From positions 1 through 64,000 of the forward strand of contig NZ_RCHC01000003.1 in the NCBI RefSeq assembly GCF_003664645.1: DNA of 64,000 nucleotides. Reading direction: 5' to 3'. This stretch comes from Acinetobacter chengduensis. GTDB lineage: Bacteria > Pseudomonadota > Gammaproteobacteria > Pseudomonadales > Moraxellaceae. A program made the translations under genes and the position numbers. Positions within the stretch are counted from its first letter, which is position 1. Each line of letters opens with the position of its first letter. The notes below the pieces were generated by a model, which saw nothing but the letters and a program-made list of their open reading frames with translations, ran no database searches and was not told where the DNA came from. Below are positions 1 to 64,000 of this stretch, in pieces.

Positions 1-271
1 ATTCTTCATAATCTCTTAATGATCTATTTGCGCCTCATCAGCAACAAATTCAACAACTTAGCGTAACATTTTGTTTCGTTCATCGTGTTGATGTGGTGTA
101 TTCTATACGGATTTAAAACAAGCGCAACCCATATTTCCAAATTAATTAGAAATACTGAATCATTCGATTATTTTTTAGCCTAAAACAGCATATTTATTAA
201 AATTATGCCTATTTTTAAAGCATGATTAAACATTTTATTTGTATCTGTACTTTTATCATTCATACGCACAA
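1..271. other. AT-rich left edge, no gene assigned
   Basis: No convincing coding region was found. Open stretches reaching the left edge are short and lack recognisable motifs. One plus-strand frame is open to a TAA at about 64-66 and could be the tail of a gene outside the window, but its translation is not recognisable. Confidence 0.4.
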
Positions 272-298
272 TAAAAAAGCTGGATCACTCCAGCTTCA
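272..298 (-). terminator. Intrinsic terminator of the DUF2057 gene
   Basis: AAGCTGG (277-283) pairs with CCAGCTT (290-296) around a 6-nt loop. On the minus strand the stem is followed by a run of T. It lies just past the stop codon of the minus-strand gene. Confidence 0.75.
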
Positions 299-328
299 AA
301 TAATGCTATTAAATTAAACTCGCAATAT

Positions 329-958
329 TTAATTACTCTGTTCTGCCAACCAAGACATAAATGCTTGTCGCTCTTGCTTGTTTGCTTGTTGCCAACTTTT
401 AATCAAAGTCTGTGTTGATGACGTAGCTGATGCATTTTGCACAGCTGGCGTATTATAAACAGCTGCAGGTTGATGTGCTTGTGGTGGTATTTGTGTTGCA
501 TCTAATGTATCTGAATCAGAAAATACTGAGCTTAACCACGACTTACTGGCTTTAGCTCCAGCTTGCTGAACTAATAGTTGTTTATTTTGATCATATAAGC
601 CAATGATTGGCTCATCTTTATATTTCTCTGCTTGATCAAAATCTTTTGGCGGATTAATTAATGCCAAACTGTAATTATTACCATCTTTTAAAACTGGGGT
701 TTTAACCGTTACGATGCCTGATTTTAAAATATCGTGTGAATTGTCTGGGTGTTGATAATAACCACTATAACGAACACTAATCACATTCGTTCCAGCGTTA
801 AGTTTAATTTTGTTATTTGATCGCAAAAGATTAGCACCAATATCTTGATCATTCACCGCAACAATTTTAATTTCTTCAGGAACTGAAAGTGTAACCGCCG
901 AAAAAGCGATGCTACTCAATAACAATGCGCCAATACCTGTCGCAATTTTAAAAACCAT
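329..958 (-). CDS. DUF2057 (YccT-like) exported protein
   Basis: This 209-residue protein starts with a Sec signal peptide (Lys at 4, a hydrophobic stretch at about 8-20, likely cleavage after AFSA). The mature part matches the DUF2057/YccT pattern as I know it: an early segment about a protein that sets values in the cell (VPEEIKIVAVND), a GTNVISVRYSGYY-like strand, and a later YSLALINPP segment. The C-terminal 60 residues are rich in Ala, Gln and Ser and look like a flexible tail. The family is periplasmic and its role is poorly known. The gene is monocistronic, with its own terminator and a 190-nt gap to the next gene. Confidence 0.75.
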   Translation of the reverse strand: MVFKIATGIGALLLSSIAFSAVTLSVPEEIKIVAVNDQDIGANLLRSNNKIKLNAGTNVISVRYSGYYQHPDNSHDILKSGIVTVKTPVLKDGNNYSLALINPPKDFDQAEKYKDEPIIGLYDQNKQLLVQQAGAKASKSWLSSVFSDSDTLDATQIPPQAHQPAAVYNTPAVQNASATSSTQTLIKSWQQANKQERQAFMSWLAEQSN

Positions 959-1043
959 GTCTATACTCTTGCTGTTCTATTCAATTTTAGATGCACTATG
1001 CAATGTATAAATGACAGCTTTATGACAATGATTTTCTACTCAT

Positions 1044-1071
1044 AAAAAAGAGCGCCTTAGCACTCTTTTTT
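1044..1071 (-). terminator. Intrinsic terminator after first nitroreductase
   Basis: AAAAAGAGCGC (1045-1055) pairs with GCACTCTTTTT (1060-1070), with one G-U pair. A T run on the minus strand makes it a terminator for the gene ending at 1149. Confidence 0.65.
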
Positions 1072-1148
1072 ACATCATGAGTATAACAAAGGAAATGCAT
1101 TGATTTAACTTTTCACTTTGATATCTAACTCAGCTAAATGGTCTAGCA

Positions 1149-1742
1149 TTAATTAAATGTTTTAAAACGTTCAGCATCATCTATAAATGTTTTGTCACCA
1201 GCAGGCGCTTCAATTGAACCAAACACCAATTGTGCGCGTAACTTCCATGATTCAGGAATATTAAATTTAGCCGCAACTTCTGCATCCACAATTGGATTGT
1301 AATGCTGTAAAGATGCGCCAATGTTTTGTTCTGCTAATGCTGTCCATACAGCAAACTGTGCAATGGCTGTTGAATGCTCTGACCATACTGGGAAATTATC
1401 TGCATATAGCGCAAATTGTTCTTGAAGCGCTTTTACTGTTGCTTGGTCTTCATAAAATAATGCTGTACCAAAACCCGCAGCAAAACTGCTAATTTTTGCA
1501 TCAGTGCCTGCAAATGCTTCTGCTGGAACAATTTTACGTAAGGTCTCACGTACAATATTCCAAAATTGCGTATGTGATTCACCAAATAAAGTCACGACAC
1601 GTGAAGTTTGTGAGTTAAAAGATGAAGGACTATGACGTACTGCTTCTTGAATTGTCTCTTCAATAACCTTTTGGTCAACTGATAGGTTTTTACCAATTGC
1701 ATAAATCGTACGGCGTTGTTTAATTTTATCTAGAAAAGACAT
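1149..1742 (-). CDS. Nitroreductase family protein, Frm2/Hbn1 type
   Basis: The protein is 197 residues from the start chosen here. Upstream in-frame codons would add 33 residues, but ATG at 1742 has a strong Shine-Dalgarno (AAGAGGG, 6 nt away). The order RRTIYAIGK, then a helix ending HSPSSFNSQTSR, then VTLFGESHTQFWNIV, fits the Frm2/Hbn1 branch of FMN-dependent nitroreductases. The near-N-terminal Arg pair and the SPSSFNSQ segment are the usual FMN phosphate and ring contacts. Such proteins reduce nitro-aromatics or quinones in vitro; the natural substrate is unknown. A second copy of the same family lies next to it on the same strand, so this is probably a tandem duplication. Confidence 0.85.
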   Translation of the reverse strand: MSFLDKIKQRRTIYAIGKNLSVDQKVIEETIQEAVRHSPSSFNSQTSRVVTLFGESHTQFWNIVRETLRKIVPAEAFAGTDAKISSFAAGFGTALFYEDQATVKALQEQFALYADNFPVWSEHSTAIAQFAVWTALAEQNIGASLQHYNPIVDAEVAAKFNIPESWKLRAQLVFGSIEAPAGDKTFIDDAERFKTFN

Positions 1743-1921
1743 TTTGAACCCTCTTGTTGTTGTATCGCAAATATTGGATAACGCAATCATAGGGGATTTA
1801 GATGAATTAGAAATGACCAAATTTATGACATTACGTCTCATTTTTAGAACACCCTAAGTGTTCAAGCGAAATCAAATGCGCTAAAAGCCTTATTTTATTT
1901 AATAATTATTTTAAAAAGATG

Positions 1922-1944
1922 AAGCGGTATAAACATACCGCTTA
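1922..1944 (-). terminator. Hairpin after second nitroreductase
   Basis: Perfect 9-bp stem AAGCGGTAT (922-930 of this kb) with ATACCGCTT and a 4-nt loop. On the minus strand CATC and five T follow. It lies 15 nt past the stop codon at 1959. Confidence 0.6.
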
Positions 1945-1958
1945 AACAAAAAAACAAC

Positions 1959-2645
1959 TTATGCATAGATGCGGAAGCTCTCTTGATCTTCTCGCTCTTC
2001 TTTTTCAGGGATTGAGCCTTCAATAGAACCAAAGACCAACTGCGCCCGCATAAGCCAATCCGAGTGAATATCAAAGTGCTGATTAACCGCTTGGTCAATC
2101 ACTGGATTATAGTGCTGTAAAGAAGCACCTACACCCAAATCAGCCAAAGCAGTCCACACTGCGAATTGAGCCATACCAGATGTCTGCTCGGACCAAACCG
2201 GAAAATCACTCGCACTAAACGGGACTTTTTTCTGTAATTTCTGAATAACAGATTGATCTTCGTAAAACAAAACCGTACCAAAGGCATTCGCACATTTTGC
2301 GATTTTCATTTCTACGCCTTCAAATACACTGATGGGCACATTACGGCGCTCGACATCTCGCACAATATTCCAAAACTGCTGGTGCGATTCACCAAACAAC
2401 ACCACGATACGTGTACTTTGTGAATCATAGGCTGATGGGCAACTGCGCACAGATTCCTGAATTAGTTCTGCAATATAGGCTTGACTAAAATGAATCCGCT
2501 TACCTAAATCATAAATGCTACGGCGTTTTTTGAGCTGATCTACAAATGTCTGTTCCTCAGACACTTCTATATCTTTTTTCTTAAGCTTAAAATCTTTTGT
2601 GATATCTGCTGTTAGTACATGACTAATCTTACTCAACAGTGCCAT
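1959..2645 (-). CDS. Nitroreductase family protein, Frm2/Hbn1 type (paralogue)
   Basis: This 228-residue protein is alignable end to end with its downstream neighbour: KRRSIYDLGKRI, then SCPSAYDSQSTRIVVLFGESHQQFWNIV, and later SEQTSGMAQFAVWTALADLGVGASLQHYNP. It has about 33 extra N-terminal residues, Lys-rich, before the conserved core. ATG at 2645 is preceded by AGGGGA at 7 nt. It is a predicted cytoplasmic FMN oxidoreductase. Frm2-type enzymes in yeast are linked to fatty-acid or oxidative-stress responses, but nothing here points to a substrate. Each copy has its own terminator, so the two need not be co-transcribed. Confidence 0.85.
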   Translation of the reverse strand: MALLSKISHVLTADITKDFKLKKKDIEVSEEQTFVDQLKKRRSIYDLGKRIHFSQAYIAELIQESVRSCPSAYDSQSTRIVVLFGESHQQFWNIVRDVERRNVPISVFEGVEMKIAKCANAFGTVLFYEDQSVIQKLQKKVPFSASDFPVWSEQTSGMAQFAVWTALADLGVGASLQHYNPVIDQAVNQHFDIHSDWLMRAQLVFGSIEGSIPEKEEREDQESFRIYA

Positions 2646-2776
2646 AGTGAATCCCCTAAAAATAACATCACAACAACAATGTATTGATAAGCTTAGTGTA
2701 ATAAATTTTAACCTTTAGATTTGGTTTGCTTTTTAGAAAATAGTTTGTTTTTCCATCGCTTAGCATCTTTAAAAAC

Positions 2777-2805
2777 AACAAACTCCGCACTAGGCGGAGT
2801 TTATG
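2777..2805 (-). terminator. Intrinsic terminator of ftsY
   Basis: AAACTCCGC (2780-2788) and GCGGAGTTT (2794-2802) form a 9-bp stem with a 5-nt loop. T-rich sequence follows on the minus strand. Confidence 0.7.
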
Positions 2806-2865
2806 TGAAATATCACACATTTAGGCTTTTTGTATTTTCAATACTTTAACTTCAATGTTTAATAC

Positions 2866-3969
2866 TTATTTGTCGGTTTCAAAGAGTGCTGCTACAAATG
2901 ATTTTGCTGAGAATGGACGTAAATCATCAATTTTCTCACCCACACCAATAAAGCGAATTGGCACATGCGTACGGCTTGCAATATTAAACAATACGCCACC
3001 TTTTGCAGTACCGTCTAATTTGGTAATGGTTAAACCTGTGAGGCCTACAGCTTCATCAAACATTTCAACCTGATTAATCGCGTTTTGACCTGTACCTGCA
3101 TCAACCACCAACATCACCTCGTGTGGAGCTGTTGCATCAATTTTTTGCATTACACGTTTAACTTTAGTCAACTCTTGCATCAAGTTGCTTTTGTTATGTA
3201 AACGTCCTGCTGTATCTGCAATTAATACATCTATACCTTTAGCACGTGCACTTTCAAAGGCATCATAAATCACTGATGCAGAATCTGCACCATGACCTTG
3301 TGCAACAACAGAAATATTGTTGCGCTCGCCCCAAATTTGAAGCTGTTCAGTGGCTGCTGCACGGAAGGTATCGCCCGCTGCCAACATCACTTTCTTCCCT
3401 TCACCTTGCAAGCGTTTAGCCAGCTTACCAATAGTTGTGGTTTTACCTACACCATTTACACCCACAACCAAAATCACATACGGGTTTTTATTTGGATCGA
3501 TGTGTAATGGTTTTACACGTGGTGCAAGCAAAGCTACCAATTCTTCTTGAAGGGCCTTATATAATGAATGCGAATAAATCAAATCACCACGTGCAGTACG
3601 TTCGGTTAGATTCGCAATAATCGTTTTTGTTGCATCTACACCAATATCAGCTACCAGAAGTTGTTCTTCAACTTCTTCCAATAATTCGTCGTCAATTTCC
3701 TTACCGCCGATCAGAATGTTCACCATTCCATCTGCAAGGTTTTTACGGGTTTTGGTTAAACCCTCTTTCATACGACTAAAGAATCCGCCTTGAGGCGCTT
3801 CTTTTTCAACTGCCACTTCTGATGCTACAGGCTCGGAAGCAGGAACTGCTACTTGTGGAGTTTCTACAATTGGCACGTTAACGGATGCTAAACTCGGTAA
3901 TGTGACGTCATCATCCCCAAAATCAGCATCAATCAAAAATTTATCTTGCCCATTAGATTGCTGTTGCAT
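2866..3969 (-). CDS. ftsY: Signal recognition particle receptor FtsY
   Basis: FtsY is the membrane-associated GTPase that receives ribosome-SRP complexes for co-translational insertion. The protein is 367 residues. An acidic, Ala/Val/Pro-rich N-terminal region of about 65 residues is much shorter than the E. coli A domain. It is followed by the four-helix N domain and the GTPase G domain. Visible GTPase motifs are GVNGVGKTTT (G1), the DTFRAAA segment, DTAGR (G3), TKLDGTAKGG (G4 and closing loop) and GVGEKIDDL near the C terminus. ATG at 3969 has AAGG upstream. It is divergent from the M16 peptidase pair and is not linked to ftsE/ftsX here. Confidence 0.97.
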   Translation of the reverse strand: MQQQSNGQDKFLIDADFGDDDVTLPSLASVNVPIVETPQVAVPASEPVASEVAVEKEAPQGGFFSRMKEGLTKTRKNLADGMVNILIGGKEIDDELLEEVEEQLLVADIGVDATKTIIANLTERTARGDLIYSHSLYKALQEELVALLAPRVKPLHIDPNKNPYVILVVGVNGVGKTTTIGKLAKRLQGEGKKVMLAAGDTFRAAATEQLQIWGERNNISVVAQGHGADSASVIYDAFESARAKGIDVLIADTAGRLHNKSNLMQELTKVKRVMQKIDATAPHEVMLVVDAGTGQNAINQVEMFDEAVGLTGLTITKLDGTAKGGVLFNIASRTHVPIRFIGVGEKIDDLRPFSAKSFVAALFETDK

Positions 3970-4136
3970 GCCGAATCCTTGAAAAGCACTGCGTTAAAAA
4001 CAATGATTCTAGCATAAGTTCCCAGTTTTTTAGCCATTCGTCTGCTCGCATTGCATGACATGCCAAAAAACAACATTGCTATCCTTGTGTTTATTCTTAG
4101 GTTTATTAAAAATAGTGCTCTACCACACACGCTTAT

Positions 4137-5537
4137 TTGGAATCGCTTGTGCGCACTCTTTATTTTCGATCTTTTTTAAATCGCGCTTCGCGAGCACTCC
4201 TTTTTACAAGTTTATTGAGCACAACTGTTATTGGCTCAATCACACATGCAGATTCTCGTAGTCAGCTAAGCCGTACAACATTTGAAACCACGCTCAAAAA
4301 TGGCTTAAAAGTCATTATTCGTGAAGATCATCGCTCTCCAATGGTGATGACACATATTTGGTACAAAGTTGGCAGTAGTGATGAATCGGGGAATCTTTTA
4401 GGTATTTCTCATGTGCTTGAGCACATGATGTTCAAAGGTACCAACAAAGTCCCAAATGATGAATTTACCCGTTTAAGTCGCTTATACGGCGGTAGTATTA
4501 ATGCCGCAACGTTTACCAACTACACCAATTATTATCAGCTTTACCCTAAAACCTATTTCCCAATGGCTTTAGAACTTGAAGCAGATCGTATGAGTAACTT
4601 AAAACTTAAGCAATCTGACTTTGAACCTGAAATTAAAGTAGTAATGGAGGAACGTCGTCAGCGGACAGATGATAATCCCCGTTCTTGGGCTTTTGAGCGC
4701 TTTAAATGGTTGGCCTACCCAACCAGTCATTATCGCCAGCCCGTGATTGGCTATATGAAAAACCTACAAAACATTCAACTGGATGATCTAAAGCGATGGT
4801 ACAAAACATGGTACGCGCCCAATAATGCTATTTTGGTGATTGTTGGAGATGTGAATGCTGAGCAAGCCTTGCTTCAGGTACAAAAATATTTTGGCGACAT
4901 CCCTTCACAAAAACAGCCTTCTCGAAATGATGTTTTAGAATTTGAAAGACCTGGTTATCGACATTTGGAATTAAGCAATAATGTACAGATTCCAAATTTA
5001 TATATGGCATGGAATGTACACTCTTTAAGTTCAGCTAAAAACCCGCAAGATGCTTATGTGCTTAACATTATTCGCAACTTACTCGATAGCGGTATTTCAT
5101 CACGTCTACAAGAACGCCTCATACGCGATAAGAAAATATTGACCACATTGAGCGTCTCTTATGACCCTTATAATCGTGGTGATAGTTTATTTAGTATTTC
5201 TGCTATGCCTGCATCTGGAGTATCACTAACAGATGCGCAAAAAGCCATACAAGCTGAAATAGATTTACTTAAAAATGAATTAATTGATGCCACTGAAATG
5301 GATCGTATACGAACCAAATTTATTGCCAATATGATTTATAACCAAGATGATATTGCTGGTCAGGCCAAAACCATTGGCAATCTGGAAGTGAATGATCTGA
5401 GCTTTCGCCTGATGGATGAATTACCCCGCCATTACGAAAATGTCAGCCCACAAGATGTACAAAAAGTCGCCAACACTTATTTTGTTCGTGACAACTTAAC
5501 CACCATGTACCTTACTCCAGACCAATCGTCTAAATAA
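4137..5537 (+). CDS. Secreted M16 zinc metallopeptidase (active subunit)
   Basis: This is a pitrilysin/M16-family peptidase of up to 466 residues. The inverted zinc motif HVLEH (His92, Glu95, His96) is intact, and the distal acidic segment VVMEERRQR about 77 residues later supplies the third ligand. There is no ATG before the conserved domain. The frame opens after a TAG at 4113, so translation begins at TTG 4137 or GTG 4149. Both retain a signal-like hydrophobic stretch (about residues 18-37, cleavage near THA). No clear ribosome binding site precedes either. It overlaps the next gene by one base (TAATG) and probably forms a periplasmic heterodimer with it, as known for bacterial two-gene M16 peptidases. 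Confidence 0.9.
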   Translation: MESLVRTLYFRSFLNRASRALLFTSLLSTTVIGSITHADSRSQLSRTTFETTLKNGLKVIIREDHRSPMVMTHIWYKVGSSDESGNLLGISHVLEHMMFKGTNKVPNDEFTRLSRLYGGSINAATFTNYTNYYQLYPKTYFPMALELEADRMSNLKLKQSDFEPEIKVVMEERRQRTDDNPRSWAFERFKWLAYPTSHYRQPVIGYMKNLQNIQLDDLKRWYKTWYAPNNAILVIVGDVNAEQALLQVQKYFGDIPSQKQPSRNDVLEFERPGYRHLELSNNVQIPNLYMAWNVHSLSSAKNPQDAYVLNIIRNLLDSGISSRLQERLIRDKKILTTLSVSYDPYNRGDSLFSISAMPASGVSLTDAQKAIQAEIDLLKNELIDATEMDRIRTKFIANMIYNQDDIAGQAKTIGNLEVNDLSFRLMDELPRHYENVSPQDVQKVANTYFVRDNLTTMYLTPDQSSK

Positions 5538-7048
5538 TGGATGCCAATATGTTTAACACAACATCTCGCTTGTTCTTGGCACTCGTAATCAGCGCTGGAC
5601 TAAATAATATAGCTTATGCAACTTCAGATGAAGGCTACTTCAACAACCAAGATAATCTTGATATTTCACCAAATACATTACAGTCTATTCCACTCTTACA
5701 AAGCTTAAAAAACTTAGCAACTACAACTGAGTATCAAGCACCCTATGTTCATGAGCTCAAAAATCGATATGGCGTGCGTAGCTTATTTGTAGAGTCTCAA
5801 GACTTACCTATGGTAGATATACAGCTCACCTTTAATGCAGGTTCTGCACGTGATAACGAAATTGCAAATGGATTGGGTGGCTTAGCCAGCATGACTGCAC
5901 GGCTGATGAGTGAAGGTACTGAAAAATATAACGCGACACAAATTGCCAGTGTATTTGAGCAAACAGGTGCTAGATATAGTATTCAAGCGTATAGAGATAT
6001 GTTTGTGGTTCATTTACGCGTACTTTCAGACCCTAAAAAACTCGAACCTGCGCTCAACATGTTGCTTGAAATTTTAAACAATGCGACCTTTAAAAATAAC
6101 AGTCTGAGCTTAGCTATAAGCAATAACCAAGCTGGACAACAACAGCTTAAAGAGAACCCAAGCCGTTTAATGGGCATTCAGTTTTATCGTAGTGTTTATG
6201 GAACACACCCCTATGCTGAGCCTATCACTGGCACCAATGGCAGTATTAAACGCATTAATCCAGAACGTTTAAAGCAATTCCGCGATACCTTCTTGGTGGC
6301 TCAGAATATGAATATTGCTATTACAGGAAAATTGAACAGCAAAGAAGCACAGAAACTAGCTGAATATATCTCTGGCCATGTGCCACAAGGTAATAAAGCA
6401 GGTGAATTAGCCCAACCTGTAAGCAACAACAACTTTGTGATTAAGCATATCCCATTTCAATCTGCGCAAGCCCATGTCACCTTTGGTCATATTGGTACCA
6501 CACGTAATGACCCAGACCGCCTTGCTTTAGAAGTTGCCAATCGAATGTTTGGCGGTGGTGGTTTTAATTCTATTTTAATGCAAGAGCTTCGCGTGAAACG
6601 GGGCTATACCTATGGGGCATATAGTAGTTTTAGCTTCAGTCAAGCGCCGGGCGTATTTAGCTTTAGTTACTCTACACGTCAAGACCAACTGATGGACAGC
6701 ATCAAAGTTGCTCATAAAGCGTTTGCTGATTTTATTCAGAAGCCTATAGACCGTAAGCAATTAGAAGATACTAAAGCAGGCATGCTACGTGCTTATCCCA
6801 ATAACTACAGTAGCAACGCTTCAATTAATGCGCAGCTTGGATTATTAGGATTTTATGGGCAACCCGCAGATTACCTCAGCCAATATCCAAAATTATTGGC
6901 TCGTTTAAGTGTGGAAGATATTGAAAAGGCGCTACATAAACACTTACATGCAGATAACATGACGATTGTTGTGGTAGCACCATCTCTAGACCAAGATGAG
7001 TTACAAAGCATATTGCAACAAAACCTTAGTCCAGCACAAAATCCTTAA
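5537..7048 (+). CDS. Secreted M16-family protein lacking the zinc motif (partner subunit)
   Basis: The protein is 503 residues. An N-terminal signal peptide (hydrophobic at about 10-27, cleavage near AYA) precedes two M16 halves. Where HxxEH should be, the sequence reads GLASMTARLMSEGT, so the catalytic zinc site is missing. The C-terminal half keeps LRVKRGYTYGAYSSF, including the Arg-Tyr pair that holds substrate in this family. This division of labour (one subunit with zinc, one with the Arg/Tyr pair) is known for heterodimeric M16B enzymes, so the two genes most likely encode one peptidase. ATG at 5537 overlaps the upstream stop; ATG 5549 is an alternative. Confidence 0.9.
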   Translation: MDANMFNTTSRLFLALVISAGLNNIAYATSDEGYFNNQDNLDISPNTLQSIPLLQSLKNLATTTEYQAPYVHELKNRYGVRSLFVESQDLPMVDIQLTFNAGSARDNEIANGLGGLASMTARLMSEGTEKYNATQIASVFEQTGARYSIQAYRDMFVVHLRVLSDPKKLEPALNMLLEILNNATFKNNSLSLAISNNQAGQQQLKENPSRLMGIQFYRSVYGTHPYAEPITGTNGSIKRINPERLKQFRDTFLVAQNMNIAITGKLNSKEAQKLAEYISGHVPQGNKAGELAQPVSNNNFVIKHIPFQSAQAHVTFGHIGTTRNDPDRLALEVANRMFGGGGFNSILMQELRVKRGYTYGAYSSFSFSQAPGVFSFSYSTRQDQLMDSIKVAHKAFADFIQKPIDRKQLEDTKAGMLRAYPNNYSSNASINAQLGLLGFYGQPADYLSQYPKLLARLSVEDIEKALHKHLHADNMTIVVVAPSLDQDELQSILQQNLSPAQNP

Positions 7049-7377
7049 AGGCTTTCCTCTTGAGCATCAGGGAGTCGGTGCGCACGCACTGACTCCTTTT
7101 GATAGGCATGCATTAAGCGAAAGTACTGACGCAGGCTAATTTGACGTTGTTGCTTCAAATTCTCAGCCATTTCCTGTGTTAATGGATGAATGTGTTGCTC
7201 AGATAGCAACTCAACATTGTGATATTTCTGCACAGAGATAGGACGGGTTAAAGCAAAACACGATATACACAAAATGAGTACAACAATGGTCGCAATTAAA
7301 TAATTATAAATTTGCTCTAGCTTTATTTTCGACAGATTCGATTTCAATTGAAGAATTTTTTCTAAATCAATAGTCAT
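7045..7377 (-). CDS. Small single-pass membrane protein, unknown function
   Basis: This 110-residue protein has one hydrophobic helix at about residues 26-44 (ending LCISCFAL), a basic N-terminal segment and a Gln/Arg/His-rich C-terminal part. ATG at 7377 has GAGG 6 nt upstream. It converges with the M16 gene, and the 3' ends overlap by 4 bp. I do not recognise a family. Likely topology is a short cytoplasmic N terminus and a soluble C-terminal domain of about 65 residues. Confidence 0.6.
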   Translation of the reverse strand: MTIDLEKILQLKSNLSKIKLEQIYNYLIATIVVLILCISCFALTRPISVQKYHNVELLSEQHIHPLTQEMAENLKQQRQISLRQYFRLMHAYQKESVRAHRLPDAQEESL

Positions 7378-7498
7378 ACACTACCTCAAGTTAAAAGTAG
7401 TGTATGGATGAGTTAGATGAAGTTCAAGTCACACTGCTGTTTTCTTGTACAAGCTGTGGACTTAGATACCAACAAGATAGAATTTTGCTCATATTTTT

Positions 7499-7855
7499 CT
7501 AAATAATGGCACGGATCACTGCAAAATATAAAATTGCAGCAATGATGACCAAAACCACGATCATAGCAAATACGCTTAAGCCACCCTCAGCCTCAGCAGG
7601 ATGTAAGTCATCTTCGTCCGCAATGCTTAAAAGCTCTCCATTATAAACTTGATAAAAGGCTTCACGCTGAGGCACATCCAGTTCACGTGTAAAGTCATAT
7701 ACACGTTTACGCTGTGCTAAACCAAATTCTCCCAAATGAATTTCATTATGAAAAATTGCCTCATCCAATTTCATACGATGCAAGTGAGCCAGTGCAATCA
7801 CTTGCTCCGCTGATGGAGGCATATCAAAACTTAAACCGTCTAAAATACGACTCAT
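7499..7855 (-). CDS. Small tail-anchored membrane protein, unknown function
   Basis: The protein is 118 residues. The first 85 are soluble and helical (repeated RMKLDEAIFHNEI, RKRVYDFTRELD-like stretches). A single C-terminal transmembrane helix at about residues 93-115 ends in AVIRAII, so it looks tail-anchored. ATG at 7855 has an excellent Shine-Dalgarno (AAGGAG, 8 nt). I do not recognise the family. It follows a 230-nt gap with the divergent SEL1 gene. Confidence 0.6.
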   Translation of the reverse strand: MSRILDGLSFDMPPSAEQVIALAHLHRMKLDEAIFHNEIHLGEFGLAQRKRVYDFTRELDVPQREAFYQVYNGELLSIADEDDLHPAEAEGGLSVFAMIVVLVIIAAILYFAVIRAII

Positions 7856-8088
7856 GTGCTGTTCTCCTTGTTATTTAATTATTTTCACTCATTATATTAA
7901 TAAATATTCAAACTGATCATTGTTTAATCATGTAAACTCAACTACAGCTATATGGTTTTGCGTTTTTATTTGACAATTCCCATATTTTGTAATATTAGTT
8001 TAATAATACTTAGTTATATTGAGTATGCATCAAATAGGGTCTATGTACCCAAGTCTGATGTGATCATAATTACAATAAGGAGTTTTAT

Positions 8089-8322
8089 ATGATTCAACAA
8101 ATCTCTCAACATGAACTAGAACATGTTTATGCAAATGCGGTAAATACAATTCAATCACAAATGAATTTTGTGGACGCAGTAACAGAGCTAGAACAAGCGG
8201 CACGCGCTGGCCACGGTAAAGCAGCAATGTTTTTAGCAGAACTTTACTATCAAGGTTTCCGTGTAGAGCGTGATTCCTACAAAGCCCAATACTGGGAAAA
8301 GATGGCCACCATGCAGGCTTAA
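8089..8322 (+). CDS. Short SEL1-repeat protein
   Basis: The protein is only 77 residues and carries essentially one SEL1/TPR-like unit: ELEQAARAGHGKAAMFLAEL followed by YYQGFRVERDSYKAQYWEKMA. The pattern A..G...A...LA.LY..G..V..D...A..W is the SEL1 consensus. SEL1 proteins act as protein-protein adaptors and usually carry several repeats. There is no signal peptide. ATG at 8089 has AAGGAG 6 nt upstream and a terminator follows, so it is a complete, independently expressed gene rather than a fragment. Confidence 0.75.
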   Translation: MIQQISQHELEHVYANAVNTIQSQMNFVDAVTELEQAARAGHGKAAMFLAELYYQGFRVERDSYKAQYWEKMATMQA

Positions 8323-8326
8323 TAAA

Positions 8327-8351
8327 ACGTCACCTAGGTGGCGTTTTTTTT
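8327..8351 (+). terminator. Intrinsic terminator after SEL1 gene
   Basis: ACGTCACC (8327-8334) pairs with GGTGGCGT (8337-8344), with one G-U pair, and is followed by eight T. Confidence 0.85.
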
Positions 8352-8470
8352 ATCTTAAAATTTCATGAATACACATTTATTTACGCTTTTTTGGCTAAGC
8401 TTAAACACTAGTTTCATCTCTGACTATTAAAATAAGCCAATGTTCCAACTACAGTAAGACCAGATTTCTA

Positions 8471-8833
8471 ATGCACACCTTTCACCCTATTTCTAAAGAG
8501 CTGTTTTTTAAAATTACGATTTTAAAAACCATGATGTATTGTGGCGTTCTCTGGGGACTCTATCGAGACGGATGGGCAATGAGCAATGATGGGGAAGATT
8601 ATATCTTTCCTTTTTGGCTCAATGGCTTACAAGCACATCGCTATGCCAAAAAACATTGGCCAAATTACACCCCAAAAAGAATTACCCCTCAAGATTTTGA
8701 AGTCGCATTATTACCTACACTCACCCGTATTCATGCCACGCCAGCACTTTATACAGCGAATAAAAAATTTAAATTGACCACAGCACAAATGCGACATTTT
8801 TTCTTTACGCCACACCAATTTGTGATAGCTTAA
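8471..8833 (+). CDS. DUF2750 family protein
   Basis: This 120-residue protein matches the DUF2750 outline: an early FFKITILKTMMYCGVLWGL helix, then DGWAMSNDGEDYIFPFW, an AHRYAKKHW helix, the phrase YTPKRITPQDFEVALLPTL, and a final short segment. The family is cytoplasmic, widespread in proteobacteria and has no known function. The start is ATG 8471 without a strong Shine-Dalgarno. It appears monocistronic. Confidence 0.75.
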   Translation: MHTFHPISKELFFKITILKTMMYCGVLWGLYRDGWAMSNDGEDYIFPFWLNGLQAHRYAKKHWPNYTPKRITPQDFEVALLPTLTRIHATPALYTANKKFKLTTAQMRHFFFTPHQFVIA

Positions 8834-8937
8834 AGATAGAGATCACACAATAATTTTATGCATCTTGATATTGGATTTCTATGCAATATACGATACTTTC
8901 AAACCAATAATAACGCTAAATATGGAACGCAAAGATC

Positions 8938-9372
8938 ATGACAAATGTAGCCCAAGTACTGAAAGAAAAAGCTTTTCAAACTGTTTACACCATACGTCCA
9001 GATGCAACTGTACTTGATGCCATTAGTTTAATGGCCGAAAAAGGCATCGGTGCTATTGTGGTGACTGAAACCAATGGCCAGCTTGCAGGTATTTTATCGG
9101 AACGTGATTACACACGTAAAATTGCGCTCATGCAGCGTAAATCGTTTGATACAACAGTGAGTGAAATTATGACTGCTAAAGTGCTCACCGTGACCCAAAG
9201 TGCAACTGTTGAAGATTGCCTTGAGTTAATGACCGATAAACACCTCCGTCATTTACCCGTAGTTGAGAACGATCAGTTGCTTGGCTTGATTTCTATTGGT
9301 GACCTCGTAAAAGCAGCAATGGATGATCAACACAAGCTGATCGAACAGTTACAGCAATATATTTCAGGTTAA
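8938..9372 (+). CDS. Two-CBS-domain protein
   Basis: This 144-residue protein consists of a tandem CBS (Bateman) module and little else. The first CBS runs over about residues 14-65 (ATVLDAISLMAEKGIGAIVV, then LAGILSERDYTRKI). The second covers about 76-140 (MTAKVLTVTQSATVEDCLELM, then RHLPVVENDQLLGLISIGDLVKA). The GILSERD and GLISIGD turns are typical adenosyl-nucleotide contact sites. Stand-alone CBS pairs usually sense AMP, ATP or SAM and act on partner enzymes. No partner is adjacent, and the gene ends with its own terminator. Confidence 0.9.
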   Translation: MTNVAQVLKEKAFQTVYTIRPDATVLDAISLMAEKGIGAIVVTETNGQLAGILSERDYTRKIALMQRKSFDTTVSEIMTAKVLTVTQSATVEDCLELMTDKHLRHLPVVENDQLLGLISIGDLVKAAMDDQHKLIEQLQQYISG

Positions 9373-9386
9373 AATATTTTGACTAT

Positions 9387-9412
9387 AATCCCTGCATGTT
9401 CAGGGATTTTTA
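9387..9412 (+). terminator. Intrinsic terminator after CBS gene
   Basis: AATCCCTG (9387-9394) and CAGGGATT (9401-9408) form the stem, followed by T-rich sequence. The rest of the gap to 9570 shows nothing else. Confidence 0.8.
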
Positions 9413-9575
9413 TTATCTCAAAATTAAATGTAATGACAAAGACATTCCTTCGTATATACTTTTTTTATAACTTAACGGAAAATATCGCTAAATAAGGCTT
9501 TGTTTTTGTGATATATCTAAATTTTTATTTGGCCACTCTTCACTTCAACCCAGCTTTTATAAAAGATCTATACAA

Positions 9576-9607
9576 AAAAATATCCCAGTCAAAACTGGGA
9601 TATTTAA
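9576..9607 (-). terminator. Intrinsic terminator of trpB
   Basis: A 12-bp perfect stem, AAATATCCCAGT (9578-9589) with ACTGGGATATTT (9594-9605), and a CAAA loop. A run of seven T follows on the minus strand. It lies about 70 nt past the trpB stop. Confidence 0.85.
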
Positions 9608-9676
9608 GTCACAGATGAATCTGCTATGTACTCTCTAAATTAAATACATAGTGCTCAATCTATGGGCTAATAAGAA

Positions 9677-10885
9677 TTAATTTAAACCTAATTTATCTGC
9701 AACATAATCTGCATCTTTATCGCCACGACCAGATACATTTACAACAATTTTAATTTCTTTGCCAAGTTTAGGTGCTTCACGTAAAGCCCAAGCCACGGCA
9801 TGAGAACTTTCAAGTGCTGGCACAATACCCTCTACACGTGACAAAGTCATAAATGCATCTAAACATTCTTGATCTGTTGCGGTGGTGTATTCAACACGGC
9901 CTAAATCTTTTAATAAACTATGCTGAGGCCCAACCCCAGGATAATCCAAACCCGATGCAATAGAGTGCACAGGTAAAGGTTCACCCTTTTCATCTTCTAG
10001 CACATAGCACGCCATGCCATGAATTTGACTTGGCTTTCCTAAGGTTAAAGTTGCTGAATGCATGTTTGTATCTAGACCATGTCCAGCTGGCTCTACACCA
10101 ACTAGCTTCACATGAGGTTCATTTAAAAATGCTGTAAATGCACCAACAGCATTTGAACCACCACCAACACAAGCCACAACATAGTCAGGATTTGCACCAA
10201 AGCGCTCATTGGTTTGAACTTTAATTTCTTCACCAATAATTGATTGGAAGTCACGTACCATCATTGGGAATGGATGTGGACCAACAACAGAACCAATTGC
10301 ATAAATGAAGTTTTTCGGGTCTTTTAGGTATTCTTCAAAAGCACTATCCACTGCATCTTTAAGTGTTGCAGTACCGCGTGTAACTGAAATTAAGTTTGCA
10401 CCTAAAATTTTCATTTTCACCACGTTTGGATGTTCTTTTTCAATATCTACTTGCCCCATGTGAATTTCACAAGGAATACCCACAAGCGCACATGCCGTTG
10501 CAAGTGCTACACCATGCTGACCTGCACCTGTTTCTGCAATCACTTTGGTTTTACCCATGTATTTCGCAAGCAATGCTTCGCCTAAACAATGGTTAATTTT
10601 GTGTGCACCTGTGTGATTGAGGTCTTCACGCTTCAAATAAATTTGTGCGCCACCCAACTTCTCAGACAAGCGCTTTGCATGAAATAACGGACTTGGACGA
10701 CCAACATAGTGAGCAAATAACTCTTTTAATTCATCTTGGAATGCCACTGTTTGGCGGATTTCCTGATAAGCAACATTGATATCATCCATCGCTTGCTTTA
10801 AGTCAGGTGGAATAAACTGACCACCATAATGACCAAAGAAGCCTTCTTCATTTGGTAAGGCAATGCCATTAATTTGATGATCCAT
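9677..10885 (-). CDS. trpB: Tryptophan synthase beta chain (stand-alone copy)
   Basis: TrpB condenses indole with serine using pyridoxal phosphate. The protein is 402 residues from ATG 10885 (AGGGG 6 nt upstream); a GTG start 15 nt earlier overlaps that Shine-Dalgarno and was rejected. Signatures are [16 protein letters not shown] (the PLP lysine lies in GAHKIN), ETGAGQHG (catalytic Glu/Gln region), the glycine-rich phosphate loop CVGGGSNA, and SGRGDKD near the C terminus. It has no trpA, trpF or accD neighbour, which is unusual: beta genes normally sit beside trpA or trpF. The N terminus ([18 protein letters not shown]) is also less usual. It may be the sole copy moved away, or a second, solo TrpB used to recycle indole; the window cannot decide. 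Confidence 0.88.
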
Positions 10886-11049
10886 ACATAACCCCTGCAC
10901 ATAAAAAACAAAACAAAAATAATGACCCGATACTAACGAATTTCTTCTAAATACAACAAGCCATAACTTAAATAATCTTCAAAAATATCTAATACAACAT
11001 TCATAACACTAGACACATATATCTAACAAGATTACCCATTCAATCCAGC

Positions 11050-12237
11050 TTAACGTGCAAGATATTTAGTCATGTCTTCCACACCCTTTAAGGTCATTGG
11101 GTACATGTGATCTTCAAAGATTTGCTTAATTTGACCAATAGTTTGCGTGTAGTGCCAATAATTATCTTCTTCTGGGTTTAACCAAGCTGTTTTGTCAAAA
11201 TGCTTACGCAAACGATGCAACCACACATTACCCGCTTCATCATTCATATATTCGACTGAGCCACCTGCTGAGTTCAACTCATAAGGTGCCATGCTGGCAT
11301 CACCAACCACAATCACACGGTAGTCACGCCCATAGGTATTAAATAAATCCCATGTATTCATTCGTGTATTTGAACGACGGATATTGTCTTTCCAAACATA
11401 GTCATACAAACAATTATGAAAATAGAAGTATTCTAGGGTTTTAAATTCTGTTTTTGCAGCACTAAAGAGCTTTTCACATTGTGCAATGTGTGCATCCATC
11501 GAACCGCCTACATCAAAAAGCATCAGCACTTTAATACGATTACGGCGCTCTGGCACCAATTGAACATCTAAAATACCCTGCTTGGCTGTTTCACGAATTG
11601 TGCCATCAATATCCAGTTCTTCGGCGGCACCTTGGCGAGCAAATTTACGCAAACGGCGCAATGCCATTTGCATCTGACGACTACCTAAAATTTGGTCATC
11701 ATCTAAATTACGATATTGGCGTTGTTCCCATACTTTTACCGCAGAACGTTTACGGCCGGGACCACCAATGCGCACACCTTCAGGATGATCACCAAAAGCG
11801 CCAAATGGTGATGTGCCTCCCGTGCCAATCATCTTATTCCCACCCTGATGCTTTTTATGTTGTTCGCGCAAGCGCTCTTCCAACATTTTCATCAGCTCTT
11901 CAAGTGAGCCTGCTTTTTTCAGCTCTTCACGTTGTTCTGGCGTTAAGTGCTTTTCAAGCAACTCCAAATCAAACCATTCTTTGGGTAGCTTATGCACCTG
12001 ATTGAGCAATTCGTCTAAATCAAAGGTCGATATACCATCAAAATAGTCTTTCATTGCACGGTCAAATTTATCAAAGAATCGCTCATCTTTGACCATAACT
12101 GTTTTGGCAAGCTGATAAAACTCATCTTGGTCCGCAAAGACTAAGCCCGCAGCCACGGCTTCATTTAAATCAATGAGCTCACGTGTAGAAACAGGAACAC
12201 CGTATTTTCGAAGGGTATAAAACAATCGCACAAACAT
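11050..12237 (-). CDS. VWA-domain protein of the CoxE/MoxR-associated type
   Basis: The protein is 395 residues. The N-terminal 70 residues form an all-helical region (LFYTLRKYGVPVSTREL), followed by a charged coiled-coil-like stretch at about 95-135 (EELMKMLEERLREQHKK). A Gly-rich linker leads to a von Willebrand A domain from about 235. The metal-binding MIDAS motif is present as FDVGGSMDAH (Asp242, Gly244, Ser246). Such proteins pair with MoxR-type AAA ATPases to insert metals or remodel complexes. The partner ATPase is the next gene upstream on the same strand, 263 nt away and separated by a terminator, so it likely has its own promoter. The target complex is unknown. Confidence 0.88.
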   Translation of the reverse strand: MFVRLFYTLRKYGVPVSTRELIDLNEAVAAGLVFADQDEFYQLAKTVMVKDERFFDKFDRAMKDYFDGISTFDLDELLNQVHKLPKEWFDLELLEKHLTPEQREELKKAGSLEELMKMLEERLREQHKKHQGGNKMIGTGGTSPFGAFGDHPEGVRIGGPGRKRSAVKVWEQRQYRNLDDDQILGSRQMQMALRRLRKFARQGAAEELDIDGTIRETAKQGILDVQLVPERRNRIKVLMLFDVGGSMDAHIAQCEKLFSAAKTEFKTLEYFYFHNCLYDYVWKDNIRRSNTRMNTWDLFNTYGRDYRVIVVGDASMAPYELNSAGGSVEYMNDEAGNVWLHRLRKHFDKTAWLNPEEDNYWHYTQTIGQIKQIFEDHMYPMTLKGVEDMTKYLAR

Positions 12238-12456
12238 AGGCGAATAAAATCCATTAAATTTATAGTGAGTCTAAGCAGATCACATAATCACAGCCAAAAA
12301 TTTAGAGCATTTTTGCGAAGTATGTATCTTTTTGAACTATGGCCTTTTCTTCAATATTATTCAAAATTACTTTTATAAGTAAAGTGGCAAGCTGTAACTC
12401 ACCATTCAGTATATTTCAAACAATATGATGAACTTCTTTTAAGCAGAACATTAAAA

Positions 12457-12487
12457 AAACAAAAGCTGGACATTCCAGCTTTTGTTT
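12457..12487 (-). terminator. Intrinsic terminator between AAA ATPase and VWA genes
   Basis: A stem of up to 12 bp, ACAAAAGCTGGA (12459-12470) with TCCAGCTTTTGT (12474-12485). Poly-A at 12453-12458 gives a T run on the minus strand. It terminates the ATPase gene ending at 12501. Confidence 0.8.
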
Positions 12488-12500
12488 CAAATTTCATGAA

Positions 12501-13352
12501 TTAACGACGTGACATAAATGCTAAACGCTCGAGTAACTGTACATCTTGCTCATTTTTAATTAATGCGCCGTACAGTGGCGGTATTGATTTCGATTTATCG
12601 GTATTACGTAAGATATCTTCTGGCATATCATCTGCCATGAGCAGACTTAACCAATCAATCAATTCTGAAGTTGAAGGTGGTTTCTTTAAGCCCGGAATTT
12701 GGCGTAATTTAAAGAATACCTGTAATGCTTCATTGACCAATGTGGCAGAAATATTCTCAAAGTGTACATCAATAATTTCACGCATCGTAGTTTCATCTGG
12801 GAACTCAATATAATGGAAGAAACAACGACGCAAGAATGCATCAGGTAGTTCTTTTTCATTATTTGAAGTAATGATCACGATTGGACGTTGTGTCGCCGTA
12901 ATGGTTTCACCCGTTTCATATACATAAAACGACATTTTATCGAGTTCATGTAATAAGTCATTTGGAAACTCAATATCTGCCTTATCAATTTCATCAATTA
13001 ATAAAACACAGCGCTCTTCACTGGTAAATGCTTCCCACAATTTACCCGGCTTAATATAATTTTTAATATCATACACACGGTCATCGCCTAATTGGCTATC
13101 ACGCAAACGTGAAACAGCATCGTACTCATACAAGCCTTGCTGTGCCTTAGTGGTCGATTTGATATGCCATGTAATAAGCTTAAGACCTAAACTTTCAGCA
13201 ACCTGTTCTGCGAGTAAAGTTTTACCTGTACCTGGCTCACCTTTTACAAGCAATGGTTTTTGAAGGGAACGCGCAGCTTTAACTGCAAGTTTTAAGCTAT
13301 CCGTAGCGATATATTGAGCTGTGCCATTAAATTGCTGATTTTCAACAGACAT
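12501..13352 (-). CDS. MoxR-family AAA+ ATPase
   Basis: The protein is 283 residues. The Walker A motif GEPGTGKT is at 38-45 and the Walker B LLIDEIDKAD at about 117-126. Sensor 1 is IVITSNNEKELPDAF, followed by the arginine finger region FLRRCFFHYIEFP. A helical lid domain with a PPSTSELIDWLSLL segment follows. MoxR ATPases form hexameric rings that work with VWA proteins as chaperones for metalloenzyme maturation. The VWA gene lies downstream and two small genes lie upstream on the same strand, so 13759 to 12501 could be one transcript (ATPase start only 24 nt after the preceding stop). Confidence 0.93.
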   Translation of the reverse strand: MSVENQQFNGTAQYIATDSLKLAVKAARSLQKPLLVKGEPGTGKTLLAEQVAESLGLKLITWHIKSTTKAQQGLYEYDAVSRLRDSQLGDDRVYDIKNYIKPGKLWEAFTSEERCVLLIDEIDKADIEFPNDLLHELDKMSFYVYETGETITATQRPIVIITSNNEKELPDAFLRRCFFHYIEFPDETTMREIIDVHFENISATLVNEALQVFFKLRQIPGLKKPPSTSELIDWLSLLMADDMPEDILRNTDKSKSIPPLYGALIKNEQDVQLLERLAFMSRR

Positions 13353-13375
13353 GTCATAACCTTTATTTTTTTACT

Positions 13376-13759
13376 TTAAAGCGGTGAAGTTTTTTTGTGA
13401 ACAACATTTGAGGCTTTGTTGGCAGTATATTTTGACCATAAGTAGCCAAGTACCATACAAATACCCAATACAAAAAGAATAAGTGATAAATTTGCCCAGA
13501 CCAAAGGCTGATCTTTAGTTAATACACCAAAAAGCAAGCCAAAAATTGCGGGCGCAATCGAGGCATTGTTCCCCTCAGAAACTGTCGGCGTCAAAAGAAT
13601 GGCAAACATGATAATCCATGTCATACCACCCAAAATCTTCGGCAAGCGTTTTGCCACGCCATACCAGCACAGTAGCGCAATCACGCTACCAAGCAAATAT
13701 ACCGTGACAGCAATGCTATCTTCAGGAATTGAGTCTAATACAGCCCATAAACTATCCAT
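13376..13759 (-). CDS. Small integral membrane protein, unknown function
   Basis: The protein is 127 residues with about four predicted transmembrane helices (roughly 18-36, 43-58, 66-82, 89-108), separated by short loops, and a basic C-terminal tail ending NVVHKKTSPL. It has no recognised family motif. It sits directly upstream of the MoxR ATPase (24 nt) and 21 nt downstream of ycgL on the same strand. It may be a membrane partner of the MoxR/VWA pair, but that is only inferred from position. Confidence 0.65.
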   Translation of the reverse strand: MDSLWAVLDSIPEDSIAVTVYLLGSVIALLCWYGVAKRLPKILGGMTWIIMFAILLTPTVSEGNNASIAPAIFGLLFGVLTKDQPLVWANLSLILFVLGICMVLGYLWSKYTANKASNVVHKKTSPL

Positions 13760-13780
13760 TTCACAACTCCTGAATATTAA

Positions 13781-14086
13781 TTAAGCACCACGTAAACCTT
13801 CTGGCGCAGCGGCATTCGGGTCAATTAAGCCTTCCGGAGGCATTTGTAGGAAAAATCCTTTCGTAACAATTGAATCCATCACATGAAGCACGTTTACACG
13901 CGCCAATTTACGTGATTCACTCAATTCCAAATCCATAACAAAAGTTGCACGGCCAAATGCGGTACGCACTGCTTCAGGTAAAACTTCAAGCGGATTTGCT
14001 GGCTCTTGGTTTTCTTTAACTTCCTGACGAGCAATGTAAATATACATTTCGTCTTTTTTGCTCGATTTGTAAATTGAACAGAACAT
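13781..14086 (-). CDS. ycgL: YcgL-domain protein
   Basis: The protein is 101 residues from ATG 14086. The opening [21 protein letters not shown], then [33 protein letters not shown] and GFFLQMPP, matches the YcgL domain closely. An in-frame extension of 15 residues is possible. AGGAG lies 14 nt before ATG 14086, rather far, while the extension has nothing better. The family is small, cytoplasmic and of unknown function, often next to rnd as here. A terminator hairpin separates the two, so ycgL is probably transcribed on its own or by read-through. Confidence 0.85.
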
Positions 14087-14129
14087 AATTTGAAACAACA
14101 CTCCTAAAATGCAAGGCAAAGGATACATC

Positions 14130-14170
14130 AAAAAAAGACTGATACATTAATGTTTATTAACGCATCAGTC
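14130..14170 (-). terminator. Intrinsic terminator of rnd
   Basis: GACTGAT (14137-14143) pairs with ATCAGTC (14164-14170), and the interior can extend the pairing (CATTAAT with ATTAACG). A run of seven T follows on the minus strand. Confidence 0.7.
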
Positions 14171-14213
14171 GTGAATTTGTACAATTGCCAAATCTTTAAT
14201 CAATTCGACGTAT

Positions 14214-15356
14214 TTAATCGCTCACTTTCATTTGTGTCGACAAATAAGACTCATCTGCACGCAATACTTCAATTAAAGGTTTGGTGAGTATTTCATAACG
14301 CCACCCCAATAAATACTTCGGCAAATCTTGCTCGTCATTACGAAATACCACATGTTGATATAAAGCATTCAACCATTTTTTACGCATCAAGACTTCTTTC
14401 GGCACAGTGGTTTCATCCACTACTTTTTGAATCGTTAACTCTACACGTTGGGTAATATCTTGTGATGAATGACGTATTGGACGCGCCATACGCAATGGCC
14501 ATTCAGCTTGTTCTGGTAAATATTTGAGTAAATCTAAAATCGTTTTACCATGCTCACGGATAATATTTGGACGTATGCCTTTAATACTACTTAGCTGGAA
14601 ATGATTACGCGGGTTTTTCTCCACCAAATCCTGCATGGTGGCTGACTTTAAGATAAAACTCCGTGGCTGATTTAAAGCCTTCACCATTTGCTCACGCCAA
14701 ACCGCCAATTGTTGCAACTGCATGAGTTGTTTACGGCTATTACGGAAATTACCTACATCTAAATACAATTGATGTACTGGTGTTTCAACGCCAATTTCAT
14801 AAGTTAAATGACGACAATCTTCAAGTACACAGTCTAATAACTGTTTTTGTTGTAGTTCATTTTTGACTTTTTCAGAAAGTGTCATGATGTATTCAACATC
14901 GTTGGCTGCATATTTCAATTGATCCAAACTTAATGGACGAGCGAGCCAATCAGAACGGGTTTGATCTTTTTCAATGTCTACATCTAGCATGAGTTTCAAG
15001 GCATTTTGATAACTCACTTGTAAGCCATGCCCTAAAAATGACATACCGACTTGAGTATCAAAAACATTTTCTAAAGATTTATGTGATGCATAATGGTAAA
15101 TGAGGTCAATATCTTCACTACATGCATGAAACACATTTTGTTGCGCACCAAACAATCTTGTCCAAAATTCAGTTAAATCTAAAGCTGTTCCATCCAACAA
15201 AAAAACCTGACCATTCACATTAATTTGAAATACACCAAGTTTTGGCCACAGCGTATCTACCTTAATAAATTCAGTATCCAATCCATAGATTGTATGCTGA
15301 CTCATTAAGTTAAGAACTTTTTGTAAATCTTGCTGTTGTTGAATAAATTGATACAT
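14214..15356 (-). CDS. rnd: Ribonuclease D
   Basis: RNase D is a 3'-5' exoribonuclease that trims tRNA and other RNA ends. The 380-residue protein has the DEDDy active site: GLDTEF (Asp27, Glu29), a middle aspartate in HACSEDIDLIYHYA, and the YAANDVEYIMTL box holding the conserved Tyr and last Asp. The C-terminal half contains the HRDC-type helices (RNSRKQLMQLQQLAVWREQ, then the LSSIKGIRPNIIREHGKTIL helix-turn). The length matches E. coli Rnd. It is followed by its own terminator and then ycgL. Confidence 0.95.
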   Translation of the reverse strand: MYQFIQQQQDLQKVLNLMSQHTIYGLDTEFIKVDTLWPKLGVFQINVNGQVFLLDGTALDLTEFWTRLFGAQQNVFHACSEDIDLIYHYASHKSLENVFDTQVGMSFLGHGLQVSYQNALKLMLDVDIEKDQTRSDWLARPLSLDQLKYAANDVEYIMTLSEKVKNELQQKQLLDCVLEDCRHLTYEIGVETPVHQLYLDVGNFRNSRKQLMQLQQLAVWREQMVKALNQPRSFILKSATMQDLVEKNPRNHFQLSSIKGIRPNIIREHGKTILDLLKYLPEQAEWPLRMARPIRHSSQDITQRVELTIQKVVDETTVPKEVLMRKKWLNALYQHVVFRNDEQDLPKYLLGWRYEILTKPLIEVLRADESYLSTQMKVSD

Positions 15357-15548
15357 AAGACTAGGAAATCTATTACAAAAGCTGTTTTAGCCTATTTTAA
15401 CCTATATATAAGATATTTATATAAATAATTTTTGTATATTCGTTATATTTTTTTAAATATATTGGTGGTTTATTACATTTTTAAATAAATTATTATCGTT
15501 TTTTTGTATTATTAAGTAGCGTTTAAATAAGTGTAGCATGCACCACAC

Positions 15549-16145
15549 CTACTTCATTCGCATTCTATTGTGTACCGCCTGACTTAGCGTATGACTGTCT
15601 ACATATTCCAACTCACCACCTTGTGGTACGCCTTGTGCTATACGTGTCATATTAACTGGCAAATGTTTAGCAGCTTCAACTAAATAATGTGCCGTTGCTT
15701 GCCCTTCAACCGTCGCATTGGTTGCCAAAATAACTTCCGTCACCTGACCATCCGATAGCCGTTGAATGAGATAAGGTATACCAATTTCTTCAGGGCCAAC
15801 GCCATCTAATGGCGACAAATGACCACCCAATACATGGTATTTACCTTTAAAGCTACCACTTTGCTCAATCGCCATCACATCAGCTGGAGATTCAACAACA
15901 CAAAGTAACTGTTCATCACGGTCATTGGATAAACAAATATCACATACTTCATTCTCTGTCAGTGAATGACACACTGCACATTCATGAATATAACTGGTTG
16001 CTTCATTCAGCGCATGCGCCAAACCTAAAGCACCCTCTTTATTTTTCATAATCAAATGCAATGCCATGCGCTGGGCCGATTTTGGCCCAACGCTTGGTAA
16101 AATACGTAATGCTTGAACGAGTTGATCAAAACGTCCACTAAACAT
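15549..16145 (-). CDS. recR: Recombination protein RecR
   Basis: RecR acts with RecF and RecO to load RecA at single-strand gaps. The protein is 198 residues, the family's usual length. It opens with a helix-hairpin-helix (LRILPSVGPKSAQRMALHL). Next comes the four-Cys zinc finger (CAVCHSLTENEVCDIC) at about 57-72, then the Toprim domain (LLCVVESPADVMAIEQSG), and a conserved QGVPQGGELEYVD near the C terminus. It lies 13 nt downstream of ybaB, the usual ybaB-recR pair. Confidence 0.97.
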   Translation of the reverse strand: MFSGRFDQLVQALRILPSVGPKSAQRMALHLIMKNKEGALGLAHALNEATSYIHECAVCHSLTENEVCDICLSNDRDEQLLCVVESPADVMAIEQSGSFKGKYHVLGGHLSPLDGVGPEEIGIPYLIQRLSDGQVTEVILATNATVEGQATAHYLVEAAKHLPVNMTRIAQGVPQGGELEYVDSHTLSQAVHNRMRMK

Positions 16146-16158
16146 GCAAAACGCTTCC

Positions 16159-16488
16159 TTAGAACAATCCAGATAAGCCAGGTGGCAAGCCCATACCTGA
16201 ATTTGCAGATTTCATTTTTTCTTCAGTGATAACTTCTGCTTGACGTGCTGCATCATTCATTGCAGCAGCAATAAGATCTTCAATCATATCTGCATCATCT
16301 TGAAGTAATTCAGGATTGATTTCGATACGTTTAACCACATTACGGCAAGTCATAGTTACTTTCACTAAACCGCCACCCGCTTCTGCATGGACTTCCGTTT
16401 GTGCAAGCTCTTCTTTAGCCTTCTTAACGTTGCTTTCCATATCTTTTTGCATACGCTGAGCTTGCTGCATCAACATGTTAATGTTCAT
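16159..16488 (-). CDS. ybaB: YbaB/EbfC nucleoid-associated protein
   Basis: YbaB/EbfC forms a tweezer-like dimer that binds DNA. The 109-residue protein begins with the expected coiled coil ([24 protein letters not shown]), then the strands [18 protein letters not shown], then [14 protein letters not shown]. It is followed 13 nt later by recR. The gene usually found upstream, dnaX, is absent here; metZ takes that place, 34 nt away on the same strand. Confidence 0.94.
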
Positions 16489-16522
16489 AAAATACTCCGA
16501 ACAATAAACTTTTTTAAATGGT

Positions 16523-17716
16523 TTAAATCAAATCTAAACCACGAGAAATATCGCGAATGATATCATTAATATCTTCCAAACCAACAGAAACTCGAATTAA
16601 ACCTTCACTAATTCCTGCTGCTTGTTTAGCTTCTGCCGACATTCTACCGTGAGAAGTGGTTGCTGGATGTGTAATTGTAGTTTTTACATCACCCAAGTTA
16701 CTTGTAATAGACAAGAAACGCGTATGATCAATAACAGTCCAAGCGCCTTCACGCTCACCTTTGGCAACAAAGGATACTACACCACCAAAACCTGATTGTT
16801 GTTTCTTCGCAAGTTCATGACCTTCATGATTTGGCAAACCTGCGTAATATACTTTTTCAACATTTGGATGTGCATCAAGCCATTCAGCCAAAATTTGTGC
16901 ACTCGCGCAGTGCGCTTTCATGCGTAAACTTAGAGTTTCTAAGCCTTTTAAGAATACCCATGCATTAAATGGACTCATAGAATTACCCAGTGTACGAATG
17001 ACACCCGTGATTTCTTCCATAAGTTTTGCGCTACCCACTACTGCACCACCTAAAGCACGGCCTTGACCATCAATATACTTAGTTGATGAATAAATAACGA
17101 GGTCAGCACCAAATTTCAATGGCTGTTGTAATACAGCTGTACAGAAGGTGTTATCTACAGCAAATAACGCACCTTGTGCATGTGCAATATCAGCAATGGC
17201 TTGTAAATCACCCACTTGAGCCAACGGGTTTGATGGTGTTTCAATAAATAATAAACGCGTATTTGGGCGAATCGCTTGTTTCCAAGCATCCAAATCTTCT
17301 AAATCAACAAAAGTGACATCAACACCAAATTTAATCACGTATTTTTCAAATAGTGAAATAATCGAACCAAATACAGCACGTGAACACACCACATGATCAC
17401 CTGCCTTCAGGTAGGCTAATGTGATTGCATGAACACCTGCCATACCCGAACTCGTTGCAACTGCAGCTTCAGCACCATCTAAAACAGCTAAGCGTTTTTC
17501 GAAAGCTTGAACAGTTGGATTGGTGTAACGTGAATAGGTATTGCCTTCAATTTGGCCTGAAAATTTCGCCGCCGCGTCTGCCGCACTTTCACACACAAAA
17601 GACGATGTTAAGAAGATCGGCTCACTATGTTCTCCCTCAGAAGTACGATTATGGCCTGTACGAATAGCTAAGGTATCTAGTTGATATTCGATGTCGTCTT
17701 GTTGGTTCATTAGCAT
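16523..17716 (-). CDS. metZ: O-succinylhomoserine sulfhydrylase
   Basis: MetZ makes homocysteine directly from O-succinylhomoserine and sulfide, a PLP enzyme of methionine synthesis. The protein is 397 residues. Cys/Met-metabolism PLP motifs are [20 protein letters not shown], the SSGMAGVHA phosphate-binding turn, [13 protein letters not shown] with the PLP-contacting Asp, and the Schiff-base segment [11 protein letters not shown] (Lys). The GQGR sequence after the lysine and the overall spacing point to MetZ rather than MetB or MetC. ATG 17716 or 17710 are both possible starts. The upstream start of a metZ-ybaB-recR run is not seen in most genera. Confidence 0.9.
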
Positions 17717-17851
17717 TACTCAGTCCAATGACTGCCTTTTGTTAATTATTGCCAATATTTTGAGCGCCTAAGCTATTTAAGGTCAAGGTATAATAAGCAA
17801 ATATCGCTTAGACTTCGATCAAACCTGCAAGGATATAGGCCAACGCTCACC

Positions 17852-18949
17852 ATGAACCCATTAAAAAAAAGGCTTTTAACACAGCAAAAAAAACTTAAAC
17901 ATCTATCCACACGTTTTTTTAATGCAAAATCATTGGTGTTATCCCAAACCAATCCTTATGAGGTCATTGAAGAATATAAGTTTTGTCGGGTGAGACATTA
18001 CGCATCACCCAATCGTAAATATCAAGAACCGCTTGTCTTTGTTGCACCTTTAGCAATTAATATGGCGATTTATGACCTCTATCCATATCGCTCATTAGTT
18101 AAACATTTTCAACATAGTGGCTTTGAAGTCTATTTGCTTGAGTGGAACAAACTTAGCTATCAAGATCGCTTTCTGGACTTTTTATCCTTTATTGATGATG
18201 CGATCCCGCATTGCATCGATAAAATTTGCACGCATGCCCAAAGCCCTCAAGTTTCTTTACATGGATGGAGCATGGCGGGCATCTTTGTCACTTTATATAC
18301 GGCTTTAAGTGCATCAAATCGTGTGAAAAACCTCATGGTGATGGGAAGCCCAATTGATAGCTATGCTTCTGGTCGCGTTGGTCGACTTTTTCAAAATATC
18401 AATCAGCTGATTTCACGCAGTCAGGCGCTCAAAAATACTATCTATACGGGTAAAATCCCTAAAAGAATGATTCATACACCCGGCCTACTGAATGCTGTGG
18501 GATTTAAAATCTTAGACCCTAAAGGCTGGTACACCAGTCAAAAGCAATTTTTATTTAATCTTTCAGACCCACAAACGCTCCATGAACATGCCACGATGGG
18601 TGACTTTTTAAATCACATGATTGACTACCCAGGGGGTATTAATCAGGACATGGTTTTACATTTATGGCTACAAAACCCCCTTAAAGAAGGTATTATTCAA
18701 TTAAAAGATAAAGTTATAAAATTAAAAGATATTCACGTGCCTGTGTTGATTGGCGCGGGTTCTAGCGATCAAATTGTAACAGCCGCAGCGGCCCAACCCT
18801 TAGGCGAATTGACAAGTAGCCAAGATGTCACGTTTACTCTTATCCCTGGTGGGCACTTAGGCCTCATGTCGAGCCAAAAAAGTGCGAATGAATTTTGGCC
18901 TAAACTGACCACATGGCTTGAACAAAGATCGACAGTTATTAAAAATTAA
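17852..18949 (+). CDS. PHA-synthase-like alpha/beta hydrolase with a Ser nucleophile
   Basis: The protein is 365 residues. Its fold follows the polyhydroxyalkanoate synthase (PhaC) family: VAPLAINMAIYDLYPYRSLVKHF, LLEWNK, then the nucleophile elbow HGWSMAG at about 137-143, and the C-terminal GAGSSDQIV (Asp) and PGGHLGLMSS (His) segments. PhaC uses Cys in the elbow (G-x-C-x-G); here the residue is Ser140, so polymerase activity is doubtful and a hydrolase or acyltransferase role is more likely. There is no signal peptide, and the basic N terminus may bind membranes or nucleic acid. It is followed at 14 nt by a beta-hydroxyacid dehydrogenase-type gene, probably in one transcript. Confidence 0.82.
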   Translation: MNPLKKRLLTQQKKLKHLSTRFFNAKSLVLSQTNPYEVIEEYKFCRVRHYASPNRKYQEPLVFVAPLAINMAIYDLYPYRSLVKHFQHSGFEVYLLEWNKLSYQDRFLDFLSFIDDAIPHCIDKICTHAQSPQVSLHGWSMAGIFVTLYTALSASNRVKNLMVMGSPIDSYASGRVGRLFQNINQLISRSQALKNTIYTGKIPKRMIHTPGLLNAVGFKILDPKGWYTSQKQFLFNLSDPQTLHEHATMGDFLNHMIDYPGGINQDMVLHLWLQNPLKEGIIQLKDKVIKLKDIHVPVLIGAGSSDQIVTAAAAQPLGELTSSQDVTFTLIPGGHLGLMSSQKSANEFWPKLTTWLEQRSTVIKN

Positions 18950-18963
18950 ATTAGGGTTCTATT

Positions 18964-19836
18964 ATGATTCAATCAGTTGCATTTATTGGTTTAGGCGCAA
19001 TGGGCTACCGCATGGCAGCGCATTTACCCAAGCACTTTGACACCGTTTATGTCTGGAATCGTAATTTTGACAAAGCCAAACAACATGCAACTGAGTTTGG
19101 CACGCTCGCTGTAGAGTTACAACAAGCTGTGCAAGCAGATATCATTTTCTCTTGCTTGCCGACCAGTGCTGATGTTGAAGCTCTAATTGCAAATATTGAC
19201 ATTCGAGCTGGCAGTATTTGGGTGGATTGCACCAGTGGCGTACCTAGCTCTGCTAAACAACTCGCACCGCTATTTCAGCAACACGGTGCATCTTATTTAG
19301 ATGCGCCAGTTTCTGGGCAAACAATAGGTGCAGAAAATGCAACACTCACCTTCATGCTTGGTGGCGATGCGACTGCATTTAATGAAGCTTTTCCCGCAAT
19401 TCAAACAATGGGCAAACTGATTCAACATGTAGGTGAATCCGGCGCTGGATTTGCAGTAAAAGCAGTCAATAATATGCTCATGGCTGTTAATTTATGTGCT
19501 GCTTCAGAAGGCCTAACAGTACTTAAAGCACATGGTGTAGATCTACACGCCGCTCTAGATTGCATTAATGCATCCAGTGGTAAAAGCAATGCAACAGAAA
19601 CCATTTTACCGCAGCGCGTACTCAACCGTAGCTTTCCATTGACCTTTGCATTACCACTATTGGCCAAAGACACAGGGATTGCTGTTGATCTAGTCCGTGG
19701 TGCTAAACTTTCTGCCCCAGTCATTTCGCTCACGCAAAGTCTGGTTCAAATTGCGAGCGATACCGCACAAGCAAATAGTGACTTTTCAACTGTCGCAAAA
19801 ATGTACGAATCATGGAGTAATATTACAATTGAGTAA
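18964..19836 (+). CDS. NAD(P)-dependent oxidoreductase, 3-hydroxyisobutyrate dehydrogenase family
   Basis: The protein is 290 residues. The N-terminal Rossmann motif IGLGAMGYRMAAHL is followed by VWNRNFDKAKQHA, the DAPVSGQTIGAENATLTFMLGG box, and the catalytic Lys region GFAVKAVNNMLMAVN. All are hallmarks of the HIBADH/GLYR family of beta-hydroxyacid dehydrogenases. The substrate cannot be told from sequence; 3-hydroxyisobutyrate, tartronate semialdehyde and others are possible. It lies 14 nt downstream of the PHA-synthase-like hydrolase, suggesting joint work on hydroxyacyl compounds (inference). Confidence 0.88.
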   Translation: MIQSVAFIGLGAMGYRMAAHLPKHFDTVYVWNRNFDKAKQHATEFGTLAVELQQAVQADIIFSCLPTSADVEALIANIDIRAGSIWVDCTSGVPSSAKQLAPLFQQHGASYLDAPVSGQTIGAENATLTFMLGGDATAFNEAFPAIQTMGKLIQHVGESGAGFAVKAVNNMLMAVNLCAASEGLTVLKAHGVDLHAALDCINASSGKSNATETILPQRVLNRSFPLTFALPLLAKDTGIAVDLVRGAKLSAPVISLTQSLVQIASDTAQANSDFSTVAKMYESWSNITIE

Positions 19837-19921
19837 GATCTCGCCATTGAAAATACATAATTAATTCTAATACTGTGATGATATGATCACACACATTGTT
19901 ACAAACACAGAGGAAACTCGT

Positions 19922-20191
19922 ATGAACAATTTCAAAGTTGCGGCATTGGTTGGCTTTGTTACGCTATTAGGGGCATCTACAGTAGCTATGGCATCTGAGC
20001 AAGAATGCCAAAAACTTAAAAATGATCATGATGTGATTTATGCATCAAAAGGCTTTTGTTTTAAAGACCCTGACGCTAAAGCAAAGTATGGTAATGACAA
20101 TTGCTATACAACCAAACCAAAATTTTCAGAAAAAGAGCAGCAACGTCTTGACGCGATCAAAGATCGTCAGAAAGAATTGAACTGTAAATAA
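19922..20191 (+). CDS. Small secreted YARHG-like domain protein
   Basis: The protein is 89 residues from ATG 19922 (GAGG upstream); a 13-residue extension to 19883 lacks a ribosome site. A signal peptide (hydrophobic 8-22, cleavage after AMA) is followed by a compact domain: VIYASKGFCFKDPDAKAKYGNDNCYTT, then SEKEQQRLDAIKDRQ. This resembles the YARHG domain found in extracytoplasmic proteins, with Y-A-[RS]-[HK]-G and the following F-x-D. Three Cys in the mature part (about residues 22, 39, 55) and one at the end could form disulfides. Function unknown. Confidence 0.7.
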   Translation: MNNFKVAALVGFVTLLGASTVAMASEQECQKLKNDHDVIYASKGFCFKDPDAKAKYGNDNCYTTKPKFSEKEQQRLDAIKDRQKELNCK

Positions 20192-20223
20192 TTACAGTTC
20201 AAAACAGCTTAAGGAAATCCGTC

Positions 20224-20637
20224 ATGGCTTATGATGACCAAAACATTTTTGCAAGAATTTTACGCGGTGAATTACCAGCGATTAAAGTTTATGAAGATGA
20301 ACGCGTTCTTGCATTTATGGATATTATGCCTCAAGCAGAAGGCCATACTTTAGTTATTCCAAAGTCACCTGCCGTCACCCTACTCGACTTAGCCCCAGAA
20401 GAAGCTGCTTATACCATTCAAATTGTGCAAAAAGTTGCGAAAGCAATTGAAACTGCGCTACACGTTGAAGGTATTGTTCTTATGCAACTGTCAGGCGTAG
20501 CCGCAGGCCAAACTGTGCCACATGTGCATTTTCATCTTATTCCAAGCTCTGTACATGAGCTGGGTAAACATGCAGCGCAAATGGGCGATCAAGATAAAAT
20601 TAAAGCCTTGGCTGAAAAAATTAAAGCTGCACTCTGA
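20224..20637 (+). CDS. HIT family hydrolase (HinT-like)
   Basis: This 137-residue histidine-triad protein hydrolyses nucleoside phosphoramidates or similar compounds. The active motif is VPHVHFHLIP (H-x-H-x-H-x-x). An N-terminal FARILRGELPAIKVYEDERVLAFMDIMPQAEGHTLVIPK follows the canonical pattern. There is no signal peptide, consistent with a cytoplasmic enzyme. It lies 32 nt after the YARHG-like gene and is closed by a strong terminator, so the two could be co-transcribed. Confidence 0.93.
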   Translation: MAYDDQNIFARILRGELPAIKVYEDERVLAFMDIMPQAEGHTLVIPKSPAVTLLDLAPEEAAYTIQIVQKVAKAIETALHVEGIVLMQLSGVAAGQTVPHVHFHLIPSSVHELGKHAAQMGDQDKIKALAEKIKAAL

Positions 20638-20668
20638 AATATGCGTGTCATATTTTAAATAGCATAAG

Positions 20669-20692
20669 ATGGAGCTTCGGCTCCATTTTTTA
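20669..20692 (+). terminator. Intrinsic terminator after HIT gene
   Basis: ATGGAGC (20669-20675), TTCG tetraloop, GCTCCAT (20680-20686), then T run. Confidence 0.9.
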
Positions 20693-20950
20693 TGGTTCTA
20701 AGTTTTGCTTATGATGACTAAAAACCCAGAAATACATATCAAAAATAAATTTAAACAATTAAATACAATAACTTAAATTAAATTAATCACCATCCCACTC
20801 AAGTTAAACAGCGATCATATTTCATATCTTTGCAATATTTCCTTAATAGAACTGTCTTATTTGTAATTAATACTTAGCGCCATTAGATAGCAAATTATTT
20901 TTAGCCAAGCTACTGATAAAACGTATTGATATGACTAGAAAAGTCTTCTG
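20693..20950. other. AT-rich gap upstream of the porin gene
   Basis: No gene is seen. A promoter for the porin must lie in the last 100 nt, but I cannot place -35 and -10 boxes with confidence. The porin Shine-Dalgarno GGAG lies at about 20950. Confidence 0.4.
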
Positions 20951-20959
20951 GAGCTTCAA

Positions 20960-22039
20960 ATGAAAAAAACACTATGTGCATTAGCAATCGGGGCAACTGT
21001 TCTAACACCTGTAATGGCGTCTGCAGCAGATGTAAAAATTTATGGCCGTGCACACGTTTCTTTAGACTACCTTGATGATGGTAAAGATTATAACGAAGTT
21101 GGTTTGTCTTCTAATGCATCTCGCTTAGGCTTCAAAGTTGATCAAAAAATTAATGATGATTTAAATGTTTTTGCACAAATTGAGCAAGAAGTAAACTTTG
21201 CAAGTGGCTCTAAAGATGCAAGCGGCGTGAACTTCTCAACTCGCGATACCTTTGTTGGTGTGAAGAGCGCAAATTACGGTCAAGTCCGCGTAGGTCGTTT
21301 TGACAGCCCATTCAAAGTTGCACGTAGCCCAATCAACTTCTTTGGCGACATGGTTGGTGACGTACGTAACGTAACGCGTGTAGGCAACTTAAAGTTTGAT
21401 GAGCGTAACGAAAATACCATCGAATATAAATCACCAAAATTTGGCGGTGGCTTTAATGTACTCGGCGCTGTATCTATGAATGCAGGCACAGAGTCAACAA
21501 AAGATGCAAATGGCGAAGGCAAAAAGAAAGACCAAGCTTATGATCTTGCTTTGACATATAAAGAAGGTCCTATTGATTTTGCAGCTGCATACGAAAAATA
21601 TGAAAAAAATGCAGCTAACGTGAGCGATGGTGCAAGCCGTGATGCTTTCCGTCTTGCGGGTGCGTACAAAATTACCGAAGAATTTAATCTAGGTGCAATG
21701 TATCAGTTATCACAACATGATAACGACAAGGTAAACCCAGACGTACAAGTATTTGGCTTGGCTGGCGAATATAAACTGACACCTAAAACTTCAGTACGCG
21801 GCGAATATTTCTACCGTGATGTTGATACTAACGATGCCAATGCAAGCTTAATTGCGGTGGGCGTAGAGCATAAGCTTGATAGTACGCTTCGTGTATACGG
21901 CAACCTTGCTACAGTTTTGAACGACAAAAACTCAAAGCTTAATCCTTGGAAAGAAGGACGTAGCTTTGGTAATGGTGTGAGCGGTGTAGCAGATGAAAAT
22001 TCAACTGCATTGTCTTTAGGTCTACGTTACGACTTCTAA
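20960..22039 (+). CDS. Gram-negative porin (Porin_4 type)
   Basis: The protein is 359 residues. The signal peptide (MKKTLCALAIGATVLTPVMASA) cleaves after ASA. The mature protein opens with VKIYGRAHVSLDY, a general trimeric porin start. Next come NASRLGFKVDQKINDDLNVFAQIEQEV, typical of the first strands, and RVGRFDSPFKVARSP, the beginning of the eyelet loop. Alternating strands follow to the end, closing with LSLGLRYDF and a terminal Phe, the outer-membrane assembly signal. Basic and acidic residues dominate the extracellular loops. It would be a diffusion channel; specificity cannot be told. It is monocistronic, with its own promoter region and terminator. Confidence 0.93.
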   Translation: MKKTLCALAIGATVLTPVMASAADVKIYGRAHVSLDYLDDGKDYNEVGLSSNASRLGFKVDQKINDDLNVFAQIEQEVNFASGSKDASGVNFSTRDTFVGVKSANYGQVRVGRFDSPFKVARSPINFFGDMVGDVRNVTRVGNLKFDERNENTIEYKSPKFGGGFNVLGAVSMNAGTESTKDANGEGKKKDQAYDLALTYKEGPIDFAAAYEKYEKNAANVSDGASRDAFRLAGAYKITEEFNLGAMYQLSQHDNDKVNPDVQVFGLAGEYKLTPKTSVRGEYFYRDVDTNDANASLIAVGVEHKLDSTLRVYGNLATVLNDKNSKLNPWKEGRSFGNGVSGVADENSTALSLGLRYDF

Positions 22040-22057
22040 AACAACCGTCTCCCCCAA

Positions 22058-22089
22058 AAAAAAGAACATGCTTGCATGTTCTTTTTTTT
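22058..22089 (+). terminator. Intrinsic terminator of the porin gene
   Basis: GAACATG (22064-22070), CTTG loop, CATGTTC (22075-22081), followed by eight T and preceded by A run, so it works on either strand. Confidence 0.88.
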
Positions 22090-22443
22090 GCTTCAATTTT
22101 TCTCTTTCCCATCAGCAACTAAATTCCTTTTTTTAAATATAAGCGTTTTAGTTGGTTTTATCCGTATTAATTATCATTTGTAATTCCTAGTAAATACAAC
22201 TGTTTTAGTCAGAATTTAAAATATAAATATAACTAAAAAAGTCGGGATAATTTTATTTAAATACGAGTAAAAAGATCGACTTAAAACACATGAAAATTAG
22301 CATATTTTTTAAATAACATTAACCATAAGTTATTGTTTTTATTTTAAATTATTAATATATTATTATTTTAACTGTTTAGTCTATTTATTTTATCTATTTT
22401 TTGTTTAATAATGTAAATATAGTTTTTAAAAACAGGCTTAACC
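22090..22443. other. AT-rich cyd operon upstream region
   Basis: About 350 nt of strongly AT-rich sequence before cydP. It must contain the cytochrome bd promoter. I looked for an FNR/Anr box (TTGAT-N4-ATCAA) and saw none. No other gene is seen. Confidence 0.4.
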
Positions 22444-22635
22444 ATGAGCTTAGTTCCAAAAAATATCAATCGTAATGTAAGTCGAGAAATTGCCATTATA
22501 TTAATAATTAAGGTGGTAATTTTGTTGACTATTAAACATATTTGGTTTGACGCACCGACTATTCCTAAAAATTTTGACAATCAAGTTGCCGAGCATATCG
22601 CTGGCAGTCCTTCCCCAATCAAGGAGACACGTTGA
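22444..22635 (+). CDS. cydP: CydP-type small membrane protein of cytochrome bd
   Basis: The 63-residue protein has one transmembrane helix (about residues 16-32, [15 protein letters not shown]) with the basic NRNVSREI before it. Its position directly ahead of cydA and the pattern REI-hydrophobic-K-hydrophobic-PxIP are those of CydP, a putative small subunit reported in some proteobacterial bd oxidases. Its stop overlaps the cydA start (TGATG), so translation is coupled. It would be an accessory or assembly subunit; direct function is inferred. Confidence 0.75.
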
Positions 22636-24221
22636 TGATTTCTGAAAGCGTGGTCGATCTTTCGCGGTTCCAATTTGCGATGACCGCGATGTATCACTTT
22701 ATTTTTGTTCCACTTACTTTAGGTATGGCTTTCCTTCTTGCCATTATGGAAACCACATACGTGGTTTCTGGTAAAGAAATTTACAAAGACATGACTAAGT
22801 TCTGGGGAAAATTGTTTGGTATTAACTTCGCACTAGGGGTTACGACTGGTTTAACTATGGAGTTTCAGTTTGGTACAAACTGGGCATATTACTCACACTA
22901 CGTGGGCGATATCTTTGGTGCTCCGCTCGCAATCGAAGGCTTAATGGCGTTCTTCCTTGAATCGACATTTATTGGCTTATTCTTCTTTGGCTGGGATCGC
23001 CTCTCAAAAGTACAGCATTTGGCCGTTACATGGTTAGTTGCTCTTGGCTCAAATATGTCCGCACTATGGATTTTAGTGGCCAATGGCTGGATGCAAAATC
23101 CTGTCGGTTCAGCATTCAATTACGAAACCATGCGTATGGAAATGGTTGATTTTGGCGCACTGATTTTTAACCCAGTCGCACAGGTTAAATTCGTACATAC
23201 CGTATCTGCTGGTTATGTTACTGGTGCAATATTTGTATTAGCAATCTCAAGCTATTACATGTTGAAAAAACGTGATTTGCCATTTGCCCGTCGCTCTTTT
23301 GCTATTGCAGCTATTTTCGGTTTGGCATCTACACTGTCTGTGATCTTGCTAGGCGATGAATCTGGTTACGAAATTGGCGATGTACAAAAAACTAAGCTCG
23401 CAGCTATTGAAGCTGAATGGGATACTCACCCAGCACCAGCGCCGTTTACTTTGTTTGGTATTCCAAATAAAGAAACTATGACAACAGACTATGCGGTTAA
23501 AATTCCTTATGTGATGGGCATTATTGCGACACGCTCAACCACTAAAGAAGTGACAGGCATTAAAGATTTAATCGTTCAACACGAAGAACGTATCCGTAAT
23601 GGTATGGTGGCTTATTCACAACTTGAACAATTACGCGCAGGTGACCAATCTGCAGAATTAAAAGCAGCCTTCGCTGAGTCTCAAAAAGACTTAGGTTACG
23701 GCCTACTTTTGAAAAAATACACACCTAACGTTGTTGATGCATCTGATGCGCAAATTAAAGCTGCTGCTAAAGATACCATTCCACACGTACCAAGCTTGTT
23801 CTGGGCATTCCGTTTAATGGTTGCATCTGGTTTCTTAATGCTTCTGTTGTTTGCACTTGCAGCCTTTGCTGTCGCAAAACGCAATGCAGAAAACAAACCA
23901 TGGTTACTTAAATTTGCATTGTTTGGCTTACCACTTCCATGGATTGCTGCGCAAACTGGCTGGTATGTTGCCGAAGTTGGCCGTCAACCTTGGACAATTG
24001 GTGAAGTATTACCAACTCACCTTTCAGCATCTAGCTTGAGTACAGGTGATGTGTGGGGATCAATCATCGCACTAGCATCGTTCTACACTGTACTTTTGAT
24101 TATCGAAATGTATCTCATGATCAAATTCTCACGCCTTGGCCCAAGCTCACTTCATACTGGTAAATACCACTTTGAAAAGCTTGAAGCAGCAAATAAAGCA
24201 AATGAGGAGTCTAAAGCATGA
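22635..24221 (+). CDS. cydA: Cytochrome bd quinol oxidase subunit I
   Basis: CydA carries hemes b558, b595 and d and oxidises ubiquinol. It has 528 residues, starting at ATG 22635 with AAGGAG 8 nt upstream and overlapping the cydP stop. Features: the His of [14 protein letters not shown] near the N terminus (heme ligand), the [16 protein letters not shown] segment of the quinol-site-proximal helix, and RRSFAIAA. A moderate Q loop is seen at about residues 250-330. About nine transmembrane helices are expected. cydB starts inside the cydA stop (ATGA). Confidence 0.97.
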
Positions 24222-25363
24222 TCGAATATGAACTGCTCAAAATCATTTGGTGGGTTCTGGTAGGCGTACTACTTATTGGCTTTTCCCTCACCGATGGCTT
24301 CGACATGGGCGCAATGGCACTTATGCCATTTGTAGGTAAAACAGATGACGAACGTCGCGCTGCAATCAATACGATTGCACCGCACTGGGACGGCAACCAA
24401 GTTTGGTTTATTACTGCAGGTGGCGCACTATTTGCCGCATGGCCAATGGTATACGCAACCGCATTCTCAGGCATGTACTGGGCACTGCTCCTCGTTCTAT
24501 TTGCGCTCTTCTTGCGACCTGTCGGCTTTGACTATCGCTCGAAACTTGAGAACACAAAATGGCGTACGTCTTGGGACTGGGGCTTATGTATTGGTGGCGC
24601 CGTACCTGCTTTAGTATTTGGTGTAGCGTTTGGTAATATGTTTTTGGGTGTGCCATTTACACTGGATGAAACTGTACGCTCAACTTACACAGGTAGTTTC
24701 TTTGCGCTACTCAACCCATTTGCGTTGGTGTGTGGCTTAGTGAGCCTCTCTATGTTGGCAGCACACGGTGGTGCGTGGCTAATGATCCGTACAGATGGTG
24801 AATTACGCAAACGCTCTGCGAAAGCAACACAAATTATGGGTATCGTTTATCTACTCACCTTTTTGGCTGCTGGCGCATGGTTATACTTCGGTGGCATTCA
24901 GGGCTATACACTTGCAGAACCGTTCAATACTAATGGTGTTGCAAACCCACTTGCTAAAGAAGTCATCACCAATGCCAACCCAGGTTGGATGAACAACTAT
25001 TCTACTTACCCAATTACCATGATTGCTCCAATTATGGGTCTATTAGGTGGTTTGATTGTTGTATTAGCAGCTGGCAAAAACAAAGCTGGTATGAGCTTCT
25101 TAGGTTCAAGTTTGGCAGTCATTGGTGCAATTTTAACTGCAGGTTTTGCATTGTTCCCATTCCTAATGCCTTCAAGCACCAACCCAACTGTAAGCCTGAC
25201 AATGTGGGATGCTGTATCCAGCAAAAATACATTAACTGTAATGACTGTTGCAGCCTGCATCTTCGTTCCAATCATTCTGTGTTACACCACTTGGTGCTAC
25301 TACAAAATGTGGGGCGTAATTACTAACAAACATATTCAAGAGAATTCACATAGCCTTTACTAA
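24218..25363 (+). CDS. cydB: Cytochrome bd quinol oxidase subunit II
   Basis: CydB is the structural partner of CydA, 381 residues here. It opens with the [21 protein letters not shown] segment that identifies the family, followed by [21 protein letters not shown] and [12 protein letters not shown]. About eight to nine transmembrane helices run to the C terminus. The start ATGA overlaps the cydA stop, giving coupled translation. The downstream cydX begins 24 nt later. Confidence 0.97.
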
Positions 25364-25386
25364 AAGCTATGTATGGGAGAAAAAAG

Positions 25387-25488
25387 ATGTGGTACTTTGC
25401 TTGGATTCTCGGTGTATTGATGGCATGTTTCGCAGGTGTACTGAGTGCGCTGTACATTGAACATCATCAAGATTTAGATGAGGAATAA
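25387..25488 (+). CDS. cydX: Cytochrome bd small subunit CydX
   Basis: This 33-residue ORF starts with MWYFAWILG and continues through a single hydrophobic helix ending ALYIEHHQD and an acidic tail. This matches CydX/YbgT, the small subunit needed for stable heme d in the bd oxidase. Its Shine-Dalgarno (GGAG, 7 nt before ATG) and position straight after cydB support it. It is easily missed because of its length. Confidence 0.93.
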   Translation: MWYFAWILGVLMACFAGVLSALYIEHHQDLDEE

Positions 25489-25491
25489 AAC

Positions 25492-25794
25492 ATGACCGAT
25501 GTTGCTATAGAAAAACCAGTCGTAGAGAAAAAGCCAAATAAATTTGCAATGCTAATTTCCTGCCTTTTGGCTTTTCCCTTGGCAGCAGTCCTCCTTGTTC
25601 ACCCAGCAGCAATGCTGGATGACAATGGTGGATATAGTCATCGTGCCCTCATGATGGTGATGATTGGTATTTCAGGTGGTTTTGTTCATGGTGTAGGCTT
25701 CCTGCCCAAACATTGGTTTTGGAAATGGTTGTTTAGCCCATACATTGCTTGGCCACTGATGCTGATCGGCTACTACACTTGGTTTATTGCCTAA
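25492..25794 (+). CDS. ybgE: YbgE-family cyd operon protein
   Basis: The 100-residue membrane protein has three hydrophobic helices and the segment GISGGFVHGVGFLPKHWFWKWLFSPYIAWPLML. The phrase GFVHGVGF followed by a Trp-rich turn and FSPY is typical of YbgE, which rides in cydABX operons. Its role is unclear, and it is not required for oxidase activity in E. coli as far as I know. ATG 25492 uses GAGG at the end of cydX. A strong terminator closes the operon. Confidence 0.85.
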   Translation: MTDVAIEKPVVEKKPNKFAMLISCLLAFPLAAVLLVHPAAMLDDNGGYSHRALMMVMIGISGGFVHGVGFLPKHWFWKWLFSPYIAWPLMLIGYYTWFIA

Positions 25795-25802
25795 ACACCC
25801 AA

Positions 25803-25835
25803 AACAAAGCCCTCATTTGAGGGCTTTGTTTTTTT
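25803..25835 (+). terminator. Intrinsic terminator of the cyd operon
   Basis: ACAAAGCCCTC (25804-25814) pairs with GAGGGCTTTGT (25819-25829) with an ATTT loop, then seven T. Confidence 0.92.
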
Positions 25836-25902
25836 AATTTTCTCTTGGGAATTTACACCGCTAAATGTATGATCTACAAATTTATTTTATACACGATTCA
25901 GC

Positions 25903-26202
25903 ATGTTAGATAATATTTTAGGTAAAATGAAAGATCAGCTCAATTTAAATGAGATGTGGAAACAGAACAGTTCAAAAGTTGAAAACCTCGTTATTGATGG
26001 ATTGCTCGGTCTAACAGAAGATAAACTCATAAATGAAACTGAAATCCGCGCAGTCATTGCAAAAGTTTATGAGCTATTACCAACACCAATACGTTTAGTT
26101 CTTCCTCGCGACTTTATCATCAATAAAATTTTAGAACAAAAAGGACCCTTGCTGAATAAAGTGACTGAAACTCGTTTAAAACGCAAAAATAAAGAATTAT
26201 AA
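25903..26202 (+). CDS. Small hypothetical protein
   Basis: This 99-residue protein is all-helical by composition, with a strongly basic C-terminal end (TRLKRKNKEL) and no membrane helix or signal. Recognisable segments are GKMKDQLNLNEMWKQNS and a central hydrophobic VYELLPTPIRLVLPRDFIINKIL. I do not know the family. It has its own small promoter space after the cyd terminator and reads as a genuine gene. A hairpin with GCTGCCA (26209-26215) and TGGCAGC (26238-26244) lies just downstream but lacks a T run. Confidence 0.65.
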   Translation: MLDNILGKMKDQLNLNEMWKQNSSKVENLVIDGLLGLTEDKLINETEIRAVIAKVYELLPTPIRLVLPRDFIINKILEQKGPLLNKVTETRLKRKNKEL

Positions 26203-26465
26203 AATTCAGCTGCCAGACGATTTAAATCAATTTAGAATGGCAGCCTACCTCATCATTCATTGTTCACTATCTATATAAAAGCGTGAAATTGAAAAACTAC
26301 AATTCCCGTTTCAATGAAGGCGAAAAAACTTTTACATTGATAAAATTGGCAATGACAGTTCAATAATATTTTTTTATATCTACCTAATGTTTTCATTATC
26401 TGATTGATCTAATTTAAATATTAAAGAAAATAGTTCAAGTTTTCTGTTTTAAATAACTTCTCATT
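26203..26465. other. Gap between small hypothetical gene and rodA
   Basis: No gene is seen. It contains the GCTGCCA/TGGCAGC hairpin at 26209-26244 and otherwise AT-rich sequence. Confidence 0.4.
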
Positions 26466-26490
26466 AAAAAGCCGGATATAAATCCGGCTA
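26466..26490 (-). terminator. Intrinsic terminator of rodA
   Basis: AGCCGGAT (26470-26477), ATAA loop, ATCCGGCT (26482-26489). On the minus strand a run of T follows (A run at 26466-26470 on plus). Confidence 0.85.
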
Positions 26491-26507
26491 TGCAGTATGT
26501 CTGCTAT

Positions 26508-27644
26508 TTAACGATGCGTGTGAATCGACATCACAATTCCCATACCTGCAAGCATAGCAATAACCGCTGTACCACCATAACTCATTAACGGTAATGGGTC
26601 GCCAGTTACAGGTAAAATACCACTCACCATACCTGAGTTTAAAAACACAAAGAAAAAGAAAGTCAGCCCTGTTGCGCTGGCATATAAACGCCCAAAATTA
26701 TGAAAGCTATTCATACCAATCATTAAGCAACGAATAATAATGGCAAAAAATAAACTAAATAATAAAAAGACACCAATAAAACCAAATTCTTCTGCATAAG
26801 TGGACATAATAAAGTCTGTGTGATGCTCAGGCAAATAACCCAAATGTGACTGTGTGCCTTCAGTAAAGCCCTTACCCATCATACCACCCGAACCAATGGC
26901 GATCTTAGATTGGATAATGTTCCAACCTGCACCCAATGCATCCGATTCTGGATCAAACAACGTTAATATGCGCTTCTTTTGATATTCTTGTAATAAAAAT
27001 GTCCAAAGCAGAGGCGCAACTACGGCCAAAGCCCCCATTGCCCCTGCGATTAACTTCCAAGACATTCCGCTTAAAAATAAAATAAAAATACCTGGAATAA
27101 TCAAACCAATATTTAAATCGGGCTGTAAAGCAACCAATACGAACGGCACCATCATAATAATCAGCGCAATAACAATATGCACAAATTTTGGTGGAAATGC
27201 ACGATTAGAAAAATACCATGCCATCATGAGTGGCATCGCAAATTTCATCACCTCACTGGGTTGCATGCTACCTATGCCCGGAATGGTAATCCAGCGTTTT
27301 GCACCAAGCCGTGTCTCACCTATCACAAGCACCAGCATCAACATAATGAGTCCCACAATATAAAAATAAGGACTAATCGCTTGATACACTTTTGGCGGTA
27401 CCTGTGCACACAAAAACATTAAAGTAAAACCAACGGCAAAACTTGTTGCTTGGCGTAGCAACATGCCAGAGTTTTCAGCAGTTGCACTATAGACAACCAT
27501 CAATCCAAGTATGGCATTTAGAACTAAAAAACATAATAACCAAGGGTCTAAATGTAATTTAGCCCAACGCGAAGAATCGTGCTTTATGCTCATTCCATCT
27601 CGTGCGGAATGACGCAAAAAACGATACTGCTGTGAAGGGATCAT
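26508..27644 (-). CDS. rodA: Rod-shape glycosyltransferase RodA (MrdB)
   Basis: RodA is the SEDS-family peptidoglycan glycosyltransferase that builds side-wall peptidoglycan with PBP2. The protein is 378 residues with about ten transmembrane helices. The family signature lies in the C-terminal half: GFTEGTQSHLGYLPEHHTDFIMSTYAEEFGFIGV, then the closing PLPLMSYGGTAVIAMLAGMGI. The catalytic Asp of SEDS proteins is in the PDLNIGLI-containing loop. Overall length and PEHHTDF point to RodA rather than FtsW. Start ATG 27644 or ATG 27593 are both possible. The gene is transcribed away from ispD with a short gap; it is not next to mrdA in this window. Confidence 0.92.
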   Translation of the reverse strand: MIPSQQYRFLRHSARDGMSIKHDSSRWAKLHLDPWLLCFLVLNAILGLMVVYSATAENSGMLLRQATSFAVGFTLMFLCAQVPPKVYQAISPYFYIVGLIMLMLVLVIGETRLGAKRWITIPGIGSMQPSEVMKFAMPLMMAWYFSNRAFPPKFVHIVIALIIMMVPFVLVALQPDLNIGLIIPGIFILFLSGMSWKLIAGAMGALAVVAPLLWTFLLQEYQKKRILTLFDPESDALGAGWNIIQSKIAIGSGGMMGKGFTEGTQSHLGYLPEHHTDFIMSTYAEEFGFIGVFLLFSLFFAIIIRCLMIGMNSFHNFGRLYASATGLTFFFFVFLNSGMVSGILPVTGDPLPLMSYGGTAVIAMLAGMGIVMSIHTHR

Positions 27645-27731
27645 TTTAAGATTAAGCGTTAAGTAGAATTCAGAAATTATAAGTGAAAGCCACAGCGAAA
27701 ATACCGCTGTAGCTAAAATAATTTTGAGATA

Positions 27732-28466
27732 TTAGGTATTCCGTGCTGACTGTGAAGCCAAAATTAACTTCGCCAACTCCAAATCGTCTGGATAGGTAAT
27801 TTTAATATTATCAGCGCGACCTTGTACGACTTGCACATTCAAACCAACATATTCAAGTGCACTGGCTTCATCTGTAATGAAAACACCATCTTGCAACGCT
27901 TGCTCAATCGCTTTTTTTAATAGCCCTAATGGTGCAATTTGCGGTGTTTGAGCTTGCCATAGACTTGTACGATCAACTGTTTTATCAATCCGCGTACCTT
28001 GCTCAACATACTTTAAGGTATCGCGCACAGGCACAGCTAAAATCGCACTGCTCTTTTGCTCAATTGCTGTGGTTACCAATTTTTCTAAACAAGCAACCGA
28101 CACACATGGTCGAGCAGCATCATGTACAAACACCCAGTCGTCATCCGATGCAATATTGGATAAATACGCTAAGGCATTGAGTACCGAATTTACTCGTTCA
28201 GCACCACCTGAGCAAAGGTGCAAACGCTCAGCATGTGAAAGAGAAAGTGTCTGTACAAAATTATCCTGCTCACCAACAGCCAACACATAACCTTGTAAAG
28301 GCAACTGATTTAAACGCTCGACGGTATGTTCTAATACGGTTTTATTTTGAATAACTTGATATTGCTTGAGTTCTGTTTTAGAAAAACGACTACCTGAACC
28401 CGCAGCAGGTATAACAGCCCACAACTTAAGGTTCTGTAGGCGGGAGCTCAGCGACATCTGATTCAT
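27732..28466 (-). CDS. ispD: 2-C-methyl-D-erythritol 4-phosphate cytidylyltransferase IspD
   Basis: IspD makes CDP-ME in the non-mevalonate isoprenoid pathway. The 244-residue protein has the nucleotide-binding N-terminal WAVIPAAGSGSRF followed by LKQYQVIQNKTVLEHTVERL, and the DDWVFVHDAARPCVS box. It continues with the VPVRDTLK and DRTSLWQAQTPQ segments and a closing KITYPDDLELA. These are the standard IspD motifs. Its proposed ATG lies inside the ftsB 3' end (41 bp overlap at most, less with ATG 28457). ispF is not adjacent here. Confidence 0.96.
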   Translation of the reverse strand: MNQMSLSSRLQNLKLWAVIPAAGSGSRFSKTELKQYQVIQNKTVLEHTVERLNQLPLQGYVLAVGEQDNFVQTLSLSHAERLHLCSGGAERVNSVLNALAYLSNIASDDDWVFVHDAARPCVSVACLEKLVTTAIEQKSSAILAVPVRDTLKYVEQGTRIDKTVDRTSLWQAQTPQIAPLGLLKKAIEQALQDGVFITDEASALEYVGLNVQVVQGRADNIKITYPDDLELAKLILASQSARNT

Positions 28467-28830
28467 TGGTACGTAAATCTACTTTTTCATTTGGATCGAT
28501 ATAAATCGGTTTATATTGGGTACTAATTGTACTCATTTGCACAAATGTTTCGTGTGGCTTCACCAAGCCCAAATCTAAACGTGCATGTTCTTCAATGGCT
28601 TCAACACCATTTTTGAGATCGAAGACTTCTGCAGCCAAAACACGATTGCGTTCTTTTAATTCATCATTCAGCTCGACTTGTTGCTGAATTTTTTGTGTGA
28701 GTTCTTGATGGTCTTTATAACCACCTTCACCAAACCAGTATAAATACTGAAACCCTGCGATCAAAATGATCGCAAGGCCCAATAGTACTTTACTCGCTTT
28801 GGAGTCGAATACATTTAACATAGAGAGCAT
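28426..28830 (-). CDS. ftsB: Cell division protein FtsB
   Basis: FtsB, with FtsL and FtsQ, forms the regulatory bitopic complex of the divisome. The protein is 134 residues, longer than E. coli FtsB (103), because of a proline- and acid-rich C-terminal extension after residue 100. One transmembrane helix lies at about 12-30 (VLLGLAIILIAGFQYLYWFGEGG). A coiled-coil periplasmic segment follows (LTQKIQQQVELNDELKERNRVLAAEVFDLKNG). The conserved IEEHARLDLGLVKPHETFVQ comes next. It lies 6 nt after eno, the usual eno-ftsB order. Confidence 0.93.
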   Translation of the reverse strand: MLSMLNVFDSKASKVLLGLAIILIAGFQYLYWFGEGGYKDHQELTQKIQQQVELNDELKERNRVLAAEVFDLKNGVEAIEEHARLDLGLVKPHETFVQMSTISTQYKPIYIDPNEKVDLRTNESDVAELPPTEP

Positions 28831-28836
28831 GAGCGC

Positions 28837-30144
<1,308 letters not shown>

Positions 30145-30191
30145 TTAATAAAACGATGCGCCAATAAATGACGCATCAATGTTGAAAATTT

Positions 30192-31049
<858 letters not shown>

Positions 31050-31080
31050 TTAAACTTCCTAGTTTAGTCCTACAATGCCA

Positions 31081-32787
<1,707 letters not shown>

Positions 32788-32946
32788 CTATAAAGCAAAG
32801 TCAATCCGCATCAATTATTAGAACAATAAACAATTGGCTATTGTATCAGCATTTCCGATAAAAAATTAGTGTAAGTTCATAGGATTTCTATCTTGTGAAT
32901 TGCTGTTATAATGGCAACATCCCATTCACACCCTATTTTTTGCATT

Positions 32947-33375
32947 ATGAATAAAAAATTTTTGATCTGTGGTGCACTTGCAGCTGGCTTACTCTTAACT
33001 GCATGTGTGAAAAAAGAAGCACCAAAGGAAGATGAGCAAGAACACGTTGAAACTGCAGCATCTGAAGTAGCGCCAGCAGAATTTCAAAAGTTAGATGCAA
33101 CTGACGAACAAGAAATTCCACTAACGCCTTCAAATACAGAAGTTGAAGTTATTCGTGAAGAAACGCCTAACACAGTTACTGAAGTTCGTCGTGAAGTAGC
33201 ACCAGCTGCCGAGGCTGCAAAACCAGCGCCAGCTCCAGTTCAAAAAGCTAAAGCACCACGTGCAGAAGACAAACCGACTCAAGCAGTTGCACCTAAAAAT
33301 ACAAGTGCAAGCCAATCTGAAGATGATGCTGTCGCTGCTGCAATTGCCGCTGCAACGCCTGCTTTAGATAACTAA
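32947..33375 (+). CDS. Small Ala/Glu/Pro-rich lipoprotein
   Basis: This 142-residue protein starts at ATG 32947; the frame extends upstream but the lipoprotein signal starts here. The signal peptide MNKKFLICGALAAGLLLTAC ends in the lipobox LLTAC with Cys20 as the lipid anchor. The rest is low complexity, rich in Glu, Ala, Pro, Val and Lys, and likely disordered: acidic first, then basic, then an Ala-rich end (DDAVAAAIAAATPALDN). No enzymatic motif is seen. It is divergent from pyrG with a strong terminator after it. Function unknown; a periplasmic linker or envelope-associated protein is plausible. Confidence 0.75.
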   Translation: MNKKFLICGALAAGLLLTACVKKEAPKEDEQEHVETAASEVAPAEFQKLDATDEQEIPLTPSNTEVEVIREETPNTVTEVRREVAPAAEAAKPAPAPVQKAKAPRAEDKPTQAVAPKNTSASQSEDDAVAAAIAAATPALDN

Positions 33376-33401
33376 TTGTTTATTCGCTAAACAATTCATG
33401 A

Positions 33402-33428
33402 AAATGCCCAGTTTTGACTGGGCTTTTT
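33402..33428 (+). terminator. Intrinsic terminator after lipoprotein gene
   Basis: GCCCAGT (33406-33412), TTTG loop, ACTGGGC (33417-33423), then T run. It is flanked by A run on the other side. Confidence 0.88.
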
Positions 33429-33475
33429 CATGTTTCTATATAAATAGAAATCTGTACCAAACGATTCACTTTTTC

Positions 33476-34366
33476 TCACAATCGTTCTTGTAGTTTTTCA
33501 GCTAAATATTCAATAAATAAACGAACACGTTTGGGTAGATGCTCTTGTTGATAATACACGGCATGAATAAGTTGCTCGTGTGGCTCAATTTGATCTTCTA
33601 AAAGTTGTACCAATCGCCCTTCTGCAATATCTTTTTCTAACATAAAAATCGATAGACAAGCGATGCCCATACCATGAAGCGCCAGCTCTCGTATCGTTTC
33701 ACCGTTTGATGCCTTAATGTTTGGTCGGATCGTTAGTGGTTTCCCCTCGACTTGGATTGGCCAAGTATTCATATGTGTAATTTGACTAAATCCAAGTAAT
33801 GCATGTGCTGAAAGCTCATCAGCATTTTTCGGACGTCCATGCTGATGAAGATATTCAGGACTCGCCACCAGACATAGTCGACTCTTATAGATGAATTTTG
33901 CATGCAAACTTGAGTCATTTAATTTTCCAAAGCGAATTGCAACATCTGCTTTATGCTCTAATAAGTCAATCACTTGATCGTGATTCACTAATTCAATCTG
34001 AATATGCGGATAACGTGCATTAAATTCAGGAATTAATGGCACAATTATATGCAGAATAAAAGAAATTGCAGAATCGACTCGCACAAGACCAGAAGTATCC
34101 GCATCTAATTTCAGTAGAGAATCTTCCGCTTCGGTCAAATCATTCAGTATCTGCCGAGTTTTAGCTAAAAATAATTGCCCCTCTTGCGTCAGTTTAATTT
34201 TGCGAGTTGTGCGTTCCAGCAGCGTAACATTTAATTTGGATTCCAGACGCTGTAATGCACGGCTTATGCCAGATGCTGTTTGATCCAGCCTTTGTGCTGC
34301 TTTGATAATAGAGCCACTATCTACAATAACAGTGAAAACCTGTAGCTCCTCAATGGTCGATTTCAT
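33476..34366 (-). CDS. LysR-family transcriptional regulator
   Basis: The protein is 296 residues with the N-terminal winged helix (MKSTIEELQVFTVIVDSGSIIKAAQRLDQTASGISRALQRLESKLNVTLLERTTRKIKLT pattern, abbreviated) and the effector-binding domain afterwards (SAISFILHIIVPLIPEF, DVAIRFGKLNDS, HALLGFSQ). The 109-nt divergent gap to the aldo/keto reductase suggests it controls that gene and the MFS exporter, as is common for LysR proteins. I found no clear T-N11-A operator pair to prove it. Confidence 0.92.
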   Translation of the reverse strand: MKSTIEELQVFTVIVDSGSIIKAAQRLDQTASGISRALQRLESKLNVTLLERTTRKIKLTQEGQLFLAKTRQILNDLTEAEDSLLKLDADTSGLVRVDSAISFILHIIVPLIPEFNARYPHIQIELVNHDQVIDLLEHKADVAIRFGKLNDSSLHAKFIYKSRLCLVASPEYLHQHGRPKNADELSAHALLGFSQITHMNTWPIQVEGKPLTIRPNIKASNGETIRELALHGMGIACLSIFMLEKDIAEGRLVQLLEDQIEPHEQLIHAVYYQQEHLPKRVRLFIEYLAEKLQERL

Positions 34367-34475
34367 TGATATTCGAATTCGTGATTTTTAATCAATAATA
34401 TATTCCAAACTCATGCATTTTTCTTCATTAAAATAAGCAGCACAATACCATCCATTCAAAAAAAGAGAATTTCTA

Positions 34476-35282
34476 ATGATTGTTCCTCAAATGGGTGTTG
34501 GCACATTCCGCCTCGGTGGCCAAACCGTTATAGACTCGATTAAAAATGCACTGAATGCAGGATATCGAGCGATTGATACGGCGCAAATTTACGGCAATGA
34601 AGTAGAAGTGGGTCAAGCAATCCTTGAAAGTCAGGTGAATAGAGCTGATATTTTCTTAACCACTAAAATTTGGACTGAAAATTATGCTGCCGATAAACTG
34701 ATACCCAGTTTAAAAGAAAGCTTAATTAAATTGCGAACTGATGCGGTCAATCTCACACTGATTCATTGGCCAGCACCCGCGCTAGGCGTCGATATTCCTG
34801 AATTAATGGAACATTTACTTGAGGCTAAAAAACAAGGATTGACTGAGTATATTGGTGTATCCAATTTTAATATTGAGCTAACGCAACAAGCAATCGATCA
34901 CATCGGGCTGGAAAATATTACAACCAATCAAATTGAACTCAGTCCATATTTGCAAAATCAAAGCGTGGTCAATTATTTACAAGCAAACCATATAGATGTC
35001 ACCTCCTATATGACTTTGGCCTATGGCAAAGTTTTACAAGACCCCATTCTTTTAAACATCGCCGCCGAACAACAAGCAACTTCGGCTCAAATTGCACTCG
35101 CATGGGCATTGCAAAAGGGCTATGCCGTAATTCCATCTTCCACTAAACCTGAACATTTAATCAGTAATTTAAAAGCTCAAGATATTCATTTAACACCAGA
35201 ACAGATGCAGGCCATTGCAACACTTGACAGAAATGCACGTGAAGTGAATCCATCTGAACTTGCTCCAGTTTGGGATATTTAA
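34476..35282 (+). CDS. Aldo/keto reductase (2,5-diketo-D-gluconate reductase B type)
   Basis: The 268-residue (beta/alpha)8 NADPH reductase has all four catalytic residues: Asp and Tyr in [13 protein letters not shown], Lys in LTTKIWTEN, His in LIHWPAP. The IGVSNFN and [10 protein letters not shown] segments and the closing [14 protein letters not shown] cofactor loop follow. It is closest to the DkgB/YafB type. Substrates are probably small aldehydes. The next gene, an MFS exporter, starts one base after its stop, so they form an operon opposite the LysR regulator. Confidence 0.92.
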
Positions 35283-35283
35283 T

Positions 35284-36459
35284 ATGAAATTCAATTTTCC
35301 ATTAATTGCATTAGCCGTAGGTGCTTTTGCAATTGGTACAACGGAATTTTCACCGATGGGCTTTTTGCCTGAAATTGCAACAGATTTATCGGTGTCAATT
35401 CCTCAAGCGGGCTTACTGATTAGTGCCTATGCCGTTGGCGTAATGATTGGTGCCCCATTAATGACATTATGGTTAGCACGTTTTCCAAAACGCACTGCTC
35501 TTATTTTACTGATGGCGATCTTTACGATCGGTAATGTTTTGGCAACACTTGCACCCAATTATCTCGGTTTAATGACAGCACGTTTAGTAACCAGCTTGAA
35601 TCATGGTGCATTTTTTGGCTTAGGCTCTGTGGTTGCAGCCAGTGTTGTACCCAAAGATAAACAAGCTAGTGCTGTTGCCATGATGTTTATGGGCTTGACT
35701 ATTGCCAATATTGGCGGTGTACCACTAGCAACTTGGGTGGGTCAAAATATCGGTTGGCGTATGTCCTTTGCGGCCATTAGCTTACTTGGCATCATCACCA
35801 TGTTGGCATTATGGAAAGCACTTCCGCATCAGCAACAAACAGAAAAACCTGATGTACGAGCAGAATTAAAAGTATTAACACGTATGCCCGTCGTTTTAGC
35901 ACTGCTGACCACAGTAATGAGTGCAGGAGCAATGTTTACGTTATATACCTATATTGCACCAAGCTTAAAAGTCTTTACCCATGCGAGTCCAGAGCTGATT
36001 ACTTTCATGTTGGTGTTAATCGGGATTGGATTTTCAATCGGCAACCATTTCGGCGGTAAGTTTGCAGATCGATCATTAGACAAAACCTTAGTTGGCTTTT
36101 TAGTGCTACTGATGCTGATGATGCTGTTATTTCCAGTTTTAGCAACAACCATCATTGGAGCAGCTATCGCATTAATCATCTGGGGAGTAGCCGCTTTTGC
36201 CGTGGTGCCACCTTTACAAATGCGCGTTATGACAGTCGCTCATGATGCACCAGGCCTCGCTTCTTCAGTGAATATCGGTGCATTTAATCTTGGAAATGCT
36301 TTGGGTGCAGTCGCAGGTGCCACTGTGTTAAATCTCAACTTAAGCTATGCTACGGTTTCGTATGCAGGTGCCACACTCAGTGCTATAGCGTTAATTTTAG
36401 TATTCATTCAGATGAAGCTTAAACCTCAAACAACTACATGTTGCGCACAAGCTGATTAA
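35284..36459 (+). CDS. MFS transporter, AraJ/YdhP-like exporter
   Basis: The protein is 391 residues with about 12 transmembrane helices from ATG 35284, one base after the preceding stop. The opening LIALAVGAFAIGTTEFSPMGFLPEIATDL and the motif LARFPKRTALILLMAIF are characteristic of the DHA1 sugar/drug efflux branch (AraJ, YdhP, NepI). The acidic residue in helix 1 (TTEF) is the usual proton site. Likely an exporter of sugar-like or toxic compounds together with the aldo/keto reductase; the substrate is unknown. A bidirectional terminator follows. Confidence 0.9.
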   Translation: MKFNFPLIALAVGAFAIGTTEFSPMGFLPEIATDLSVSIPQAGLLISAYAVGVMIGAPLMTLWLARFPKRTALILLMAIFTIGNVLATLAPNYLGLMTARLVTSLNHGAFFGLGSVVAASVVPKDKQASAVAMMFMGLTIANIGGVPLATWVGQNIGWRMSFAAISLLGIITMLALWKALPHQQQTEKPDVRAELKVLTRMPVVLALLTTVMSAGAMFTLYTYIAPSLKVFTHASPELITFMLVLIGIGFSIGNHFGGKFADRSLDKTLVGFLVLLMLMMLLFPVLATTIIGAAIALIIWGVAAFAVVPPLQMRVMTVAHDAPGLASSVNIGAFNLGNALGAVAGATVLNLNLSYATVSYAGATLSAIALILVFIQMKLKPQTTTCCAQAD

Positions 36460-36468
36460 CTGCACAAG

Positions 36469-36497
36469 ACATAGCCTACCCAAAGTAGGCTATTTTG
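36469..36497. terminator. Bidirectional terminator between MFS and hydrolase genes
   Basis: ATAGCCTAC (36471-36479) pairs with GTAGGCTAT (36485-36493) with a 5-nt loop and T on the plus side. It serves the convergent genes. Confidence 0.8.
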
Positions 36498-36500
36498 TTT

Positions 36501-37607
36501 CTAGCTCGCATATAACTTTAAGAAATCTGCCATCAATTTAGTTGCCCATGAATGAGTGTCGACTAAACCTTCATAATAACCACAGTGACTGCCTTTTTTG
36601 GTGGTTACAACCACAACATTTGGCATATTTTCAATCACTGTCTTATAGGGTTCTAAATTTTTAATGTGACAAACAGGGTCATCCTCTGCATTTAAAATCA
36701 TTAACGGAATTTTAACATTATCAAATACATAAATTGGGTTAGTAGATTGAGCATAACTTTCATAATCGGAAAAACCCGCCATTTGAAAATAAGCGCGTTC
36801 AAACTCTGCCAGATCTTTACTTTTCAGCACTTCGATTAAAGATGGTATCGTTGACCATGTTGCAGAATAGGGTTCTACAAATTTCTGAAATAGCTTTTTC
36901 GTCATCATTTTACTGTAAAAAGGATGCACATTCTTAAAGCCAAGCTCAGTATCATAGCCAGGGCACAACGCAAAAGCCGCTTTGAGTGGTGTATCTAAGC
37001 CAGCCTCACCTAAATATCGAACCAATAAGCCAGTTCCCGCAGATGAACCGACACCGAACAAATTCGATTCGGGAAATTTCTGCTGAATAAAGGCAATCTG
37101 TTCACGTAGGTCATCTGTTGAGCCAAATAAATTTATTTTGGCAACAGGCATGGGTAAGTTAGCATGACCACGTCTTAAGCACAGTGCAATGCGCCAACCT
37201 GTATATAGATTGAGATCTCTAACCACTTCTCGCATACTTTCAGGCGTTCCCGTAATCGTATGCATAAGTACGACTGTTGGTACATCTGCTGGCAAATCTA
37301 AACCCAACCATGCAATTGCCGTAATCCCACCATCAGCCATGGTCAGTTGTTCTATGGCATCGTATTTAAGCTTCACTTGACGTTTTTTAATGACATCAAA
37401 ATACAGTAAATGCGCATGGGCATTTGACAGCCAAGGCGTAGGACGATATTTTTCATGTAGTTGATTTAACTTCGGCAACACATGTTTCATTTGCCCTTCT
37501 GGATGATAATAAAGCTGCGGCAATTCTGCACCAGTTGCATGATCTACAAAGTTTAAAAGTGCCTGACGCCCTTTATGAATCGTATTATTCATTGATCCTA
37601 CCTTCAC
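36501..37607 (-). CDS. YheT/ABHD-like alpha/beta hydrolase
   Basis: The protein is 368 residues (start GTG 37607, or ATG 37592 with AGGTAGGA close by). The family signature includes YRPTPWLSNAHAHLLY near the N terminus, VVLMHTITGTPESMREVVRDLNL, RRGHANLPMP, the nucleophile elbow FGVGSSAGTGLLVRY, and the closing Asp (NAEDDPVC) and His (GSHCGYYEGL). YheT-type hydrolases act on short-chain esters or lipids in the cytoplasm or at the membrane. The nucleophile in GVGSSAG has Ser. The substrate is unknown. It is convergent with the MFS gene. Confidence 0.88.
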   Translation of the reverse strand: MKVGSMNNTIHKGRQALLNFVDHATGAELPQLYYHPEGQMKHVLPKLNQLHEKYRPTPWLSNAHAHLLYFDVIKKRQVKLKYDAIEQLTMADGGITAIAWLGLDLPADVPTVVLMHTITGTPESMREVVRDLNLYTGWRIALCLRRGHANLPMPVAKINLFGSTDDLREQIAFIQQKFPESNLFGVGSSAGTGLLVRYLGEAGLDTPLKAAFALCPGYDTELGFKNVHPFYSKMMTKKLFQKFVEPYSATWSTIPSLIEVLKSKDLAEFERAYFQMAGFSDYESYAQSTNPIYVFDNVKIPLMILNAEDDPVCHIKNLEPYKTVIENMPNVVVVTTKKGSHCGYYEGLVDTHSWATKLMADFLKLYAS

Positions 37608-37778
37608 CTCGCTTCAAACTATAGCAAATCATTCCAATCTTTTAACTTTGCCAAACAAAGCCCATTAAACACCAATATCTACCGCGCTATTTTTTGCTTA
37701 AGCCTAATAAGCAAAAAGCATGACAATACCCATCATGCTTTTTATCATTTTGAGATGGACGTTTAAAAATCAGTAGCT

Positions 37779-38183
37779 TTAAGGCTGATATTGCGCAATG
37801 CGCTCGCCCATTTTTACTGCTAAAGCTTCCAATCCACTTTTCGGACGTAGCATGACTTCAAAATCAATAATTTGTCCTTGTTCATTAAACTGAATCATGT
37901 CGATCCCCTTTAACTTTTTCTCCCCGACATTGGCAGAAAACTCAAGAACCACATTTAACCCATCCTCTGTATAAAACTCACGGTGATAGGTAAAATTTTC
38001 AAAAATTTGAACCACATTGATCAAAATAAAAGTCACCACTGGCTTACCCGGATAAGGGTTAAATGCAACAGGTGAGCGAAACACCACATCATCTGCCAAT
38101 AGTTCATTTAAAATATTCATATCTCGTGTGTCGAGCATTTCATGCCAACGGGCAACAGATTTTTTTGTTGTTTCAATCATCAT
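37779..38183 (-). CDS. SnoaL-like/NTF2-fold protein
   Basis: This 134-residue protein has the NTF2-like outline: an N-terminal helical pair (KKSVARWHEMLDTRDMNILNELLADDVVFRSP), a central helix (LINVVQIFENF), then strands FYTEDGLNVVLEFSANVGEKKLKGIDMIQFN and IIDFEVMLRP. Such proteins bind small lipophilic molecules or act as isomerases; the family is too varied to assign a reaction. It lies directly downstream of the fadH region on the same strand, after a repeat-like segment, so a link to fatty-acid breakdown is possible but unproven. Confidence 0.75.
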   Translation of the reverse strand: MMIETTKKSVARWHEMLDTRDMNILNELLADDVVFRSPVAFNPYPGKPVVTFILINVVQIFENFTYHREFYTEDGLNVVLEFSANVGEKKLKGIDMIQFNEQGQIIDFEVMLRPKSGLEALAVKMGERIAQYQP

Positions 38184-38203
38184 TTTGTGTCCTTTTTTAG
38201 TTT

Positions 38204-38290
38204 ATACCCCCCCTTCATTAAAGAAGGAAGGTTAAGAGGGATACTTTTAGTAAATCCCCCTAAATTCCTTTGTTTCTAATGGAGACTTCG
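38204..38290. repeat. Imperfect palindromic intergenic element
   Basis: C-rich and G-rich runs alternate between the SnoaL-like gene and fadH. CCTTC (38212-38216) pairs with GAAGG (38223-38227). A second imperfect arm pair joins AGGTTAAGAGGGAT (38229-38242) and ATCCCCCTAAATTCCT (38253-38268). The flanking genes have no such base composition. It resembles REP-like elements that recur between genes, but I see only one copy here. Confidence 0.5.
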
Positions 38291-38291
38291 A

Positions 38292-40325
<2,034 letters not shown>

Positions 40326-40403
40326 TTAGCGTGCTTGTTGTGCTGGCTATTTTTATTTCCAAATCCAGATTAAACGTGTAATAAACAGTCTCAATCTAAG
40401 ATT

Positions 40404-40421
40404 TATGCAATTTGTTGCATA
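40404..40421. promoter_or_regulatory. 18-bp palindrome (PadR operator candidate, fadH-proximal)
   Basis: TATGCAATTTGTTGCATA: perfect 7-bp arms TATGCAA/TTGCATA with a 4-nt centre. Same sequence as the second site except for one base in the centre. Confidence 0.7.
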
Positions 40422-40445
40422 TATTTATATTCGAGATTTGATTTT

Positions 40446-40463
40446 TATGCAACTTGTTGCATA
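40446..40463. promoter_or_regulatory. 18-bp palindrome (PadR operator candidate, padR-proximal)
   Basis: TATGCAACTTGTTGCATA: identical arms to the first site. The two centres are 42 bp apart (about four helical turns). It lies 22 bp before the padR start. Confidence 0.75.
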
Positions 40464-40484
40464 ATAAAGTTGTTGAAATTTTGA

Positions 40485-41069
40485 ATGCGATTTGCCCTTA
40501 TGTCCTTAGCTCATGTTTTGCTAACCAGTCTGATTGAAAAACCAAGCACGGGTATAAATTTGGCACGTCGCTTTGACCGTTCAATGGGTTTCTTTTGGAA
40601 TTCGACCCATCAGCAAATTTATCGTGAACTCAATGTCATGATGCAAAAAGGTTGGATCTCCACATTAGAGGAAGATGACAACAGTCGCAAAAAAACCTAT
40701 CAAGTTGAACTTCTTGGCCGTGCTGAACTTGCCGACTGGATGGTTAAGCAAAGCCCGCCAGGGCAATTGCGTGAAGACCTCATGGTACGCCTGCGTGCAG
40801 AGGCACAGTTTGGTGGTAATAGTGTTTTACCAGAATTAGAACGCCATTTGCATCTACATCAAGAAAATTTAAAATTATACGAAGCCATTTTTGCTAAAGA
40901 TTTCCCCAGCCATATACCTTGTGATCGTAAATTATTTATTCATAAAATGATTTTACAGCTCGGCATTGACTTAGAGCATGGCTGGATTCGTTGGCTTGAA
41001 GAGTTAATTCCTGCTTTAAAAGACTTTGATGCCACAGCAGATACAGAAAAAAACACGATGTTTAAATAA
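40485..41069 (+). CDS. PadR-family transcriptional regulator
   Basis: The protein is 194 residues. The N-terminal winged helix (LAHVLLTSLIEKPSTGINLARRFDR, then QQIYRELNVMMQKGWIS) matches PadR, followed by a C-terminal Vir-like helical dimerisation region (LPELERHLHLHQENLKLYEAIFAKDF). PadR proteins repress genes for phenolic or lipid-like compounds. Start at ATG 40485 or 40500. It is divergent from fadH with two matching palindromes between them, making autoregulation and fadH control the natural hypothesis. Confidence 0.9.
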   Translation: MRFALMSLAHVLLTSLIEKPSTGINLARRFDRSMGFFWNSTHQQIYRELNVMMQKGWISTLEEDDNSRKKTYQVELLGRAELADWMVKQSPPGQLREDLMVRLRAEAQFGGNSVLPELERHLHLHQENLKLYEAIFAKDFPSHIPCDRKLFIHKMILQLGIDLEHGWIRWLEELIPALKDFDATADTEKNTMFK

Positions 41070-41208
41070 AGTCACTTAGACTGCCATGGCAGTTTGAGCA
41101 TAGTCAGTACGAAAATGCGACTTAAAATTGCTAAAGATTGAGTTAAAACTTGATGTGGCATCTTGAGGCTACTGAAATGCACCAAGAAAAATAAAAAAGG
41201 AAGAAGAC

Positions 41209-42120
41209 ATGCCTTATTACCAAATGCCAGATGGCGAACAATTGTTTGTACGACGCTATGGTCAAGGCCAACCCGTTTTGGTGTTATCAGGCTTAGGCAT
41301 GCAAAGCTGGCAATGGCATCCTTTTTTATATCCACATCATAAAAAATTCGAATTTATTATTCCAGACTGGCGTGGTTTTGGTGGCTCTAAATATTGCAAA
41401 ATTCCCAATTCTGATGCTATCAGCAGTCATTGGAAAGACATTGAAGCACTACTTCCACAGCTTAATATTCCCAAGTTTAAAGTGATTGCCTACTCTATGG
41501 GCGCAACCACCGCCATGCATGGTATGCAATATAGTCAGTTCTACCATTCTATTCAGCAATATTTACACATTGATCAAACCCCCAAAATAACTACCGATCA
41601 AAGTTGGCCTTTTGGTTTATTTGGTCAAAAACATGCAACTTTTATCGAGATTTTGCAGCACATTTCTCAAGTACTTAAAGCCAACCCTGATGCAAAAGCC
41701 ATGCAAGATTTAAGCAGTACTGACCGTAAGCGCCTATTAAATAGTTGGTTAGCATTTATAGACTTGCAAGCCAGTAGCAAAGTTACGCCATTTTTAATTA
41801 AACAAGCTTTGAAATATCCTCGCTTGCAAGCTCATGTTTTGCCTATACAGCGTTTAGATTATTTATCTTGGTATATACATAATTATCTTGAGCATAAAGA
41901 AGATTACCGAGTAGCACTAACACAGCTCAATTGCCCTGTGACTTTTTTTATTGGTGCCGAATCCACTCTCTATCCAGCTGAGGGTCAACAGCAGATTGCT
42001 CGCTCAATCCCGCAAGCGCAACAAGTGATTTTCCAAAAATCTGGTCATACACCACTCTTAAGTGAACCGATGAAATTTGCATCTGAAATTGGTCATTTTT
42101 TAAATCAATATTCAGCTTAA
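41209..42120 (+). CDS. Alpha/beta hydrolase
   Basis: The protein is 303 residues. The start at ATG 41209 has AAGGAAG upstream. The order FVRRYGQGQPVLVLSGLGMQSWQW, PDWRGFGGSKY, the elbow AYSMGATTAMHG (Ser), then FIGAESTLYPAEG (Asp region) and FQKSGHTPLLSEP (His) shows a complete catalytic triad. It has no signal peptide. The 140-nt gap after padR suggests possible joint expression with padR. The substrate is unknown; thioesterase or esterase activity on lipids would fit next to fadH. Confidence 0.88.
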   Translation: MPYYQMPDGEQLFVRRYGQGQPVLVLSGLGMQSWQWHPFLYPHHKKFEFIIPDWRGFGGSKYCKIPNSDAISSHWKDIEALLPQLNIPKFKVIAYSMGATTAMHGMQYSQFYHSIQQYLHIDQTPKITTDQSWPFGLFGQKHATFIEILQHISQVLKANPDAKAMQDLSSTDRKRLLNSWLAFIDLQASSKVTPFLIKQALKYPRLQAHVLPIQRLDYLSWYIHNYLEHKEDYRVALTQLNCPVTFFIGAESTLYPAEGQQQIARSIPQAQQVIFQKSGHTPLLSEPMKFASEIGHFLNQYSA

Positions 42121-42267
42121 TGCTTATTTTACGTGGGTCGATATTTTCAAGGTTTCTAAATAGCAATACTAAAAAATCCTGTGCAAACTTTGCCAAAATA
42201 CAATTGACATTTTTTGCAACGATCATATTTAATACTCCAATATTGTTGCATATATGGAAGTATAAAC

Positions 42268-43167
42268 ATGCTGAGTGATTTGGATGATTTTTATTGTTTT
42301 GCCCAAGTGGTAGAACATGGTGGTTTTAGTGCTGCAGAACGTGCCACAGATATTCCAAAGTCCAAACTTAGTCGACGCGTATACAACCTTGAAGAACGCT
42401 TAGGGGTTCGACTGATTCAACGTAGCTCACGCCATTTCGCAGTGACTGATATCGGTATGAATATTTACCGTCACGCTCAAGTCATGATGAATGCCGCTCA
42501 AGCTGCTCACGACTTAGTCGATCATTTAAGTACAGAACCACGTGGTGTCATTAAACTGAGCACACCTGTGTCCATTGCACAAAATGAAATTGCACGCATC
42601 CTACCTAAGTTTTTAAAAAAATATCCCGAAATTAAAGTTCAAATGATTGTGACCAATCGTCGTGTAGACATTATTAATGAAGGTTTTGATTTAGCCTTAC
42701 GTGTACGTGATAACTTAGATGATGATCCGAACTTGGTCTTACGTAAATTTGAAACCATTGAGCAACATCTCTTTGCCAGCCAAGCCTATTTAAATGAGCA
42801 TGGTGACTTAAAACATCCAAGTGAATTAACACAGCATCAAATTTTAAGTATGTCCGATGAGCATTTAGATCAAAATATTGTGCTTCACAATGAAGAAAAC
42901 CAACAAATTAAGATTCGAGTTAATCCGACAGTACTAGGTTCAGACCTGAGTATGCTAGCTGAGCTTGCTCGACAAAATTGTGGAATAACTTTATTGCCCG
43001 ACAGTGTTGTAAAAACACATTTAAATTCAGGTGCATTGGTTAGAGTACTGCCAACATGGAAAGCGCCACACGGTATATTCCATGCAGTTTACCCTTCACG
43101 CAGAGGCCTGTTACCTGCTGTGCGCGTATTCATTGATTATTTAGTTGAGCAACTAAGCAAACACTAA
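42268..43167 (+). CDS. LysR-family transcriptional regulator
   Basis: The protein is 299 residues from ATG 42268 (GGAAG 7 nt upstream); the 18-residue extension was rejected. The N terminus LSDLDDFYCFAQVVEHGGFSAAERATDIPKSKLSRRVYNLEERLGVRLIQ (abbreviated) is a classical HTH. The C-terminal effector domain contains VIKLSTPVSIAQNE and GFDLALRVRDNLDDDPN. It looks like the AaeR/DsdC-like group of single-domain aromatic-compound LysR regulators, but I cannot assign a target. Just upstream is ATTGTTGCATA (42242-42252), a match to half of the PadR operator. Confidence 0.9.
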   Translation: MLSDLDDFYCFAQVVEHGGFSAAERATDIPKSKLSRRVYNLEERLGVRLIQRSSRHFAVTDIGMNIYRHAQVMMNAAQAAHDLVDHLSTEPRGVIKLSTPVSIAQNEIARILPKFLKKYPEIKVQMIVTNRRVDIINEGFDLALRVRDNLDDDPNLVLRKFETIEQHLFASQAYLNEHGDLKHPSELTQHQILSMSDEHLDQNIVLHNEENQQIKIRVNPTVLGSDLSMLAELARQNCGITLLPDSVVKTHLNSGALVRVLPTWKAPHGIFHAVYPSRRGLLPAVRVFIDYLVEQLSKH

Positions 43168-43250
43168 TCATCGCGATACCTTATCAATTACTCATATCTT
43201 TACTTAAATACTTTATTGACTTTGTATCGAGGATTGATAAAGTTCAGCGC

Positions 43251-43290
43251 AAAAAAAAAAAGCTTACCCTAAGTGTAGAGTAAGCTTGAA
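43251..43290 (-). terminator. Hairpin with T run on minus strand
   Basis: AAGCTTAC (43260-43267) pairs with GTAAGCTT (43280-43287), with inner CTA/TAG. The A run at 43251-43261 makes a strong T run on the minus strand. The nearest minus-strand gene is map, 230 nt upstream. Confidence 0.6.
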
Positions 43291-43518
43291 ATCAGAAACT
43301 ACAGCTAATTTCTTAAAACAAGGATAGACCAAAATACATCCAATAATAAATCTTTTTTAACACTAAAAAAGACTTGATGAGAAACTAATCTCATTGTTTT
43401 TAAATCTATTTTTTCATATAAATTATAGCTAACACCTATAAAAGTAGCATTTCAGCATAAACTTTAGACCAAAGTCTAAAATTTACGAAGATCTACCACG
43501 ATTGTTAAGCCTGTATAT
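43291..43518. other. Gap between LysR gene end and map
   Basis: No gene is seen. AT-rich sequence; the terminator hairpin lies at its left edge. Confidence 0.4.
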
Positions 43519-44313
43519 TTAGATTTCTGGATAAGATCCATAGCCTTCTGGCCAAGGTGACAATAATTCAAAACCGTCATCAGTAACTGCAACCATGTGC
43601 TCCCACTGTGCAGACAATGATTTATCCGCGGTCACTACACCCCAGCCATCTTTAAGCTCTTTGGTTCGGGCTTTACCTGCATTAATCATAGGTTCAATGG
43701 TAAATACCATACCTGTTTTAAGCACAACACCTTGGCCTTGTTGACCATAATGCAACACACTTGGTTGCTCATGATAAACCTTACCAATCCCATGACCGCA
43801 GTATTCACGCACTACTGAATAGCCTTCACGATGTGCAACAGATTGAATGGCATACCCCACATCACCCAATGTTGCGCCAGCTTTAACCGCATGAATACCT
43901 GCAACCATCGCCTCGTAAGTGGTCTCGACCAAGCGTTTTGCTTCAGGTTTAATTTGACCGACATAGTACATTCGGCTGGTATCACCAAAATAACCATCTT
44001 TAATAATCGCAACATCAATATTAATAATATCGCCATCTTTTAAGATAGTTTCAGCAGACGGAATACCGTGACACACCATTTCATTTGGTGAAATACAGGT
44101 TGTTTTGGTATAGCCATAATAGCCAACATTGGCAGGAATCACTTTTAAAGTATTCACAATGAAGTCATTACACAGATCATCTAAATACTCTGTTGTTACG
44201 CCTGGCTTCACATGCTCCCCAATCATTGCTAAAACTTGCGCAGCTAAACGTCCTGAAATACGTAGTTTTTCTAAATCCTGCTCGGTTTTAATCGTGATAC
44301 TGGAAGCTTTCAT
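43519..44313 (-). CDS. map: Methionine aminopeptidase, type I
   Basis: Map removes the initiator methionine. The 264-residue protein has the metal ligands of the M24 fold: Asp in NIDVAIIKDGYFGDTSRMYYVG (two Asp), His in REYCGHGIGKVYHEQPS, Glu in FTIEPMIN, and the final Glu in AQWEHMVAVTDDGFELLS. The YYGYTKTTCISPNEMVCHGIPS segment is the typical early signature of type I enzymes. It lies opposite brnQ with a 360-nt divergent gap. Confidence 0.97.
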   Translation of the reverse strand: MKASSITIKTEQDLEKLRISGRLAAQVLAMIGEHVKPGVTTEYLDDLCNDFIVNTLKVIPANVGYYGYTKTTCISPNEMVCHGIPSAETILKDGDIINIDVAIIKDGYFGDTSRMYYVGQIKPEAKRLVETTYEAMVAGIHAVKAGATLGDVGYAIQSVAHREGYSVVREYCGHGIGKVYHEQPSVLHYGQQGQGVVLKTGMVFTIEPMINAGKARTKELKDGWGVVTADKSLSAQWEHMVAVTDDGFELLSPWPEGYGSYPEI

Positions 44314-44673
44314 TACATCATCCTCAAATTCGATACAAAAGAGTATAGACCTTTTTACAGCATTTTGTTTTTTATGCTGGGTTTTAGGGTATTCAATTTA
44401 CATAATGCCATTGCAAAATAGCCTATTTTGTAATCAAAAAATTCATAGCCTGTTAATTTTTTTTCAATAATAAACAAGCCAGCTTGATTACATTCACTTT
44501 TAAATATATTCCGTATAATCAAATGTATAAATTAAACAACATTTGATCCTTTAATATATTAATATTAAATATTATAAAAAATATTCATCAATGAAATAAA
44601 ATATTTTGCAAATCAAAATTTACCTGCTTTAAAATTACCGACTTCTATTGGCTAGCCCATCTCCCTTTTACTT
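44314..44673. other. Divergent gap between map and brnQ
   Basis: 360 nt of AT-rich sequence that must contain both promoters. I see no operator palindrome I can trust and no small gene. Confidence 0.4.
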
Positions 44674-45966
44674 ATGACAAATCTCCGTACAAGAGATATT
44701 GTTGCCTTAGGTTTTATGACCTTTGCCCTATTTATTGGCGCTGGTAACATTATCTTTCCACCGATTGTGGCACAGCAAGCCGGTGAACATGTATGGTTAG
44801 CTGCTTTTGGTTTCTTAATCACAGCAGTTGGCTTACCTGTAATCACCATTATTGCTTTATCTCGCGTAAATGGTTCTATTCAAATTTTAAGTTCACCTCT
44901 TGGTAAGGCAGCCAGTATTTTACTGACCGTTGTCTGTTACTTAGCGGTAGGACCATTATTTGCTACACCACGTACCGCAACTGTTTCTTATGAAATTGGT
45001 TTCTCGGCTTACTTTGGCGACTCTTCAAATACTTTGATGATTTATAGCATCATTTATTTTGCCTTAGTCACGATTGTTTCATTGTATCCAAATAAAATTT
45101 TGGACACTGTAGGCTTCTTCCTTTCGCCACTTAAAATTTTAGGTTTATTTATTTTAGGTGTGTCCGCGTTCTTTATTCCAGCTGGTCTCATCCCACCTGC
45201 TGTAGGTAACTATGTTGCAAGTCCTGTATCTGAAGGGATTGTGAATGGTTATTTAACCATGGACACTTTAGGCGCTTTAGTTTTTGGTATTGTCATTGTA
45301 AAAGCAATCACATCACGTGGTGTAACTGACAGCAAGCTCATTACCAAATACGCAGTCATTGCCAGCATTATCTCAGGTATTGGCCTAACACTGGTTTACA
45401 TTAGTTTATTCAAACTCGGTATGAGTAGCCACGATATCGCTCCAAATGCCACAAATGGTGCAGTGATCCTACATGCATACGTGCAGCATGCTTTTGGTGA
45501 TATGGGCGCTTACTTCCTTTCTGCAATGATCTTTATTGCATGTATGGTTACTGCTATTGGCCTGACTTGTGCATGTGCTGAATATTTCTCAGAATTAACT
45601 AAAATTCCATACAAAGTATTTGTATTTATTTTGGTTGGCTTTTCATTGGTGATTTCAAACTTAGGTTTAACCAAATTAATTGCGGTTTCTGTACCTGTAT
45701 TAAGTGCGATTTACCCACCTGCGATTGCCGTTATTTTATTAAGTTTCTGTGCTAAATTTTTCAATAACCCTTCTCGAATTATTGCACCTGTAACTGGCGT
45801 AGCACTTTTATTTGGTATTGTTGATGGTATTAAAGTTGCTGGTTTTTCAGAACAACTTCCTGTCTTTTTACAAAATTTACCGTTAAATGAACAGAATCTT
45901 GCCTGGTTAATCCCATCAGTCATTGTTCTTATCATTGCATTTGTGATTGATAAAGTAAAAAACTAA
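44674..45966 (+). CDS. brnQ: Branched-chain amino acid carrier BrnQ
   Basis: BrnQ imports leucine, isoleucine and valine with sodium or protons. The protein is 430 residues with about 12 transmembrane helices. It begins [35 protein letters not shown], and has [21 protein letters not shown] and [21 protein letters not shown], all characteristic of this family. Likely monocistronic. No terminator is obvious immediately after it. Confidence 0.95.
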
Positions 45967-46053
45967 GCTTTCTTACTTTAATGGAATAAAATCAAATTTT
46001 TACCCAAAATTCGATTTTAACAATGACCAATAAATGTCATATTTTATCCAAAT

Positions 46054-46167
46054 ATGCTTTTATTCGTCTTCCCATTCGTTTCTGCAATGTTATGCATCGC
46101 TGAAGGTTATCCAGCACTATTTTATATGCTTCGCGGTGTAATTCATAAATTCAATCAGGCAGATTAA
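46054..46167 (+). CDS. Possible 37-residue membrane protein
   Basis: This ORF of 37 codons encodes MLLFVFPFVSAMLCIAEGYP followed by a hydrophobic segment ALFYMLRGVIHKF and a short basic tail. It forms one or two hydrophobic helices. It has no strong Shine-Dalgarno and no known homologue that I can name. It sits in the 690-nt gap after brnQ. It may be a genuine small membrane protein; the evidence is only composition. Confidence 0.3.
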   Translation: MLLFVFPFVSAMLCIAEGYPALFYMLRGVIHKFNQAD

Positions 46168-46620
46168 ATCTAACTCATTAATAGCACAGCAATACGAATA
46201 GCGATACCTTAGTACAACATAAATCCAACAAAAACACGCACTTATTGATTTTTAGCTTTGCTATACTATATAACTTTAACCATTAAGCAATTTTATATCA
46301 GCTTTAGTGATCTCTTAATCGCATCCAGCTATGATTCCAAACAAGAACTGGTCCGTATTTTGCTTAATTAAGCCATAACCAAGCTATTTTGCCCTGTTTT
46401 AGACCATGCAAAATCACTGGTTTTTTAGAAGTATCCAACAGTGTAAAAGCGCTCATTTTTTAAATGCATGTAATAAAATCTGTTGAATATTTAAACAATC
46501 TCACTATATACACGAATTTCGTGACTTAGCATGTCAATATGACAAAATAATGACATCTACTATTGAAATACACTCAAAATCACAGTAAAACTGTAATTGA
46601 AATCCAGACTAAAACATTCA
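46168..46620. other. Gap before the small two-helix protein gene
   Basis: No gene is seen besides the possible 37-codon ORF just upstream. The sequence is AT-rich with no clear terminators or repeats. Confidence 0.4.
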
Positions 46621-46656
46621 AGTTTTAGTACTAACAACAAAAAAGGAGGGATGGAG

Positions 46657-46902
46657 ATGTTATCTATACATTTCAACAAGCAATTCTTCATTAACGCTCT
46701 AAAGGCAAATAAGAACATGGTGACATTTGTCAGCACAACTTTTGCCCTCATGTTGACGTTATTAATACAAGGCCTTATTCATGGCAATTTAAAGCCTGAA
46801 TATTTCATGTATGCAATCATTGTCTCGTGTGCTTTTTTTGTTTGGGCTGTCGTGGACCAAAAATATCGTCGCAGTACTTCTTCTCAATATTTCAAAGATT
46901 GA
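46657..46902 (+). CDS. Small two-helix membrane protein, unknown function
   Basis: The protein is 81 residues from ATG 46657. AAAGGAGGG lies 7 nt upstream, a very strong ribosome site, and this decides the start against ATG 46651 and 46597. Two transmembrane helices are predicted (about 23-39 and 49-66), with short basic ends (VDQKYRRSTSSQYFKD). I do not recognise the family. Its stop codon lies inside a long hairpin (46897-46934). Confidence 0.65.
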   Translation: MLSIHFNKQFFINALKANKNMVTFVSTTFALMLTLLIQGLIHGNLKPEYFMYAIIVSCAFFVWAVVDQKYRRSTSSQYFKD

Positions 46903-46934
46903 AAGGTGGATGACTCCGTCATCCATCTTCAATC
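46897..46934 (+). other. Long hairpin spanning the stop codon
   Basis: The arms 46897-46914 and 46918-46934 pair over about 17 bp with one bulged A and one G-U pair; the loop is TCC. The TGA stop is within the 5' arm. No T run follows, so it is not a standard intrinsic terminator; it may be an RNA stability element or processing site. Confidence 0.65.
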
Positions 46935-47081
46935 TAAAGATAGTAATAATAATAAAAATTCCAACATCCCTTCAAATATCAATTTCTCAATATCATTTAA
47001 ATACTTAGTTGAATTCTGCTTAATCTTGCTCTTAGATTATTAATATCTTTAGATTCAATGTATTCATATCAGATACAATTT

Positions 47082-47546
47082 TTAGTTTAAAAAACGTAGC
47101 ATGGTGCCTAACACCAACAAAAATGTCGCACCTAATTCACCAATAACAAGTAATAGCATCGCCAAACTCATACACCATGTTGGTAAAGTCCAATGTGCAC
47201 CTAAACGATGCGGTGTTTTAAATTGATTCGTCGTGTCTTGTAGGGCTCCATGCAAGACATAACTCAGAATTGAAAAACTAAAAAAGACCAAATTTACCCA
47301 AACGCATAATAAATTTATCCACTCTGGAAACTGGGAAAAATAAGCCAAAACCGCCAAAATTAGCGATGCAGGTGCATATAACAAACTACTCCGATGCGCG
47401 ATATCTACATAATAGTGCGCTCTAGCCTGTGCCGAATTTCGGATTTGCCAATATTTCCAAACACCTGTAAGCATTCCCACCCATAAAAAAACTCCACTAA
47501 ATACAATTGCGGATTGCACCGAAACAGGTAATAGCACATCATTCAT
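47082..47546 (-). CDS. Integral membrane protein, unknown function
   Basis: The protein is 154 residues with four predicted transmembrane helices (about 9-29, 53-70, 77-99, 126-149). The loop after helix 1 is basic and has an RAHYYVDIAHRSSLLYAP segment; the loop between helices 3 and 4 has TNQFKTPHRLGAHW. I do not recognise the family. It is divergent from the alpha/beta hydrolase that follows (122 nt), and its promoter probably lies in that gap. Confidence 0.6.
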   Translation of the reverse strand: MNDVLLPVSVQSAIVFSGVFLWVGMLTGVWKYWQIRNSAQARAHYYVDIAHRSSLLYAPASLILAVLAYFSQFPEWINLLCVWVNLVFFSFSILSYVLHGALQDTTNQFKTPHRLGAHWTLPTWCMSLAMLLLVIGELGATFLLVLGTMLRFLN

Positions 47547-47668
47547 TCAAATTGTCCTTATTTTATTTTGATCTTCCAACTGACTTTAAAGTCACTTATT
47601 TAACAAGTTTCTTTTTGGAACTCGTGTAAATTAAATTATCACTCATCTTTTATTAATGGCTTTTCATC

Positions 47669-48535
47669 ATGTCTCAAAATGAAAAACTCCCTATTCTATG
47701 TAAAGATGGCTATGAATTAGCTGCACGCTTTTACGCACAGACCAACACTAAAAAACCAAATTTACCTGTTTTAATTTGTCCAGCCACAGGCATTACAAAA
47801 CAGTTTTATCATCACTTTGCCCTTTGGCTCAGTGAGCAAGGTTTTGATGTCATGGTATTCGATTTCAGAGGCATTGGCGAATCACTACACGGTCAACTTA
47901 AAGACTCGACAGCTAGTATTGTTCAATGGGGTGAGCTAGATATTCCTGCTGCCATTGATGCGCTTTTACATAAAACGCAGGCCCAACAAGTCTATTTATT
48001 GGGACATAGCGCAGGCGGTCAGCTTATGGGAGTAAATGCGAATCATCATAAAGTTGCTAAAGTGGTGGCTGTATCTGGCTCAACCGGTCATATCAAGGGC
48101 TTAAAAGGTCGCACTAAAATTCTGGCACCCATTATGTTTAAGGGAATATTCCCTATTGCGCGTTTAACATTAGGCTATGGACCGACCAATGCAATTGGCA
48201 TGGGTGAAAATTTACCTAAAGACGTTGCACGTGAATGGGCTCAATTCTGTTCAAAGCCTGGCTACATTATAAATGCTGTAGGTAAGCAGATTCATGAGGA
48301 CTTCCATGCAAAAGTGCATACTCCAATAACTGTACTTTGGTCGTCTGATGATGAAATTGCTACAGAAGCAAATGTAAAAGATTTGCTACGCCTTTACCCA
48401 AATGCAAGTACAGATATGATTGAGCTTAAACCAGCCAACTACGGCCATAAAATGATTGGTCACATGCTGATGTTTAAAAAGTCACATCAAAACCTCTGGC
48501 CACTGATAGCTAATCAATTATTAGTAGCATCATAA
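47669..48535 (+). CDS. Alpha/beta hydrolase (serine aminopeptidase S33-like)
   Basis: The protein is 288 residues. The N-terminal part PVLICPATGITKQFYHHFALWLSEQGFDVMVFDFRGIGES gives the oxyanion region, the elbow LLGHSAGGQLMG holds the Ser, the Asp lies in LWSSDDEIATEAN, and the His in the YGHKMIGHM segment. Esterase or lipase activity is likely but unassigned. It has its own terminator. Confidence 0.88.
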   Translation: MSQNEKLPILCKDGYELAARFYAQTNTKKPNLPVLICPATGITKQFYHHFALWLSEQGFDVMVFDFRGIGESLHGQLKDSTASIVQWGELDIPAAIDALLHKTQAQQVYLLGHSAGGQLMGVNANHHKVAKVVAVSGSTGHIKGLKGRTKILAPIMFKGIFPIARLTLGYGPTNAIGMGENLPKDVAREWAQFCSKPGYIINAVGKQIHEDFHAKVHTPITVLWSSDDEIATEANVKDLLRLYPNASTDMIELKPANYGHKMIGHMLMFKKSHQNLWPLIANQLLVAS

Positions 48536-48594
48536 GACCTCTAGGCAAAATTAAAGCTATCTTGTCGAGATGAAATCTACGATACAAAGACTTA

Positions 48595-48632
48595 ATAAAA
48601 AGCTCATTTAATTATTTAAATGGGCTTTTTAG
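48595..48632 (+). terminator. Intrinsic terminator after alpha/beta hydrolase gene
   Basis: AAAAAGCTCATTTAA (48597-48611) pairs with TTAAATGGGCTTTTT (48616-48630), then T run. One G-U pair. Confidence 0.8.
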
Positions 48633-48639
48633 AGCAGAT

Positions 48640-49200
48640 GCAAAATCAATCACTACTTGGCATCTATTCTCATTTTATTTGGACATTTTTTCTGATTCTG
48701 CATTAAATGAGACCATGCAAAGCTGTGAATGATTGTTTATGAATCTCGAGACTTGAAGTGAATAGCCACCAAAATTCTAGAGAAGCAAAGCTATGGATCG
48801 GTCTATATCTGATGTAATACTACAATCAGATACGACCACATCAATTTAACGATGGTGTCAGTCCGTATCAGGCTGAATAAAAACTTGAATCTGTGCCCAA
48901 AATTTGTTGATCACTAGAGAGCTTTCAAAATTTATTAAGTATGAATATAACGATCATTTCTTGATTTATGAAAGATATATATTTTTCCATAGTCATGACT
49001 GCTCAACCTTGTTGTGCATATTAATTTAAAAAATGAGTAAATTTGATCGGGCCAAGTTTTGAAAATCCTAAAAACAAAGAACATAGTAAACTTTCTTAAT
49101 CAAGAATAAATTATATTCTTTCATTTGTAGTTGTCTTAAATTTTTTTAATGCTAGGCATACAATTTGCCAACTAATTTACAGTGCAACGCATAGCCGAAT
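48640..49200. other. Gene-poor AT-rich region
   Basis: About 560 nt with only ORFs below 20 codons. No gene is called. Its right end runs into the candidate small RNA. Confidence 0.4.
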
Positions 49201-49330
49201 AGCATGGCCAATAAACTTTATAAGATGTCATTTTTTGAAATATGTGCTTTAATATACGCAGTATGAGATGAGCCTTATATGAGTATCACGAGAGTGATAC
49301 GACTAGCCCCTTAACCATAGGGGCTTTTTA
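49200..49330 (+). ncRNA. Candidate small RNA ending in an orphan terminator
   Basis: A hairpin GTATCAC/GTGATAC with GAGA tetraloop (49283-49300) is followed at once by a terminator: AGCCCCT (49305-49311), 7-nt loop, AGGGGCT (49319-49325), then T run. The only plus-strand gene upstream ends at 48535 and has its own terminator, so this terminator has no coding gene. A 20-codon ORF (49204-49266) and an 11-codon ORF (49279-49314) in one frame make a leader-peptide alternative possible. The 5' end is not determined. Confidence 0.5.
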
Positions 49331-49348
49331 GTGTCTAAAATTTAACAA

Positions 49349-49564
49349 TTATTCAATATCAAAAACCCAGTTATGTGCTTGTCTATCTGTCGTGGTTTCA
49401 CACACATAGTAGTCATGATCCCACGCATCTTGGTTGAAAATTTCTTTTTTAAAGTAAGTAATTTGCTTACCATTTTCTACACAAGTAAAACTGTCACCTT
49501 GGTCTTTCACTTGAGTTCCATTTAGAAAGCCACCAATGCACAGAAATCGAGTTTGTTTAGGCAT
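49349..49564 (-). CDS. Small hypothetical protein
   Basis: This 71-residue protein has two Cys in CIGGFLNG and SFTCVENGK and a third in YYVCETTTDRQ. The segments KQITYFKKEIF and AWDHDYYVCE are compact, and there is no signal or membrane helix. Family unknown to me. It converges on the candidate small RNA. Confidence 0.6.
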   Translation of the reverse strand: MPKQTRFLCIGGFLNGTQVKDQGDSFTCVENGKQITYFKKEIFNQDAWDHDYYVCETTTDRQAHNWVFDIE

Positions 49565-49689
49565 CTTTACATCAAATTTTAAATAAAACGTTTCTGTAGA
49601 TTAAACCGTTTATCTATTTCACTGTAAAGCGATGGATGCTTTTTGCTAAATCAATTTTTGAAGATAAACTAAATATAAATTCACGCCAT

Positions 49690-49736
49690 AAAAAAACCAC
49701 CGATAAAAGAGCTAAGCAATCTATTATCAGTGGTCT
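49690..49736 (-). terminator. Intrinsic terminator of fumC
   Basis: ACCACCGATAA (49696-49706) pairs with TTATCAGTGGT (49724-49734) with one mismatch and a 17-nt loop. A run on the plus strand at 49690-49696 gives a T run on the minus strand. Confidence 0.7.
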
Positions 49737-49772
49737 AGGATTTTGTACTTATAGCCTAAAAGGCTTTAATAC

Positions 49773-51167
49773 CTATTGAGTATTGGGTGAAACCATTTGT
49801 TCTGGTCGCACCACTTCATCAAACTGTTGCTCTGTCACAAGGCCTAATTCAACTGCAACTTGCTTTAAAGTTTTACCTTCTTTATAAGCCGTTTTAGCCA
49901 CTTTAGCTGCATTTTCATAACCAATGACTGGGTTTAAAGCCGTGACTAACATCAATGAATCATGTAAAAAATGATCAATTTTTTCTCGGTTTGGCTCAAT
50001 CCCTACAGCGCAATGGTCATTAAAACTATTACAAGCATCGCCCAATAATTGGATAGATTGTAATAAGTTAAATGCAATGACTGGCATAAACACGTTTAAC
50101 TCAAAGTTGCCCGAAGCACCTGCAATATTAATGGTGGTATCGTTACCCATCACTTGTGCAACAACCATAGTCATCGCTTCACTTTGAGTTGGGTTTACTT
50201 TACCTGGCATAATGCTTGAGCCAGGTTCATTTTCTGGAATTCTAAGCTCACCAAAACCACAACGTGGACCACTTGCTAACCAACGAACATCATTGGCTAT
50301 TTTATTTAAACTTGCAGCTAATGTTTTTAATGCACCAGAGGCAAAAACTGCAGCATCTCGTCCTGCTAAAGCCTCAAATTTATTGGGTGCTGTTACAAAG
50401 TTCAGACCCGTTAAATTCGCCAATTGCTCTGCAGCCTTCACTGCATAATCAGGATGAGCATTTAAACCAGTACCTACAGCTGTACCGCCCAATGGCAGTT
50501 CATACAAACCTTCTAAAGCTTGATGTAAACGCTTTAAACCATGATCTAACTGTGACACATAACCACTAAACTCCTGACCCAATGTAAGTGGTGTCGCGTC
50601 TTGTAAATGTGTACGGCCAATTTTTACAATATCTGAAAATTGTTCAGATTTTGCCTGCAAGGTATTACGTAATTGAGTAACCGCAGGAATAAGAAGTTCA
50701 TTAATTTGCAAACTTGCAGCAACATGAATTGCAGTTGGGAATGAGTCATTGGTCGATTGTGCACGATTCACATGGTCATTTGGATGAACTGGCTTTTGTG
50801 AACCCAAAGCATTACCCAGCTTTTGATTCGCAATATTAGCAATCACTTCATTGCAGTTCATGTTACTTTGCGTACCAGAACCTGTTTGCCAAACGACTAA
50901 AGGGAATTGCGAATCCCACTGCCCAGCCATCACTTCTTCAGCAGCACCTACAATATATTGCGCCAATTCTTGTGGAATTTGATTCAACTCCGCATTGGTT
51001 AATGCAGCTGCTTTTTTTACCAGTCCCATCGCACGAATCATTGGTCTAGGTAAGCGTTCTGCACCAATTTTAAAATTTTGTAGGCTTCGCTGTGTTTGCG
51101 CTCCCCACATTGCTTCGCTTGGTACTTCAACCTCACCCATCGTGTCATGTTCAATACGTGTTTGCAT
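49773..51167 (-). CDS. fumC: Fumarase, class II
   Basis: FumC converts fumarate and malate in the TCA cycle without an iron-sulfur cluster. The protein is 464 residues. Signatures are [69 protein letters not shown], and [16 protein letters not shown], the signature loop of the family. ATG 51167 begins [16 protein letters not shown]. Its neighbours give no operon information. Confidence 0.97.
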
Positions 51168-51377
51168 GTTACAACCCTATTTCCTTGTTTAAGACCTTGG
51201 CTTTAGCTAATGAAACAACACTCTGCTATGGCTAATTTGAGTGTATGAAATTACCAAACAAATGTAAATAAGAATCAATATCAACTGTTGTGCTTTTTAC
51301 AATAGGTTTGATCTGAAAATTAGATCTTGCGTGACTTTTTCACTTAATTTGATGTTGTGAATGTTGAATATCTAATG

Positions 51378-52385
51378 TTATTGGCCGCGTAAAATTTGCT
51401 GATAAAAATTCCACTCATCTTTGAGCATTTGTTGCAAACTCCGCACGGGTTTCCAGCCCAAAACTGCTTCTGCCTTGCTAATATCTGCACCTAAACGGTC
51501 TAATTCTTCATTCGGATAGTAACTCGATTCAACTGTCCGGATTGTCGTTTGTGTTACCTCTGCAATTTCATCTAATAATTTTTGTATAGAAATCAGCTCG
51601 CCCGCAATATTAAAGGCTTCACACGCCTGTTGCTGTTGGCTCAGCCACTCCAAACTTTTACCAATTGCATGGCAGGCATCTAAAACGTGTAAAAAGCTTC
51701 GCTCATTGGTTTGATCATCCGTATTTGCGTGTTTACGTAGCTCTATATAGTCGCGTTGCATGGCACCAGCTTGCATGGCTAAAGGCACAATATTTTTGGG
51801 TAATGGCATGACAAATTCACCCAAAACACCTTGCTCTAAGGCACCCGCAATATTAGACAAGCGTAAGATCGCGATCTTCCATTCACTGTCTGTACGAGCA
51901 GTATCTCGTATAATTTCTTCAACCATTTGTTGCGATTTAATATATGGATTTGGATAAGCGTACTGAAATTCCATATCCTCTTTTAAGTGCGCTGAGGATT
52001 TTCCATATACGGCTAAGCTCGATAAATGCACCAAGGTACGCACACCAGTACGTTGCATAGCACGCATTAAACTCATAATACAACTGACATTATCATTATA
52101 ATATTCTAAAGGTTTGAGCACAGATTCTTCGAGTGATTTAAACCCTGCAGCATGCACCACAGCACTCACAGAGTACTGCTCAAATACCTTATTTAAAGCA
52201 GGTGTATTACGGATATCAATTTTAACAAATGGCACATACATGCCAGAAATAAATTCCAAGCGCTCCAAAATTTGTAAATTTGCATTTGATAAATTATCAA
52301 CAATAATGACCTCTTGTCCTTGCGCTAAAAGACTTAAAGCAATATGTGAGCCTATAAAGCCTAAACCACCCGTGACTAAAATCAT
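51378..52385 (-). CDS. NAD-dependent epimerase, GalE-like
   Basis: The protein is 335 residues and follows the GalE plan: an N-terminal VTGGLGFIGSHIALSLL Rossmann motif, VDNLSNANL, VVHAAGFKSLEESVLKPLEYYNDNV, then LVHLSSLAVYGKS. The catalytic Tyr-x-x-x-Lys should fall in PYIKSQQMVEE, where Tyr148 is present but position 152 is Gln instead of Lys. A neighbouring Lys (150) may substitute. The C-terminal part has EELDRLGADISKAEAVLGWKP. Function as UDP-glucose 4-epimerase is therefore uncertain; another nucleotide-sugar epimerase or a degenerate enzyme is possible. Confidence 0.85.
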   Translation of the reverse strand: MILVTGGLGFIGSHIALSLLAQGQEVIIVDNLSNANLQILERLEFISGMYVPFVKIDIRNTPALNKVFEQYSVSAVVHAAGFKSLEESVLKPLEYYNDNVSCIMSLMRAMQRTGVRTLVHLSSLAVYGKSSAHLKEDMEFQYAYPNPYIKSQQMVEEIIRDTARTDSEWKIAILRLSNIAGALEQGVLGEFVMPLPKNIVPLAMQAGAMQRDYIELRKHANTDDQTNERSFLHVLDACHAIGKSLEWLSQQQQACEAFNIAGELISIQKLLDEIAEVTQTTIRTVESSYYPNEELDRLGADISKAEAVLGWKPVRSLQQMLKDEWNFYQQILRGQ

Positions 52386-52801
52386 TGTTTATAAACTCCA
52401 CTTATAAATCAGTAGGATATGTATTATTGGTGTTATTTTGGTGCTATCTCTAACTTATCCTTCAACTCTAAAAAACGAAGAAACTAGCTTAAGATTTCTC
52501 TTCAGCTGGCTAATCTTCAAGAAAATTATAGTTATATCTTAGCGTTTAAAAAAAAATCATTTGTTGCAGTTATGAATATCAACTGTATTTGCTTTATGAC
52601 AAAAAGACTGCCATTAAGTCGATCTCCACTCTGAGCAAAGCTAATTGATTCGTTGGTTATAATTTAAATTGAGGAAGGTACAACTACCTTGAAATACTAA
52701 ACTATGATTTAAGATCAAATACTTAATACATAAAAAAAACAAAATCGGATGAAAAGCAATTTATAGTAATCAATTCACTTTAAAATTAAAGTAGGCTTTA
52801 C
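52386..52801. other. Gap between GalE-like gene and lipocalin gene
   Basis: 415 nt, AT-rich. It must contain both promoters. I see no gene. Confidence 0.4.
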
Positions 52802-53362
52802 ATGAATTTAAAAAACCGAAAGCTCCTTTTAGTGACTGGAGCTGTTTTAATTTCTGGCTCTTTACTTTCAACAGCAAATGCCAATACGGCTGATGTTCAA
52901 GCTGTATCTCAAATTGATCTAAAACAGTATTTGGGTACTTGGCATGAAATTGCACGTAAACCCCTCTACTTTCAAAATAAATGTGATTACAACGTCACTG
53001 CAAAGTACTCACTTAATGATAATGGCAATGTAAAAGTTGACAATAGTTGTTATAGTTCAGATGGTAAGTTGAACCAGTCGATTGGCGAAGCTTATGTACA
53101 AAATGCTCCAGCCAACTCAAAACTCAAAGTCAGCTTTTTACCCAAAGCTATTCGTTGGTTACCTGTAGGCCGTGGTGATTACTGGGTTTTAAAAATTGAT
53201 GATAATTATCAAACCGCGTTGGTTGGCTCACCCAATAAAAAATATCTTTGGGTCCTCAGCAGAACTGCCAATCCAGACCAAGCAACGGTAAATGAATACC
53301 TTAATTATGCAAAATCTATAGGTTTTGACCTGTCTGATTTGATTAAAACAAAACATAAATAA
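52802..53362 (+). CDS. blc: Secreted bacterial lipocalin
   Basis: The protein is 186 residues. The signal peptide ends at ANA near residue 28 and there is no lipobox Cys, so unlike E. coli Blc it should be soluble in the periplasm rather than lipid-anchored. The lipocalin GTW motif is at 45-47 (LKQYLGTWHEIARKPLYFQNKCDYNVTAKY), followed by the GEAYVQNAPANSKLKVSFLP strand and WLPVGRGDYWVLKID. The final ALVGSPNKKYLWVLSR is the conserved lipocalin end. Lipocalins of this type bind fatty acids or lysophospholipids. It has its own terminator. Confidence 0.9.
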   Translation: MNLKNRKLLLVTGAVLISGSLLSTANANTADVQAVSQIDLKQYLGTWHEIARKPLYFQNKCDYNVTAKYSLNDNGNVKVDNSCYSSDGKLNQSIGEAYVQNAPANSKLKVSFLPKAIRWLPVGRGDYWVLKIDDNYQTALVGSPNKKYLWVLSRTANPDQATVNEYLNYAKSIGFDLSDLIKTKHK

Positions 53363-53368
53363 TATGCC

Positions 53369-53396
53369 AAAGCCCTCAAATGAGGGCTTTACTTTT
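53369..53396 (+). terminator. Intrinsic terminator of lipocalin gene
   Basis: AAAGCCCTCA (53369-53378) pairs with TGAGGGCTTT (53381-53390); T run after an ACT interruption. Confidence 0.85.
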
Positions 53397-53638
53397 TGCA
53401 AGTTGTAGCTGAACTATAGTCTTTTGATTCTTCTCATAAACTCAAATTGTAACAAGATAGAATGCTATACCGAGTATATTTAATACTTTTCATAAAGAAT
53501 CTTTAACTCAATAGCAGAAGTATAAATGAATACATAAAACGTCCTTCACAACTGATATGCTCTATTATTCTAATTTTGCATTATCTTCCCGCAATATTTA
53601 CACTATTGCCAATAATGATGAAAACTTCATAAATCATA

Positions 53639-53788
53639 ATGCCTTATATTATTGGAATTCTAATCTTAATCTTTATTGCATATCACTATAGACTGGATCA
53701 AGCATCAGGCATCGGTGAGTATTTTCTCTATATTGTCATTTTATCCATCGTGATTCTCATCAGAGTCGCGTGGCGTGTGCTGAACTAA
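53639..53788 (+). CDS. Possible 49-residue two-helix membrane protein
   Basis: An ORF of 49 codons encodes MPYIIGILILIFIAYHYRLD, then a short DQASGIGE loop, then a second helix YFLYIVILSIVILIRVAW and RVLN. The two strongly hydrophobic helices with a charged turn between them are unlike random AT-rich sequence. No clear Shine-Dalgarno is seen. It lies in an otherwise empty 560-nt gap and is below common length cut-offs. The family is unknown. Confidence 0.45.
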   Translation: MPYIIGILILIFIAYHYRLDQASGIGEYFLYIVILSIVILIRVAWRVLN

Positions 53789-53922
53789 AGCTGAGATTTC
53801 ATGTTTTAAAAGCTGTGTCATGAACAACTTAATGCGACATAGCTTTAAATTTTGTTTTATCGGTGATGCTTGGTCTAAGCTAAAACCACCAATAAATACT
53901 CTCACTATGCGATGCTCAGTAT

Positions 53923-54126
53923 TTATTTCGTTCTAAACCGTCTCATCTGCCATTCACGACGTAAGAGACCTAGAGCCTCTTTACGCTCTATAATCTGCTC
54001 TTCTGTATAAGGCAAATATTCAAGTAATACAGCCATATTAACTGTGCTGTTTTCAATTAAATAAATGTCTTGTTCCGTTGTCCAAGTCAATGCTGAAATC
54101 ATTTTCTTTCGGCAGGGTCTTTTCAT
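53923..54126 (-). CDS. Small SANT/Myb-like helical protein
   Basis: This 67-residue protein starts at ATG 54126; the frame extends 11 codons to a TTG. The core TWTTEQDIYLIENSTVNMAVLLEYLPYTEEQIIERKEALGLLRRE has the W-hydrophobic-L-hydrophobic spacing of a SANT/Myb-type helix bundle, with conserved W near the start. The ends are basic (MKRPCRKK, WQMRRFRTK), fitting nucleic-acid binding. Function is not known; the family assignment rests on pattern only. Confidence 0.6.
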   Translation of the reverse strand: MKRPCRKKMISALTWTTEQDIYLIENSTVNMAVLLEYLPYTEEQIIERKEALGLLRREWQMRRFRTK

Positions 54127-54221
54127 ACCCTCTATTTTAGCTGATTTAGAAACATACAAAAACAGCGATATTTAGCATAGAGGGTAAGTAAATCATTTCG
54201 ACATCATTCCAATTGTAAAGC

Positions 54222-54503
54222 TCAATGTATTTGCTTAACCACCCAGTCTACAAACTTATGCTTATCAAAAAATTCTGGTGCTGCATTAGCAACAATACAT
54301 TTTTCAATATTGTTAAATATACCCTGAAATTCTAGTGATCTATGTGCTTGAAAAGTTGCATCTACCCCTTCATGCAATGCTTTAAAAAACATTGAAAGCT
54401 GCATAAATCGGCTTTTTGCATCCAGTCCTTCAAACTCAGCCACAAAATTATATATTTGTTCTACAACTAGTTTTGGTGTTGAATTCATCATTGCTATTCT
54501 CAT
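54222..54503 (-). CDS. Small hypothetical helical protein
   Basis: The protein is 93 residues, all-helical by composition: VVEQIYNFVAEFEGLDAKSRFMQLSMFFKALHEG, then a central NNIEKCIVANAAPEFFDK and a closing DWVVKQIH. There is no signal or membrane helix. Start ATG 54503, or ATG 54488. I do not recognise the family. Confidence 0.55.
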   Translation of the reverse strand: MRIAMMNSTPKLVVEQIYNFVAEFEGLDAKSRFMQLSMFFKALHEGVDATFQAHRSLEFQGIFNNIEKCIVANAAPEFFDKHKFVDWVVKQIH

Positions 54504-55389
54504 CTTGTTTTATAAAAAACTACCATAAGATTATATTTATGCAACACATTATTATAACTAAATCATTATTTATTATAGATTTTTAACAATAATTAAGCTT
54601 TATTAAGCTAGTGTTTAGAGTATTTACTCATATTTTTAATGTTTAAGTAATGAGCTTTAAAATGAGCAATGCAACATTAATAATGTTCAACACCTTTTGA
54701 TCTAAAATCACGATTTAAAATCAATAGATCACATAAGCACACCGAATAAAGCGATTGAGATCACAGCAAATTCTTTTGATTAATCCAATCTAAAATGCAT
54801 CTTTATAGAATTATTCAAATTCTCTATGAAAAGAGTTTTCATGCCATCAAGTCATCGTAGATTGACAAGCGCATTCATTCCACTTAAAAAAATGCAAAAC
54901 ATTGGAAAGTAAAAAATGATTTCAGTAGATGCAAATGACTCACTTCGAACAGCTCAATGCTTAGACAGGACATACAGAAAAATGGTCAGGCAATACCCTG
55001 CAAACTTTGATCGAAATCAGAATGCATTGCACAATATTATGAGGTGATAAATACTGTTCAAGAAATTTAGTAGCTCATTGGGCGACTCATACACAGGTAG
55101 CTGTATTAAATAAATTTAATTTTCAATAACCTATTAAATTTTATTTTTTAATCCCTTAATAAAGAAAGCCGTAAATTCTGTCCAGTTTCAATAAAGTATA
55201 GTTACTTTATGCAATCAATTATTGTTCATTATCTAAGTTTAGATTCATATTTCATATAATGAAAAAAAACATCGCTTTAGGCAAATTTTCTAAAAAATTA
55301 AATTTGATAAATTCATATCATCTTAAATTTATTTTTAGTCATAATTTTAAATATGCGTCCATTTAAAATTATGCTAGTGCAGATTATTG
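54504..55389. other. Long gene-poor AT-rich region before the tus cluster
   Basis: About 890 nt without a convincing gene. A 43-codon ORF near 54917-55049 is the longest; it lacks a ribosome site and its composition is not typical. The region may hold an old gene remnant; I see no terminators with certainty. Confidence 0.4.
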
Positions 55390-55395
55390 TATAAT
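55390..55395 (+). promoter_or_regulatory. -10 box candidate for the tus operon
   Basis: TATAAT at 55390-55395, about 60 nt before the tusD start. No convincing -35 hexamer at the right spacing was found, so this is tentative. Confidence 0.35.
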
Positions 55396-55455
55396 GTCTT
55401 TTTCTTATGAAATCTAAATTCAGTTGCATTTGCAGCTCATTTTTGCAGTGAAAGT

Positions 55456-55824
55456 ATGAGTACCTTATTACTAATTACCTCCTCTCCAAATTCTATACAT
55501 GCATGGCATGCTTTAGGTCTGGCGCAAGCATTGCATCGTAAAAACGAAGCCTTTCGGGTTTTTTTCTATCAAGACGGTGTGACTGTTGCCAATATGTTGC
55601 AGTGGGTGCCAGATGACCAACGTAACTTGACTAAAGAATGGCAAAATCTCGAGATTCGTTTACCTGTGTGCGTGAGCGCAGCGCTGGCACGTGGCATCAC
55701 TGATGAAGAAAATGCCCAACGTCATAATATTCAGCATTACAATCTTGCTGAAGGCTTTGAGTTAGTGGGATTAGGTGAACTTGCGGATGCGGTTCAATCT
55801 TCAGAACGTCTCATTCAATTCTAA
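55456..55824 (+). CDS. tusD: Sulfur relay protein TusD
   Basis: TusD carries persulfide sulfur for 2-thiouridine formation at tRNA position 34, within the TusBCD hexamer. The 122-residue DsrE-fold protein has the conserved Cys at about residue 72 in RLPVCVSAALARGITDEE, the hallmark of TusD, and opens with the DsrE-type strand LLLITSSPNSIHAWHALGLAQALHRK. It is the first of four tus genes in order tusD-tusC-tusB-tusE. Confidence 0.93.
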   Translation: MSTLLLITSSPNSIHAWHALGLAQALHRKNEAFRVFFYQDGVTVANMLQWVPDDQRNLTKEWQNLEIRLPVCVSAALARGITDEENAQRHNIQHYNLAEGFELVGLGELADAVQSSERLIQF

Positions 55825-55868
55825 TGAATATTACTGACGTAATTTGCTGTATTTAAAGGGTTTACCGT

Positions 55869-56219
55869 GTGAAAAAAGTACTCGTTATATTAACTCAAGC
55901 TAACTTAAGTAGTTTGCAAGTGCATGAAAGCCTTTCTGCGACTATGGTTTTGGCTACTTTTGGCAGTGAAGTAAAAGTGCTTTTACAAGATGCTGCATTA
56001 AGTTTATTGGCTTCTGATATAGAATTTAACCAAATAAAACATGCATTTAAAGTTGCATCAAATATGGTGGATAGCTTCGAATTTTATGACTTAACCCCAG
56101 TTTTAGTTGAAAACAAAAACCAAAACTATCATTGGGTACAAGCAACAGAACAAGAGCTTGAGTTTGTTGAACTCAATGCAACGCTTATTCAGCAATTTGA
56201 CCATGTTTTGTATTGGTAA
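55869..56219 (+). CDS. tusC: Sulfur relay protein TusC
   Basis: TusC is the middle subunit of the TusBCD sulfur-transfer complex. The 116-residue protein starts at GTG 55869 with AAAGGG upstream. It opens VKKVLVILTQANLSSLQVHESL and later has LASDIEFNQIKHAFK and FEFYDL (compare FKLLGLYDI in TusC), matching the DsrF/TusC outline; there is no catalytic Cys, as usual. It lies between tusD and tusB; the gap to tusB is 11 nt. Confidence 0.85.
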   Translation: MKKVLVILTQANLSSLQVHESLSATMVLATFGSEVKVLLQDAALSLLASDIEFNQIKHAFKVASNMVDSFEFYDLTPVLVENKNQNYHWVQATEQELEFVELNATLIQQFDHVLYW

Positions 56220-56230
56220 GGAATGATACT

Positions 56231-56515
56231 ATGACGACTTCTACATTATTTTTAGTTCAGGCCAGCTACGCAAATACACTATCAGTATTAGAAAAATTGC
56301 AACAAATGGCAACGTCAACAGATCGTATCGTGCTGATGGGTGATGCAGTCATGCATGTAGCCCACCCGATGCTTGCAAATTTTTCATGTGCGATTTTAGC
56401 TACAGAACTAGCATTAATACCTGCTGATAGCACGTTGGAGCATATAGCCATATTGGACTATACGCAATTTGCAGATCTATGCCTTCAATACAACCGTGTT
56501 GTAACTTTAAAATAA
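56231..56515 (+). CDS. tusB: Sulfur relay protein TusB (DsrH-like)
   Basis: The protein is 94 residues from ATG 56231 (AAGGA 8 nt upstream; a 6-residue extension was rejected). It is the small DsrH-type subunit of TusBCD: STLFLVQASYANTLSVLEKL, then RIVLMGDAVMHVAHPM, an acidic-alcohol region ATELALIPADSTLEHIAI, and DYTQFADLCLQYNRVVTL near the C terminus. It lies 14 nt before tusE. Confidence 0.87.
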   Translation: MTTSTLFLVQASYANTLSVLEKLQQMATSTDRIVLMGDAVMHVAHPMLANFSCAILATELALIPADSTLEHIAILDYTQFADLCLQYNRVVTLK

Positions 56516-56528
56516 GTGATGATTTAAA

Positions 56529-56840
56529 ATGAATTTAGCCTTGGACCAAGACGGCCATTTAGTCGATTACACCATTTGGAATGAACAGGTTGCTCAAGAG
56601 CTGGCAAAATCTTTAGATTTAGAATTGACGGATTGGCACTTTGAAATTTTACAAGCTGTACGTCAGTTTTACCAACAATTTGGACACTCTCCTGCAACAC
56701 GTCCTCTAATTAAATTTCTCATGAAAACGGTTAGCCCAGATGTAAACAATGCAATATTGCAGGAAAAATTTAATACAGGTTTGGTTGCAAGACATCTGAG
56801 CCGCTTAGCAGGTGTGCCAAAGCCTGCTAATTGCCTTTAA
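56529..56840 (+). CDS. tusE: Sulfur relay protein TusE (DsrC-like)
   Basis: TusE takes sulfur from TusD and passes it to MnmA. The 103-residue protein has the DsrC-type features DQDGHLVDYTIWNEQVAQELAKSL, LTDWHFEILQAVRQFYQQFGHSPATRPLIKF and the C-terminal GVPKPANCL with the conserved penultimate Cys (102). It is the last of four genes; in E. coli tusE is elsewhere, but here the relay is one cluster. Confidence 0.93.
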   Translation: MNLALDQDGHLVDYTIWNEQVAQELAKSLDLELTDWHFEILQAVRQFYQQFGHSPATRPLIKFLMKTVSPDVNNAILQEKFNTGLVARHLSRLAGVPKPANCL

Positions 56841-56885
56841 TTTAATCAAATTACTAAAGCATATAAATTAAATGTGTGAAATCAA

Positions 56886-56909
56886 AAAAAGCGCCTAAGG
56901 GCGCTTTTC
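56886..56909. terminator. Bidirectional terminator between tusE and the HxlR gene
   Basis: AAAAGCGCC (56887-56895), TAAG loop, GGCGCTTTT (56900-56908). The stop of the convergent HxlR gene lies at the right edge. Confidence 0.8.
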
Positions 56910-57390
56910 ACACAGCCTGATTAAGCTGGTTCAGCTTTGTATAATAGGCTTCTGTAAAAATAGCTTTGACTTGCTTCGCATGTAAAACTTCGCCACATTC
57001 TGAACAAACCATTAAGGGTTTAAAGACCTGCCCGCAACGTTTATGCACATATTGAACTGGCGAACCCAGCCCTTCGTCCATCCATTTATCTGCCCAAGTA
57101 TTCATGGCCATTAAGAGTGGGTACAGTTCTAAGCCTTTTTCGGTAAGTCGATATTCAAAGCGCTCCTGCCGATCCATATACGGCGTTTTCACTAAAATTT
57201 GATGCTCGACCAAACGCTTTAGACGATCAGACAATACATGCCGAGTTAAGCCTAGGTTTTCTTGAAAATCATCAAAACGGTGCATGCCTAAAAATGAATT
57301 GCGAATAATGAGTAAAGTCCAGCGATCACCCACGACTGATAATGCCCGAGCGATGGAACATGGTTGATTACCAATTTCTTCCCATTTCAT
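56908..57390 (-). CDS. HxlR-family winged-helix regulator
   Basis: The protein is 160 residues. The N-terminal CSIARALSVVGDRWTLLIIRNSFLGMHRFDDFQENLGLTRHVLSDRLKRLVEHQIL (abbreviated) is the classical HxlR winged helix. An additional C-terminal zinc-ribbon-like segment has CGQVF, CSECGEV (four Cys at about 116, 126, 129 and nearby), less usual for this family. HxlR regulators often sense electrophiles or formaldehyde. Two GTAT-NN-ATAC palindromes lie 36 nt upstream of its start and may be its operators. Confidence 0.87.
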   Translation of the reverse strand: MKWEEIGNQPCSIARALSVVGDRWTLLIIRNSFLGMHRFDDFQENLGLTRHVLSDRLKRLVEHQILVKTPYMDRQERFEYRLTEKGLELYPLLMAMNTWADKWMDEGLGSPVQYVHKRCGQVFKPLMVCSECGEVLHAKQVKAIFTEAYYTKLNQLNQAV

Positions 57391-57425
57391 GAATTTGAAC
57401 CTTTAGCAACTTAAGTCTTACACGC

Positions 57426-57451
57426 GTATGCATACTTTTGGTATTCATACC
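57426..57451. promoter_or_regulatory. Twin GTAT-NN-ATAC palindromes (HxlR operator candidate)
   Basis: GTATGCATAC (57426-57435) is self-complementary. GGTATTCATACC (57440-57451) carries the same GTAT-NN-ATAC core. Centres are 15 bp apart. The HxlR gene starts at 57390 and runs away from them. Confidence 0.65.
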
Positions 57452-57736
57452 GCTCTTTTATAGCATGATTGTGCGTGGCAATACATCTGGTCGTGATGAA
57501 TATCCATATTCATAGCTAACGATATACATGTGTATTTTTAGGACAAACAATCCAACGCTAACGATCGAAACAATGTTTAGATAATCATTTTAAAACAAAA
57601 ACATGTAAAGCATTATGTATTATTTTTATTCATTTTTTGATTAATAATTATTTTATATACATCTGTACTTTTTTAAATATTATGTTATTTTTCCATCAAT
57701 TTTTTTCTACTTTGTCATCTCTTTGACCTGCCTGCT
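57452..57736. other. Gap between HxlR gene and FadL-type gene
   Basis: AT-rich sequence with no gene seen; contains the FadL promoter region. The operator candidates lie at its left edge. Confidence 0.4.
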
Positions 57737-58960
57737 ATGAAACTTACGACGCTTCAATCTGCCATTTTACTTAGTGCATGTACTAGTCCTATGGCTTTTG
57801 CTGGTGGCTTAGACCGCTCTGGTCAATCTATTTCTGCCTTTTTACAGCCTGGTAATTACTTTGAAGCAGGCATTTCTGTGCTTGACCCTTCTGTTTCAGG
57901 TCAAGACAAAAATGGCAATACGGCCAACAATATGGCCGGAGATTACTATTTCCCCAGCACGGCGTTAAAAGTTCAAGCGACAGACCATATTTCATTAGGT
58001 TTACTATATGACCAACCTTATGGTGCAGATGCAGAATATTCAGGGGAAAATGCGTTTGTCTCTGGCGCCAATATTGCGCCTTTAGGCATTTCTGGCGGTA
58101 CAGAAGTTACAGTTAAAACGCAAAGCTTGTCATTGCTTATGGGCTACCAACCCAATGAAAATTGGAACCTCTATGCAGGCCCTGTTTACCAATCTGTCAA
58201 TGGTGATGTGAAATTACGTGGCGCATTATTCTCTGTTTTAGATGGTTATAACCTCGAAACGGGTAATGACTATTCATGGGGCTGGTTAGCAGGCGTTGCT
58301 TATCAAATTCCTGAAATTGCTTTAAAAGCATCTTTAACATATCGTTCTGAAGTCGAACATAAAATTGATGCGAAAGAACAAATTGATTATGCACGCATTG
58401 CATTAAAACCGTATGTGACAGCAGGTCAACTCAATTTAAGCACCAACCCTGTTGATACATTTACCTTTTCTACACCGCAATCTGTGAACTTAGACCTACA
58501 GACTGGCATTATGGCCAATACCATTGCCTTTGCGAATATTCGCTGGGTAAACTGGTCTAACTTTGTTGTACGTCCTTTTAAATTGGGTCAAGTGAGCCAA
58601 GCAACTGGCCCATTGGTTGGCAAACCAAATGGTTACAACCTCATTGATTATAAAGATGATCAAATTTCTGTAAATGCAGGTGTTGGCCGTAAGTTTAACG
58701 ATAAATGGGCTGCAAACCTTTCTGTAGGTTGGGACTCTGGCGCAGGTAATCCTGTTACTACACTTGGCCCAACAGAAGGTTACTGGTCTGTAGGTACAGG
58801 CGTACGTTATAGCCCCGCAAAAAATTACTTTATTGGCGCAGGTATTAAATACTTCTGGTTAGGTGATGCCGATGCCGTAACAGGTGCACATACTGAAGCT
58901 GGCCGTTTTAGTAATAACCATGCTGTAGGTTATGGTCTAAATATTGGCTATAGTTTCTAA
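57737..58960 (+). CDS. FadL-type outer membrane channel
   Basis: The protein is 407 residues with a signal peptide cleaving after MAFA. The next segment, GGLDRSGQSISAFLQPGNYFEAGISVLDPSVSG, is the FadL-type hatch start. The remaining beta strands close with NNHAVGYGLNIGYSF and terminal Phe. FadL proteins form 14-strand barrels that take up long-chain fatty acids or hydrophobic aromatics. Length and opening fit the Acinetobacter/Pseudomonas FadL group. The upstream HxlR regulator is divergent; co-regulation is possible. Confidence 0.92.
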   Translation: MKLTTLQSAILLSACTSPMAFAGGLDRSGQSISAFLQPGNYFEAGISVLDPSVSGQDKNGNTANNMAGDYYFPSTALKVQATDHISLGLLYDQPYGADAEYSGENAFVSGANIAPLGISGGTEVTVKTQSLSLLMGYQPNENWNLYAGPVYQSVNGDVKLRGALFSVLDGYNLETGNDYSWGWLAGVAYQIPEIALKASLTYRSEVEHKIDAKEQIDYARIALKPYVTAGQLNLSTNPVDTFTFSTPQSVNLDLQTGIMANTIAFANIRWVNWSNFVVRPFKLGQVSQATGPLVGKPNGYNLIDYKDDQISVNAGVGRKFNDKWAANLSVGWDSGAGNPVTTLGPTEGYWSVGTGVRYSPAKNYFIGAGIKYFWLGDADAVTGAHTEAGRFSNNHAVGYGLNIGYSF

Positions 58961-58975
58961 GTTTAGATCAAAAAC

Positions 58976-59007
58976 AAAAAAGCCTCTGTTCATCAGAGGC
59001 TTTTTAA
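58976..59007. terminator. Bidirectional terminator between FadL and cobS
   Basis: AAAAAGCCTCTG (58977-58988), 5-nt loop, CAGAGGCTTTTT (58994-59005), T run on the plus strand and A run on its left. Confidence 0.88.
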
Positions 59008-59052
59008 TTGTATTCATAAGGAATATGCCCGACTCAGCTTTAAGCTTTATCC

Positions 59053-59799
59053 TTATGCCAATATAAAATAACTTCCCAGCACAAAAGCCAAAAGGCTCAC
59101 ACATTCACAAATTTCAATACTTGCACCTACCGTATCCCCCGTAATACCGCCAATACGTTGCTTAAATTTACGGCGCAAATACAACAAACCTAAAATAGTC
59201 GCTAAGCTTGCAATACATCCTAAAACTGAAGAATATAAAGACGAAATCACCACAAACAGCATTATGGCCAACGCTATTTTTTTAGGAATATACGATGCCA
59301 TTGAACTGCCTAGTCCTTTCTCACGTACATAATCTGTAGTTAAAAACAAAAACATCGGTGCTAAACGACCTAGAACTGGAAATAACACTAAAGCGCTATA
59401 TAGTTGCTTTTGGATTAATAAGTACAACGCAGACCATTTTAATAAACAGATGATGATGAGGCTCAGCACACCAATCGGCCCACAAGCAGGATCTTTCATA
59501 ATTTTAAGTGTGCGCTCAGCATCACCAAAACCACCCACCCATGCATCAGCAGTATCAGCGAGACCATCTAAATGTAGGCCACCTGTTAGCCATATCCACA
59601 GCACTAAAATGATACTGGCCGACAATATCGCAGGAACCGCCTGTAGCAACATCGCTATACCACAGAGTATCGCGCCAATAATTAAACCAACAAGTGGATA
59701 AAACAGCACAGACTGTCCATTTTGTTGCTTGCTCGGCATAGCTTTGAGCTGTACTGGAAATGTAGTAAGAAATTGAAGCGCTATCCAAAATGGCATCAT
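59053..59799 (-). CDS. cobS: Adenosylcobinamide-GDP ribazoletransferase CobS
   Basis: CobS joins adenosylcobinamide-GDP and alpha-ribazole(-phosphate) to make cobalamin, in the inner membrane. The protein is 248 residues from ATG 59799, whose ATGA overlaps the cobC stop; an extension to 59853 was rejected. It has seven hydrophobic helices and the typical opening IALQFLTTFPVQLK, then FYPLVGLIIGAIL, WLTGGLHLDGLADTADAW and MKDPACGPIGVLSLIIICLLKW. The GLHLDGLADTADA is the magnesium site. Last gene of the cob operon. Confidence 0.95.
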   Translation of the reverse strand: MMPFWIALQFLTTFPVQLKAMPSKQQNGQSVLFYPLVGLIIGAILCGIAMLLQAVPAILSASIILVLWIWLTGGLHLDGLADTADAWVGGFGDAERTLKIMKDPACGPIGVLSLIIICLLKWSALYLLIQKQLYSALVLFPVLGRLAPMFLFLTTDYVREKGLGSSMASYIPKKIALAIMLFVVISSLYSSVLGCIASLATILGLLYLRRKFKQRIGGITGDTVGASIEICECVSLLAFVLGSYFILA

Positions 59800-60437
59800 A
59801 AAGCTGATTCCTTGGCATGAACCAGAGTCAAATTTATTGCATTTGTGCCACAAAAATGATTGAGCTGCCCTAAATCTGCCACCATTTTGAGTAAATCATT
59901 GAGGGGTAGGTTTTGGGCTTTACATTTAAGGAGCTTAATTACTCCACCATGACTAATCACCAAAGCCTTTTTTAGTCCATTCTCTTGCATATAGGCCATC
60001 ATTCGCTCAACGGCTTGACTCACCCGTATATCAAACTGTGGCAACGTTTCTGCATTAGGCGGGCTAAATTCAGTAGGTTGTAACCAAAATTTTTCCAGTT
60101 GATCGGGCACAGTTTCGTACAAAAACTGCGTGCTTTGCCCTTCCCAGTCACCAAAATGCATTTCTTGCAACTGTGGTAGGCAATGCAAATCTAATTTTAG
60201 TTGTGTTGCAATTGACTGCGCAAAGTGCTGACAACGTTGCAGTGGTGAACTAAAAATCACATCCCAGCTTCGCCCCGCATCCATCGCATGTTGTAGCGTT
60301 TGCTGCATTTGTTGCCAGCCTGTTTGTGTCAATGCATCATCGGTTGAGCCACGTAAAGTATGGCTCAGTTCAGTTTCGCCGTGACGTATCACATCTAAAA
60401 TCAACATTTCTGCTGAAGTAACTGCCTGACTCGACAT
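59796..60437 (-). CDS. cobC: Alpha-ribazole phosphatase CobC-like (histidine phosphatase)
   Basis: This 213-residue histidine phosphatase has the active-site VIRHGETELSH near residue 18, a second SSPLQRCQHFAQSI, and the catalytic His segment ALVISHGGVIKLL. In the cobalamin pathway the family removes the phosphate from alpha-ribazole phosphate; the context (between cobT and cobS) supports that role. ATG 60437 overlaps the cobT stop (TAATG); an internal ATG 60407 is also possible. CobC function is inferred from context and fold. Confidence 0.88.
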   Translation of the reverse strand: MSSQAVTSAEMLILDVIRHGETELSHTLRGSTDDALTQTGWQQMQQTLQHAMDAGRSWDVIFSSPLQRCQHFAQSIATQLKLDLHCLPQLQEMHFGDWEGQSTQFLYETVPDQLEKFWLQPTEFSPPNAETLPQFDIRVSQAVERMMAYMQENGLKKALVISHGGVIKLLKCKAQNLPLNDLLKMVADLGQLNHFCGTNAINLTLVHAKESAL

Positions 60438-61489
60438 TACACCTTATCGCCTATGACAGCAGCTTCAGCAAAAGTAGCCATATTATTGTGCAAGCTACAT
60501 GCTAGCTTAATTAGGCCAAGTGCAGCACCAGCACCACTGCCTTCACCTAAACGTAAATTAAGCTTCAACAAAGGTTCGGCGTTCAATTCATCTAACAAAC
60601 GACGGTGACCATATTCGGCAGATTGATGACCGAATAGCATCCATTCACGTACTTGCGGATTTAATCGAACTGCCAATAAAGCTGAAACTGTACTAATAAA
60701 ACCGTCAACTACCATTGCTAAGCCCAATTGCGCACAGCGAATATATGCACCTGTCATGGCTGCAATTTCTAAGCCACCAACCGCAGTTAATGCTTTAAAA
60801 GCATCCTGTTGCACATACGCCTGATGTAATGCCAAAGCTTGATCAATCACTTGTTTTTTATGTGCTAATTGCTCTGCTCGAATTCCTGTACCTACACCTG
60901 TTAACTTTTCTGCAGATTCATTTAATAAAAAGCATGCAACAGCAGATGCAGAACAAGTATTACCAATACCCATCTCACCCGCGACATAAATAGATGCCTG
61001 CTCAGCAAAGGCTTTTTCGGCACTAAGATAGCCTAGTTGCATCGCCTGCAAGCACTGCTCTTCAGTCATAGCAGCTTGACGTGCAAAATTTGCAGTTCCT
61101 TGCATAATACAGTGACGCTCTACCCCAGCGTAATCATAAACTTCACCTACAGAACCACAATCAATCACCTGTAAGTTTGCATTGTATTCTTTGGCAATCA
61201 CACTAATACATGCACCGCCCGAAGTGAAATTTTGTAGCATCTGGCGTGTTACAGCCTGTGGATAGGCCGAAATATTTTCTTCCATCACACCATGATCGCC
61301 TGCAAAAATACAGATCCATGGTCGGTCTATAGAAGGACGAGGCTGATCTTGTAAAGCGGCTAATAATACCGCTGTGCGTTCTAATTCAGACAAAGAACCT
61401 GTAGGTTTGGTTAATTGAAGCTGTCGTACTTCAGCCTGCTGTTTTGCATTTTCACTTGGGGCTTTACATGCATTTAACCACCAACTCAT
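60437..61489 (-). CDS. cobT: Nicotinate-nucleotide-dimethylbenzimidazole phosphoribosyltransferase CobT
   Basis: CobT activates 5,6-dimethylbenzimidazole to alpha-ribazole phosphate. The 350-residue protein shows FAGDHGVMEENISAYPQAVTRQMLQNFTSGGACI, GEMGIGNTCSASAVACFLL, TAVGGLEIAAMTGAYIRCA, MLFGHQSAEYGHRRLL and LRLGEGSGAGAALGLIKLA, the full set of CobT landmarks (catalytic Glu in GEGSGA). It starts at ATG 61489 overlapping the cobU stop (ATGA). Confidence 0.97.
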   Translation of the reverse strand: MSWWLNACKAPSENAKQQAEVRQLQLTKPTGSLSELERTAVLLAALQDQPRPSIDRPWICIFAGDHGVMEENISAYPQAVTRQMLQNFTSGGACISVIAKEYNANLQVIDCGSVGEVYDYAGVERHCIMQGTANFARQAAMTEEQCLQAMQLGYLSAEKAFAEQASIYVAGEMGIGNTCSASAVACFLLNESAEKLTGVGTGIRAEQLAHKKQVIDQALALHQAYVQQDAFKALTAVGGLEIAAMTGAYIRCAQLGLAMVVDGFISTVSALLAVRLNPQVREWMLFGHQSAEYGHRRLLDELNAEPLLKLNLRLGEGSGAGAALGLIKLACSLHNNMATFAEAAVIGDKV

Positions 61490-62010
61490 TCTTTATCTCC
61501 TTTTAAAATCATGGGAAAACCTGCTACACAAAATACAACTTTATCTGCAATTTGGCCTAACTGCTGGTGCAAACGCCCTGTTTCATCAACAAATTTACGA
61601 CTTATTTGCCCCATCGGCACTACACCGAGCCCCGTTTCATTACTGACTAAAATAATGTCCGATTGTAATGTAGGCAGCACGTCTAATAACTTTTGACATT
61701 CTATGGCTTGGTACGAGGCTTGTTCATCTTGCATGAGTAAATTACTCATCCATAGGGTCAAGCAATCAACCAAAATGACTTGACCCGCCTGATCCAGTGA
61801 TTGTAAACACGTTGCCAATTGCAAGGGTTCTTCAATTACCCGCCAAGATGCAGGTCGCTGTGCTTGATGATGTGTAATACGTTCAGCCATTTCATCATCC
61901 CAAGCTTGTGCAGTCGCGATGTAGGTCACAGCCATATTGGACTGCTGTGCAGTGCCTTCAGCTAAACGACTTTTACCCGAGCGTGCGCCACCCAATATCA
62001 ATTGAATCAT
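61486..62010 (-). CDS. cobU: Adenosylcobinamide kinase/guanylyltransferase CobU (CobP)
   Basis: CobU phosphorylates and guanylylates adenosylcobinamide. The 174-residue protein has the P-loop LGGARSGKSRLAEGTA, VTYIATAQAWDDEMAERITHHQAQRP (with the guanylyl-acceptor His region), VILVDCLTLWMSNLL, and SNETGLGVVPMGQISRKFVDETGRLHQQLG. ATGA overlap with the gene before it. These enzymes salvage cobinamide; no de novo corrin genes are in the window. Confidence 0.96.
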   Translation of the reverse strand: MIQLILGGARSGKSRLAEGTAQQSNMAVTYIATAQAWDDEMAERITHHQAQRPASWRVIEEPLQLATCLQSLDQAGQVILVDCLTLWMSNLLMQDEQASYQAIECQKLLDVLPTLQSDIILVSNETGLGVVPMGQISRKFVDETGRLHQQLGQIADKVVFCVAGFPMILKGDKE

Positions 62011-62639
62011 AATGAACCTAAGTGAAAATAGTGTTGAGCCATTAACTCAGCTTGTAATTGCTGGGCGTGATAGGTACCAAAGGTTAAGGCATTCACCTCA
62101 AATTCGAAACTTTGCTGTTGCACTTCTGCTACCCATGCGAAGACTTCATTGCTATTTAAATTATGCCCATACAAACCCAAAGTAATATGCGGGCAGTAAT
62201 CTAAAGGTGCGATTTCATCCGAGCACATATTAAGGGCCTGACGGATTTGTCCTAAGACCTGATCTGGATCTTCAATTTCTACAAATAATGCACTTTCAAA
62301 GCTATTGATTTTGCCTGTTTTAAGGCGAAATGGCCGTACGTTCAATTGTTGTAATTGATGCTGGTGTATCTGTAATTGCTTCACACTAAAGTTATCGCTA
62401 GCACTGTGCTGTGCGTTCCAAAATCCACATATAAATAGTGTGATATGAAATTGGCGCGTATTGGGTTGTAATAATATATCCGCAAATTGCTGACGTAATT
62501 GTGATAAATACGTCAGCAGTGCTGGTGAATGTATTTCAAGATACCATAATGAAAACTCTGTGCGCCCCAAATGCCATTCAGGATAATCTTGTTGTAGCGT
62601 GGCAATCACTGGCATATTTGGCTGGAGAAACACAAACAA
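62007..62639 (-). CDS. 2H phosphoesterase-superfamily protein in the cobalamin operon
   Basis: The protein is up to 210 residues and carries two His-x-Thr motifs, in RQFHITLFICGF and DYCPHITLGLYG, the signature of the 2H phosphoesterase fold (2'-5' RNA ligase/cyclic phosphodiesterase relatives). Those enzymes act on 2'-5' or 2',3'-cyclic phosphate bonds. It overlaps cobU by ATGA, so it is co-translated with cobalamin genes. No ATG precedes the first domain part: TTG 62639 or GTG 62633 would start it, otherwise ATG 62615. A role in the pathway (for example on a nucleotide-loop phosphate) is inferred only from context. Confidence 0.8.
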   Translation of the reverse strand: MFVFLQPNMPVIATLQQDYPEWHLGRTEFSLWYLEIHSPALLTYLSQLRQQFADILLQPNTRQFHITLFICGFWNAQHSASDNFSVKQLQIHQHQLQQLNVRPFRLKTGKINSFESALFVEIEDPDQVLGQIRQALNMCSDEIAPLDYCPHITLGLYGHNLNSNEVFAWVAEVQQQSFEFEVNALTFGTYHAQQLQAELMAQHYFHLGSL

Positions 62640-62647
62640 TTCACAAT

Positions 62648-62782
62648 AAAAATTGGTAACTTACTTTAACCATGTTTCAGCATGAAGACCATGCTTAAGG
62701 GCGGTCAATTGAATTAACAATATTCACTTTGAGTTGAATATTGCTCATCTTCTAGCCAATTGTTCATAAATTACCAATTTTT
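62648..62782 (-). promoter_or_regulatory. Structured RNA between mtlD-type gene and the cob operon
   Basis: Outer arms AAAAATTGGTAA (62648-62659) and TTACCAATTTTT (62771-62782) are a perfect 12-bp pair. Inside, CAATATTCA (62718-62726) and TGAATATTG (62735-62743) make a perfect 9-bp hairpin with an 8-nt loop. On the minus strand the outer 3' arm ends in five T, just before the operon's start codon. It could be the terminator of the upstream gene, an attenuator or a leader. No cobalamin-riboswitch B12 box was found. Confidence 0.5.
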
Positions 62783-62821
62783 TATAACATTTACTTCACC
62801 CAAGACTTTGAATCATTCAAT

Positions 62822-64000
62822 CTAAAAATCATCTTGTGCTAATTGATTCTGTAACACGCTATCAATCGCATTAAAACTTTGCTGGATCAGGTTCGGATCT
62901 GCATCTAACAAGGCAAATTGTTTTTGTAAAAATAACCGTACATCGGCTTTAGAATATTGTAGTTGTTGAACAGCATACATCGCCCCAAATACAACACCTT
63001 GTTCTAAAGCAGTTGTTGGCAATCCATGTGCAAGGTTTGTTTGCAATGAACCCAACACACGTTCACCAGCTTTTAACTTACGCAAAGGATCACGTGCGAC
63101 GCGCTCACATGGGTCTTTAAATGCATTATGGCAAGATTTTAAAAATGCCTGAGCCAATTCTGTTAAATCATGGTGATAATTTGGCATACTGATATTTAAA
63201 CCCGCAGTGACTTCTTTAAGTAGCGACTGGCAAAACAAACTTACACGTTCATCTGCCATCGCTAAGCCAATCGTCTCGTGCCCCAATGCACTGCCATACC
63301 ATGCAGTCATTGCATGCACACCATTCCATAACCGGTTTTTAATTCGCTGAATATCTTGAATATCATCCACCAAAATCATTTGGCGCATTTTACCCAGCAA
63401 AGGACTGTTATTTTCCACATACAAAGGCATATTCAGCTCTGCATGAAATAAAACTAAATCCATATTTTGTAATGCGTGGCTCGGCTGTAAATTACGGCGT
63501 AAGTGATCAATGTAAATGGTCGCTTGCTGTTCTTGCTCAAGCGTTAATTGAGTCGCATCATCCCACTGCTGTTGTACATCATCTTCAGCATCTGCTTGCT
63601 GTTGTTGAAAAATTCCATGCTTAATTTTCAGTTGACGATATAAATTTTGATCGCTCAGCTTAGACACCATACGATTCACCACCGTATCGCAAAAATGATG
63701 CTGATGCATAATCTTCTCTGCAATCTCTGCATCAGTGATGTCCAATAACGCTTGATGAACCAGTTGCATGAACAGCGCTTTTGCACCAATTTTATTTAAG
63801 ATAATTAAAAATGTGAGCGGAAGCTCTTGTTGTTCAAACGCAACATGACGTGCCATCAGTCCCTGTGCAATGGTTTTTGCTTCTTGCACTAAGGCAGACT
63901 CAGGTAAACACACCGCCACCATCGTCGATTCCGTATACATCTGTTGCATCTGCTCAAGATTGCTGGCATCAATGACTTGTATATTATCAATGCGCTCGTC
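62822..64000 (-). CDS. mtlD: Mannitol-1-phosphate 5-dehydrogenase-type protein (5' end outside window)
   Basis: The frame stays open to the right edge, so the start is beyond 64000. The visible 393 codons end at the TAG of 62822. The mannitol dehydrogenase signature DTVVNRMVSK is present, as well as KNRLWNGVHAMTAWYGSALGHETIG (catalytic lysine and His area), then the C-terminal helical domain. In Acinetobacter, MtlD is known as a bifunctional enzyme with an N-terminal HAD phosphatase and this dehydrogenase domain, making mannitol as a compatible solute. The N-terminal domain lies outside the window, so this is untested here. Confidence 0.78.
   Translation of the reverse strand, partial: DERIDNIQVIDASNLEQMQQMYTESTMVAVCLPESALVQEAKTIAQGLMARHVAFEQQELPLTFLIILNKIGAKALFMQLVHQALLDITDAEIAEKIMHQHHFCDTVVNRMVSKLSDQNLYRQLKIKHGIFQQQQADAEDDVQQQWDDATQLTLEQEQQATIYIDHLRRNLQPSHALQNMDLVLFHAELNMPLYVENNSPLLGKMRQMILVDDIQDIQRIKNRLWNGVHAMTAWYGSALGHETIGLAMADERVSLFCQSLLKEVTAGLNISMPNYHHDLTELAQAFLKSCHNAFKDPCERVARDPLRKLKAGERVLGSLQTNLAHGLPTTALEQGVVFGAMYAVQQLQYSKADVRLFLQKQFALLDADPNLIQQSFNAIDSVLQNQLAQDDF

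Follow-up and report, generated by a model that had tools for sequence, protein, structure and literature searches.

The lower-ligand nucleotide of a cobamide resembles RNA: its 3'-phosphodiester is next to a ribose with a free 2'-OH. Cobamides serve as shared nutrients, and few enzymes are known for reworking those that a cell cannot use. According to PMC7733943, CbiR of Akkermansia, discovered through its gene neighbourhood, is a phosphodiesterase encoded beside cobU, cobT and cobS that can start cobamide remodelling, and in V. cholerae CobS remodels by reversal. The 2H enzymes take cyclic phosphates, or phosphodiesters beside a ribose hydroxyl, as substrates; the characterised members covered in PMC5283653 act on RNA or nucleotides, and some accept ADP-ribose cyclic phosphates. 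A. baumannii salvages cobinamide and, by the analysis of the authors of PMC9426561, lacks corrin-ring synthesis; its loop genes are cobU (A1S_1659), cobT (1660), cobC (1661) and cobS (1663), and cobU, cobS and cobT each complement Salmonella mutants, so that loop assembly itself can do without a 2H protein. The words "phosphoesterase" and "ligT" are absent from the main text of that paper, where we see no sign of a 2H study.

Here we consider a stretch of 64,000 nucleotides from Acinetobacter chengduensis (the window), in which a 2H gene accompanies cobU, cobT, a cobC-like gene and cobS. This is the same operon as that of the related A. baumannii, where cobU, cobS and cobT are reported to be functional (PMC9426561). 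The titles and abstract openings listed for open-licence PMC yielded neither a 2H enzyme in cobamide metabolism nor this gene, which is not proof that none has been described.

The cob operon of the window and its 2H gene

The five genes follow one another on the minus strand in the order 2H, cobU, cobT, cobC, cobS, from 62633 to 59053, and all of them touch or overlap (Table 1). CobU, CobT and CobS pass the NCBIfam cut-offs for function. The chain of overlaps read by the earlier note is borne out: 2H and cobU share an ATGA at 62007-62010 in the sequence, cobU and cobT share another at 61486-61489, cobT and cobC overlap by 1 nt within TAATG at 60437, and cobC and cobS again share an ATGA, provided that cobS starts at ATG 59799, its presumed start, and not at the TTG of the list of open reading frames. 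The stem-loop past cobS likely marks the end of the operon, judging from its match to the terminator consensus. Before the operon, no cobalamin riboswitch was matched by Rfam in the window at gathering threshold, and a permissive search of 62580-62900 gave one plastid match at chance level.

Table 1. Coordinates of the operon features in the window
Feature	Position	Strand	Basis
2H phosphoesterase gene	62007..62633	-	PF13563, conserved H/T columns, predicted 2H fold, conserved GTG
cobU, adenosylcobinamide kinase / adenosylcobinamide-phosphate guanylyltransferase	61486..62010	-	NF004469 219.5 bits (cut-off 161)
cobT, nicotinate-nucleotide:dimethylbenzimidazole phosphoribosyltransferase	60437..61489	-	TIGR03160 407.7 bits (cut-off 319.3)
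cobC-like histidine phosphatase	59796..60437	-	PF00300 E 7.9e-41; TIGR03162 145 bits, below cut-off 162.9
cobS, adenosylcobinamide-GDP ribazoletransferase	59053..59799	-	TIGR00317 144 bits (cut-off 110)
Extended -10-like element TGGTTAAA (putative)	62665..62672	-	39 nt before GTG
Two-way terminator-like stem-loop past cobS	58977..59005	.	12-pair stem, T-rich tails on both strands

On either side of the operon lie genes of other kinds. A convergent gene at 57737-58960, which shares the two-way terminator with cobS, encodes an outer-membrane-type protein that looks by eye like a FadL relative. Upstream, 62822-64000 codes for the C-terminal region of a mannitol-1-phosphate dehydrogenase/phosphatase, a bifunctional enzyme (444.7 bits over the portion of NF046057 that it covers); no gene occurs more often at this place in the genus (39/67 loci).

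The open reading frame 62007-62639, given by the earlier note as the gene, would encode 210 residues from TTG 62639. Its frame and family hold, while its start does not: homologues begin where this frame has its residue 3, which makes 62007-62633 the best reading of the gene, with a conserved GTG start at 62633 and a product of 208 residues. The two HITL motifs already noted in this small protein are HITLF and HITLG (H65/T67 and H151/T153 in the 210-residue numbering), so that two H-x-[ST] motifs stand about 85 residues apart, as in the 2H superfamily. In our alignment A1 of 29 rows (28 distinct, L038 being identical to L021) both histidines and the second threonine are invariant, and the first threonine is replaced by serine in two rows. 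The protein passes the cut-offs of PF13563 (E 1.1e-11, 45.4 bits against 27) and PF02834 (25.5 bits against 23.3) and fails that of the ThpR equivalog TIGR02258 (25.5 bits against 65.7); the AP endonuclease 2 domain PF01261, to which CbiR belongs by type, and the CbiZ domain PF01955 do not appear among its families at E up to 1. Near its N terminus is the sequence D-Y-P-x-W-H-x-G-R, an instance of a subfamily signature, D-[YFC]-x-x-W-H-x-G ... R-Q-x-H-[IV]-[TS], present in most of the aligned rows. The nearest named relative is from A. cumulans (90% identical), and all 8 named loci that match the protein are from Acinetobacter.

A sequence search with the protein returned no solved structure at E up to 10, so a fold search was needed. 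The AlphaFold model, built from nine sequences, has a mean pLDDT of 76.9, with residues 1-13 below 50, and its best structural match has Z 15.8 over 170 residues at an rmsd of 2.8. At the top of the structural alignments stand LigT-like proteins (Z 15.8 to about 14), AKAP18 (14.4) and Usb1 (13.3). By family score, motifs and model, the protein is a member of the 2H phosphoesterase family with a predicted 2H fold. A chance open reading frame was considered and rejected on family score, conservation and selection.

Of the 67 intact copies in the genus, 62 start with GTG, the locus L067 of genome G006 being left out of this count, and a Shine-Dalgarno-like motif precedes the start at 1 of 68 loci. 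The pattern TGnTT[TA]AA lies within -60..-18 of the start at 45 of 68 loci (L102, of genome G086, left out), 39 of them having it at -39 or -38, as against 6 among 272 control segments, each 42 nt long, taken further upstream. We regard the element at 62665..62672 as a putative promoter by its consensus match; a separate promoter scan of the window did not report this site. With a -10-like element, a GTG and a rare Shine-Dalgarno motif, the 2H gene appears to lead the unit, from a weak, conserved start. Such a combination, at 62631-62680 in the window, is unusual for the lead gene of an operon.

The spacing to cobU, counted by hand in 68 species with G006 excluded, is less uniform: the 4-nt overlap of ATGA type occurs in 25, with distances of -13 nt in 15 species, -19 nt in 5 and +1 to +9 nt in 23, the aligned cobU start not being a start codon in 4 of the 68 rows. 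What is conserved is the adjacency of 2H and cobU, not their overlap.

Distribution of the 2H gene within and beyond Acinetobacter

Whether the 2H-cobUTCS order recurs in related genomes had been set beforehand as the test on which the earlier note could fall, and within the genus it came through. Matches to 2H and to cobU each occur in 69 of 99 genus genomes, and the lists, compared by eye, name the same 69, both genes being missed in the same 30; none of the 99 has 2H without cobU. In all 69 carriers 2H is directly before cobU on the same strand, at -19 to +9 nt in 68 of them, the 2H frame of G006 being broken. The absences in G030 (65% complete) and in G031 and G032 (about 90% complete) are weaker because these genomes are incomplete. 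CobT is present in 70 genomes; the extra one, G093, keeps cobT and cobS at its locus L068, where cobU, the cobC-like gene and 2H are undetected in the stretch read and no convincing remnant of 2H or cobU precedes cobT (best E 0.025). The PF13563 profile matches one protein in each of 62 of the 99 genomes, always the cob-linked one (coordinates compared by eye), and none in the 30 genomes that lack the 2H gene; as it fails on 7 of the 69 known copies, the evidence against a second 2H protein of PF13563 type is good and incomplete. Neither CbiZ nor BluB above its cut-off was found among the 99 genomes (0/99 each); below that cut-off the BluB profile has weaker, mostly partial matches in each of the 99 genomes and likewise in all 14 controls.

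Several further observations concern individual loci. Two A. baumannii records listed in PLSDB as plasmids, NZ_CP077849.1 (L211) and NZ_CP104448.1 (L212), carry the 2H gene; their sizes, 3.7 and 4.1 Mb, suggest chromosomes or fused replicons. In other species a protein resembling histidine acid phosphatases, exemplified by L067:4198-5781 (PF00328, E 8.5e-15; N terminus lipoprotein-like by eye), has its gene after cobC in 19 of 78 loci scanned and upstream of 2H in 6, in a scan where 30 of the 78 loci are too short past cobC and some represent the same species twice. The window operon has no such gene, whose product may be another accessory of the pathway.

The 2H frame is shifted in two copies, G006 (L067:1278-1897) and G086 (L102:1538-2165, near residue 22), beside open cobU and cobT frames; sequencing error is a possible cause of both shifts. 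With these two left out of trees and dN/dS alike, 102 non-independent pairs give median dN/dS values of 0.18 (2H) and 0.09 (cobU). The 2H protein is under purifying selection. We considered and rejected a decaying gene for most copies, given this value and 2 of 69 copies frameshifted.

How stable, then, is the pairing of 2H with cobU? An open reading frame of at least 90 codons, the longest being taken, lies within 700 nt upstream of 2H at 67 of the 69 loci, some of these perhaps not being the immediate neighbour. They form 13 similarity groups (39, 7, 5, 3, 3, 2, 2 and six singletons), which we put at about 10 different upstream genes because the singleton L028 resembles the N-terminal portion of the mannitol-phosphate protein that makes up the largest group, and two other singletons, L074 and L087, are short and doubtful. 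The cobU side is constant in all 69 loci. On a species tree from one gene, rpoB, covering 97 of the 99 genomes (G001 and G025 gave no rpoB match), the block switches between present and absent at least 10 times and is missing from 12 separate clades; its deletion as a unit accounts for part of this pattern. The comparison of 2H and cobU trees that the earlier note had suggested gave broad agreement and not full congruence: over 67 genomes the distance correlation is 0.76, as against 0.16 for the best of 1000 label shuffles, and 24 of 64 splits are in common, but 7 of the 26 2H clades that have support are contradicted by supported clades of the cobU tree, so that some exchange or error is present.

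Beyond the genus we examined 15 relatives. The Acinetobacter profile matched 12 of 293 genomes in a sample of the order, 2 of them Acinetobacter and ten spread over five other genera; a class sample of 274 genomes added one relative, a wider profile added two from a phylum sample of 299 genomes, and the plasmid records listed added two more, from Methylibium and Vitreoscilla. Over the stretches read, 14 of the 15 are in no cob operon, so that a label of cobalamin enzyme is unsupported for the subfamily as a whole. Contigs permitting, no cob gene lies within about 7 kb of the first 11 relatives (Acinetobacter and Methylibium queries). Four of these 11, all of genus g41, have cobS about 7, 10, 26 and 46 kb from 2H, and the other seven have within about 27 kb, again contigs permitting, nothing but a weak CobQ-like match near G347 (E 1e-7). 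Cob genes are also lacking within about 10 kb of both phylum finds and, for the Vitreoscilla copy, throughout the preceding 12 kb; behind that copy about 0.7 kb is available. The neighbourhoods of the first 11 relatives, all of them unlinked, have in common only single pairs of genes and one triple. Three more subfamily members used as queries against the plasmid records brought no new records and no new linkage.

CobS is encoded in 11 of 11 non-Acinetobacter carriers tested (the two phylum finds stand outside this count), against a background of 157 of 293 genomes in the order sample, an association with a Fisher p of 0.0016 without kinship correction; by genus, 5 of 5 against 70 of 118 gives about 0.07 by simple arithmetic. 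In the same sample 145 CobS-positive genomes have no match to the 2H subfamily profile.

The one linked relative is on plasmid RPME01 of Methylibium petroleiphilum PM1, where it follows cobT-cobS-cobC with a 1-nt overlap. The cob genes there begin with cobyrinate synthase, cobU, metal receptor and ABC transporter genes, cobO and cbiB, and continue with an aminotransferase, cobyric acid synthase, cobT, cobS, the histidine phosphatase, the 2H relative and a small protein. The Methylibium protein is about 29-29.8% identical over nearly its whole length (profile probability 99.8) and bears the subfamily signature. In the subfamily tree it falls outside the Acinetobacter clade with unlinked relatives between, weakly supported, and the least-change reading has two changes of cob linkage. 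Since it stands at the opposite end of the operon and outside that clade, its linkage is probably an independent association, a single origin being the less probable reading. The small protein directly after it (L209:12675-13295) has a cysteine-rich, QueG-like stretch and a weak match to TIGR00276 (E 1.8e-4, far below cut-off); QueG uses a cobamide, as stated in PMC7733943.

Possible roles in corrinoid salvage

The association of 2H with cob genes is real and reproducible. The cobalamin link drawn by the earlier note stands for Acinetobacter, where adjacency is constant, and gains from the probably independent Methylibium linkage, but does not extend to the whole subfamily; that note was right about the observation and reasonable about its meaning, which our results support in part. 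Very probably, the 2H protein has a role in cobamide metabolism, an estimate that we lowered slightly on account of the second frameshifted copy, that of G086. While this link is well supported, activity, substrate, reaction, purpose and promoter are what we infer.

Our preferred reading, put forward tentatively, sees in the protein an active phosphodiesterase that serves corrinoid salvage only. It would be expressed from its own promoter, along with CobU, CobT, CobC and CobS, and its target in the lower-ligand riboside would be the RNA-like 3'-phosphodiester or a 2',3'-cyclic phosphate. We arrive at this reading because 2H chemistry fits either the loop, with its 3'-phosphodiester and 2'-OH, or a cyclic riboside, and because CbiR provides a precedent. 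In one version, the enzyme would cleave the nucleotide loop, as Usb1 cuts RNA, and release cobinamide for re-use by CobU. In the other, it would open an alpha-riboside 2',3'-cyclic phosphate, arising from loop cleavage or chemical breakdown, as LigT does, so that the riboside could be re-used by CobC and CobS. We lean slightly towards loop cleavage, that is remodelling, over rescue of the cyclic riboside, a choice that sequence alone cannot make.

Could the protein instead be a general 2',3'-cyclic phosphodiesterase of RNA or nucleotides, similar to ThpR/LigT, whose gene lies in the cob operon but which has no part in cobamide chemistry? It has the fold of LigT (Z 14.4) and Usb1 (Z 13.3), and its relatives in other genera mostly have neither cob genes nor a common neighbourhood nearby. 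Yet it falls far short of the ThpR cut-off, and the genus seems not to need a protein of this kind for RNA, since the 30 genomes without the 2H gene lack any PF13563 match, an argument tempered by the copies that this profile misses; moreover, 2H stays by cobU while the upstream gene varies, and cob linkage recurs in Methylibium. We consider this explanation unlikely. A somewhat slimmer chance attaches to house-cleaning, in which the protein would clear a side product of the loop enzymes, for example a cyclic phosphate formed from misused NaMN, NAD or riboside. Loop-assembly genes are its only operon partners in the window, but we know of no cyclic phosphate or similar by-product of CobU, CobT, CobC or CobS, and the many CobS-bearing genomes of the order sample without a subfamily member also speak against it. 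In its favour, ADP-ribose cyclic phosphates are substrates of some 2H enzymes (PMC5283653). Least probable, and in our view very improbable, is a regulatory or structural role, where the lead reading frame would set cobU translation by coupling and enzyme activity would be secondary. Such a role would suit the prevalent GTG, the near-absent Shine-Dalgarno motif, the conserved promoter-like element and the 4-nt overlap in 25 of 68 species; against it, purifying selection acts on the catalytic residues and on the protein as a whole, the two genes do not overlap in 23 of 68 species, and in Methylibium the 2H gene is not the leader.

Corrinoid salvage, which we still prefer, faces objections of its own. 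Breaking down finished cobamides would amount to futile cycling unless the enzyme were selective, and the CobS of the operon might remodel alone, by analogy with V. cholerae (PMC7733943). The frameshifted copies of G006 and G086, the 14 unlinked relatives, the 145 CobS genomes without the subfamily, the clades in conflict between the 2H and cobU trees and the success of A. baumannii cobU, cobS and cobT in Salmonella without 2H count against it as well, and so does the action of characterised 2H enzymes on RNA or nucleotides (PMC5283653). The CobS association, too, weakens when counted by genus.

Linkage to loop genes, as expected of a remodelling enzyme, was found in 69 of 69 genus carriers and in 1 of 15 relatives outside, that of Methylibium. 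A more specific proposal, which we regard as doubtful, is that the 2H protein represents a further type of cobamide-remodelling enzyme, structurally unrelated and of 2H fold, which would cut the loop through attack by the 2'-OH, as an RNase does, would yield cobinamide and an alpha-riboside 2',3'-cyclic phosphate, and was recruited perhaps twice into cob operons. If this is true, Acinetobacter, which makes no corrin ring and seemingly has neither CbiZ nor BluB, exchanges or recycles lower ligands. A 2H enzyme acting on B12 would be the first of its superfamily known to us; such a role would go some way towards explaining salvage in a genus that is widespread, and the Methylibium counterpart is a testable candidate.

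Among known systems, E. coli LigT/ThpR and the LigT-like proteins of Pyrococcus and Thermus match the fold of the model (Z 14.4, 15.8 and 15.4, respectively) and have the paired HxT motifs in common with it (PMC5283653), but the identity to LigT-like proteins is 13-14%, the score is below the ThpR cut-off, and the 2H protein has its own signature and a place in a cob operon. Human Usb1 matches the fold as well (Z 13.3) at about 9% identity; it is an exoribonuclease that leaves a 2',3'-cyclic phosphate, and loop cleavage as we propose it would follow the same chemistry, whereas Usb1 is described as processing U6 snRNA. CbiZ and a reversed CobS would feed the same CobU, CobT and CobS steps, but CbiZ is an amidohydrolase (PMC7733943), not found in the 99 genomes, and CobS is a different enzyme, encoded in the same operon as 2H. 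CbiR is like the 2H protein in that its gene stands beside cobU, cobT and cobS and that it cuts the nucleotide loop, as we propose for 2H. Unlike it, CbiR belongs to the unrelated AP-endonuclease TIM-barrel superfamily and yields Cbi-phosphate and alpha-ribazole (PMC7733943), where the 2H enzyme would yield cobinamide and a cyclic or 2'-phosphate.
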